Source: Bacteroidota bacterium | GTDB lineage: Bacteria > Bacteroidota > Bacteroidia > Bacteroidales > B18-G4 | Assembly: GCA_018831055.1 (NCBI GenBank) | Contig: JAHJRE010000071.1 | Location: 1-33,111 of the forward strand | Length of the DNA: 33,111 nucleotides | Direction of reading: 5' to 3' | In this document: in pieces, positions 1 through 33,111 of the stretch | How positions within the stretch are numbered: the stretch's first letter is position 1 | Layout of the letters: the number at the start of each line of letters is the position of its first letter | Notes under the pieces: model-generated | The model's database searches: none | What the model was told of the DNA's origin: nothing | The model's input: only the letters and a program-made list of their open reading frames with translations | Translations under genes and position numbers: made by a program

Positions 1-18
1 AAAAAGAAAGAAAAAAAA

Positions 19-49
19 AGTTATCGGTAGAAGAAAATCAGTTATCGGT
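19..49. promoter_or_regulatory. Paired direct repeat, possible LytTR-type operator
   Basis: The 10-mer AGTTATCGGT occurs at 19-28 and again, identically, at 40-49, a period of 21 bp or two helical turns. LytTR DNA-binding domains are known to bind two 9-bp direct repeats with 12-13 bp between them, around a GTT core. Here the first seven positions fit that consensus and the last two do not. The repeats lie just past the 3' end of a LytTR regulator gene, so they would serve a gene left of the window. The surrounding DNA is A-rich and noncoding. Confidence 0.35.
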
Positions 50-104
50 GCGAAAATTTTTCTCTTAATGTTTGGAAACCAGTCTAAAATATATGTTTTC
101 CCAT

Positions 105-857
105 TTAAGAAATGTTGGCAATAATTTCCAGGATCTTTTCCCGTTTCCTTCGGGAAACAGGAACCTGGCTCCCGTCTTCCATCATGATATAGCCTCCTTC
201 GTCCCGAACAAAACTTTTAATGTACCTTATGTTTATCAGGTGAGATTTGTGTGGTCTGATAAAGTTATGACTGCTTAATAACTCTTCATTTTCTTTCAGG
301 GTTTTTGACACAAGAATTTTTTTTCCGTCATTAAGAAAAAAAAGTGTATAGTAATTGTCTGATTCACAACGAATAATTTTGCTTACTTCGACAATATGAA
401 TTTTATCGGCGGTAGATAGAACGATTTTCTGGGTTTCAGATTCTGCGGCATGGATATTATCAAGCAAAACACGGATGTTTTTATTTATCTGGTTTCCTGA
501 TTTTTTAAGTTCAACTTTTTTCACGGCATTTACCAGTTCATCCGGGTCAATGGGTTTTAAAAGGTAATCGAGTGCGCTGTATTTTATGGCTTTTATGGCA
601 TAATGGTCGAAAGCTGTTGTAAAAACAATCTCAAAATCAATTTTTTCGATATGTTCCAACAATCTGAATCCACTTCCATCAGGCATTTGGATATCAAGAA
701 ATAACATATCGGTCTTATTGGAACGAATAGCATCGAGTCCCGATTTGAATCCATCCGCTTCCGCAACCACTTCCACATTTCTACAAAACCGGTTTAGCAA
801 ACCTCTTAGTGTTTCTCTTGATTTCTTTTCATCTTCAATGATAATGGCTCGGATCAT
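105..857 (-). CDS. LytTR-family two-component response regulator
   Basis: A 250-aa DNA-binding response regulator. Residues 1-120 are a receiver domain: acidic pocket E8/D9, phospho-acceptor D55 in the LFLDIQMPDG stretch, the conserved Thr in FTTAFD and the Lys in LLKPID. Residues about 145-248 are a LytTR domain, recognisable by the ECxSDNYYT-like stretch, the SKTLKENEELL helix, the RPHKSHLIN motif and the PVSRRKRE end. It begins 27 nt after the stop of the propeller sensor kinase on the same strand, so the two almost certainly form one sensor-regulator pair. Target genes are not visible; the repeat at 19-49 is a candidate binding site. Confidence 0.93.
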   Translation of the reverse strand: MIRAIIIEDEKKSRETLRGLLNRFCRNVEVVAEADGFKSGLDAIRSNKTDMLFLDIQMPDGSGFRLLEHIEKIDFEIVFTTAFDHYAIKAIKYSALDYLLKPIDPDELVNAVKKVELKKSGNQINKNIRVLLDNIHAAESETQKIVLSTADKIHIVEVSKIIRCESDNYYTLFFLNDGKKILVSKTLKENEELLSSHNFIRPHKSHLINIRYIKSFVRDEGGYIMMEDGSQVPVSRRKREKILEIIANIS

Positions 858-884
858 AATAATTACGTTCTTGGGTGATTTAAA

Positions 885-3800
885 TTAAAGCTCTTCAAAT
901 ATCATCCGTATCTCAACTCTTGTTCCTGTTGCATTTCCATTGTTGTCGCTGAGATCGATAACCTTCACGGAATATTTATCCTTGTGTTGTTTGTTCAGCA
1001 GATCCAGTCTTTCCTGAGTGATCATCATGCCCCGGGATTGCCTTTTTATTCCTGACAATTCTTTGATTCTCCGTGCTTCTTCCCGTCCGATGCCATTATC
1101 CTCAATGATGCAGAAAACAGTATCTTCCTCCAGTTTCATTTCCAAACGGATCATACCTGGATTCTGGCTATTTATAAGACCATGCAATATAGCGTTTTCA
1201 ACGTATGGTTGCAGGATCATGGGAGGGATGGCCAAAAATTCCTCATCTATTAACGGATCAAGCTGAATATCATAATCAAATTTGTTATCAAACCTGAGAC
1301 GTTCGATATCCATGAAATATGTCAGTGCTTTTATCTCATCTCTGATTGGGACGGCTGATTCGCGTGAATTATATAAAATAAGCCTCATGAGCTGTGAAAA
1401 CTTTGAAAGATAATGGATAGCTTTATCGGTATCGCTGGCAATGACAAAACTCTGGATCGCGTTCAATGAGTTGAATATGAAGTGAGGGTTCATTTGCAGC
1501 CTGAGTGCTTTTTGCTCAATGTCGAAAAGTTGTTTTTCAATGTAAAGTACCTTTTTCTCTACCTCATGCCTTTTCCTGATTGTTTTTATTCTTCTGTATA
1601 CCAGGAACCAGGCAAGGAAAACCACAAACAAGCTGAATAATATCCTGAATATCCAGGTGGAATACCAGGGGGGGTGTATTATGATTGAAAAACTTAGTCC
1701 TTCATGGTTCCAAACACCGTCGTTATTTGAGGCTATTACTTTGAATTTGTATGTTCCGGGGGCAATGTTTGCGTATTCGGCAATTCTGCGGTCAGCATCT
1801 CTGTGAATCCAGTCCACATCATAATTTTCAAGTTTGAACTGATATTTATTTTTAGAAGGGTTGGAATAATCAAGTGCTGAAAATTCAAATGAGAAAAAAT
1901 TATCCCTGTAATTCAGGATCAGTGTATCTTGATCCTCAATACTGTATGGTTGTATTTCATTGAATATCTTGAAGGTGCTGATTATCACTTCAGGAGGAGT
2001 ATCATTGTGTCCGATTTCTTCAGGGTAGAAGGAATTAAAACCATTCATACCACCAAAGAACATTTCCCCATCATCAGCCTTTAAATATGCAGGAGAATTA
2101 AATTCGTTGCTTTGCAAGCCATCTTTTATATCGTAATTAATAAATATGGTATCATCAGGGTTGAATTTGGATAAACCCCAGTTTGTGGAAAGCCAAAGAT
2201 TTCCTTGTTCATCTTCAAGGGAACAGTAAACCACATTGTTGGGGAGTCCGTCCAATTCCGTAAATGCATAAAAGCTTTGTTTCTCCCGGTCGAAACTGTT
2301 CAGTCCCCCACCCATTGTTCCGACCCAATAGCGGTTCCGGTTGTCCTGATATACCGAGAAAACTTTATCGGAACTAATGCTGTTCGGATCATTCGATGAA
2401 TACATATATCTTTTAAAAGTTCCGTTTTCTGGCAGATAGAGGTTTAACCCTCCATTGGTACTGATCCAGATATTCCCGGCATGGTCTTCATAGATTTGCC
2501 AGATACGGTTGGCACTCAGGCTGGAATTATCTTTGGGATCATTTTGATGGTTGGTAAAGAGGCGGGTTTCAGGATCCAGGATGCTTAGTCCGTTATTGGT
2601 CCCAATCCAGATTTTATGATCTGACGATTCCATCAGGTACAATATACCATCGCTGATAAGAGAGTTATTTTGTTCAGGAATATTGTGATAGTGATAAAAA
2701 ATCCTTTTTTCGGGGTTATAGTGGAACAGTCCGTGGTTTTCGCTTCCGATCCAAAAATTGCCTTTATGGTCCTTGACGATAATCCTGGTTTTTTCCCTTG
2801 CGAGGTCATAAACATTATCAAACTCATGGTGTAATAATTCGTATTTTCCGGTTGTCCGGTCGAGGATATTTATACCCTGAGCTGTGGCAATCCATATTTT
2901 CCCATCATCGTCTTTATAAATGGAATAAATGATGTTATTGGACAGGGTATTGGGTTCATCGGATGACCGGGCATAAAGGTTGAATTTGCTGGAGTTTCGG
3001 TTGTACATGTTTACTCCTTTGAAAGTTCCCACCCAGATATTTCCTGACCGGTCTTCATAGATAGAATAGATATCATCATTACTAAGGCTGGTGCTTTTAT
3101 TGGTATGACCATATGTTGTGAAGGTACCGGTTAGAGGATCAAATAAGTTTAGTTTATCACGCGTTCCCACCCATAGCTGATCGTGGCTGTCCTGAAACAA
3201 ACAGGTTACGTTATTATTGCTTAGGGACGCGGGATCCAGGTAATCATGCCTGAAAGATGTTATATTTCCTGATTGGGGATTTAAACGGCTTAGCCCATTT
3301 CGGGTAGCTACCCAGATATATCCATCCCTGGTTTGCAGGATATCATTGACCAGATTGTCGCTGATACTGTTCCCGTTATTCTCAGAAAAATAGGGAAGAA
3401 ACGTTTTTTGATCAACCTGGTAACAAAACAATCCTTGCCGGGTTCCAATCCACATATTCCCGCTTTGATCCTGAATTATTTTATTGATCCAGTTGCTTCT
3501 GATGCTATCGGCTTCTTCGGAGTAAAAATAATAATGGATGAAGGAGTGGTTGAGATGATTATACTGGTTTAAACCTTTAGCTGTGCAAAACCAGAAATAT
3601 CCGTCACGATCCCTGTATATATGATTAATATAATTATTACTCAGGGTATTTATATTCCCAGGTTCATGAAGCATATGTATCAACCTTCCTGTTGTCAGAT
3701 CCAGAATATTGACACCATCTTCGGTACCGATCCAGAGATTGCTTTTATTGTCTTCAAGCAAGCTTCGTACTGTAGTATTGGACAGGCCATTGAGTTTGTT

Positions 3801-4052
3801 ATAAATTTTAAAGCTGTAGCCATCATAGCGGTTCAGCCCGTCCCATGTTCCAAACCACATAAATCCCATATGATCCTGCATGATTGCAAAGACGAGATTC
3901 TGGGAAAGGCCTTTTTCGTATCGTATATTTTCTGTGGATATTCGGTCAAACCGTATGTTTTCAGTTTTCTGGCCCAGCAAGCGGGTTTGCAGGGCAAAAA
4001 TCATGAATACACCAATGAGGTAGAATTTAATTATATTGTATCTGAATTTCAT
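885..4052 (-). CDS. Propeller-type sensor histidine kinase (Reg_prop, Y_Y_Y, His_kinase)
   Basis: A 1055-aa membrane sensor. An N-terminal hydrophobic segment (residues about 8-27) is followed by some 650 residues of repeating units with the pattern D..GxxWxGTxxGLxxxxP, the two-component-regulator propeller repeats, which should form two periplasmic beta-propellers. Then come a Y_Y_Y domain (about 700-790, containing FSFEFSALDY and PGTYKF), one transmembrane helix (about 798-818), and a LytS/YehU-type kinase core with the phospho-accepting H857 in LQMNPHFIFNSLNAIQ and an ATP-binding domain with the N-box VENAILHGL. Unlike many Bacteroides polysaccharide sensors it has no fused receiver or AraC domain; output goes to the separate LytTR regulator 27 nt downstream. 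The ligand is unknown, and no glycan-utilisation genes are adjacent. Confidence 0.95.
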   Translation of the reverse strand: MKFRYNIIKFYLIGVFMIFALQTRLLGQKTENIRFDRISTENIRYEKGLSQNLVFAIMQDHMGFMWFGTWDGLNRYDGYSFKIYNKLNGLSNTTVRSLLEDNKSNLWIGTEDGVNILDLTTGRLIHMLHEPGNINTLSNNYINHIYRDRDGYFWFCTAKGLNQYNHLNHSFIHYYFYSEEADSIRSNWINKIIQDQSGNMWIGTRQGLFCYQVDQKTFLPYFSENNGNSISDNLVNDILQTRDGYIWVATRNGLSRLNPQSGNITSFRHDYLDPASLSNNNVTCLFQDSHDQLWVGTRDKLNLFDPLTGTFTTYGHTNKSTSLSNDDIYSIYEDRSGNIWVGTFKGVNMYNRNSSKFNLYARSSDEPNTLSNNIIYSIYKDDDGKIWIATAQGINILDRTTGKYELLHHEFDNVYDLAREKTRIIVKDHKGNFWIGSENHGLFHYNPEKRIFYHYHNIPEQNNSLISDGILYLMESSDHKIWIGTNNGLSILDPETRLFTNHQNDPKDNSSLSANRIWQIYEDHAGNIWISTNGGLNLYLPENGTFKRYMYSSNDPNSISSDKVFSVYQDNRNRYWVGTMGGGLNSFDREKQSFYAFTELDGLPNNVVYCSLEDEQGNLWLSTNWGLSKFNPDDTIFINYDIKDGLQSNEFNSPAYLKADDGEMFFGGMNGFNSFYPEEIGHNDTPPEVIISTFKIFNEIQPYSIEDQDTLILNYRDNFFSFEFSALDYSNPSKNKYQFKLENYDVDWIHRDADRRIAEYANIAPGTYKFKVIASNNDGVWNHEGLSFSIIIHPPWYSTWIFRILFSLFVVFLAWFLVYRRIKTIRKRHEVEKKVLYIEKQLFDIEQKALRLQMNPHFIFNSLNAIQSFVIASDTDKAIHYLSKFSQLMRLILYNSRESAVPIRDEIKALTYFMDIERLRFDNKFDYDIQLDPLIDEEFLAIPPMILQPYVENAILHGLINSQNPGMIRLEMKLEEDTVFCIIEDNGIGREEARRIKELSGIKRQSRGMMITQERLDLLNKQHKDKYSVKVIDLSDNNGNATGTRVEIRMIFEEL

Positions 4053-4077
4053 TTATTCGAAATAACCTTTCCTTTTT

Positions 4078-4419
4078 TCACTCGGTTTTTTCACCCGGGT
4101 CGCATTTTTTAAAGCGTCTCATAAAGTCTTTTTTCCTTTTTTTATTGAGTTTTTTACTGCCTTTTTTGGAGTTCTTCATCATTAACTGGGTGTCTTCCGA
4201 TTGCATCTCGTAATGTTTATTCATTTGATCACGGTAATCCTTTTTTGCCTGCTTTTCCATAATCCTTCTTTGCTTTTTCATGTATTTCTCCTCGCTGGAT
4301 TTATGGAATATACTGCATGATTGAGCAAAAGGCAGCATCATTATTAAAAGTATCATGCCTGTTTGGGTAATGATTCTTTTAAATGATTTTTTTTGTATGG
4401 ATTTTCCAGGAAGCAGCAT
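4078..4419 (-). CDS. Small basic lipoprotein of unknown function
   Basis: A 113-aa protein with a basic N-terminus, a hydrophobic stretch (residues 22-32) and a lipobox-like FAQSC with C35 as the likely lipidated Cys. The mature part is dominated by Lys, Arg and Met with an amphipathic, coiled-coil look, and has a C-terminal CDPGEKTE. It is 25 nt upstream of the sensor-kinase gene on the same strand and may be cotranscribed, possibly as an accessory part of that sensor. A TACATTTG box at 4428-4435 on the minus strand lies so close to this ATG that a downstream Met (residue 22) could be the real start. I do not recognise a named family. Confidence 0.7.
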   Translation of the reverse strand: MLLPGKSIQKKSFKRIITQTGMILLIMMLPFAQSCSIFHKSSEEKYMKKQRRIMEKQAKKDYRDQMNKHYEMQSEDTQLMMKNSKKGSKKLNKKRKKDFMRRFKKCDPGEKTE

Positions 4420-4454
4420 AAATCATTCAAATGTATGGAATTAAATAATATTCC

Positions 4455-4462
4455 TAATTTTG
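4455..4462 (+). promoter_or_regulatory. Bacteroidota -7 box (TAATTTTG)
   Basis: TAATTTTG matches the TAnnTTTG -7 consensus of the Bacteroidota primary sigma factor and lies 22 nt before the ATG of the lipoprotein gene at 4485. No convincing -33 TTG is present. A TACATTTG facing the other way lies at 4428-4435, so this short gap may hold divergent promoters. Confidence 0.45.
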
Positions 4463-4484
4463 CAGAAGAAAAAATATTCTTTGC

Positions 4485-4949
4485 ATGAGAAATTTCCGGA
4501 ACACAATTGAGAGGATTTCAAAAGCCGGATTTTGGTTTATCCTTATACTTTTATCATTGATATCCTGCAAGGATGACAAGGATGGAGATCAGGTTGATGT
4601 AGGGTATGTAAACATCACGATCAATCCCAACTCCACGCAGTATCTGGAATTAAACACTGTCGGGGGTTGGTTGTATCTGACAGCGTCAGCTCCAAGCCGC
4701 GGGATTATTGTTTACCGGATGACACAGGATCAGTTTAATGCTTTTGACAGGACTCCTCCCACCAATTCGAATGACTGTTGCAATCAAAGCGGATGTACGA
4801 GGTTAATTGTCGATTATCCATATGTAACCGACACGTGTGCATCATACAATTATCTGATTTTGGATGGATCCCCTTTGGCTCCTGCCACAAAAATGCTTAT
4901 CCAGTACCGAACATTTTATGACGGTAACCTGCTGCAAATCACAAATTAA
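4485..4949 (+). CDS. Lipoprotein with a degenerate Rieske-like fold
   Basis: A 154-aa protein with signal peptide and lipobox LISC (C28), followed by an acidic Asp/Lys stretch. The mature part contains FNAFDRT, then a short Cys-rich segment (NDCCNQSGC), VDYPYVTDTCASYNYLILDG, SPLAPATKML and an IQYRTFYDGNLLQI end. The order (xxAFDRTCP, CxC/H, CPxCGSxFdxxxGxPxxGPAxxPL, xYxxxxxgxxLxI) is what I recall from Rieske-type lipoproteins common in Bacteroidetes, but the Cys-x-His and Cys-x-x-His ligand pairs are not intact. It is therefore probably a Rieske-fold protein that no longer carries the 2Fe-2S cluster. The partner process is unknown; its left neighbours are divergent and its right neighbour convergent, so it appears to be a single-gene unit. 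Confidence 0.75.
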   Translation: MRNFRNTIERISKAGFWFILILLSLISCKDDKDGDQVDVGYVNITINPNSTQYLELNTVGGWLYLTASAPSRGIIVYRMTQDQFNAFDRTPPTNSNDCCNQSGCTRLIVDYPYVTDTCASYNYLILDGSPLAPATKMLIQYRTFYDGNLLQITN

Positions 4950-4985
4950 ACAATCTATTAACCAGGAAGGAAACTCGAACCTGTT

Positions 4986-6410
4986 TTAATACCTGTAGTG
5001 ATCGGGTTTAAAAGGGCCGTCGGCATTTATGCCAAGGTATTTTGCTTGTTCGGGTGTCATTTTTGTTAGTTTAACACCAATATGGGGTAAGTGAAGCCGT
5101 GCCACTTCTTCATCCAGTTTTTTAGGCAATCTGTATACATCTAATTCGTAATCGTTGTTCCAGAGATCGATTTGCGCCAGTACCTGGTTTGAAAATGAAT
5201 TGCTCATAACGAAAGAGGGGTGTCCCATAGCGCAACCCAGGTTTACGAGTCTTCCTTCAGCCAGGAGATAGATCGAATGTCCATCGGAAAAGCTAAATTT
5301 ATCCACCTGAGGTTTGATGTTGATTTTTTCTATTTCCGGCCATTCTTCGAGTTTATCTACCTGGATTTCGTTGTCGAAATGTCCTATATTGCAAACGATG
5401 GCTTCGTCTTTCATTTTCGACATATGCTCTGCTGTAATCACATCCTTGTTTCCTGTGGCTGTTACAAAAATATTACCTTCAGCGAGGGCGTCTTCCACTG
5501 TGGTGACTTCAAACCCTTCCATAGCGGCTTGAAGAGCACAAATCGGGTCTATTTCCGTAACGAGAACCCGGGCACCGAAGCCTCGCATGGACTGGGCGCA
5601 GCCTTTACCAACATCGCCATAGCCACAAACCACGACAACTTTTCCGGCAATCATAACATCCGTTGCTCTCTTAATACCATCTGCCAGTGATTCCCGGCAT
5701 CCATAGAGGTTATCGAATTTCGATTTTGTGACGGAATCGTTAACATTAATGGCGGGAGCCAGTAAGGTGCCGGCTTCTTTTCGTTGATAAAGCCGGTGTA
5801 CTCCTGTGGTGGTTTCTTCGGAAACCCCTTTCCATTCCTTTACTGTTCTGTGCCAACGTGTTGGATCTTCGATATATATTGATTTAAGTTGATTCAGGAT
5901 AACTTTTTCTTCTTTGTTTGAAGGATTACGTTCAAGCAAAGAGGGTTTGTTTTCGGCTTCATAGCCCATATGGATCAAAAGGGTAGCATCACCGCCGTCA
6001 TCAACAATCAGGTTTGGGCCTTTTCCTCCGGGGAAAGCAAGAGCCATCTGTGTGCACCACCAGTATTCTTCCAGGGTTTCTCCTTTCCAGGCAAAAATTG
6101 GCACACCGGAATCCCTCACTACAGCTGCAGCGGCATGATCCTGAGTGGAAAAGATATTGCAGCTTGCCCAACGAACATCTGCACCTAATTCCACCAGGGT
6201 TTCAATCAGAACGGCAGTTTGAACGGTCATATGAAGCGAACCTGTTATTCTGGAACCTTTCAGCGGCTTAAGTGAAGAATATTTCTTTCGTAATGACATA
6301 AGTCCCGGCATTTCTTTTTCTGCCATCTCAATCTCTTTTCTTCCCCAGTCAGCCAAACTGATGTCTTTAATCTTGTAGCTTAAACTCTCTACTACTATTG
6401 AATTTTCCAT
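4986..6410 (-). CDS. ahcY: S-adenosylhomocysteine hydrolase
   Basis: A cytosolic NAD-dependent enzyme of the activated methyl cycle, which splits S-adenosylhomocysteine into adenosine and homocysteine. The 474-aa product has the usual features: [10 protein letters not shown] near the N-terminus, [13 protein letters not shown], the NAD-binding [12 protein letters not shown] (about residues 257-270), [18 protein letters not shown], the [14 protein letters not shown] block and the conserved C-terminal KPDHYRY. An in-frame ATG at 6434 would add eight residues (MQTNKNIG), but it lies inside the promoter -7 box at 6432-6439 and would be at or before the transcription start, so the ATG at 6410 is preferred. 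Divergently transcribed from the phosphopantetheinyl transferase and GGGP synthase genes. Confidence 0.97.
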
Positions 6411-6431
6411 CCCTATATTTTTATTGGTTTG

Positions 6432-6462
6432 CAAAGGTAATCATTAGGGGGATACAGGCAAA
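6432..6462 (-). promoter_or_regulatory. ahcY promoter, Bacteroidota type
   Basis: On the minus strand TTTG (6462-6459) is followed by 19 bp and then TACCTTTG (6439-6432), a near-perfect match to the Bacteroidota -33/-7 promoter. Transcription should begin around 6426, leaving a leader of about 15 nt before the ATG at 6410. This placement decides the start codon of ahcY. Confidence 0.7.
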
Positions 6463-6508
6463 ATCAAACCGTTTATTTTTATGTGAGTGTCGGGAAGGAA
6501 TAACAAAT

Positions 6509-6656
6509 GGTTGCAGGTTATAAGGAGAAGCAGGTAACACGCAGCAGGTATCATGTAACACGCAACAGGTAACAGGTTGCAAGCGACAACTCATCACTCA
6601 TCACCCACACCCAAACTACATGCAGCCTGTAACCTGCAACCTGCTGCGTGCAACCA
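6509..6656. repeat. Mixed direct/inverted repeat built from GCAGGTTGCA-like words
   Basis: The 300-bp gap between ahcY and the next gene holds scrambled copies of words such as CAGGTAACACG, CAGCAGGT and GGTTGCAGGTTA. GGTTGCAGGTTA at 6509-6520 has its exact reverse complement at 6630-6641, and CACGCAGCAGGT at 6538-6549 has its reverse complement at 6639-6650, so the block can fold into alternative hairpins. Related words (AGGTTGCAG, GCAGG, CCTGTAAC) recur near 27,370-27,435. No coding capacity is seen. This looks like low-complexity noncoding repeat DNA of the kind often scattered through Bacteroidota genomes. Confidence 0.6.
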
Positions 6657-6708
6657 TAGAGTAGGTTACTTGATATTAATCATTCCCGATACTCATTTAG
6701 TTTTATCA

Positions 6709-6716
6709 TAACTTTG
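6709..6716 (+). promoter_or_regulatory. Bacteroidota -7 box (TAACTTTG)
   Basis: TAACTTTG matches TAnnTTTG and lies 18 nt before the ATG of the phosphopantetheinyl transferase at 6735. No clear -33 TTG is present at the usual distance, so the assignment rests on the -7 match and position. Confidence 0.45.
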
Positions 6717-6734
6717 GGCCCTAAATGACGTTCA

Positions 6735-7388
6735 ATGCCGGTTATATTCAATGAGCATTATAAACAGGGTTTTGTTGTCGGCCTTTGGGAAATCATCGAA
6801 GGGTTGGAGGAGCTTAGGGAAAGGATGATTTTTACGGAGGAGGACATTGATTATTACGGGCGATTCCTGGTAGAAAAACGTCAAAAGCATTGGCTTGCAT
6901 CGCGACTGCTTTTAAAGGAGCTGGCGGGAGCAAATTATGGCAACATTTTGTATGATCAAAATGGCAAGCCTTTTTTCAGTTCCGGTAAATGTCATTTATC
7001 CTATTCTCATGCCGGAACCATGGCAGCAGCCATCATAAGTGAAACTATGCCTGTGGGTATAGATGTTGAAAGGATCACCCCAAAGCTATTAGGTATTAAG
7101 GATCGTTTTCTGAGTGATGAGGAAATAAGGCAAATGGAAGATGCCGTTACTCCGGAGAGGTTATGCCTGGGTTGGTGTGGGAAGGAGGCTTTGTACAAGA
7201 TCTACGGTCAGCGAAGACTTGATTTTCGTGATCATATCCGGCTTTCTTTACCCGAACCAAAAGATTTCGGTTATTTTGATGGGACAATAGAACTCGGGGG
7301 CTTTAGTCATCATTACAAGCTTTACTATTTTTGGTCGGGAGAATATGTCACGGTATATGTTGCCGGGGATGGCCGGTTTTCAGACTGA
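6735..7388 (+). CDS. 4'-phosphopantetheinyl transferase (Sfp-type)
   Basis: Moves the phosphopantetheine arm of coenzyme A onto a Ser of carrier proteins. The 217-aa product shows the two family signatures: VGIDVERI (Mg/CoA-binding Asp and Glu, about residues 107-114) and WCGKEALYKIYG (about 155-166), preceded by KPFFSSGKCHLSYSHAG, the substrate-positioning SxSH motif. The length is typical of the larger Sfp class rather than AcpS. The ATG at 6725 upstream is out of frame. It sits 120 nt before the GGGP synthase on the same strand and is divergent from ahcY, an arrangement I recall as recurring in Bacteroidota. No secondary-metabolite synthases are visible, so the likely client is the fatty-acid acyl carrier protein. 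Confidence 0.92.
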   Translation: MPVIFNEHYKQGFVVGLWEIIEGLEELRERMIFTEEDIDYYGRFLVEKRQKHWLASRLLLKELAGANYGNILYDQNGKPFFSSGKCHLSYSHAGTMAAAIISETMPVGIDVERITPKLLGIKDRFLSDEEIRQMEDAVTPERLCLGWCGKEALYKIYGQRRLDFRDHIRLSLPEPKDFGYFDGTIELGGFSHHYKLYYFWSGEYVTVYVAGDGRFSD

Positions 7389-7454
7389 AGCGACTGTTAA
7401 TTAGCGAAGTTGGGATGAAATATATCTGAAGAATGGGAAAAAGACCACAGATGA

Positions 7455-7486
7455 TTTGTTTAAATAACTTTTTTCATGTAGGTTTG
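7455..7486 (+). promoter_or_regulatory. Promoter of the GGGP synthase gene
   Basis: TTTG at 7455-7458, 20 bp, then TAGGTTTG at 7479-7486: a full -33/-7 Bacteroidota promoter. The ATG is at 7509, giving a leader of roughly 15 nt. It implies that GGGP synthase is transcribed on its own as well as, possibly, by read-through from the upstream gene. Confidence 0.65.
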
Positions 7487-7508
7487 TATAGGAACTAGTG
7501 GGCCAGGA

Positions 7509-8240
7509 ATGAGTATATATTTAAAAATCAGAGAACAGGGACCTGCAAAGAAATTTGCAGTTTTAATTGACCCGGATAAGTATTCGGGTGAATCTATTAT
7601 TGCTATTGCAAAGGAATCTGAACGTAATCTGGTGGATATCCTGTTGGTTGGTGGTAGTTTACTCATCAATGACCATTTGGAGGAAACCATTCTGCGAATA
7701 AAGGATCATTGCAGTATACCGGTTGTTTTGTTCCCGGGCAGCAGCCTGCAGGTTAACCGTCATGCCGATGCTATTCTTTTCCTCTCATTAATTTCAGGAA
7801 GAAATCCGGAAATGCTGATCGGCCAGCATGTAATAGCGGCCCCATATATCCGGGATGCTGGATTGGAAGTGATTCCCACCGGTTATATGCTTATCGAAAG
7901 TGGGGAAACAACCACGGCCTCTTATATGAGTAATTCTCTTCCTATACCCTACCATAAGAAGGACATTGCTGTATGTACAGCTATGGCCGGTGAAATGCTC
8001 GGATTAAAGATGATTTATCTTGATGGAGGCAGCGGGGCAATGAAAGCTGTATCCGTGGAGATGGTTGAAAGTGTCAGACAGAATATTTCTATACCGATGG
8101 TTGTGGGCGGAGGAATAAGGGATCCCCAAACTGCCGCGGATATTTGCAAAGCTGGAGCTGATCTGGTGGTGGTTGGTAACGCAATTGAGGACAATATGGA
8201 TAAATTGTCGCTCATTTCTGATGCAATTCATAGTTTGTGA
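7509..8240 (+). CDS. Geranylgeranylglyceryl/heptaprenylglyceryl phosphate synthase
   Basis: A TIM-barrel prenyltransferase that joins a long prenyl diphosphate to sn-glycerol-1-phosphate, the first ether-forming step of archaeal lipids. The 243-aa product begins with KKFAVLIDPDKY (Mg/phosphate-binding Asp), continues with LLVGGSLL, PVVLFPGSS and IPTGYMLIESG, and ends with the glycerol-phosphate-binding loops YLDGGSGA (about 178-185), VGGGIRD (about 198-204) and VVGNAIED (about 220-227). The family also occurs in Bacteroidota and, as PcrB, in Bacilli, where it is active but where the physiological product is poorly understood. No archaeal-type second prenyltransferase (DGGGPS/UbiA) is visible nearby. 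Confidence 0.93.
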   Translation: MSIYLKIREQGPAKKFAVLIDPDKYSGESIIAIAKESERNLVDILLVGGSLLINDHLEETILRIKDHCSIPVVLFPGSSLQVNRHADAILFLSLISGRNPEMLIGQHVIAAPYIRDAGLEVIPTGYMLIESGETTTASYMSNSLPIPYHKKDIAVCTAMAGEMLGLKMIYLDGGSGAMKAVSVEMVESVRQNISIPMVVGGGIRDPQTAADICKAGADLVVVGNAIEDNMDKLSLISDAIHSL

Positions 8241-8257
8241 AATAATATGACCATCTC

Positions 8258-8848
8258 ATGAAAAATCTGACATGCGCTATTTTCGTAATTTTTATGACTA
8301 TCTCTTTTCTGTTTGCCCAGGAAATAGGGAACATTAATCCGCAGTTAACAGAGAGACCCTGGGTTGACAAGGAAACAAGGATCATTGATGGTCATTCCAT
8401 TACACAGGTATTTGGAGAAACACCTGCGGTTTATCGTCATACAAACCTGGGGCCTATTACTACTGTTTCATTCAGATCTCCTGAGCAAGTTGCAGATTCC
8501 ATCAGGGAAATTGCAATAATAAATAATTGGAGTGAAAGCGAATTGGATGAAAAACTTGATTATTTCAATAAAAATGCACCTGGGGGTTTGCTAAACATTT
8601 TTATCAGCCGTGCCGATGAAAGCCGGGCAAATTTCAAATGGTTTTTTGTGATCATCAGGGATAAAGAAGATCAAAAGGTGACGGAAATCGACCTTGATTA
8701 TCAGGCACCTCAGTTACCCGAGGGTAATGGCTGGTGGAATTATACTACCGTGATGATCGATAAACCTGTTCAAATACCTTTTTTTATATATCTCAATGAT
8801 AAACAAAGCAATCATCTATCCGATTTCAAATTTGAAATTTCACAGTAA
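8258..8848 (+). CDS. Exported protein of unknown function
   Basis: A 196-aa protein with a signal peptide (MKNLTCAIFVIFMTISFLFA, likely cut after FAQ) and no lipobox. The mature region has VFGETPAVYRHTNLGPITTVSFRSP, an amphipathic helix around SESELDEKLDYFNKNAP, FKWFFVIIRDKEDQKVTEIDL and a hydrophobic Trp/Tyr-rich WWNYTTVMI segment. It starts 17 nt after GGGP synthase and ends 27 nt before the dipeptidyl peptidase, so it probably shares their transcript. I do not recognise the family; it may be a periplasmic or outer-membrane-associated partner of the following peptidase, but nothing in the sequence proves that. Confidence 0.8.
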   Translation: MKNLTCAIFVIFMTISFLFAQEIGNINPQLTERPWVDKETRIIDGHSITQVFGETPAVYRHTNLGPITTVSFRSPEQVADSIREIAIINNWSESELDEKLDYFNKNAPGGLLNIFISRADESRANFKWFFVIIRDKEDQKVTEIDLDYQAPQLPEGNGWWNYTTVMIDKPVQIPFFIYLNDKQSNHLSDFKFEISQ

Positions 8849-8875
8849 AGCACATTTTGAATAAAAACAATAATC

Positions 8876-11017
8876 ATGAACCGGACTATCAACACAATTC
8901 TTACACTGACATTTTTGGGATTATCCCTAACATCCATCTCTCAGGATAAAATGTTTACCCTGGAAGATGTGACGATGTTCAACCGGAGTCTTTATCCTGA
9001 AAGCATTTCAAATCTGCAGTGGATGGGAACCAGCGATTATTATTCATGGATTGCGCATAATAAGCTGGTTTCTTCAAAGGCAGGTTCTTCCCGCACCGAC
9101 ACTATTCTATCTGCAAATGATATTAATTGTGCTCTCAATAAAATCGAGGAGGATTCTATAAAAAGATTTCCCGGTATCCAATGGCTTGGTGATAATATTT
9201 TCATGTTCACACACAATCATCGTGTATTCCTTTATGACATCAGACTAAAGCAATTGCGGGAAATAAACAACTTTGATGATAATGCAGAAAACACAGATAT
9301 TGAAGAGAATAATTTTGCTGTAGCATACACTTTGGGCAATAATTTGTACATAGCCCTTGAAGGCAGGCAGATTCAGGTTACAAAAGATGAAAACAAGCAT
9401 GTAGTGAACGGGCAAACGGTACATCGCAATGAATTTGGTATAAACAAAGGTACTTTTTGGTCTACGAAAGGCAATAAACTTGCCTTTTACAGCAAAGATG
9501 AGTCTATGGTAGCGGATTATCCCATAGTAAATATTGGTAAAAGGATTGCAGAGCCGGAACCCATAAAATATCCGATGGCCGGAATGACCAGCGAGCAGGT
9601 AAAACTCGGGATTTATGATCTTGCTACAGGGAAAACAGTTTTCGTTAAAACCGGAGAGCCCGCAGATCAATATCTTACAAGCATATCCTGGAGCCCTGAT
9701 GAAAAGCATATATATATTGCTTTACTGAACCGGGATCAGAACCATTTAAAATTAAATAAATATGATGCCGTTACCGGTGACCTGGTAGCCACATTATTTG
9801 AGGAGCAACACGAAAAATATGTGGAACCCGAGAATCCAATGTATTTCCTGCATAGCCGACCTGGGCTTTTCATATGGCAGTCTGAAAGGGACGGATTTAA
9901 TCATCTATACTTATATGATACAGATGGGCAATTGGTAGATCAGCTTACCGATGGTGATTGGGTGGTAACTTCATTGCTGGGGACGGATCCCAAAGACCGT
10001 TATGTTTTTTTTACAGCGACTGCTGAGAGTCCGTTGAACAATGATATTTACTCCATTGATTTGAAAAACAGGGAGATGAAAAAATTGTCGCCAATGAATG
10101 GGACACATAACGTACTTTTTAATAAGAACGGTAAGTATTTGATAGATATTTTCAGTGATACAACAACCGCCAGAAGGTATGATATTATTGATCAAAAAGG
10201 GAAAGTATTACAAACATTATTGGAGAATAAAGACCCTCTGAAGGATTATGCGATGGGTACAATGGATATTTTCACCATTAAATCGGGTAACAGCGATGAT
10301 CTTTATTGTCGATTGATCAAACCGGCAAATTTTGATCCGGGTAAGAAGTATCCTGTAATTATTTATGTATATGGGGGGCCTCATGCACAACTCGTGAGCA
10401 ATTCATGGCTTGGGGGAGCAGGCTTATATTTGAATTTTCTGGCACAGCAGGGTTATGTAGTCTTTACTTTGGATAATCACGGGTCTGCCAATCGCGGCCT
10501 TGATTTTGAGCAGGCTGTTTTCCGGAACCTTGGTACCCTTGAGGTAGAAGATCAGATGAAGGGGGTTGAATTTTTAAGGAGCTTGCCATATGTTGATAAA
10601 GAAAGGATAGGAGTTGATGGATGGAGTTATGGTGGGTTTATGACGATATCCCTTTTGCTCAAACAACCCGATGATTTCAAAGCTGGGGTAGCCGGTGGAC
10701 CGGTTACCGACTGGAGGTATTATGAAGTTATGTACGGGGAAAGATATATGGATACTCCGGATCAAAACCCGGATGGATATAAGGAAGCAAGTCTGTTGAA
10801 CCATGCCGGTAAATTAAAGGGGAACCTTCTGATCATTCACGGCACCTCAGATCCGGTGGTAGTATGGCAACACAGCCTCGACCTGATTCAACACTTCATC
10901 CAGGAGGGCATCCAGGTTGATTATTTTGTATATCCGGGACATGGGCACGGGGTAGGAGGGCGCGACAGGCTGCATCTCAATCGGATGATTTTTGAGTATT
11001 TTCAGGATCATCTTTAA
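8876..11017 (+). CDS. S9B dipeptidyl peptidase IV-type serine peptidase
   Basis: A secreted 713-aa peptidase with signal peptide (cleavage near SIS-QDK). Residues about 30-460 form the DPP IV N-terminal beta-propeller (repeats such as ISWSPDEKHIYIALLNRDQ, FIWQSERDGFNHLYLYD). Residues about 480-713 are the alpha/beta-hydrolase domain, with the nucleophile S584 in GWSYGGF, D659 in HGTSDPVV and the catalytic His in YPGHGHGV (probably H691). The family releases N-terminal dipeptides, typically X-Pro, from oligopeptides in the periplasm. The DPP IV substrate-anchoring Glu pair on the propeller is not obvious by eye, so exact specificity is uncertain. Confidence 0.94.
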   Translation: MNRTINTILTLTFLGLSLTSISQDKMFTLEDVTMFNRSLYPESISNLQWMGTSDYYSWIAHNKLVSSKAGSSRTDTILSANDINCALNKIEEDSIKRFPGIQWLGDNIFMFTHNHRVFLYDIRLKQLREINNFDDNAENTDIEENNFAVAYTLGNNLYIALEGRQIQVTKDENKHVVNGQTVHRNEFGINKGTFWSTKGNKLAFYSKDESMVADYPIVNIGKRIAEPEPIKYPMAGMTSEQVKLGIYDLATGKTVFVKTGEPADQYLTSISWSPDEKHIYIALLNRDQNHLKLNKYDAVTGDLVATLFEEQHEKYVEPENPMYFLHSRPGLFIWQSERDGFNHLYLYDTDGQLVDQLTDGDWVVTSLLGTDPKDRYVFFTATAESPLNNDIYSIDLKNREMKKLSPMNGTHNVLFNKNGKYLIDIFSDTTTARRYDIIDQKGKVLQTLLENKDPLKDYAMGTMDIFTIKSGNSDDLYCRLIKPANFDPGKKYPVIIYVYGGPHAQLVSNSWLGGAGLYLNFLAQQGYVVFTLDNHGSANRGLDFEQAVFRNLGTLEVEDQMKGVEFLRSLPYVDKERIGVDGWSYGGFMTISLLLKQPDDFKAGVAGGPVTDWRYYEVMYGERYMDTPDQNPDGYKEASLLNHAGKLKGNLLIIHGTSDPVVVWQHSLDLIQHFIQEGIQVDYFVYPGHGHGVGGRDRLHLNRMIFEYFQDHL

Positions 11018-11100
11018 AACCTTCCTGTTTTGGCATTGTTTACTATTCTTTTTTTTACCTTTACGACCTTTTTTGGTAGGGGCCGGAAAAGTATGTTGAT

Positions 11101-11988
11101 ATGAAGATTCTATTTAACAGGAAATTTCTCAACCACAACATTGCATCAAATTTTGAGGGCGATTACAGGATCAAACCTTTTGCAGGTAAATTTGATGAAA
11201 TTGATGTTGACGGGGACCCTTACCTTTCACTGGTGCATTCAGCAGAATATATTGAATACATCCGCAATTCATGTAAAAATCGTCAATGTCTGGCAGAAGT
11301 TCAGCTTAGTCCGGAGACCTTTGAAGCTGCAAAGGCTGCAGTAGGGCTTTCAGTTTTAGCTGCAGTTGATAGCGATTTTGCCGTAGTTCGGCCCCCTGGT
11401 CATCATGCCGGGCGAGAAAAAACATCCGGATTCTGTTTATTCAACAATTTGGCTATTGCAACCCAGTATTTGGTGAACAAGGGAAACAAGGTTCTTATCG
11501 TGGATATTGATGGTCATCACGGTGACGGGACTCAGTCGATTTTCTACGATTCGGATCAGGTTATGTTTACCTCTATTCATCAGTTGCATTGCTTCCCTTT
11601 TACAGGGTTACCATTTGAAACCGGTATAGGTAAAGGAGCCGGTTACACGGTTAATATACCTCTGACTCCAGGGAGCGGTGATAAAGAATTTCTGAAAGCT
11701 CTGGATGCTATTATTGAGAGGGCTGTCGATTTCAGACCTGATGCCGTTGGTGTTTCCGCAGGATTTGATGGATATATAAAAGACAAGCTCCTGGAAATGG
11801 AGTATTCTGCCGATGTATATTACGAATGCGGTTACAGGCTGAGGAGATCATTCAGGAATATATTCGCCGTTTTGGAAGGAGGTTACCATGAGGATCTTCT
11901 CGAATGTGTTGAAAATTTTGTGAATGGAGTAAACCGGGGAGAACCCTCCAAAAAAGTTTTCTGGAACCCGGATATGTCAATAGGGTAA
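11101..11988 (+). CDS. Histone deacetylase-fold zinc amidohydrolase
   Basis: A 295-aa arginase/deacetylase-fold enzyme of the HDAC/AcuC/acetylpolyamine-amidohydrolase group. It has the active-site His pair in RPPGHHAG (about residues 96-103), the FCLFNNLAIA segment, zinc ligands D137 and H139 in DIDGHHGDGT, and the third ligand D223 in SAGFDGY, followed by the VLEGGYHEDLL motif that supplies the Gly-rich loop. The catalytic Tyr usual in this motif (GGY) is present. Bacterial members deacetylate small molecules (acetylpolyamines) or acetyl-lysine proteins; the substrate here cannot be told. It lies 83 nt after the peptidase and 80 nt before an acyl-CoA synthetase, all on the same strand. Confidence 0.93.
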   Translation: MKILFNRKFLNHNIASNFEGDYRIKPFAGKFDEIDVDGDPYLSLVHSAEYIEYIRNSCKNRQCLAEVQLSPETFEAAKAAVGLSVLAAVDSDFAVVRPPGHHAGREKTSGFCLFNNLAIATQYLVNKGNKVLIVDIDGHHGDGTQSIFYDSDQVMFTSIHQLHCFPFTGLPFETGIGKGAGYTVNIPLTPGSGDKEFLKALDAIIERAVDFRPDAVGVSAGFDGYIKDKLLEMEYSADVYYECGYRLRRSFRNIFAVLEGGYHEDLLECVENFVNGVNRGEPSKKVFWNPDMSIG

Positions 11989-12038
11989 GCCTCGGGAACT
12001 GATTTTTCTGTAATTATGGCAGGTATTTGTATTTTTTC

Positions 12039-12046
12039 TATCTTTG
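12039..12046 (+). promoter_or_regulatory. Bacteroidota -7 box (TATCTTTG)
   Basis: TATCTTTG lies 22 nt before the ATG of the acyl-CoA synthetase at 12069, matching TAnnTTTG. A TTTG element at the standard upstream distance is not evident, so this is a moderate call. Confidence 0.45.
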
Positions 12047-12068
12047 GTTAAACTAATCCTGCATCCCT

Positions 12069-13850
12069 ATGAATATTACGCGTTTATTTGACATCCTGGA
12101 GCTTTACCGGAATGACTTCTCCTGGAAAACCGATGCTTTTGCCCGAAATGAGAATAATGAGTGGATCAGGTATTCATCGGGGGATTATGTTGAACTTTCC
12201 TCATTGGTAAGTTACGGGCTAATGGAAATGGGTGTTAAGAAGGGGGATAAGATTGTTACCATTTCGCAAAACCGTCCGGAATGGAATTTTTTGGACATGG
12301 GCATGGCACAGGCAGGCATAGTACATGTTCCTGTTTACCCAACCTTGAGCGCATCGGATCAGGAATATATACTTCGGCACTCAGAGGCCCGTATGCTTAT
12401 TGTTTCCGACAGACAATTACTTCAGAAGATTAAGCCCCAGGCTGAAAAGATAGATAACCTCGAATATATTTTCACGTTCAGCCAGGTTGAAGGGGAGCGC
12501 CAGTGGTTGGAAATTTTGGAAAAGGGGAAAGAATCAGCCGAAAAACGTAAGGAAGAGTTGGAAAAGCTGAAAGCAACCATCGAAGAAAACGATCTTCTTA
12601 CGATAATCTATACATCGGGGACTACAGGCAATCCTAAGGGAGTAATGCTTTCGCACAGGAATATTTTGAGCAATGCAATGACAACAGCAAGTATGTTGCC
12701 TCTCAATAGTTCTCACCGTGCATTGAGTTTTCTTCCTTTGTGCCATGTATATGAGCGCATGATGAATTACAATTTTCAGATCAATGGGGTCAGCCTCTAT
12801 TATGTTGAAAACCTTGGTAAGATTGGGGATTATATTAAAGAAGTAAAACCTCATGTTTTTAACACTGTTCCCAGGCTGATTGAAAAAGTATATGACAGCA
12901 TTGTAGCTAAGGGGAAGGACCTGAAAGGGATCAAGAAAAGTATCTTTTTCTGGTCTTTAAAGATTGCGCATGATTTTGAATTGAATAATGGGAAGCGTTG
13001 GTATTATGAAAAAAAGCGTAAGCTTGCCGATCGTCTTGTGTTCAGTAAGTGGAGGAAAGGACTGGGTGGGGATATAGAGCTAATGGTTTCCGGGGGCTCC
13101 TCTCTTCAGGAAAGGCTTCTGCGGGTATTTTGGGCCGCAGGTATCCCGGTTTATGAGGGTTATGGTCTTACGGAAAGCTCGCCGGTGATAGCCGTTAATG
13201 ATCCAGTTAGCCGTAAAAGGGTGAAGTTTGGAACGGTCGGACCTGTTTTGGCCGGAGTAGAAGTAAGAATTGCTGAAGATGGTGAAATTCTGTGCAAAGG
13301 ACCTAATGTAATGATGGGGTATTACAAGGATGATGAACAGACCCGTGAAGTGATTGACCAAGAAGGATGGTTGCACACAGGGGATATTGGAGTGATGGTT
13401 GACGAAATCTTCGTAAAAATCACCGACCGGAAAAAGGAAATGTTTAAAACATCTGCGGGGAAATATATTGCACCTCAGGTAATTGAAAACATTCTAAAGG
13501 AATCTATGCTCATTGAACAAGCTATGGTGGTTGGAGCAAACGAAAAATTTGCAAGTGCCCTGATCAGCCCTAATTTCAATTATCTTCATTTTTTTGCCAC
13601 CAAACATAAAATTCACTTTCAGGATAATGAAGATTTAATCAGGCAACCCCAAATAATTAAAAAGATTCAGGGTGAAGTCAATACTGCCAATAAGCGATTA
13701 GGGCAGACTGAGCAAATCAAGCGATTCCGGTTGGTATGCGATGAATGGAGCCCGCAAACCGGGGCGCTGTCTCCAACGTTAAAACTTAAAAGAAAAGTGA
13801 TTTACGAGAAATATGAGAGAATATTACAGGAAATATACGGGCATGCCTGA
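12069..13850 (+). CDS. Long-chain fatty acid-CoA ligase (AMP-forming)
   Basis: A 593-aa adenylate-forming enzyme that activates long-chain fatty acids to acyl-CoA via acyl-AMP. Signature blocks are all present: P-loop YTSGTTGNPKGV (about 181-192), FLPLCHVYER, the Gly-rich VSGGSSL, YEGYGLTESSPV, GWLHTGDIG and DRKKEMFKTSAGKYIAPQ, with the catalytic Lys region LSPTLKLKRK at the C-terminus. The longer lid and the HVYER motif place it with the eukaryote-like long-chain (FAA/ACSL) group common in Bacteroidota rather than with E. coli FadD. It has its own likely promoter. It converges with the exported protein gene on the minus strand with an 11-nt gap and no obvious terminator between them. Confidence 0.95.
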   Translation: MNITRLFDILELYRNDFSWKTDAFARNENNEWIRYSSGDYVELSSLVSYGLMEMGVKKGDKIVTISQNRPEWNFLDMGMAQAGIVHVPVYPTLSASDQEYILRHSEARMLIVSDRQLLQKIKPQAEKIDNLEYIFTFSQVEGERQWLEILEKGKESAEKRKEELEKLKATIEENDLLTIIYTSGTTGNPKGVMLSHRNILSNAMTTASMLPLNSSHRALSFLPLCHVYERMMNYNFQINGVSLYYVENLGKIGDYIKEVKPHVFNTVPRLIEKVYDSIVAKGKDLKGIKKSIFFWSLKIAHDFELNNGKRWYYEKKRKLADRLVFSKWRKGLGGDIELMVSGGSSLQERLLRVFWAAGIPVYEGYGLTESSPVIAVNDPVSRKRVKFGTVGPVLAGVEVRIAEDGEILCKGPNVMMGYYKDDEQTREVIDQEGWLHTGDIGVMVDEIFVKITDRKKEMFKTSAGKYIAPQVIENILKESMLIEQAMVVGANEKFASALISPNFNYLHFFATKHKIHFQDNEDLIRQPQIIKKIQGEVNTANKRLGQTEQIKRFRLVCDEWSPQTGALSPTLKLKRKVIYEKYERILQEIYGHA

Positions 13851-13861
13851 TTCCCTGTTAA

Positions 13862-14458
13862 TCACAAAAGCTCATTGAAACACTTGAGTGTTTCCATAAG
13901 GTCTCTGCTGTTTTCCGGCGTAAAGTCTTCCTGCACAAACCCATCCGCAGTATAAACACGCATGGTTTCAATTTCTTTTTTCATCAGGAGTTGTAGTTCT
14001 TTCTTTTTACCCCAGGAATCACCAAAAAACATGGCTCCCTTATTTTCGCAATTGTATTTGTTGTTGTTCTGCAAGTCAAGTTTTGACCCGTCCCTGAAAA
14101 GGATATTGATATGGGAACCGGGTTGCATGCATAGACTGGCGCCATATACTTCCATTGTAATGGTCAGTTTTCCTTCCGAAAGGAATCCGTAAAATATCAA
14201 TCCGGTTTCTCCTCCATCTTTAGAAACAACTATTTTCCGGATGGTTGATGTGGAAGATTCTCCTGTAATTTTATCGGAGTCCGTAACAATATAAGTTGAA
14301 CAATCTCCCGGGATGCCACCGGTATTTTCGGTAACATAATCCCAGGTGCCATCTTCATTGAGTACAACCTTCTTCCCGTCGTCAGTTGTGGCATTTTGCT
14401 GGGCAAACCCAATCCCAACAAAGAAAAATACTGATAATATGAGCAGGTATCTTTTCAT
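13862..14458 (-). CDS. Exported protein with a DGKKVVLNEDGTWDY N-terminus, function unknown
   Basis: A 198-aa protein with a signal peptide (MKRYLLILSVFFFVGIGFAQ). The mature N-terminus contains DDGKKVVLNEDGTWDYV, a short beta-hairpin motif frequent at the start of Bacteroidota exported proteins. It is followed by a beta-rich region (SSTSTIRKIVVSKDGG, LTITMEVYGASLCMQPGSHINILFRDG) with three Cys, and a charged C-terminal helix. It may be a small periplasmic domain sensing or binding a ligand, but I do not recognise a defined family. Its upstream region is taken up by a 17-bp inverted repeat and a tRNA gene, so its promoter is unclear. Confidence 0.8.
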   Translation of the reverse strand: MKRYLLILSVFFFVGIGFAQQNATTDDGKKVVLNEDGTWDYVTENTGGIPGDCSTYIVTDSDKITGESSTSTIRKIVVSKDGGETGLIFYGFLSEGKLTITMEVYGASLCMQPGSHINILFRDGSKLDLQNNNKYNCENKGAMFFGDSWGKKKELQLLMKKEIETMRVYTADGFVQEDFTPENSRDLMETLKCFNELL

Positions 14459-14472
14459 AAGAAACTTCTTAA

Positions 14473-14516
14473 ATCTCAGATGTCAGATCTCAGATCTCAG
14501 ATCTGACATCTGAGAT
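14473..14516. repeat. 17-bp perfect inverted repeat of TCAGATCT-type words
   Basis: ATCTCAGATGTCAGATC at 14473-14489 is exactly reverse-complemented at 14500-14516, with a 10-bp AT-rich loop that itself continues the CTCAGAT theme. CTTCGAT is then repeated twice (from 14517). There is no T-tract, so it is not a normal intrinsic terminator. It fills the space between the tRNA 3' end and the start of the exported-protein gene and could act as an RNA 3'-end stabiliser or simply be a dispersed palindrome. Confidence 0.75.
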
Positions 14517-14537
14517 CTTCGATCTTCGATTATCCTG

Positions 14538-14610
14538 AGCCTCTCAAGGGACTCGAACCCTCGACCTGCTCATTACGAGTGAGCTGCTCTACCGACTGAG
14601 CTAAAGAGGC
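14538..14610 (-). tRNA. tRNA-Thr, anticodon CGT
   Basis: Read on the minus strand, a full cloverleaf is present: 7-bp acceptor stem (GCCTCTT/GAGAGGC with one G-T pair), D arm TAGCTCAGTCGGTAGAGC, anticodon stem GCTCA/TGAGC with loop CTCGTAA, a 5-nt variable region, and T arm closing TTCGAGT. The anticodon CGT reads the Thr codon ACG. The discriminator is T and CCA is not encoded. A TATTTTTG box at 14654-14647, about 40 nt upstream, is a likely promoter. Confidence 0.95.
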
Positions 14611-14646
14611 GTATTTCAAAGGCTTTGTCCCAGCCTGCTGGTTTTG

Positions 14647-14654
14647 CAAAAATA
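14647..14654 (-). promoter_or_regulatory. Bacteroidota -7 box before tRNA-Thr (TATTTTTG)
   Basis: TATTTTTGC on the minus strand fits TAnnTTTG and sits about 36 nt upstream of the mature tRNA 5' end, leaving room for a short 5' leader removed by RNase P. The hybrid-kinase gene ends at 14699, so this lies in the gap between that gene and the tRNA. Confidence 0.45.
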
Positions 14655-14698
14655 GATATTTTTTGTAAAGCTAGACTTGTGTAAGCGGTAATGTTTTA

Positions 14699-16915
14699 TT
14701 AAAGCAGGCGGTTGATCACAATAAAAAGATCTCCCTTATTGATTGGTTTGGGAAGATAAGCATCACATCCGGCTTCGTAGCATTTGTCAACTTCATCTGC
14801 ATTGGCATAAGCGGTTTGGGCAACAACGGGTATGGGCAGATTCATGGCTTTGATTTTCCTGATAATTTCCAATCCGGAAATATCGGGGAGTTTGATATCA
14901 ACAAGAGCAAGGTCGATATTTTCATTTCCGTTCAGAATTTTCATAGCAGACATGCCGTTTTCCGCCAAAACCAAATTGGCTCCCTTGTCCCTGAGTACTT
15001 CACGGAAATATATCCGGTTAACTTCATTATCTTCAACGATCAGAATATTTTTACCTTTCAGTTTATCTCCAAATCGATTGATTACTTCCGGTATAACGTC
15101 TTTTTCTTCCTCATGGGTCAACGGAAGGGTCACTTTCACGGAGGTACCCTTTCCTGGTGCAGATTTAAGAGAAATACTGCCTTCCATAAGATCCAGCAGA
15201 CCTTTGCAGATGGATAAACCTAAGCCAGTGCCACCGGGGTTTCTGGAGGGTGTTTGGTCAGCCTGACGAAATCGTTGGAATATTATACTTTGTAATTCTT
15301 CAGGAATTCCAATCCCGGTGTCATTTACATGAAAAACAATTTCACCCTGCTTATTTTTTTGCTTTTTGTTAATCCTGTAACCAAATTCAACACTTCCATT
15401 AAAAGTGAATTTAAATGCATTGTTTAACAGGTTCATCAGGATTTGTTTGATACGGTGACTATCGGTATATAGAAAGGTTTCATTGCAATCCGGGGGAATA
15501 TTCAGAACAAACTCTATGTGTCCTTTTTTTAGCCTGGTCTTTTCGAAATGTGCTTTTTCTGTAATTTCATCAACGATACTACCCAGATTTACCTGATCAT
15601 ATGAGATTCTTAGTTGCCGTGAATCGATTTTAGAAAGGTCAAGGATATCGTTGATTATTGTAAGTAGTTGTTCTGCACTTGATTGTACGATATTCTTGTA
15701 ACGGTTTTTTTGTTCTCTTGAAATATTATCCTGGGAAAGTAGTTCTGTAAATCCCAGTATCCCATTTAGAGGAGTTCGGATTTCATGTGACATATTTGCC
15801 AGGAAAGCCGATTTCAACATATCAGATTCCTCAGCTTTTTCTTTGGCACGAGTCAGTTCCTGTTCAATTCTTTTCTGTTCACTGATATCGGTCAACAGGC
15901 CTTCCAGGATGCCAGTTCCATCATGGGTAGTTCCAATTTGCCTGCCTTGTTCCCATATCCAGGTTTCTCCTCCATCTTTCTGAATTATCCGGTAGATTAT
16001 CTGATATGCTATATGGTTAGTAACGCTGTTTTGGATAGTATCCCAAACCATCTTTCTGTCGTCGGGGTGAATCAGGTCGTTATAGCTGACGGAACGGTCA
16101 TGTATGATTTCATTAGGAGTATAACCGCTAAGTTTATGAATACCATGGCTGATATATTCCATGGACCAGTTAGGGTTGTTCAGGCAACGGTAAGCGGCTC
16201 CCGGAAGGTTATCGATCAGCGTACTTAATCTGCGTTCGCTTTCCCGGAGTGTTGCTGCATATAGTTTGTAATCCCTAAGCTGATTGATCCATTGTTCCAT
16301 TTCCTTGTCGGCCGCTTTAGCGCTCATCAGGTCCCCAGCAGGGATATAGTAAAAATTTTTGTACATCTCATTTTCCAGTATAAGAATGGGATGCATTTTA
16401 ATTACCTGTAGAAGAAAATCAGCGCTTATGTTTCTTCTTTTATACTGGCATAGAATAACATAAGGTTTGTGTTTCATGTTTTTACCGAGGAAAATGATTT
16501 GATTTGCCAGGGCATCCAAATCGTTTTCATTGCGGAAATACTGATCGGAATCAGCTGTGATTCTTAAGCCCGAATAACCTGACTTAAGGCTGTTGTCCAT
16601 TTCATCTTTTAACCAGTTATAAAATGTCAGATTCGAACAGCCATTCGGAGAATTTCGCAGATCAAAATGAAGTCTTCCATCGCGAAGCAATGTATCAATG
16701 GGTAGTCCTGTTTTTTTCAGACTGGCGACAGTTTTATCGAAAAGTTCAGGTAATGTGATATAAATCAACTTTTCCTTTTTATTCAGACCATCTTTGAAAT
16801 AGGATGAAACCCACTGGTATTTTTCATGAAGATTATTATATATAAGGCAGAGATGGTCCTGTGGTTTCAGGGAATTTATGCCAAGAGTCCGTCCGATGCT
16901 TTCATTTTCTTTCAT
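14699..16915 (-). CDS. Hybrid sensor kinase with MEDS, PAS, HisKA, HATPase and receiver domains
   Basis: A 738-aa cytoplasmic-looking hybrid kinase without transmembrane segments. Residues about 15-185 resemble the MEDS sensory domain known from DcmR and archaeal regulators (DHLCLIYNNLHEKYQW, LIYITLPELFDK, GRLHFDLR, SGLRITADSDQYF). Residues about 225-350 are a PAS_3 fold (LPGAAYRCLNNPNWSMEYIS, GGETWIWEQGR) linked to the kinase by a short coiled coil. The HisKA site is H377 in ANMSHEIRTPLNG, followed by an ATPase domain with NLLNNAFKFT, DTGIGIP and GTGLGLSICKGL. A C-terminal receiver (about 625-738) has acceptor D673 in ALVDIKLPD and the KPI Lys. No output regulator is adjacent, so the phosphate probably goes to a distant phosphotransfer protein, or the receiver tunes the kinase itself. 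Confidence 0.93.
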   Translation of the reverse strand: MKENESIGRTLGINSLKPQDHLCLIYNNLHEKYQWVSSYFKDGLNKKEKLIYITLPELFDKTVASLKKTGLPIDTLLRDGRLHFDLRNSPNGCSNLTFYNWLKDEMDNSLKSGYSGLRITADSDQYFRNENDLDALANQIIFLGKNMKHKPYVILCQYKRRNISADFLLQVIKMHPILILENEMYKNFYYIPAGDLMSAKAADKEMEQWINQLRDYKLYAATLRESERRLSTLIDNLPGAAYRCLNNPNWSMEYISHGIHKLSGYTPNEIIHDRSVSYNDLIHPDDRKMVWDTIQNSVTNHIAYQIIYRIIQKDGGETWIWEQGRQIGTTHDGTGILEGLLTDISEQKRIEQELTRAKEKAEESDMLKSAFLANMSHEIRTPLNGILGFTELLSQDNISREQKNRYKNIVQSSAEQLLTIINDILDLSKIDSRQLRISYDQVNLGSIVDEITEKAHFEKTRLKKGHIEFVLNIPPDCNETFLYTDSHRIKQILMNLLNNAFKFTFNGSVEFGYRINKKQKNKQGEIVFHVNDTGIGIPEELQSIIFQRFRQADQTPSRNPGGTGLGLSICKGLLDLMEGSISLKSAPGKGTSVKVTLPLTHEEEKDVIPEVINRFGDKLKGKNILIVEDNEVNRIYFREVLRDKGANLVLAENGMSAMKILNGNENIDLALVDIKLPDISGLEIIRKIKAMNLPIPVVAQTAYANADEVDKCYEAGCDAYLPKPINKGDLFIVINRLL

Positions 16916-17007
16916 AATGCTGCAATGCGCAAAATAGACTTATTTTCCCTGCGAGAGAATTAATTGTAAATGTAAAGTTAGTCATTTTACTTTTGTGCGA
17001 AGATACA

Positions 17008-17796
17008 TTATGGATAATAAACCGAAATTTTTCCATTTTTTGGCAATGCACGGTAGATCGTCCTGGCATCTCTCCATGATGTTTGAATTCTTATCCAGGG
17101 CTGATATTCCGGAATTTTCCCAAGCAGAATCGAACGGACGAAATCTCCGGAGGTACGTTTTCGTATATCCCGGATGGTTTTACGATATTTGGTATTAACT
17201 ACAGGATCGTTTTGTGTTAATTCAAGTCTGATCCCATTTTCCATATAAAAGGCAACAAAAACGGGTTCCCTCAGATTGGTGTCAGGTGTAATATTGGTTT
17301 GTTGGGCTTCCAGCGTATCTTTAGGAGCTTTCCGATATATTAACGGTTCGTGGGAGATGGTTGAAAGGGCCCGTTCTATTTTCATTACCTCTGCAAACAG
17401 ATTAAAACGGGCGACCGGTTTTAAACGTTGAAAGAAATCACTGATTCCGATACTCAGGATAGGAGCCTGGTGCAAAACTACTCCTTTATATTCCAGAGTA
17501 AGCAGACTATCGTGCAGGTTCACCGACAGAGTAATGGAATCGTCGGAAGCCAGAGCCAGCCGACTACGTACAAAGGCAAGTTCCGGATACAGGGCCTCCA
17601 TGTCCTCAGAAAGGGTTTTTTCCGGTTGGCTTTCCTGAATAGAACCAGTGTATGTATGGTTATAATGTTTTATGGTGTGGAAGGTTGAAACTGCGGACAT
17701 TACTAGGATGTAGACAATTATGGTTGCGGCTGCTATGCAAAGAATTAAATACCAGTGCCTGCGTTTAAGGTTGATTTGTTTATGGAATCCCCGCAT
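17008..17796 (-). CDS. Membrane-anchored envelope protein of unknown function
   Basis: A 262-aa protein with one N-terminal transmembrane helix (about residues 14-36) and a large, probably periplasmic remainder. It contains SEDMEALYPELAFVRSRLALASDDSITLSVNLHDSLLTLEYKG in segments of alternating helix and strand, a Pro/Thr-rich linker and a basic end (KYRKTIRDIRKRTSGDF). It is the last gene of the cluster that holds two L,D-transpeptidases and begins 12 nt after the first of them, so it is very likely cotranscribed with them and related to the cell envelope. I do not recognise its family. Confidence 0.75.
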   Translation of the reverse strand: MRGFHKQINLKRRHWYLILCIAAATIIVYILVMSAVSTFHTIKHYNHTYTGSIQESQPEKTLSEDMEALYPELAFVRSRLALASDDSITLSVNLHDSLLTLEYKGVVLHQAPILSIGISDFFQRLKPVARFNLFAEVMKIERALSTISHEPLIYRKAPKDTLEAQQTNITPDTNLREPVFVAFYMENGIRLELTQNDPVVNTKYRKTIRDIRKRTSGDFVRSILLGKIPEYQPWIRIQTSWRDARTIYRALPKNGKISVYYP

Positions 17797-17808
17797 GATG
17801 ATTGTATT

Positions 17809-18528
17809 TTAGTAAATATAAACTTTCGAGCCTGATGGCATGGTCCTGTAAACTGCTTCCAGATCATCATCGTTCATGCGGATGCATCCATGCGTCACGG
17901 GCATTCCCAGAAATCTTTTGTAAAGGGTGCCATGAATAAGATACCCACCGCCAAGACTGAGAGAATATTCTCCCAGCACTCCGTATTCGTAACGGGAGGG
18001 ATGATGAGTGGGGGGAACAGGTAATCCTTCCTCAACAAAAGCCCAGTCTGGTTTAGTCCAAACCGGATTGACTTTCTTCTCACCAACGGTAAAAACTCCT
18101 TTGGGCGTTTTGAATATCCATTTTTCCTGATCGTCTTTTTCAAGCATTACATAACTACCGGTGGAACATATCCCACGTCGTATAACTTTTTTCCCGGAAT
18201 AAAGCCTGAATTTGTTTTCAGCAGTGTTTATCACAAGATATGACCAGGATGGGGTTTTGCGGTTGAGTTTTTTATTAAGGTTGTCTATTTCTTTTTGAAT
18301 TTCCGTAGGAGTTTCCTTAGGAAAGGGGTGTGTTTCAAATAGAACTAAAGATTTTTCCTGGAAAAACGGAATGAGGATTAGGGAGAAACTGAGAATAGAT
18401 ACAAGAATAAGAGCAAACAAGATACTTTTTATCAGGATGCTATTTTTTTGGAAAAAGGATAGCATGATGGAGTATACATGTCTGGAAAGGTTTACCATTG
18501 CTTTTGTGACATCCTGAAAATTTTTCAT
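17809..18528 (-). CDS. L,D-transpeptidase (YkuD domain), membrane-anchored
   Basis: A 239-aa enzyme with a single N-terminal signal anchor (about residues 34-57) and a YkuD catalytic domain starting near WSYLVINTAENKFRLYSG. The catalytic motif is complete: H199 in LIHGTL, H213 and C215 in THGCIRM. These Cys transpeptidases use the L-Lys/mDAP-containing tetrapeptide of peptidoglycan as acyl donor to make 3-3 crosslinks or attach proteins. It starts 27 nt after the 370-aa transpeptidase and ends 12 nt before the membrane-anchored protein, a compact operon. Confidence 0.93.
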   Translation of the reverse strand: MKNFQDVTKAMVNLSRHVYSIMLSFFQKNSILIKSILFALILVSILSFSLILIPFFQEKSLVLFETHPFPKETPTEIQKEIDNLNKKLNRKTPSWSYLVINTAENKFRLYSGKKVIRRGICSTGSYVMLEKDDQEKWIFKTPKGVFTVGEKKVNPVWTKPDWAFVEEGLPVPPTHHPSRYEYGVLGEYSLSLGGGYLIHGTLYKRFLGMPVTHGCIRMNDDDLEAVYRTMPSGSKVYIY

Positions 18529-18555
18529 TGTAATTAATATGGTTAACAGATCAGT

Positions 18556-19668
18556 TTAGTTTTCCGGCCTGAACTCCTCCAATGCCCCTACGATTGTTAC
18601 AGGTGTTCCGACACTTACGAGCTTAAACAACTCATCCATGTTATCATTGGTCAGTGCCACACACCCGCTGGTCCAATCTTCTCCTCTTCCTCCACCTCCG
18701 TGTATTTCTATAAGGCTTCCAATATCTGCGTTCTGAGGGATAAGTCCTTTCTTTTTATCTTTTTTGAAACGCTGTTTATCATTTTCATTTGGATAATCAA
18801 TCAGCAGAGCTTTGTAATATTTAGTTTTGTTTCCATCTTTTTTGCTGGTAATTTTATAAGCTCCTTCCGGAGTGGCATGGTCACCTTTCATCTTTTTATG
18901 GTTCATCCAGTTTTTACCCATTTCGATTGGGAAGACTTTTACTGTTTTGCCTGATTTATAAACCGTGCATGTCCTGGCATACTTATCCACGATTATGGCT
19001 ACTGAACCATTTCCGGAAGATGTCCTTATTGTTTTATCAGCCAATGATTTCCATTCGGGTAATTTGCTAAAATACTGGATTACTTTTTTTTCCATAAGCA
19101 AACGGGCCTTTTCAATACGTGATTTTGCCGACAACAATTTTTCTCCACATGCATGGTATTCGCTTTTACGGAAGAGGATTTTGCTCTCAGCCAGAAGTAG
19201 TTTCCCTGATTCCAGGTTTTTTGTGGTTTCCTGATCTGGAGGAAATACAGAGTAACTGTTTTCAAAAAGTATAATTCCATGTTCGAGCAAAGAAATGTCT
19301 TTTTCCATAGTCTTTTTCAGGTGAGCATTACCTGCAACTGCGAGTTTATATGCTTCTGCAGCTTTTTCCCGGCTGGTTTCAGCAAACAGGATCACACTAT
19401 CGAAATTGCGAAAGGGTGGGAGTTTTTCATTTTCTTTCTTCCATAATATCATAGCAGAATCATAAAATCCCAGAGCTTCGGCATAGAGGTGGCCGACATA
19501 TTTACCGGCATTTACTTTTTTTGCTTCCGATAAAGCGTTTCTGGCCTCACGGATCTTGCTGGATGGATTATCAGTTCTGTTAAAAAGTAGGAAATATCCG
19601 GGTACAGCGAAGATGATCGGCAGCAGAATTATAATGACCTTAAGTTTTCTTCTCTTCCCCTTTTTCAT
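18556..19668 (-). CDS. L,D-transpeptidase (YkuD domain) with N-terminal helical module
   Basis: A 370-aa protein with an N-terminal hydrophobic anchor (about residues 10-30). An alpha-helical region (about 35-200) follows with repeats of the form REARNALSEAKK, YVGHLYAEALGFYDSA and ETSREKAAEAYKLA, like the helical lipoprotein encoded next door. The YkuD domain (about 222-362) has a variant active site: H323 in IEIHGG and C336 in DWTSGCVALTN, so the usual second His (THGC) is Ser and the following Arg is Ala. This TxGCxAL form is also seen in the YafK/DpaA branch, whose characterised member cleaves the Lpp-peptidoglycan link. Whether this enzyme attaches or releases a lipoprotein cannot be told from sequence. 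Confidence 0.9.
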   Translation of the reverse strand: MKKGKRRKLKVIIILLPIIFAVPGYFLLFNRTDNPSSKIREARNALSEAKKVNAGKYVGHLYAEALGFYDSAMILWKKENEKLPPFRNFDSVILFAETSREKAAEAYKLAVAGNAHLKKTMEKDISLLEHGIILFENSYSVFPPDQETTKNLESGKLLLAESKILFRKSEYHACGEKLLSAKSRIEKARLLMEKKVIQYFSKLPEWKSLADKTIRTSSGNGSVAIIVDKYARTCTVYKSGKTVKVFPIEMGKNWMNHKKMKGDHATPEGAYKITSKKDGNKTKYYKALLIDYPNENDKQRFKKDKKKGLIPQNADIGSLIEIHGGGGRGEDWTSGCVALTNDNMDELFKLVSVGTPVTIVGALEEFRPEN

Positions 19669-19680
19669 ACCCGTGAATTT

Positions 19681-19712
19681 AAAAAAGTCCCGGAATGTTC
19701 CGGGACTTTTTT
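19681..19712 (-). terminator. Strong intrinsic terminator after the helical lipoprotein gene
   Basis: AAAAAAGTCCCGGAA, a 2-nt loop TG and TTCCGGGACTTTTTT form a perfect 15-bp hairpin with a T-tract on both strands. On the minus strand it lies 24 nt after the lipoprotein stop and 12 nt before the start of the 370-aa transpeptidase. It should end most lipoprotein transcripts and let only some read through. Confidence 0.9.
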
Positions 19713-19736
19713 AAAGAATTACTCAAATTTTTTTGA

Positions 19737-20345
19737 TTATTTGCGGCCGCCTTTCATCTTGGCATATTTTTCCATCACCTCTTTCAGTTCGGCATTGATG
19801 GCATATGCTTTTTCTTTGGCAGCATTTACTTTGTTGAGAGCGGCCATGAAATCACCATTGTCGAATAACTGCTGTGCTTCTATGAGTGCAGCATCTACAA
19901 CGGTAATATCAGCCTTGATGGCTTCGATAGCGGCAGCGCCCTCTTTACCTTTGGGAGCTTGTGTGACAAGTTGGTTGTTCATTTCCTGCAAGGATTTGAT
20001 CTCGTCGATAGTGGCAACAACCTCAGCTTTTACCTCATTCATGCGGGTTTCAGCATTCATTTTAACCTGCTCGGCCTGGGTATTGATGGCAGCAAGCTTT
20101 TCTTTTTCTGCCTTGAAACTGCGGAACCATTTGGATTTCTGTGTTTCAATACTTTCATTTACGGCATTGAATGAATCCTGCAATGCTGCGAACTGTTCTG
20201 GAACATAAACATCAGCCTGGGCTGTTTGGGCGGCTTCGATAGCCAGACGGGCGTTATCGATTTCTGCCTGGGGGACTTTGCTGCAACTGGATAACATTAC
20301 GAGCATAATCACTGCGGACAGCCCGTACAATACTTTCATTTTCAT
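19737..20345 (-). CDS. Helical lipoprotein, Lpp-like in layout
   Basis: A 202-aa lipoprotein with lipobox MLSSC (C21). The mature part is almost entirely alpha-helical: ARLAIEAAQTAQADVYVPEQ, EKEKLAAINTQAEQVKMNAE, IEAIKADITVVDAALIEAQQ and ALNKVNAAKEKAYAINAEL, with Ala-rich heptads typical of coiled coils and of DUF4398-like proteins. It ends in KYAKMKGGRK, with a C-terminal Lys. A strong terminator follows at once, then two L,D-transpeptidase genes. Layout and neighbours recall Braun's lipoprotein, whose C-terminal Lys is joined to peptidoglycan by L,D-transpeptidases and whose gene in E. coli lies beside ldtE. The similarity is of architecture, not of close sequence; at about three times the Lpp length it is a different protein. 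Confidence 0.85.
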   Translation of the reverse strand: MKMKVLYGLSAVIMLVMLSSCSKVPQAEIDNARLAIEAAQTAQADVYVPEQFAALQDSFNAVNESIETQKSKWFRSFKAEKEKLAAINTQAEQVKMNAETRMNEVKAEVVATIDEIKSLQEMNNQLVTQAPKGKEGAAAIEAIKADITVVDAALIEAQQLFDNGDFMAALNKVNAAKEKAYAINAELKEVMEKYAKMKGGRK

Positions 20346-20570
20346 GGTTCAGATTCTGTTTTAATTAATTAAACTGTGCTTTGCCTGATCCAGGTTATGA
20401 AGCGATCCATGTACCCGGAGGCAGGGTAATTGTTTTTGCATTATGACGAAAGATTATGTTTTGGTCACATTATTAAAATGAAAATATTTTCATCGGGAAT
20501 AATTATATCCAAAAATATAACGGTATTATGCAAATGATTACCTTCGCATTACACTGAGCTGTTTTCCGTT

Positions 20571-21131
20571 ATGGGCGACAATGCATTCCGAGACGAAGAA
20601 ATCATCCGAAGCATTCTCCGGGAAGGGATGAGCCATAAGTATTCCATCCTTTACAAAAAGTATTATCAAAGGGTTCTGGATAAGTGTTATACTATGGTAA
20701 AAAACAAGGAAAAGGCCAGGGAACTCGCTCAGGAAATATTTGCCAAGGCTTTCGAAATGTTGGGCACCTTTCAGGGAAGGTCGTCTTTTTCTTCCTGGTT
20801 ATATTCCATTACCTATAACCATTGTATTGATTATCTCAGGATACAGAAGAAGATAAGTTATCCCGACTGGGACAGGGATAATGTTCTTCCGGATATATTT
20901 GAACCGGTGGAGGAGGATTTTTCAGAAACGGATTATGATATGCTGATGAAAATACTTGATAAGATACATCCTGAGGAGAAAGCCCTGTTGCTTATGAAAT
21001 ATCAGGATGGGATATCGATACACAATATAAGTACGGCGCTCAGGATCAGCGAAAGCGCAGCAAAAATGAGGTTGAAGCGGGCAAAGGCAAGGGTATTATA
21101 TTTATACCGTGAGATGAAACCGGAAGGATAA
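20571..21131 (+). CDS. ECF-type RNA polymerase sigma factor
   Basis: A 186-aa sigma70-family factor of the extracytoplasmic-function type. Region 2 spans about residues 25-95 (KARELAQEIFAKAFEMLGTF, SSFSSWLYSITYNHCIDYLR), and region 4 about 125-180 (LDKIHPEEKALLLMKYQDGISIHNIS, SAAKMRLKRAKARV), with a short acidic linker. The upstream gap (20346-20570) contains TACCTTCG at 20539-20546, close to the -7 consensus, 24 nt before the ATG. A PepSY-like protein gene follows after 50 nt; no anti-sigma gene with a transmembrane segment is adjacent. Confidence 0.93.
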   Translation: MGDNAFRDEEIIRSILREGMSHKYSILYKKYYQRVLDKCYTMVKNKEKARELAQEIFAKAFEMLGTFQGRSSFSSWLYSITYNHCIDYLRIQKKISYPDWDRDNVLPDIFEPVEEDFSETDYDMLMKILDKIHPEEKALLLMKYQDGISIHNISTALRISESAAKMRLKRAKARVLYLYREMKPEG

Positions 21132-21181
21132 TGTGACTTTGTAAGCGGAACAGCGTCATAAGTTTAATCAAAAAGTTATAC

Positions 21182-21580
21182 ATGAAGGATTTTCTCCGTC
21201 ATATAACCACGGGTAGTTTGAATGAAATACCGGAATCAGTCCTGGATGCATTTAAAAATGAATTTCCGGAGGCAATTAATACAGAATGGTATAAAGCAGC
21301 AGATGGATTTGAGGCGGTGTTTCACGATGAAGGCATAGAAAAGATAGCCATATTTGGCGATCAGGGAACAATTCTTATCCTGGAAGAAAATCTTTCAGTT
21401 GATTCCATCCCCTTGGCAATCGCTGATTTGGTCAGGGACATGGGGAAGATCATGAATTACATTCGCGTTAATAATAAGGGGGTGGTCACCTTTGAGCTAA
21501 TCCTTCGTGACAGAAACTGGCACCGTCACCTCCTGGAGGTAAGCCCGGAAGGAGTTGTTTTAAACAAACGCCGGCTGTAA
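21182..21580 (+). CDS. PepSY-like (BLIP-fold) protein
   Basis: A 132-aa protein with no signal peptide. SVLDAFKNEFPEAINTEWYK followed by GFEAVFHDEGIEKIAIFGDQ is the layout of the PepSY-like/DUF2874 repeat (P..V..aF...FP.A..v.W....gyeA.F), and a second copy can be read at IPLAIADLVRDMGKI to HRHLLEVSPEGVVL. Such domains are usually periplasmic; the absence of an export signal suggests a cytoplasmic role. It probably shares a transcript with the sigma factor 50 nt upstream and could be its regulator, by analogy only. Confidence 0.75.
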   Translation: MKDFLRHITTGSLNEIPESVLDAFKNEFPEAINTEWYKAADGFEAVFHDEGIEKIAIFGDQGTILILEENLSVDSIPLAIADLVRDMGKIMNYIRVNNKGVVTFELILRDRNWHRHLLEVSPEGVVLNKRRL

Positions 21581-21587
21581 TACCGGC
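21570..21587 (+). terminator. Weak hairpin at the end of the PepSY-like gene
   Basis: GCCGG at 21570-21574 pairs with CCGGC at 21583-21587 around an 8-nt loop that contains the TAA stop codon, followed by ATTGTTGTCTTAAT. The stem is short and the T-rich tail interrupted, so termination here would be inefficient. It lies between two convergent genes. Confidence 0.3.
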
Positions 21588-21596
21588 ATTGTTGTC

Positions 21597-21773
21597 TTAA
21601 TAATTGTAGCTGTCGTCCGAATACGATCCTTCATCCACAGAATCCAGGTCATCATCCCGGTAAAAATCATCGGAGTCAAGACGATTTAATTCTGCTTCGC
21701 ACTTCGGACAAACATCCAGGTCAAATTCTTCAGTGTCAAAAGGTTCTCCACACCTGATACATGTCGTTTCCAT
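21597..21773 (-). CDS. 58-aa acidic zinc-ribbon protein
   Basis: A short gene read on the minus strand from an ATG at 21773 to a TAA at 21597. The product starts METTCIRCGEPFD, has a second pair CPKC at residues 22-25, and then a strongly acidic tail rich in Asp, Ser and Tyr ending DSYNY. CxxC and CxxC separated by 13 residues should bind one zinc ion. A TAATTTCG box at 21821-21814 could be its promoter. Such mini zinc ribbons are often missed by annotation; the partner (nucleic acid or protein) is unknown. It converges on the PepSY-like gene. Confidence 0.75.
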   Translation of the reverse strand: METTCIRCGEPFDTEEFDLDVCPKCEAELNRLDSDDFYRDDDLDSVDEGSYSDDSYNY

Positions 21774-21923
21774 GTTATTGCTGGTTTTTAATGATTTTGT
21801 TAAACGGTTTAGACGAAATTATGTTTTAAAAGTAACAGGAAAAACTCTTCGATAGGAAAGAAATTGTGAACTACGAACTGGAGATACAGTGTTTTTTCTG
21901 CTCAAAGGCATAATAAGTGATCC

Positions 21924-22391
21924 TTACTTAGGATTTAATTTATAAGAATGACTTTCCTTATCCCTTCTTTTTGGAAAAAGAAAGGCTGAAATAATTGTTT
22001 TTAAAAGGTCGAAAACCAAAAAAGCTGAGATACCTCCCACAATGATATACGTTATTCCTTCGCTATCGAAAGTTATCCCAGGAATAAAGTTTTCCCATGT
22101 CTTTCGGGCAATTTTCCAATCAGCATGACCAATGAAAACAAACAGTTTGGTAAAAGGACCTGCTTCTGTAATTGCGTTTAATCCTGCTTCCAGAGACATT
22201 ATCCTTTCGGCAATTTCCGGAATATCATATTCATTCATAATATTTCTGGCTTCATCAATATGCCCTCCAACACGTTGAATATATTGGGAAATGAATTGCG
22301 GGAACTGTCCGAAAAGCATACCTCCGAACAAGCCTGCTGCAACAGTAAAAATCCCATTGATCTTCCTTAACAGCCATTGTTTTCTTTTCAT
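21924..22391 (-). CDS. DUF2937 family membrane protein
   Basis: A 155-aa protein with two membrane segments, at about residues 12-28 (FTVAAGLFGGMLFGQFP) and about 112-135 (ITYIIVGGISAFLVFDLLKTI). The conserved QFPQFISQYIQRVGGHIDEA stretch after the first segment is the signature I associate with DUF2937, a family of unknown function. The middle part is helical and likely periplasmic, and the basic C-terminus cytoplasmic. It stands alone, divergent from the DUF1648 gene. Confidence 0.75.
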   Translation of the reverse strand: MKRKQWLLRKINGIFTVAAGLFGGMLFGQFPQFISQYIQRVGGHIDEARNIMNEYDIPEIAERIMSLEAGLNAITEAGPFTKLFVFIGHADWKIARKTWENFIPGITFDSEGITYIIVGGISAFLVFDLLKTIISAFLFPKRRDKESHSYKLNPK

Positions 22392-22668
22392 TTTTAATTC
22401 TGTTAATGCTTAGTGTATTATTGCGATAAAAATAGTATAAATTCAAAGTGTTTATACCACCGAAGACACTATATCCGGAAAACATATTTTCAGACCTTAT
22501 TCTGACAGGATTTGATTATATACCTTATGTATTACTCGCAAAACAACGCTATGAGGTAGTATTATAATCACATGAAAATCTCAGTGCCATATTCTCCTAC
22601 TACAAAAGTCAATTCTAAGCTGAGAAATTTTAATTAACCTATAGAAGGGTTGCTTCTGGAATTAGTAG

Positions 22669-22676
22669 TATTTTTG
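22669..22676 (+). promoter_or_regulatory. Bacteroidota -7 box (TATTTTTG)
   Basis: TATTTTTG lies 19 nt before the ATG at 22696; a TTG at 22650-22652 is a possible -33 element although the 16-bp spacing is short. The rest of the roughly 300-bp gap 22392-22695 between the two divergent membrane-protein genes is AT-rich with no further feature I could recognise. Confidence 0.4.
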
Positions 22677-22695
22677 AATAAATGAATTCCAGGGA

Positions 22696-23166
22696 ATGAA
22701 AAATCAACGATCATTTTTAAAGGTGATATCAGACATAACCGCTTTTTTATTCACGTTATCTTTATTTGTGGTTATCATTTATTATTATAATAAAATTCCC
22801 GAAACAATTCCGGTTCATTACAATGCAACAGGGGAGGCTGATGGGTTTGGACACAAGAGATCCATCTGGCTTATTCCTTTCGTTTCGTTGTTTATGTTTT
22901 CCGGCTTGTTTTTATTAAGCCGTTTTATTGAGAGATTTCGGTTAAAGCAAAACGGGCAGCAAACTAAACAAAAAGTAGGTGCAATATATTTAATCCGTGC
23001 TATAAATATTATTATTTCCTCCGGATTCTTTTATATAGGGTTAAGTACAATTCAAGTCTCCCTGAAAATAACGACAGGTTTGAGCGTTTGGTTTCTCCCG
23101 GTTTTCCTGGGGGCTTTAGTAATTGTTATAGGCTTATTTATATATTGGATTAAAAGGAATAAGTAA
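22696..23166 (+). CDS. DUF1648 domain membrane protein
   Basis: A 156-aa protein with four predicted membrane helices (about residues 10-28, 54-74, 98-116 and 128-150). The periplasmic loop after the first helix holds IPETIPVHYNATGEADGFGHK, the DUF1648 signature (IPxHxNxxGxxD). The same domain forms the N-terminal part of SdpI-type immunity proteins, but the SdpI half is missing here, as in many short stand-alone DUF1648 proteins. Function unknown; likely an integral inner-membrane protein. Confidence 0.85.
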   Translation: MKNQRSFLKVISDITAFLFTLSLFVVIIYYYNKIPETIPVHYNATGEADGFGHKRSIWLIPFVSLFMFSGLFLLSRFIERFRLKQNGQQTKQKVGAIYLIRAINIIISSGFFYIGLSTIQVSLKITTGLSVWFLPVFLGALVIVIGLFIYWIKRNK

Positions 23167-23237
23167 AGTGGTTGGTTCCCGTATTATGTTGGGGAGCATT
23201 ATGGATGTTCAGTACATTATGTCCCATTTTTACAATT

Positions 23238-23361
23238 TTAGAAGGGTTATGGGAAATATTTTTGCAACCTAAAACCAAAATCCTGGCGGAAGGCAAGGGG
23301 GTATTTTGCCATCTTCACCGACAGTGAAGGTAACCGGATGGGGTTATACGGTGATAAGTGA
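23238..23361 (+). pseudogene. Remnant of a VOC (glyoxalase/bleomycin resistance) family gene
   Basis: The 360-bp gap before the lipoprotein gene preserves the 3' end of a VOC-family gene. One frame reads QPKTKILAEGKG up to 23300; then, after skipping a single G of the GGGGG run at 23297-23301, YFAIFTDSEGNRMGLYGDK and a stop at 23359-23361. VOC proteins typically end in (PKT.I...GyfAiF.DtEGNr.gL). A second shift just upstream (GNIFAT in another frame, then PKTKI) is also likely. No start codon or N-terminal half is left, so the gene is decayed, not a sequencing slip alone. Confidence 0.6.
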
Positions 23362-23525
23362 TACCATTTTACCAATAAACTTTTACCGGGGGGAAATTGG
23401 CTAAAGCTGAACTCCTGTTTTGATCCTTTTATGTGAGGCTATGGGGATATTTCCATTAACAATCTGTTGTATATTTACATCCTTTCAGGGTAAATTGCAA
23501 TTCCTGTGTATAAAAAGAAAACAAC

Positions 23526-23891
23526 ATGATGCAAAAATGGATCAGAAGAATACTTGGTGGATTATCTTTTACTTCCGCACTTTTTATTTTCCAGGCCTGT
23601 TACGGAACCCCGCAGGATATTGAGCCCGATTTTCTGGTCGAAGGGGAAGTCTTATCAAAAGAAACCGGAATACCCTTAAATGGCATAAAAGTTATCATCC
23701 CCGTGACTTTACAACAAGAATTTACCGATACCAACGGACGATTTTCCATGTACACGCCAATGAGGGATAGTGTTAAAATAGAATTTCAGGATGCAGACTC
23801 AATAGGGAACGGGTATTACAAGCCTTTTGATACAACTGTTAAGCAGATACAGGACAAGGTATTCCTGAAAATTAATCTGGAACTGTATTAA
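23526..23891 (+). CDS. Lipoprotein of the rSAM/lipoprotein system
   Basis: A 121-aa lipoprotein: signal peptide, then C25 in IFQACYGTPQD. Mature residues contain a carboxypeptidase-regulatory-like beta-sandwich (FLVEGEVLSKETGIPLNGIKV, FTDTNGRFSMYTPM, VKIEFQDADS). The CYGxP start directly after the lipobox, and a radical SAM gene 1 nt downstream, are the hallmarks I recall for the putative lipoprotein that accompanies a radical SAM/SPASM enzyme in Bacteroidota (TIGR04134/TIGR04133 pair). It is presumed, not proven, to be the substrate of that enzyme. It lies at the outer or inner membrane surface. Confidence 0.85.
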   Translation: MMQKWIRRILGGLSFTSALFIFQACYGTPQDIEPDFLVEGEVLSKETGIPLNGIKVIIPVTLQQEFTDTNGRFSMYTPMRDSVKIEFQDADSIGNGYYKPFDTTVKQIQDKVFLKINLELY

Positions 23892-23892
23892 C

Positions 23893-24936
23893 ATGGTCGA
23901 TGCCCTTAAGAAAATAGCTTTCCGGAGATTCAGGAAGCTGGAAACCAACCTTCATGATCTGAATTATTTATTCTGGGAATGTACTACCCGATGCAACCTG
24001 AATTGTCTGCACTGTGGAAGTGATTGCAGCAACACTAGTACTTTGCCTGATATGCCACTGCAGGATTTTTTACAGGCACTTGATACCATTAAAAATCCGG
24101 CTAAGAACTTAATTGTGGTGCTGACAGGAGGAGAACCTTTGTTACGAAAAGACCTTACCGAATGTGGCAGAGAGATCCGGAAGCGGGGCATGCGATGGGG
24201 GCTTGTTACAAACGGGCAGTTGTACGATGAAATAAGACAGAATGAACTTCTCAATGCCGGATTGGGTGCACTGACCATCAGCCTGGACGGCCTGGAAGAC
24301 TCCCATAATTGGTTGCGGAATATGCCTGGCAGTTTTGCGAAAGTGGACAAGGCATTATCTATTGCCGCCAATGCAAAACGCCTGAATTTTGATGTGGTGA
24401 CTTGTGTGAACCAGAGAAATCTCCGGGAACTTCCTGAAATAAAATGCTATTTGCAGAAAAAAGGAGTGAAGGCCTGGCGCTTGTTCACCATCATCCCTAT
24501 CGGAAGGGCTGCAGACCATTCTGAATTATTCCTGGATAAAGCACAATTAAAGGAAATGTTTGAATTCATTAAAGCCTCCAGGAAGGAAGCGGCTATGGAT
24601 GTAAAGTTCAGCTGCGAAGGATATACGGGGTCATATGAATTGAAGGTCAGAGACAGTTTCTTTTTTTGCAGGGCGGGTATCAATATTGCCTCGGTACTGG
24701 CTGATGGATCCATTTCAGCCTGCCCTAATATCGACCGTTCTTTTTCACAGGGTAATATTTACCAGGATAATTTTTACAGGGTTTGGCAGGACAGATTCCT
24801 GCCTTTCCGCGACAGAAGCTGGACAAGGAAAGGGAAATGCGCCGTTTGTCCTGACTACCGGGATTGCCTGGGAAGCGGAATGCATAACTGGCATGGTGAA
24901 AAGAGCGAAGTGCTGGTTTGCCATCGTCAGGTTTAA
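23893..24936 (+). CDS. Radical SAM/SPASM enzyme of the rSAM/lipoprotein system
   Basis: A 347-aa enzyme. The 4Fe-4S/SAM motif CxxxCxxC is C34-NLN-C38-LH-C41, preceded by C30; the SAM-binding LTGGEPLL is at about residues 77-84 and SLDGLEDSHNWLR follows. The C-terminus is a SPASM domain with auxiliary-cluster cysteines in FFCRAG, SACPNID, GKCAVCPDYRDCLGS and LVCHRQ. Such enzymes typically modify peptides or proteins. It begins 1 nt after the lipoprotein stop, so the two are translationally coupled, and a GNAT acetyltransferase follows. The modification chemistry is not known for this pair. Confidence 0.93.
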   Translation: MVDALKKIAFRRFRKLETNLHDLNYLFWECTTRCNLNCLHCGSDCSNTSTLPDMPLQDFLQALDTIKNPAKNLIVVLTGGEPLLRKDLTECGREIRKRGMRWGLVTNGQLYDEIRQNELLNAGLGALTISLDGLEDSHNWLRNMPGSFAKVDKALSIAANAKRLNFDVVTCVNQRNLRELPEIKCYLQKKGVKAWRLFTIIPIGRAADHSELFLDKAQLKEMFEFIKASRKEAAMDVKFSCEGYTGSYELKVRDSFFFCRAGINIASVLADGSISACPNIDRSFSQGNIYQDNFYRVWQDRFLPFRDRSWTRKGKCAVCPDYRDCLGSGMHNWHGEKSEVLVCHRQV

Positions 24937-24966
24937 AAAGTACTTTTGAAAGAAATATCAAGCTTT

Positions 24967-25572
24967 ATGAAGGAGAATTTTCACAGGAAGGGGAATGAAA
25001 TCAGGATCAATGACCTTGAGAAGGCACAATTACCGAAGGTTGTGGCTCTTAGCAGGAAGGAGCTTGGTGATGATTATCTTTATGAACGTGATTTCCTGAA
25101 GTGTCTAAACCACGACAAACAGCATTTTTGCAAGGTTGCCACACAAGAAGACGGTCATGTGTTGGGATTTGTCAGAACCCTGTTATTTGATAAAAAAACT
25201 GTTGCTGAATATCTGAAGCTCCCGGAAAACCTACTACATGAAGTCATGCCTGGCTCGAACCGGATTGGCATTTTAGATTCTATGGCCGTCAATCATGATA
25301 TAAAGAAAATGGGACTGGGCAGAAAAATGCTGGGCGAGGCTTTCGGGCAATTATCCCTCAACCAGGCAGATGCTATCGTTGCTATGGCCTGGAAGGATAT
25401 CCATGGTATAACCAATGCACATAAATTGCTCGATGAGTTTGGACTAAAACCTGCATTTGAAATAAAGGGATACTGGAATACCTTTGTCGGAGGAGATGAA
25501 GGGCACCATTGTCCGGTTTGTAAAGTACCTCCGTGTGAATGCTATGGGGTTTTGTATTCTTTGGTAAATTGA
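24967..25572 (+). CDS. GNAT acetyltransferase with a Cys-rich C-terminus
   Basis: A protein of 201 aa from the ATG at 24967 (a TTG at 24946 would add seven residues). The GNAT fold is supported by IRINDLEKAQLPKVVALSRK, LGFVRTLLFDKKTV, LDSMAVNHDIKKMGLGRKML (acetyl-CoA binding, G-x-G-R-K) and GLKPAFEIKGYW. The C-terminus carries HHCPVCKVPPCECYGVLY, four Cys in a CxxC...CxC arrangement suited to metal binding, also seen in some other GNAT proteins as I recall. It starts 30 nt after the radical SAM gene on the same strand, so it may act in the same pathway. The substrate is unknown. Confidence 0.85.
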   Translation: MKENFHRKGNEIRINDLEKAQLPKVVALSRKELGDDYLYERDFLKCLNHDKQHFCKVATQEDGHVLGFVRTLLFDKKTVAEYLKLPENLLHEVMPGSNRIGILDSMAVNHDIKKMGLGRKMLGEAFGQLSLNQADAIVAMAWKDIHGITNAHKLLDEFGLKPAFEIKGYWNTFVGGDEGHHCPVCKVPPCECYGVLYSLVN

Positions 25573-25624
25573 TAAACCTTCACCCTTATTTTCTATATCA
25601 TTTTCCTTTTAGCACCGCTTATAA

Positions 25625-27298
25625 TCACCATTTTTTTCTCTTGTTGCTTGTCCTTGATTTTTCCTGGGAAGTATCCACTGCAAATCTCTTTCCTTCATAG
25701 GTGCCTGATTTCATTTTTACCATTACTTTATCCGCCACTTTTTCATTCACTTCAAAGAAGGAATATCCACTCAGGATGCTGATTTGGCCAATATTGTCAC
25801 TGGTGATCCCGGTTTCACTGCAAATAAGTCGTACCAGCGCACCTTTGTTCATGTTTTGTCTTTCTCCCAGGTTAATGAACAAACGTTTGCTTCCACCTTT
25901 GATGTTTTTATTATAAGCATCTTTTCTCTTATCAGGTTTTCTTTGGCTACTTCTGTCATTTTTATCAGATTCCTTTTTTGCATTGAGGTCTCCGGTGTTT
26001 TTATAATAATCCAGGAAAGTGTTTAGTTCCGCTGAAATGAATTTCTGGATAATTTCCTCAAGGGGGTATTTTTTAAGCTTTTTGTATATGATTGGCCAGT
26101 AGCGGTTTATAGCTTCATCGTCTACAGGTGTTCTTGCTACCTTATCCATCAATGCATACATTTGTTGTTCACAGATTTCCTCAGCATCAGGAATTTGCAA
26201 GTGTTCAATTTTGATGTTCAGGTTTTTTTCCAGTTGACTGATGCGATGATTTTCTCTTGTATTGACAAGTGTAATTGAAATTCCTGATTTTCCGGCTCTG
26301 GCGGTACGGCCGCTTCTGTGGGTATATACTTCGAGGTCGTCAGGCAGGTTATAGTTTATCACATGGGATATGTCATAAACATCCAGTCCGCGTGCTGCCA
26401 CATCCGTAGCCACAAGTATCTTCACCGTTCTATCGCGGAACCTCTTCATGGCAGAATCTCTTTGAGCCTGGCTGAGGTCGCCATGGAGCGGAGTGGCATT
26501 GTATCCGTCTTTTTCCAGTTTTTCAGCAATTGACCCTGTTTCATGTCGTGTCCGGCAAAATACCAAACTAAAGATTTCCGGGTAAAAATCCAGGATCCTC
26601 TTTAATGCAAAATACCGGTCTTTTTCTTTCATCATATAATAATGATGTCCGATATTCGCTGCGGCACTGTTTCTTTTTCCAACCACAATTTCCACTGGGT
26701 CCGTCATATAGTTTTCTGCTATCCTTCTGACCTCTTTGGGCATAGTTGCAGAAAAAAGTCCAGTGTTTTTGGTTTCCGGTATTTTTTGCAGAATGGCATC
26801 GAGGTCTTCTTTAAAGCCCATATTGAGCATTTCATCTGCTTCATCCAGGATAACCGTTTTTACAGTTCCCAGATTTACAGTTTTTCTTTTAATGAGATCA
26901 AGCAGTCTTCCCGGAGTAGCAACCAGGATATGGGCTCCTTTGCGGACCTTTCGGATTTGCTCTTCTATATTGGCTCCCCCATACACTGCTGTGATTTTCG
27001 GATTGTCAAGAAAAACGGCATACGATTCAAGGTCTTTGGTGATCTGCATGCAGAGTTCTCTTGTCGGACAAATTACCAGTCCTTGCGTGGAATTATCATT
27101 CAGATTGATATGCTGCAATAACGGTAATCCGAAAGCAGCAGTTTTACCGGTACCCGTCTGTGCAAGCCCGATGAGGTCTCTTTTGTTTTCCAGAAAAATT
27201 GGGATTACCTTTTCCTGTATTTCTGTTGGATTTTTAAATCCGAGTTGTGTGACTGCCCGGATGAGATGATCATGCAGTCCTAAGTCGTTAAATGTCAT
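25625..27298 (-). CDS. DEAD-box RNA helicase with DbpA-type RNA-binding domain
   Basis: A 557-aa helicase. The core carries all motifs: FNDLGLHDHLIRAV with the Q motif (NPTEIQEKVIP), AQTGTGKTAAF (motif I), PTRELCMQI, DEADEML (II), SATMP (III), LVFCRTR (IV), VATDVAARGLDV (V) and HRSGRTARAG (VI). After a Lys/Asp-rich linker (about residues 440-470), residues about 473-540 form a DbpA/CsdA-type RNA-recognition domain (KRLFINLGERQNMNKGALVR, GQISILSGYSFFEVNE), and the protein ends in a basic tail. Such enzymes remodel RNA in ribosome assembly and cold adaptation. A TACCTTCG box at 27323-27316 is a likely -7 element. Confidence 0.95.
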   Translation of the reverse strand: MTFNDLGLHDHLIRAVTQLGFKNPTEIQEKVIPIFLENKRDLIGLAQTGTGKTAAFGLPLLQHINLNDNSTQGLVICPTRELCMQITKDLESYAVFLDNPKITAVYGGANIEEQIRKVRKGAHILVATPGRLLDLIKRKTVNLGTVKTVILDEADEMLNMGFKEDLDAILQKIPETKNTGLFSATMPKEVRRIAENYMTDPVEIVVGKRNSAAANIGHHYYMMKEKDRYFALKRILDFYPEIFSLVFCRTRHETGSIAEKLEKDGYNATPLHGDLSQAQRDSAMKRFRDRTVKILVATDVAARGLDVYDISHVINYNLPDDLEVYTHRSGRTARAGKSGISITLVNTRENHRISQLEKNLNIKIEHLQIPDAEEICEQQMYALMDKVARTPVDDEAINRYWPIIYKKLKKYPLEEIIQKFISAELNTFLDYYKNTGDLNAKKESDKNDRSSQRKPDKRKDAYNKNIKGGSKRLFINLGERQNMNKGALVRLICSETGITSDNIGQISILSGYSFFEVNEKVADKVMVKMKSGTYEGKRFAVDTSQEKSRTSNKRKKW

Positions 27299-27315
27299 AA
27301 AATTAAATTGGGCGC

Positions 27316-27323
27316 GAAGGTAC
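27316..27323 (-). promoter_or_regulatory. Possible -7 box before the DEAD-box helicase gene
   Basis: TACCTTCG on the minus strand (one change from TAnnTTTG) lies 17 nt before the ATG at 27298; a TTTG occurs 22 bp further upstream, slightly more than the usual spacing. Confidence 0.4.
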
Positions 27324-27673
27324 GGTAAAAATACGAGGGAATTACAAAGGGGATGAAATCTGTTGAAATAACCAGGTTGCAGTTTGCAGGCCGCAGGTCC
27401 CAGTTTGTGTTTTGAAACATGAATCCTGTAACTTGATATGAATCATTCCTGTTGGGAACCCCTGACCAGCAAGGACTTTCTTTCCGGATTTGATTTCCAA
27501 TGCAGAAGGCTTTGATCAACAAAGCGTTTCATTAGTATTTTAGATTAAAATGGAAAAAGTTAAGGCAAAAACCAAGTAAATATTAAAAATATCAGGGCAA
27601 AAAACCAGTGAAATGTGCAAAAAGTCAAGGCAAAGTCGATCAGAGACCTGAACGTGAATTTAAAGCATAATGA
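27324..27673. other. Noncoding stretch with degenerate short repeats
   Basis: A 350-bp gap between two minus-strand genes. The left part (27,367-27,435) holds GCAGG/CCTGTAAC words related to the repeat at 6509-6656. The right part has AAAAAGTTAAGGCAAA at 27554-27569 and AAAAAGTCAAGGCAAA at 27619-27634 (15 of 16 identical), with a related GGCAAAAAACCAGTGAAAT between them at 27596-27614. The one open frame through the left part is in the repeat words and has no recognisable protein sequence. Confidence 0.5.
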
Positions 27674-28447
27674 TTAAAACACAAACTCAATTTTTATCGC
27701 CGACATATGATACAACTTCGTTTTGGAAACGGGCACTCGCGTGAGGTACAAATACCTGTTGAAATCAAAGACCTTCATCTGCTGCATTTTATAGCCAAAC
27801 CGCACGATTAGCCCTGCATGCCGGGAAAAAGAAAACTTCGCCCCTATAGAAGGCATCAGCATAACACCCCCGTTGTCGTTCCCATCCAGGTCATCATTCC
27901 ACCCTAATGCATAACCGCTTGAAAATGAAACAAGGGGCGATACAAAGAAGTTAAGAAAAGTCATCTGGAAATCAAGGTAAACAGGGAGGGTCACCACTTT
28001 GTTTTCATAACGTTCGTAAGAAACCCCAAGTCCCACGAAATACTTTCCTGCGAAACGGTACCCGTTCACCCAGTTGAAACCGACAGAAAAGGTCTGGTCT
28101 TCATTATGATAAAGATAATATAAGGGGGTAATGGATGCAGAAAATCCAAGCAGGCTCTCAAACCCCCTTTTCTTGATGTCTTTCTTCCTCCCTGGTTTGC
28201 CCAACTGGACATTTGGCTTAATATCAAGTTTTTCAATTTTTTCAATGTCATCCATGCTTATAACAAGTTCATGGCCATCTTCGGTCATAATTTTTACATA
28301 GGCCTCTATTTGCCGTTCAGTAATGGTTCCACTTATTCTGCTTCCGTTCTTAAGTTGTATCAGGTCCAGCTGTTTCGTACCCTGAGTAAATGCAGGATAG
28401 GATAGGATGGCAAGAAAAATGAAAACCAATATTCTGACTATGTTCAT
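27674..28447 (-). CDS. Outer-membrane-type protein, tandem paralogue 2
   Basis: A 257-aa protein with signal peptide (MNIVRILVFIFLAILSYPAFTQ). The mature N-terminus holds LIQLKNGSRISGTITERQIEAYV and ELVISMDDIEKIEKL, a small SH3-like beta module. Residues about 95-257 have alternating hydrophobic strands (FVGLGVSYERYENKV, LPVYLDFQMTFL, FVSPLVSFSSGYALGW, GLIVRFGYKM) and end in an aromatic residue (IKIEFVF), as expected for a small 8-strand outer-membrane barrel. It is clearly homologous, module by module, to the protein encoded 11 nt upstream; the two arose by tandem duplication and have since diverged strongly. Confidence 0.82.
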   Translation of the reverse strand: MNIVRILVFIFLAILSYPAFTQGTKQLDLIQLKNGSRISGTITERQIEAYVKIMTEDGHELVISMDDIEKIEKLDIKPNVQLGKPGRKKDIKKRGFESLLGFSASITPLYYLYHNEDQTFSVGFNWVNGYRFAGKYFVGLGVSYERYENKVVTLPVYLDFQMTFLNFFVSPLVSFSSGYALGWNDDLDGNDNGGVMLMPSIGAKFSFSRHAGLIVRFGYKMQQMKVFDFNRYLYLTRVPVSKTKLYHMSAIKIEFVF

Positions 28448-28458
28448 AATCCTGCAAG

Positions 28459-29247
28459 TTAATAAACAAATTCTGCCTTGACTAAAATCATATTATAGAA
28501 GTATTTTCCCACGCTATAGGAGTTAGAGGGATAATTATAATGCACATCATACCTGGAAAGCTCCTGCAATTTATAACCTAAACGGAGAAAGAGGGAGGCA
28601 TGTTTATGGTAAACGAACTTCACCCCGATCATGGGGGCAATGGATATTCCGGCCTCGTCGCCGGTCTTGTAACGTTCAGGGATACTTTCATTTGTACTCC
28701 ATCCGAACGCATAACCGCCGTTCAGGCTTATGGCAGGCGCCACGGGGTATTCGACAAACAAATATTGTATGTCAATGAATACCGGAAGGGCTTTAATTTT
28801 TTCATCGTACCTTTCAAATCCTATCCCGACACCGATCGAAAACCGGGGTGAAAACCGGTAGGCATTGGTCAGTGAGACCCCGAAACCATTCGCGGTCGGA
28901 TTTTCATTCTCTCCAAAAAAATAGGGAGGTGAAACAAAAAAACTCGTACCCACCAGTGCCTCATATCCTTTTTTCTTTATCTGAATACTATTATAGCGCT
29001 GTTTCCTGGGCGATATAGGTGGCTTTTTTTCTTCCACCACGATTTTGTCAATTTCTTCCATCCTGAAAACGAATACATTTCTCTCACCCGACTTGATTTT
29101 TATATATTCCCCGGGTACCTGTTCGACGATCTGTCCGTATATAATACTTCCGTTCTTCAAATAAACAACATCCTCATATTCTTTATTCTGGGCTGATAAT
29201 AAAATGGCGACAAACAGGAGCAGTAAGGATAAAAGGACTTTTTTCAT
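28459..29247 (-). CDS. Outer-membrane-type protein, tandem paralogue 1
   Basis: A 262-aa protein if started at the ATG at 29247, which puts MKKVLLSLLLLFVAILLSAQ, an ideal signal peptide, at the N-terminus; an ATG at 29262 would add five polar residues. The mature protein has VVYLKNGSIIYGQIVEQVPGEYI and FVFRMEEIDKI, a Pro/Lys linker, then beta-strands (FSIGVGIGFERYDEKIKALP, YPVAPAISLNGGYAFGW, ASLFLRLGYKL) ending in KAEFVY, a C-terminal aromatic typical of outer-membrane barrels. It is 11 nt upstream of its paralogue. Its function is not known. Confidence 0.82.
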   Translation of the reverse strand: MKKVLLSLLLLFVAILLSAQNKEYEDVVYLKNGSIIYGQIVEQVPGEYIKIKSGERNVFVFRMEEIDKIVVEEKKPPISPRKQRYNSIQIKKKGYEALVGTSFFVSPPYFFGENENPTANGFGVSLTNAYRFSPRFSIGVGIGFERYDEKIKALPVFIDIQYLFVEYPVAPAISLNGGYAFGWSTNESIPERYKTGDEAGISIAPMIGVKFVYHKHASLFLRLGYKLQELSRYDVHYNYPSNSYSVGKYFYNMILVKAEFVY

Positions 29248-29286
29248 ATCAGATTGTTGCATATGTTATTTTTGTCATCAACCATC

Positions 29287-29904
29287 TCAGTGGACTATCT
29301 CCTTAAGGTCCCAGGATGTATTATCGGAATATTCAATTTTCAGCAAACCAAATGCTTTGTTATAATACAAATATGCCGGACAGACACTGTCATTTTTATA
29401 CCAGTAGGAATTAAAAGGGGAAACGAAAACATTGTAATAAACCTTGTTTAAAACAACCAGGCTGTCAAGATATACATCCCCTGTAAAAAGGTTTTGTTTA
29501 GATAAGGGTAAATTATATCCAGCATAGGCACTATAGAAACCAAAAGTAGCCGAATCGTTATTGATCAAGGCAACACTCATGCTGTAACGGAAATTATAAT
29601 GCGATTGTAAGGTGATCCTGAATGTAAATTTCCCATGCTCTTCATCAAGCCGGCAATTATCCGTTTCGTAGGCATACCACTTCTCCATATAGTTATCAAT
29701 GTATGTCTCAGTGGTATAACTTGACCTGCCCTTCCCTGTAAAAGTTACTTGGGTATCAGCAGGTCCCTGGAAAATGATGGTTTCATAACCGTTATAAGGG
29801 TTTGTGTATGCCAGTTCCCCCAACAGGTATTCTCCCAGGAATTCATGCTTTTTACAAGAAAATAATGCCAATAGGATAAGCGGCAGAACAAAACGCTTTT
29901 TCAT
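29287..29904 (-). CDS. Lipoprotein of unknown function
   Basis: A 205-aa lipoprotein with lipobox LFSC (C17) followed by KKHEFLGEYLLGELAYTNPYNG. The mature part is rich in Tyr, Asn and Thr with beta-strand patterning (TQVTFTGKGRSSYTTETYI, GKFTFRITLQSHYNFRYS, GDVYLDSLVVLNKVYYNVFV) and ends YSDNTSWDLKEIVH. Such Tyr/Asn-rich lipoproteins are common on the Bacteroidota surface. It lies 39 nt upstream of the paralogue pair on the same strand and may be cotranscribed with it. No family recognised. Confidence 0.78.
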   Translation of the reverse strand: MKKRFVLPLILLALFSCKKHEFLGEYLLGELAYTNPYNGYETIIFQGPADTQVTFTGKGRSSYTTETYIDNYMEKWYAYETDNCRLDEEHGKFTFRITLQSHYNFRYSMSVALINNDSATFGFYSAYAGYNLPLSKQNLFTGDVYLDSLVVLNKVYYNVFVSPFNSYWYKNDSVCPAYLYYNKAFGLLKIEYSDNTSWDLKEIVH

Positions 29905-30038
29905 GAATGCTGCACTATGTTTTGTGTTTGCTGGAAAAAGCTAATATAAGGATAATATGTTAATTAATACCAATATCCGATTAACAATAGGAATGTTGTG
30001 GATTTGAATCAATGCCGTCCCGCACGGGATAATTTACA

Positions 30039-30821
30039 TCATTGCCGGATCAGAACCATAACTTCATCTTCCTTTTCAACCCAAACCCTTTTATCCCTAT
30101 TGTTTTCCAGGAATCTGCTTTTCATTTCCGGAGTATCAAAAATGATCTCATAGAACTTCACCTTTTCCCTGTCTTTTACGATACTGGCATAATACACACG
30201 GTAATTTTCAATCCCTTTAAAGCAATCTTCCAGGTCCATCATAGAATTCTGAATGCCCAGCCTGCCTCTTGCCATCTTAATTTCATTGATGGAAAACCCC
30301 ATGCTGTCAGTAAGATATTTCACAGGAAGGGTCAATTTTTTCGCTTCCAGCTTTTTCAAAACCAGTTCCGCAAGTTCGACCATCTTTTGCTGTGCTTGTT
30401 CTGATCCGCTATCGTTGATTAATTGGACATAAAAATCGCCGTACACAATCTGATATTGATAACGGTTCAGGCAATCCGGCGTAACAAGAACATCGCTTTG
30501 CTTGCATTTAAACGTCTTGATGCTGTAAATGCCAAAAGCGGACACAGGATCCTCCATTTTAAAAAGTTCCAGTTTGAGTGTTTCCCCATCACCGGAAAAT
30601 TCTTCTACCCTCAGGGCCTCAAAGCCGTATTCAAGGTAAATATCTGCCCCGCCGTTCATATAGCCCCATAAGGATCCGCCATCGAAACATTCGTTCCTGG
30701 TTAAACTGAAACCCGGAAAATCATTTATTGCGATTTCAGAGATTTCCTGGCTTATAGCTATAGAACTGCAATGGATAAAACCAAATAACAAGATCAGAGT
30801 CAATCCTGAAAACGATCTCAT
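30039..30821 (-). CDS. DUF6599 family exported protein
   Basis: A 260-aa protein with a signal peptide ending near SIAISQ. The mature sequence has FDGGSLWGYMNGGADIYLEYGFEAL, VEEFSGDGETLKLELFKMEDP and VSAFGIYSIKTF, the run I associate with DUF6599 (a family often found beside DUF362 proteins), then the conserved QIVYGDFYVQLI and a helical C-terminus with VWVEKEDEVMVLIRQ. It starts 27 nt after the DUF362 gene on the same strand, so they form an operon. Function unknown; periplasmic. Confidence 0.82.
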   Translation of the reverse strand: MRSFSGLTLILLFGFIHCSSIAISQEISEIAINDFPGFSLTRNECFDGGSLWGYMNGGADIYLEYGFEALRVEEFSGDGETLKLELFKMEDPVSAFGIYSIKTFKCKQSDVLVTPDCLNRYQYQIVYGDFYVQLINDSGSEQAQQKMVELAELVLKKLEAKKLTLPVKYLTDSMGFSINEIKMARGRLGIQNSMMDLEDCFKGIENYRVYYASIVKDREKVKFYEIIFDTPEMKSRFLENNRDKRVWVEKEDEVMVLIRQ

Positions 30822-30848
30822 AGTAAAGAATATTAAAGCTTTTCCCGG

Positions 30849-32027
30849 TTAAATATTCAGCTCCACCAGGTTGATCTTTTCTTTATCGGACACACCCAGT
30901 TCCAGCTTTTCAGCCAGTTGCATGAACTTGATCCCTACCGGGCTTTCTTTTTCCTGCACCCCTTCTTCCATTCTTTTGGCAATGACAATTCCGTATCCGA
31001 TACGATCAACGGCAACGGGATCGGTACCAATAATCATGGTGCTATAATTGCAGATGAACTGTGGATTGGCACCGGGACCTCCATCAAAACAGCCCCTGAG
31101 CCCGTCAACGATGTTCAGGACCACCTTATCCCTCAATGGAGGAAATGCGCAAACCTCGGCGCAGGTTTCCGACCAGAGAGGCTTGTGCAGGCGACCGGTA
31201 TTGGTGATAGCCCCGTAGGCAAGGTTTTTCAGGCAAAGGGTGACTGTTGGCCCGGCGTTTTTCAGGATGGGGACGTTGATGATCTTGTCAATTTCCTGTG
31301 TGCATATCTTCGAGAAATAGGAATACTTGCCGCTGTTGACCATGTAGGGGAGGGTGTAGGCATCGTATTCTTCTTCGCAGTCGGCCCAGTAATACCAGTC
31401 TTTATCGATCATTTTCTCACCGTAAAGAACTCCATCTTTATCGTAAAATCCTCCATCTGCATCCTGCTGTTCCGTTCCCATAATTTTTATTCCGGGATAA
31501 TTTTCTTCGGTATAGCCGGTTTCGTGGAGTTGCATCAGGCGCCTGTCCCAGATTACAATATTTTCCTTTGGGATCCCTGCTTCCTGGAGTTGCCTGACAA
31601 TGGATTTTGTAACGGCATGGCTGGTTGTCAAAGGTTTACCTGCAACCGGGTTCACCTTTAACCCAATAATCTCATCCGGATTGACAAATTGTCTCCAGGC
31701 ATCCGCCAGGGTTGTTGCTCCGGTCAGTGCCAGTATCCCCTCTTTAAGCATCCTGTATGCTTCCTCTTCCTGTGGCTGGTCGTCCACTACGCTCAAGGGA
31801 TTGCTTATCTGAACAACCTTACCGGGATATTTCCCGGGCATGGAATATTCGTTTCGCGGGTGCTTCAGAGCATCCTCAATGTTGGTCTTTGTTTTTTCAT
31901 CGCCGCCATCGATAGTCCCGAGACGGGAGGGCCTTAGCACCAGGGGCGACAGGATGCCTGCACCCAGGCTTCCCAGGGCGGCAAGTCTGAAGAATTTGCG
32001 CCTGCTTTCGTTGTATTCTTTGTTCAT
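30849..32027 (-). CDS. DUF362 family protein with Tat signal
   Basis: A 392-aa protein with a twin-arginine signal (SRRKFFRLAALGSLGAGIL), so it should be exported folded, perhaps with a cofactor. The DUF362 fold is supported by DEIIGLKVNPVAGKPLTT, EAGIPKENIVIWDRR, KIINVPILKNAGPTVTLCLKNL, VVLNIVDGLRGCFDGGPG and IIGTDPVAVDRIGYGIV. Unlike DUF362-ferredoxin fusions it has no CxxCxxC cluster motif. Many members carry Tat signals and are of unknown function. The partner gene for a DUF6599 protein follows after 27 nt. Confidence 0.88.
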   Translation of the reverse strand: MNKEYNESRRKFFRLAALGSLGAGILSPLVLRPSRLGTIDGGDEKTKTNIEDALKHPRNEYSMPGKYPGKVVQISNPLSVVDDQPQEEEAYRMLKEGILALTGATTLADAWRQFVNPDEIIGLKVNPVAGKPLTTSHAVTKSIVRQLQEAGIPKENIVIWDRRLMQLHETGYTEENYPGIKIMGTEQQDADGGFYDKDGVLYGEKMIDKDWYYWADCEEEYDAYTLPYMVNSGKYSYFSKICTQEIDKIINVPILKNAGPTVTLCLKNLAYGAITNTGRLHKPLWSETCAEVCAFPPLRDKVVLNIVDGLRGCFDGGPGANPQFICNYSTMIIGTDPVAVDRIGYGIVIAKRMEEGVQEKESPVGIKFMQLAEKLELGVSDKEKINLVELNI

Positions 32028-32145
32028 GGGCTAATTTTTGGATATTGTTTTTCAAAGATAGCCACAAAAATATTAAGAATGAATGAAGGTATATTAAATG
32101 TACAATATTAGTTCACCACTACCTAAACTTTAAAAAGCAGGAGCT

Positions 32146-32484
32146 TTATTCTATCCCTTCAATCCGGTCTATATAAACGTTAGTAAGTTTATGTGAATCT
32201 GATACTTTTATTATTTCATCCCAGTTTTTATTAAGGAAACTATACAATTCCTGTATTTTCATGTTTCCTATTTTCAAGTGAATTACTTTTGGTTTATCTT
32301 GAAACAAAACTTTAGTTGAAAAATCGGTATCCTTTGTAATAATGGTAAGATTGTTCTTTATGGCATATTCAAATTTCTCATTATCAGTCATGTTTTCGTT
32401 AATATCAAAAACATGAATAAAAAAATCACTTTTCCATATACTGAAATAGTATGGCAAGTTTGCGTCAATAATGTATTTGGTCAT
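32146..32484 (-). CDS. DUF5615 PIN-like toxin-type protein
   Basis: A 112-aa PIN-like protein of the DUF5615 type: the acidic residue D7 in YIIDANLPYYF, a second acidic pair around ITKDTDFST (about residues 54-62) and a conserved HLKIGNM strand. These are the positions of PIN nuclease metal ligands, but the fourth acidic site is not evident, as usual for the family. It overlaps its DUF433 partner by one base (TAATG), which means translational coupling. Such pairs are assigned to type II toxin-antitoxin-like modules by neighbourhood; activity is not established for this one. Confidence 0.85.
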   Translation of the reverse strand: MTKYIIDANLPYYFSIWKSDFFIHVFDINENMTDNEKFEYAIKNNLTIITKDTDFSTKVLFQDKPKVIHLKIGNMKIQELYSFLNKNWDEIIKVSDSHKLTNVYIDRIEGIE

Positions 32485-32717
32485 TATGCAACAGGTTTAA
32501 TAATAAAGTTTTTATTCATTAAATCCGCTGCGAATTGAAGACAAGCTGTAATATCTTCTTTCTCAAGACCGGGATATTGTTTCAGGATTTCTTCACTGGA
32601 ATCTCCGGCACTCAGGAACTCTAATATCGTGTTAACGGTAATTCTTTTTCCCCTGATAGTAGGTTTACCGTTGCAAATACTATCATCTATAGTTATTCTG
32701 CTTCTATAGTTTTCCAT
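32484..32717 (-). CDS. DUF433 antitoxin-type protein
   Basis: A 77-aa protein: RITIDDSICNGKPTIRGKRITVNTILEFL carries the DUF433 signature (GKPxIrGtRitV), with a small helix-turn-helix-like helical region (SSEEILKQYPGLEKEDITACLQFAADL). It is the upstream partner of the DUF5615 gene, sharing one base at the stop/start, the usual order for this pair. It could repress its own operon, but no operator was recognised upstream (32718-32860 is AT-rich and otherwise unremarkable). Confidence 0.85.
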   Translation of the reverse strand: MENYRSRITIDDSICNGKPTIRGKRITVNTILEFLSAGDSSEEILKQYPGLEKEDITACLQFAADLMNKNFIIKPVA

Positions 32718-32865
32718 TACTATTCAGTTTTATACAAATTTACTAATATTTCCTGCACCTTAAAAAATTCAATAGAAGTTTTCTATTGTCTTGAGATTTA
32801 AAAATTAAAACATTTCATCATTTTAGCATATTTCATTCTTAGGATGAATTACTCCCATTTCGAAG

Positions 32866-32954
32866 TCGGGATGGTGATCCCGATTTTCATCGGGAGAACT
32901 CACGACCTCCACGTCCCGGACGTGGCGTCTCGCCTGAGGCGAGACTACATCCCG
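32866..32954 (-). other. tRNA-Pro(CGG)-like element, copy 1 (intact acceptor stem)
   Basis: Read on the minus strand it has a 7-bp acceptor stem CGGGATG/CATCCCG with C1-G72 and discriminator A, as in bacterial tRNA-Pro, and the linker TA. A perfect hairpin GTCTCGCCTCAGGCGAGAC stands in place of the D arm. The anticodon arm CCACGTCCGGGACGTGG has CGG at the anticodon position but C rather than U before it. Then come a variable region AGGTC and a T stem GTGAG/TCAC whose loop is an inserted hairpin, TCCCGATGAAAATCGGGA, with a GAAA loop. A normal tRNA D loop and T loop (GG, TTCRA) are missing, so this is not a working tRNA. Confidence 0.7.
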
Positions 32955-32956
32955 GA

Positions 32957-33004
32957 GAATGAAAAAGCCCACCATCGTCTCAATACCATGAGGCTTAGGT
33001 GGGC
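32957..33004 (-). terminator. Intrinsic terminator after tRNA-Pro-like copy 2
   Basis: On the minus strand GCCCACC (33004-32998) pairs with GGTGGGC (32973-32967), with an inner CTCA/TGAG pairing, followed by TTTTTCATTC. It begins 4 nt after the discriminator base of copy 2 and so closes that unit as a tRNA gene would be closed. Copy 1 has lost this hairpin: its downstream DNA has only a TTCATCC/GAATGAA stem without a T-tract. Confidence 0.75.
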
Positions 33005-33008
33005 GAAG

Positions 33009-33097
33009 TCGGGATGGTGATCCCGATTTTCATCGGGAGAACTCACGACCTCCACGTCCCGGACGTGGCGTCTCGCCTGAGGCGAGACTACATTCCA
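33009..33097 (-). other. tRNA-Pro(CGG)-like element, copy 2 (decayed acceptor stem)
   Basis: Identical to copy 1 in the D-arm hairpin, the anticodon arm and the T-loop hairpin. Its 5' acceptor strand reads TGGAATG instead of CGGGATG, giving one mismatch and one wobble with CATCCCG. A terminator hairpin follows 4 nt after the 3' end. Identity in the hairpins with changes only in the acceptor strand suggests that the hairpins, not tRNA function, are what is kept or copied. Confidence 0.65.
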
Positions 33098-33111
33098 GAG
33101 AATGAAAAAGC

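Follow-up and report, generated by a model that had tools for sequence, protein, structure and literature searches.

The REP sequences of the REP/RAYT system are GTAG- and CGTC-tagged palindromes of 20-40 bp that are dispersed in spacers and sometimes found inside longer palindromes and genes (PMC3733652). Rickettsia palindromic elements (RPEs) measure 100-150 bp and are inserted in frame into genes (PMC3767692, PMC3733652), and the mitochondrial repetitive hairpin-forming elements (RHEs) have GC clusters and double-hairpin elements as relatives (PMC2800124). The locus described here, in which two short palindromes occupy copies of a tRNA-Pro(CGG) gene, resembles each of these in part. Like REPs, the palindromes are dispersed in spacers, nested in longer palindromes and also present in genes; unlike REPs, they replace target bases, the copy number of palindrome 1 is low, and the tag and a RAYT partner are missing. 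At one locus (L068) palindrome 1 falls within an open frame, as RPEs do, but the present palindromes measure 17-18 bp and are sited in tRNA and riboswitch loops. With RHEs they share the form of short hairpins, the spread in spacers and the occupation of length-variable sites of structured RNA genes, whereas they are bacterial, unrelated in sequence and located in tRNA copies and riboswitches. Because the REP tag and partner and the RPE size do not apply, we place them close to REP, RPE and RHE without counting them as members. The units that carry them also resemble bacterial tRNA pseudogenes formed by tandem duplication, which are likewise decaying copies of a tRNA gene and its terminator; in contrast to ordinary tRNA pseudogenes, loop-replacing palindromes would here cause the decay, and the affected copies come from three or more tRNA types.

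The window, that is, the whole stretch of DNA analysed, is the complete 33,111-nt contig C71 of a draft genome (342 contigs, 4.19 Mb, 96% complete), and at its right end lies a minus-strand tandem array of two units and the tail of a third. A first-pass annotation had proposed two 108-bp repeats with a 143-bp period, a hairpin with a T-run and a further unit's tail at the window edge, all of which were recovered. The direct repeats (32861-32968 and 33004-33111) are 108 nt each, 98% identical and 143 nt apart from start to start. The terminator-like hairpin, GCCCACC...GGTGGGC with its T-run (32962-33004, minus strand, from sequence and fold), stands between the copies, downstream of unit 2 and upstream of unit 1, and the tail at 33105-33111 reads GCTTTTT on the minus strand, the terminator end of a further unit. 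The window spans the entire contig, so the contig end truncates the array. A contig search found the array on no other contig of the assembly. The full unit turned up nowhere else there, and in 59 related genomes only short stretches match the units, nearly all of them in true tRNA-Pro(CGG) genes.

In a genome of the same family (G004) the intact tRNA-Pro(CGG) reads CGGGATGTAG-CGCAGCCCGGTTAGCGC-GCCACGTTCGGGACGTGGAGGTCGTGAGTTC-GAATC-TCACCATCCCGAC. Unit 1, a tRNA-Pro(CGG)-derived cloverleaf covering tRNA positions 1-73 (CGGGATG...CATCCCG-A; 32866-32954, minus strand), as delimited by alignment to this gene and by its isolated fold, reads CGGGATGTAG-TCTCGCCTCAGGCGAGAC-GCCACGTCCGGGACGTGGAGGTCGTGAGTTC-TCCCGATGAAAATCGGGA-TCACCATCCCGAC. 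The three retained segments match at 10/10, 30/31 and 12/12 positions, giving 52 of 53 identical outside the replaced segments. Relative to the G004 gene, 16 nt of the D arm have become the 17-nt palindrome TCTCGCCTCAGGCGAGA (palindrome 1; 32928-32944, minus strand), with the shared last C left out of the count, and the 5 nt GAATC of the T loop and stem have become the 18-nt palindrome TCCCGATGAAAATCGGGA (palindrome 2; 32878-32895, minus strand). The sole change in the retained part, T33C, turns the anticodon arm (CCACGTCCGGGACGTGG, 32909-32925, minus strand; CCACGTTCGGGACGTGG in the intact gene) into a perfect palindrome. Unit 2 (TGGAATG...CATCCCG-A; 33009-33097, minus strand), placed by repeat comparison, is a second such copy, and genome searches for palindromes 1 and 2 locate its D-arm palindrome at 33071-33087 and its T-loop palindrome at 33021-33038, both on the minus strand. 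It carries T1 and A4, and therefore pair 1-72 becomes U-G and pair 4-69 an A-C mismatch. The alignment shows that the units originate from tRNA-Pro and that, set against the same-family gene, 16 and 5 nt have given way to palindromes.

An ancestral location beside tRNA-Thr(CGT), where tRNA-Pro stands in the same-genus genome G001 and the same-family genome G007, was considered. The window is collinear with G001 as far as tRNA-Thr (14537-14610) and differs beyond it, and no counterpart of the G001 protein that neighbours this site was found in the present genome.

Both inserted palindromes are dispersed repeats that also occur without the tRNA, and their multiple dispersed copies above chance (56 versus 8 sites, filled and empty sites, 44 of 45 loci in one phylum) are a REP-like trait. 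For palindrome 2, a search with TCCCGATNNNNATCGGGA at up to two mismatches gave 56 forward sites against 8 for a reversed-pattern control. Filled sites have the form TCTA-(TCCCGATTTTCATCGGGA CAGG)-TTGTGCCTATTGTGG, with several copies between TCTA and TTGTGCCTATTGTGG, and the same genome holds three empty sites, TATTGTGCTCTA-CTGTGCCTATTGTGG and two alike; the filled and empty sites are direct evidence that about 22 bp with palindrome 2 have been gained or lost. A separate group of four TCCCGAC....GTCGGGA palindromes, 39-117 bp apart on contig C111 of this genome (20763-20975), forms a small array of the palindrome 2 family in which one base pair is compensated.

Palindrome 1 has four exact copies, TCTCGCCTNAGGCGAGA, in the genome: two belong to the array, and the two on contig C16 are the tips of C/G-rich hairpins. 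A copy with one mismatch (C43:1782) lies inside a 5'-truncated tRNA-Asp copy (...CATGCCTGTCA-(TCTCACCTCAGGCGAGAC)-GGGTTCTAGTCCCGTCCGGTCCGCA, then a terminator) that is broken and unable to fold as tRNA; an intact tRNA-Asp stands about 300 bp away on the opposite strand. The sequence that follows the terminator of this copy, ATTCTCCGGG (L135, C43, about 1700-1850), is similar to what precedes the tRNA-Pro units. When about 85,000 genomes were scanned, 45 loci were obtained, 44 in Bacteroidota and one in an Acidimicrobiia record, with the phylum taken from the record or, for 'uncultured bacterium' entries, from context; because most loci came from a pattern with AG ahead of the palindrome, this locus set is not unbiased. 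In another Bacteroidales genome (L113, the same genome as L066) a duplicated 5' part of tRNA-fMet, directly before the intact tRNA-fMet gene, has palindrome 1 in place of the D-loop CAGTTG. The FMN riboswitches of three further loci, each in a Bacteroidales genome (L083, L089 and L108, scoring 112-118 bits), contain exact TCTCGCCTNAGGCGAGA in their variable hairpin, and palindrome 1 also stands at the centres of the common repeats GTCATACTGAG...AAGTA and GTCATTGCGAG...GAAGCAATC. It is nevertheless rare and patchy, as only this genome in a 395-genome sample of the phylum has it. At three loci (L075, L079 and L104), in different Chitinophagaceae/Bacteroidota genomes, palindrome 1 occupies one and the same position in a leader whose gene reads as ribosomal protein L11 (MAKEI[ST]GYVKLQ...), with a varying central base; these leader copies may be inherited and functional.

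We consider it probable that the units are tandem duplicates of tRNA-Pro(CGG) and its terminator, now decaying pseudogenes whose loops were replaced by REP-like mobile palindromes. The tRNA gene would have been copied in tandem together with its terminator, and the short palindromes would have replaced the interior of the D arm and part of the T loop, having moved or been copied there from elsewhere, possibly when single strands formed hairpins or templates were switched at hairpin tips, and probably before the 143-bp tandem duplication. The resulting units would be without function. Their cloverleaf outline survives because a hairpin placed in a loop adds to the fold. A tRNA-derived mobile palindrome had been among the roles first suggested for the units; the link to mobile palindromes holds, but the mobile pieces are two short palindromes inside tRNA-Pro copies, which elsewhere occur free of tRNA. 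Besides the tRNA-Pro origin and the dispersal of the palindromes, the missing promoter-like box, the uncompensated differences between the copies, the seeming dispensability of the gene and the enclosing flanks of palindrome 1, all described below, are in favour of this reading. Counting against the pseudogene reading, the copies are 98% identical, palindromes included, and the array structure must thus be recent or maintained. The retention of the anticodon, A73 and, in copy 1, C1-G72 also speaks against decay, as does T33C, which perfects an arm and does not worsen it. Nor did the 96% complete assembly yield an intact tRNA-Pro(CGG), and such a gene may lie beyond the contig end that cuts the array.

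The tRNA-Pro(CGG) gene appears to be one that this family can do without. In the same-family genome G006 (91% complete) a 5' stump was found and no intact gene. CCG codons would be read by tRNA-Pro(UGG), of which the apparent gene in this genome, tRNA-Pro(TGG), stands at the end of contig C149 and is cut by the contig end. G004 has an intact tRNA-Pro(CGG) plus stumps. One stump (L116/L010, G004:C199), CGGGATGTAGC and then GC-rich inverted repeats, sits upstream of the intact gene, between it and a promoter-like region. Here the D arm is disrupted at the position also hit in the array units, independently of them.

A more tentative proposal, which we hold as possible and somewhat doubtful, is that 17-18 bp mobile mini-palindromes of Bacteroidota prefer to replace hairpin tips by a single-strand or template-switch mechanism, and that the array was hit at two arms. 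The tips in question are the D and T loops of tRNAs, the hairpins of FMN riboswitches and the centres of larger repeats. Across 38 distinct loci, the flanks of palindrome 1 form an enclosing hairpin more than re-paired flanks do (p = 0.0006 for mean energy, p = 0.023 for pair count), and a strict test for nesting with abutting arms was suggestive only, without reaching significance (p = 0.07). If true, tip replacement would account for hairpin gain in the structured RNA genes and repeats of Bacteroidota, the empty and filled sites would be available for studying the process, and a dispensable tRNA gene would have a route to decay with its fold kept. It also carries a caution, in that palindrome insertion can produce a cloverleaf shape and high z-scores for folding as by-products.

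An enzyme responsible for moving these palindromes was not identified. The only Y1/RAYT-type transposase gene of this genome (Y1_Tnp, 155 aa; L131, contig C221, about 1500-2400) is followed by a different REP array, some seven 51-bp tandem units with the REP-like palindrome GACCCCGCCGGGGTC and a GGGTAGATG motif. A REP/RAYT origin, suggested by the GTAG before the D-arm palindrome, was rejected: GTAG is native to tRNA-Pro, being present at this site in the intact gene, other copies of palindrome 1 are flanked differently, and the REPs beside the RAYT are of another kind. Neither a constant GTAG nor a constant CGTC tag was found beside the palindromes. A phage origin was likewise discarded, as phage records gave no similar match; among viral contigs, palindrome 1 occurs in one, inside an apparent coding region, and the T-arm combination in none. 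Within an incomplete literature set, a search for bacterial tRNA loops replaced by palindromes brought up no such report.

An alternative that we regard as unlikely treats the array as a structural repeat of DNA or RNA, such as a REP/BIME-like spacer, a terminator or a stabiliser of mRNA ends, in which the hairpin cluster is maintained and the tRNA shape is a relic. The hairpin clusters, the tandem structure, the dispersal of the palindromes in spacers and the REP-type arrays beside the RAYT of this genome are all in keeping with it, yet neither palindrome has a GTAG or RAYT link and the array occurs at one place only.

It is quite unlikely that the units, each with its own terminator, act as a small regulatory RNA or decoy that mimics tRNA-Pro, for instance to bind ProRS, RNase P or the ribosome; the first-pass annotation had offered such a mimic, with ProRS and RNase P as examples, along with a minus-strand tRNA-Pro(CGG)-like cloverleaf. 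The cloverleaf itself is borne out in isolation: a single unit has a predicted minimum-free-energy (MFE) cloverleaf of -48.6 kcal/mol, more stable than the -32.0 of intact tRNA-Pro, and the complete 143-nt unit folds far more stably than its shuffled versions (z -5.05, 0/200 as good). In the 143-nt context, the predicted MFE structure is two nested hairpins and not a cloverleaf. Copy 1 has the CGG anticodon, A73 and C1-G72, elements that bacterial ProRS reads, whereas copy 2 keeps the first two and has U1-G72, a departure from the C1-G72 claimed for both. The mimic reading gains from these retained elements and from the terminator between the units. That terminator also separates the copies, however, and a Bacteroidota-type TAnnTTTG box, present within 80 nt upstream of 22 of the genome's 33 tRNA genes (background, 3.7% of random windows), was found nowhere in the array up to the contig end. 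Both differences between copies weaken acceptor pairing and are uncompensated; drift of this kind, which the first-pass annotation had said would speak against its own proposal, is thus what is seen, on two changes in two copies only. Outside this array the full unit was, moreover, absent from the assembly and from 59 relatives, and palindrome 1 recurs in the broken C43 tRNA copy, which has no tRNA fold to offer.

That the units are divergent working tRNA-Pro(CGG) genes which, with D and T arms extended by hairpins, take the place of the normal gene is very unlikely. The isolated cloverleaf fold and the lack of an intact tRNA-Pro(CGG) in this 96% complete assembly are in its favour. The prediction that the units are not normal tRNAs was nonetheless confirmed: ARAGORN called no tRNA, the Rfam tRNA model RF00005 left the units unmatched even at E 10, and the D-arm GG and the intact 7-nt T loop are missing, both replaced by palindromes. 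The D-T elbow cannot form because the T loop is broken, and T33C alters the anticodon loop. In addition, tRNA-Pro(UGG) is present, and G006 is also without a visible intact CGG gene.

An assembly artefact is highly improbable, for although the genome is a draft of 342 contigs and the array lies on a contig edge, the copies differ at two positions, unit 1 is joined on its left to unique sequence, and other genomes, among them that of the isolate Sediminibacterium goheungense DSM 28323, independently contain palindrome 1. Left of the array, at 32146-32720 on the minus strand, we observed two small ORF-like regions that resemble a toxin-antitoxin-type pair by arrangement only.

Follow-up and report, generated by a model that had tools for sequence, protein, structure and literature searches.

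Ssn proteins are site-specific single-strand GIY-YIG nucleases associated with NTS repeats in Neisseria, and SLX1 is a structure-specific endonuclease. To our knowledge, the UPF0213 proteins have no link to tRNA relics. SegB of T-even phages is a free-standing GIY-YIG homing endonuclease that cuts in tRNA genes (PMC13096335). This enzyme prefers the motif RAWTSGAAC, whose reverse complement, GTTCSAWTY, corresponds to the T-loop consensus, and it drives the tandem amplification of a tRNA together with its own truncated gene (PMC13096335).

The stretch of DNA analyzed here (the window; 33,111 bases, equal to the whole of contig G000:C71) carries, on the minus strand near the contig end, a tRNA-like element in two tandem copies with 143-bp spacing. 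The promoter type upstream of tRNAs suggests that the host is a member of the Bacteroidota. It is probable that these copies are orphan relics of tRNA-Pro(CGG) and members of a class, spread across the phylum, of tRNA relics with hairpin substitutions; the formation of such relics would involve breakage by a GIY-YIG protein and subsequent repair.

Anatomy and origin of the tandem relics

Copy 1 is composed of an acceptor stem, a hairpin that takes the place of the D arm, an anticodon arm, and a T stem with a hairpin in its loop (Table 1); on the minus strand it reads CGGGATG TA GTCTCGCCTCAGGCGAGAC G CCACGTCCGGGACGTGG AGGTC GTGAGTTC TCCCGATGAAAATCGGGA TCAC CATCCCGAC. The D-arm, anticodon-arm and T-loop structures described in a first-pass annotation of this DNA are present on that strand, and minimum-free-energy folding of the strand returns precisely this cloverleaf (−47.9 kcal/mol, z −4.6, ensemble frequency 0.83). 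None of 200 shuffled sequences folded as well, and folding with DNA parameters gave a z of −5.5. Copy 2 matches over 33004-33111 with 98% identity to copy 1, and the contig ends inside it. The D-arm replacement, also written TCTCGCCTCAGGCGAGA, is found in both copies. The combination of a tRNA relic and a terminator is shared with loci L189, L121 and L228.

Table 1. Features of the tandem tRNA-Pro(CGG) relics at the end of the window
Feature	Position	Strand	Basis or remark
Copy 1, tRNA-Pro(CGG) relic	32867..32954	minus	97% over 32 nt against the G004 tRNA-Pro(CGG); fold
Acceptor strands GGGATG/CATCCC, copy 1	32953-32948 and 32873-32868	minus	
D-arm palindrome GTCTCGCCTCAGGCGAGAC, copy 1	32927..32945	minus	Paired as GTCTCGCC-TCA-GGCGAGAC; supplants intact CGCAGCCCGGTTAGCGC
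Anticodon arm CCACGTCCGGGACGTGG, copy 1	32909..32925	minus	Paired as CCACGTCC-G-GGACGTGG; normal for tRNA-Pro(CGG) except U33C
T-loop palindrome TCCCGATGAAAATCGGGA, copy 1	32878..32895	minus	Paired as TCCCGAT-GAAA-ATCGGGA; supplants T-loop residues GAATC
Intrinsic-terminator-like hairpin GCCCACC...GGTGGGCTTTTT	32962..33004	minus	After copy 2, between the copies; read from sequence
Copy 2, second tRNA-Pro relic	33010..33097	minus	Palindromes as in copy 1; differs at 1 of 92 aligned columns (acceptor)
T-loop palindrome, copy 2	33021..33038	minus	Palindrome search of the genome
D-arm palindrome, copy 2	33071..33087	minus	Palindrome search of the genome
Tail of a further terminator (GCTTTTTCATT)	33100..33111	minus	Contig end; read from sequence

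The element is a dead copy of a tRNA-Pro(CGG) gene, as established by homology outside the substituted loops. The acceptor stem is kept, and the conserved core is up to 97% identical over 32 nt to the tRNA-Pro(CGG) genes of relatives. Compared with the intact G004 tRNA, palindromes have been substituted for two segments, namely the D arm and the T-loop residues. The genuine tRNA-Pro(CGG) genes of relatives carry the anticodon arm CCACGTTCGGGACGTGG, from which the arm in the window departs only by U33C; the earlier statement that all three arms had been lengthened is therefore overstated, as it applies to the substituted D arm and T loop but not to an ordinary anticodon arm. ARAGORN called no tRNA on the element, strict and permissive Rfam searches returned nothing for it, and the GG of the D loop and the TTCRANTC T loop expected of a functional tRNA-Pro(CGG) are missing, both loops having been replaced by palindromes. 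The assembly has 36 tRNA hits, none of which is an intact tRNA-Pro(CGG). The model discussed below would place this gene just past the contig end, where another unit or an intact tRNA probably lies.

The full element has no further copy in its own genome beyond the two at the contig end. A search for the exact element in 84,980 genomes yielded only chance matches, in high-GC actinobacterial sequences. Directly downstream of the relic array, a DUF433 and DUF5615 gene pair (32146-32717, minus strand) displays a toxin-antitoxin-like arrangement, and its DUF5615 partner is PIN-like.

Palindromes and relics elsewhere in the genome

Both palindromes of the window recur in the same genome outside tRNAs, the D-arm palindrome in two exact copies and one copy with a single mismatch (contigs C16, twice, and C43) and the T-loop palindrome in four identical and two similar copies. 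The first-pass annotation had suggested that such palindromes might be recognized by a REP-type transposase or a nuclease, and had proposed a search for TnpA-REP (Y1) genes near other copies. The single Y1 gene of the genome, a 154-aa ORF (C221:1884-2228), resides on a different contig, where none of the own-genome palindrome copies found is located, which leaves a REP/TnpA-REP link unsupported. The nuclease half of the suggestion fared better by position, as in very many genomes a small GIY-YIG ORF immediately precedes relics of this kind.

Palindrome-bearing pieces of tRNA occur at four other loci of this genome. Contig C37 harbors two tRNA-Met pieces with CCCCGATAGCTATCGGGG, and C43 (L068) contains a tRNA-Asp relic with TCTCACCTCAGGCGAGA in place of positions 38-51, located approximately 300 bp from an intact tRNA-Asp in the opposite orientation; tRNA-Asp relics in genomes G225 and G187 (L199 and L197) use the same position. 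At C165:1-280 (L070), two tRNA-Pro-like units of 119 bp stand in tandem, with palindromes at the anticodon and T arms and a terminator, and on C135 the end of the contig truncates a tRNA-Pro piece. The units on C165, which have no nuclease ORF, are orphan arrays like those of the window. A profile of the small GIY-YIG family has only two matches in the genome, on C135 and C37, both beside relics, and a third PF01541 match belongs to a much longer reading frame.

Several occurrences of related palindromes have other surroundings. At L059-L063 of this genome, the TCCCGAT palindrome is also part of a dispersed CACAATAGGCACAACCTG...CACAATAG repeat that has no relation to tRNA, and on C198 (L072-L074) TCCCGCCTCAGGCGGGA directly follows the end of an ORF resembling the C-terminus of a group II intron maturase. 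TCCCGAT-NNNN-ATCGGGA palindromes are present in IMG/VR viral contigs (L021-L025) with no tRNA detected nearby, and scans of viral contigs recovered the CCCGAT palindrome outside any tRNA context.

Homologous relics and discrete insertion

Copies of tRNA-Pro(CGG) with a hairpin at the place of the D arm, built from differing but mutually compensating arms, were observed in five genomes and represent five families; besides the window, they occur in G252, G347, G059 and G021. The closest analogue of the window is locus L189 (G252:C10). Behind its intact tRNA-Pro(CGG) come two successive pairs of GIY-YIG ORF and relic; the first relic is a full-length tRNA-Pro copy in which CCCCGCCTGTGGCGGGG stands for the D arm and a further hairpin lies in the T arm. 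The copies in G347, G059 and G021, with TCCCGCCTCGGCGGGA, CCCCGCCACGGCGGGG and TCCCGC...GCGGGA at the D-arm place, were exposed by a covariance model (R1) that otherwise recovered mostly real tRNA-Pro in other genomes.

Folding and covariation across homologues, proposed earlier as a check, bore out the pairing: the D-arm stem is 95% paired in six tRNA-Pro sequences, with both-side changes at two pairs, and the stem of tRNA-Val relics, at 94% pairing, has four pairs changed on both sides and a covariation score above all 500 shuffles, although these numbers describe rather than prove a structural constraint, because the alignment sets were partly picked for hairpins. As to whether homologues possess normal loops, the D-arm hairpins are kept paired, but several tRNA-Pro(CGG) relics retain a normal T loop. 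Among three tandem tRNA-Thr units in G252, one T loop is empty (GGGTTC directly followed by GAGTCCC) and two contain a clean 26-bp palindrome at that site, which indicates that palindromes arrive as discrete insertions.

Association with GIY-YIG genes

A search combining a tRNA D loop with a CCCGAT palindrome found matches in 17 of the 393 genomes of the order; in several of these the matches formed tandem arrays, including one in G244 (G244:C2, L114) with seven pattern copies at 84-bp spacing upstream of tRNA-Met. At L114, each 84-bp copy comprises the tRNA-Met 5' half plus a hairpin; the copies precede the intact gene, which has two GIY-YIG units downstream. The order of elements that recurs across the class is an intact tRNA, a terminator, a GIY-YIG ORF, a tRNA relic with a hairpin, and a terminator. 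The ORF between intact tRNA and relic encodes approximately 80-100 aa and is, in the class although not on the window contig, a free-standing gene beside tRNA genes that matches PF01541 at 2e-15; its best solved-structure matches are UPF0213/SLX1-like GIY-YIG proteins (PDB 1zg2, 1ywl and 4xlg). A profile built from six members matched 139 of 393 genomes of the order and 155 of 395 genomes of the phylum, with one genome sampled per species and mostly the best-scoring loci read.

Within the 112 usable ORF contexts, an intact same-strand tRNA is present no more than 450 nt upstream in 81, and a GC-rich hairpin follows the stop codon within 80 nt in 75, compared with 5.9 expected by shuffling. In an ORF-matched control, such a hairpin followed 72 of 109 GIY-YIG ORFs versus 15 of 103 other ORFs at the same loci (p 9e-15). 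The downstream stretch aligned to the upstream tRNA better than 20 shuffles in 63 of 77 cases. Fifty of these 63 aligned relics, covering 12 tRNA species, contain a hairpin of at least 6 bp, versus 12 of 52 intact tRNAs; two or more hairpins are found in 12 relics and none in 13. The 5' half is missing from most relics of the class, and at least 18 of the 63 aligned relics include the stop of the GIY-YIG ORF within tRNA-derived sequence according to a local-alignment test, as exemplified by a stop in the D loop in which ...SSVG* is encoded by AGC TCA GTC GGT TAG. Outside the order, a hairpin inside a tRNA-matched relic follows 27 of 39 ORFs, including cases in the single-contig genomes G688, G584 and G737; the arrangement is thus not an assembly artefact.

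The site of substitution is specific to the tRNA. For the class as a whole, hairpins usually replace the anticodon arm, as in Val, Met, Ala, Thr, Pro(GGG) and most Asn relics; they occupy positions 38-51 or 51-60 in Asp relics and the D arm in Pro(CGG) relics. Several palindrome families are used, and TCCCG...CGGGA ends are common to 29 of 56 distinct hairpins. Members of the GIY-YIG gene family also occur in another arrangement, seen at the tRNA-Arg loci L203, L208, L213, L222 and L225, where the ORF comes ahead of an intact tRNA or extends into its 5' part and no palindrome is present. Searches of phage and plasmid records gave no good match to the GIY-YIG ORFs, with only two weak matches to Staphylococcus phages. 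No description of the tRNA/GIY-YIG/relic arrangement was found in the literature, chiefly open-access, a result that does not by itself prove novelty.

Proposed origin and alternative explanations

These observations suggest that hairpin-plugged relics behind GIY-YIG genes constitute a little-known selfish unit living off tRNA genes, of which the window copies are most likely orphan relics. According to this model, the relic would usually be the 3' component of a repeating unit (intact tRNA with terminator, GIY-YIG ORF, relic with hairpins, and terminator), the end of the ORF often running into the D arm of the relic. We infer that the GIY-YIG protein acts as a SegB-like nuclease that breaks DNA in or near tRNA genes, and repair of the break may duplicate the tRNA and the ORF to produce tandem units. 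Palindromes of dispersed families took the place of the D arm and T loop in the window relic, and its ORF may have been lost or may be located past the contig end. No GIY-YIG ORF is present in the window or on its contig, and the 5' side of copy 2 falls beyond the contig end; the link to the nuclease is therefore made, for these two copies, by homology and analogy. The occurrence of some GIY-YIG ORFs upstream of an intact tRNA without palindromes, at several tRNA-Arg loci, speaks against the model, as does the lack of a hairpin in 13 of the 63 aligned relics.

The hairpins might serve as the recognition element of the nuclease itself, or might render the dead copy unlike the living tRNA in sequence and so prevent recutting or recombination. 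The T-loop palindrome of the window destroys the T-loop consensus that matches the SegB motif. Homing immunity as the sole reason for the hairpins is doubted, since the intact tRNA of each unit retains its site and should stay cleavable. The shared TCCCG...CGGGA ends, the SLX1-like structure matches and the case of Ssn and its NTS repeats favor direct recognition of the hairpin. On a more speculative note, it is possible, although we would not call it probable, that a GIY-YIG gene of approximately 80 codons and a relic together form minimal mobile units, which would multiply by cutting tRNA loci and regenerate the intact tRNA each time, with the TCCCG...CGGGA hairpin recognized by the nuclease as single-stranded or cruciform DNA.

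The main rival is the passive insertion of mobile palindromes resembling REP or Rickettsia palindromic elements, for which dead tRNA copies would be safe landing places because their loops tolerate hairpins, the GIY-YIG gene being an uninvolved neighbor. The presence of the same palindromes outside tRNA relics and in viral contigs, the use of several families, and the clean 26-bp insertion in two of three tandem copies in G252 all fit such a process. However, the position of the hairpin is nearly constant for each tRNA across families and classes (the anticodon arm in Val, Met and Ala, 38-51/51-60 in Asp, and the D arm in Pro-CGG), hairpins are in excess after GIY-YIG ORFs relative to neighboring ORFs, and about half of the distinct hairpins share the same ends, so that we regard passive insertion as rather unlikely.

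A functional tRNA-like RNA with all loops closed, produced by every tRNA-plus-terminator unit and serving as a rigid decoy or regulator, is more doubtful still and has little probability. The very stable cloverleaf, the terminator after the unit and the compensatory changes agree with it, but DNA-level palindromes would leave an identical signal, the majority of relics, missing their 5' half, are unable to adopt a cloverleaf, and the ORF frequently extends into the relic. The first-pass annotation had favored a rigid RNA whose T loop is closed by a GNRA tetraloop; none of the 32 listed CCCGAT hairpins in a tRNA context is of the GNRA type, their loops being variable (AGCT, AAAC, TTTC, GCAT and others), and U33C is absent from other tRNA-Pro(CGG) relics. 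With neither feature conserved, the rigid-RNA reading is weakened.

Two further explanations are highly improbable. The relic could be the integration scar of a larger element that used a tRNA attachment site, its displaced 3' end having been left behind. An intact tRNA upstream with a displaced 3' half downstream is the classical layout, and integrases are known to use the anticodon loop, where the hairpin is often located, but only one ORF of approximately 80-100 aa separates tRNA and relic, it encodes a GIY-YIG nuclease rather than an integrase, and 12 of 63 relics have two hairpins. Ordinary decay of a tRNA duplicate, whose hairpins would have formed by chance or through local template switching, which can perfect imperfect hairpins, accords with the evident tandem duplication and loss of tRNA function, but it has scarcely any likelihood given the fold statistics (z −4.6 and −5.5; 0 of 200 shuffles), the dozens of parallel cases in a census that already disfavored it, and the same palindromes elsewhere in the genome, which were thus probably not made locally. 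The earlier view that ordinary decay would not yield such arms was upheld. The palindromes are discrete, and compensatory changes preserve their pairing among homologous relics.

If the break-and-repair model is correct, a very common and apparently undescribed selfish unit would be added to bacterial chromosomes, involving a GIY-YIG family in more than one third of the genomes sampled in the phylum. It would link solitary GIY-YIG genes, short dispersed palindromes and tandem tRNA pseudogenes, all of which are poorly understood, and would offer a testable prediction on what small GIY-YIG nucleases cut. The class also calls for caution in annotation: ORF ends overlap tRNA relics, such repeats tend toward contig ends, and ARAGORN calls some altered copies tRNAs (L226 and L227).

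Comparison with known systems

Like SegB, the class pairs a small GIY-YIG enzyme gene with adjacent tRNA genes, and its tandem units are consistent with amplification. Unlike SegB, it is chromosomal in a bacterial phylum, its proteins have approximately 80 aa with no obvious DNA-binding domain, and a tRNA relic with palindromes lies downstream, whereas neither palindromes nor hairpins are mentioned for SegB (PMC13096335). The ORF family resembles the UPF0213/SLX1-like proteins, which provide its best solved-structure matches, but no partner protein was seen for it here. With Ssn, it shares the small size of a GIY-YIG enzyme; the dispersed short NTS repeat that serves as the Ssn target may have a parallel in the TCCCG...CGGGA palindromes, although the pairing of repeat and enzyme is positional only in the present case. 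REP/REPIN sequences with their RAYT (TnpA-REP) and Rickettsia palindromic elements are likewise short dispersed palindromes, some of them inside genes; in contrast, the palindromes described here have no RAYT nearby, occupy fixed tRNA positions and accompany GIY-YIG genes.
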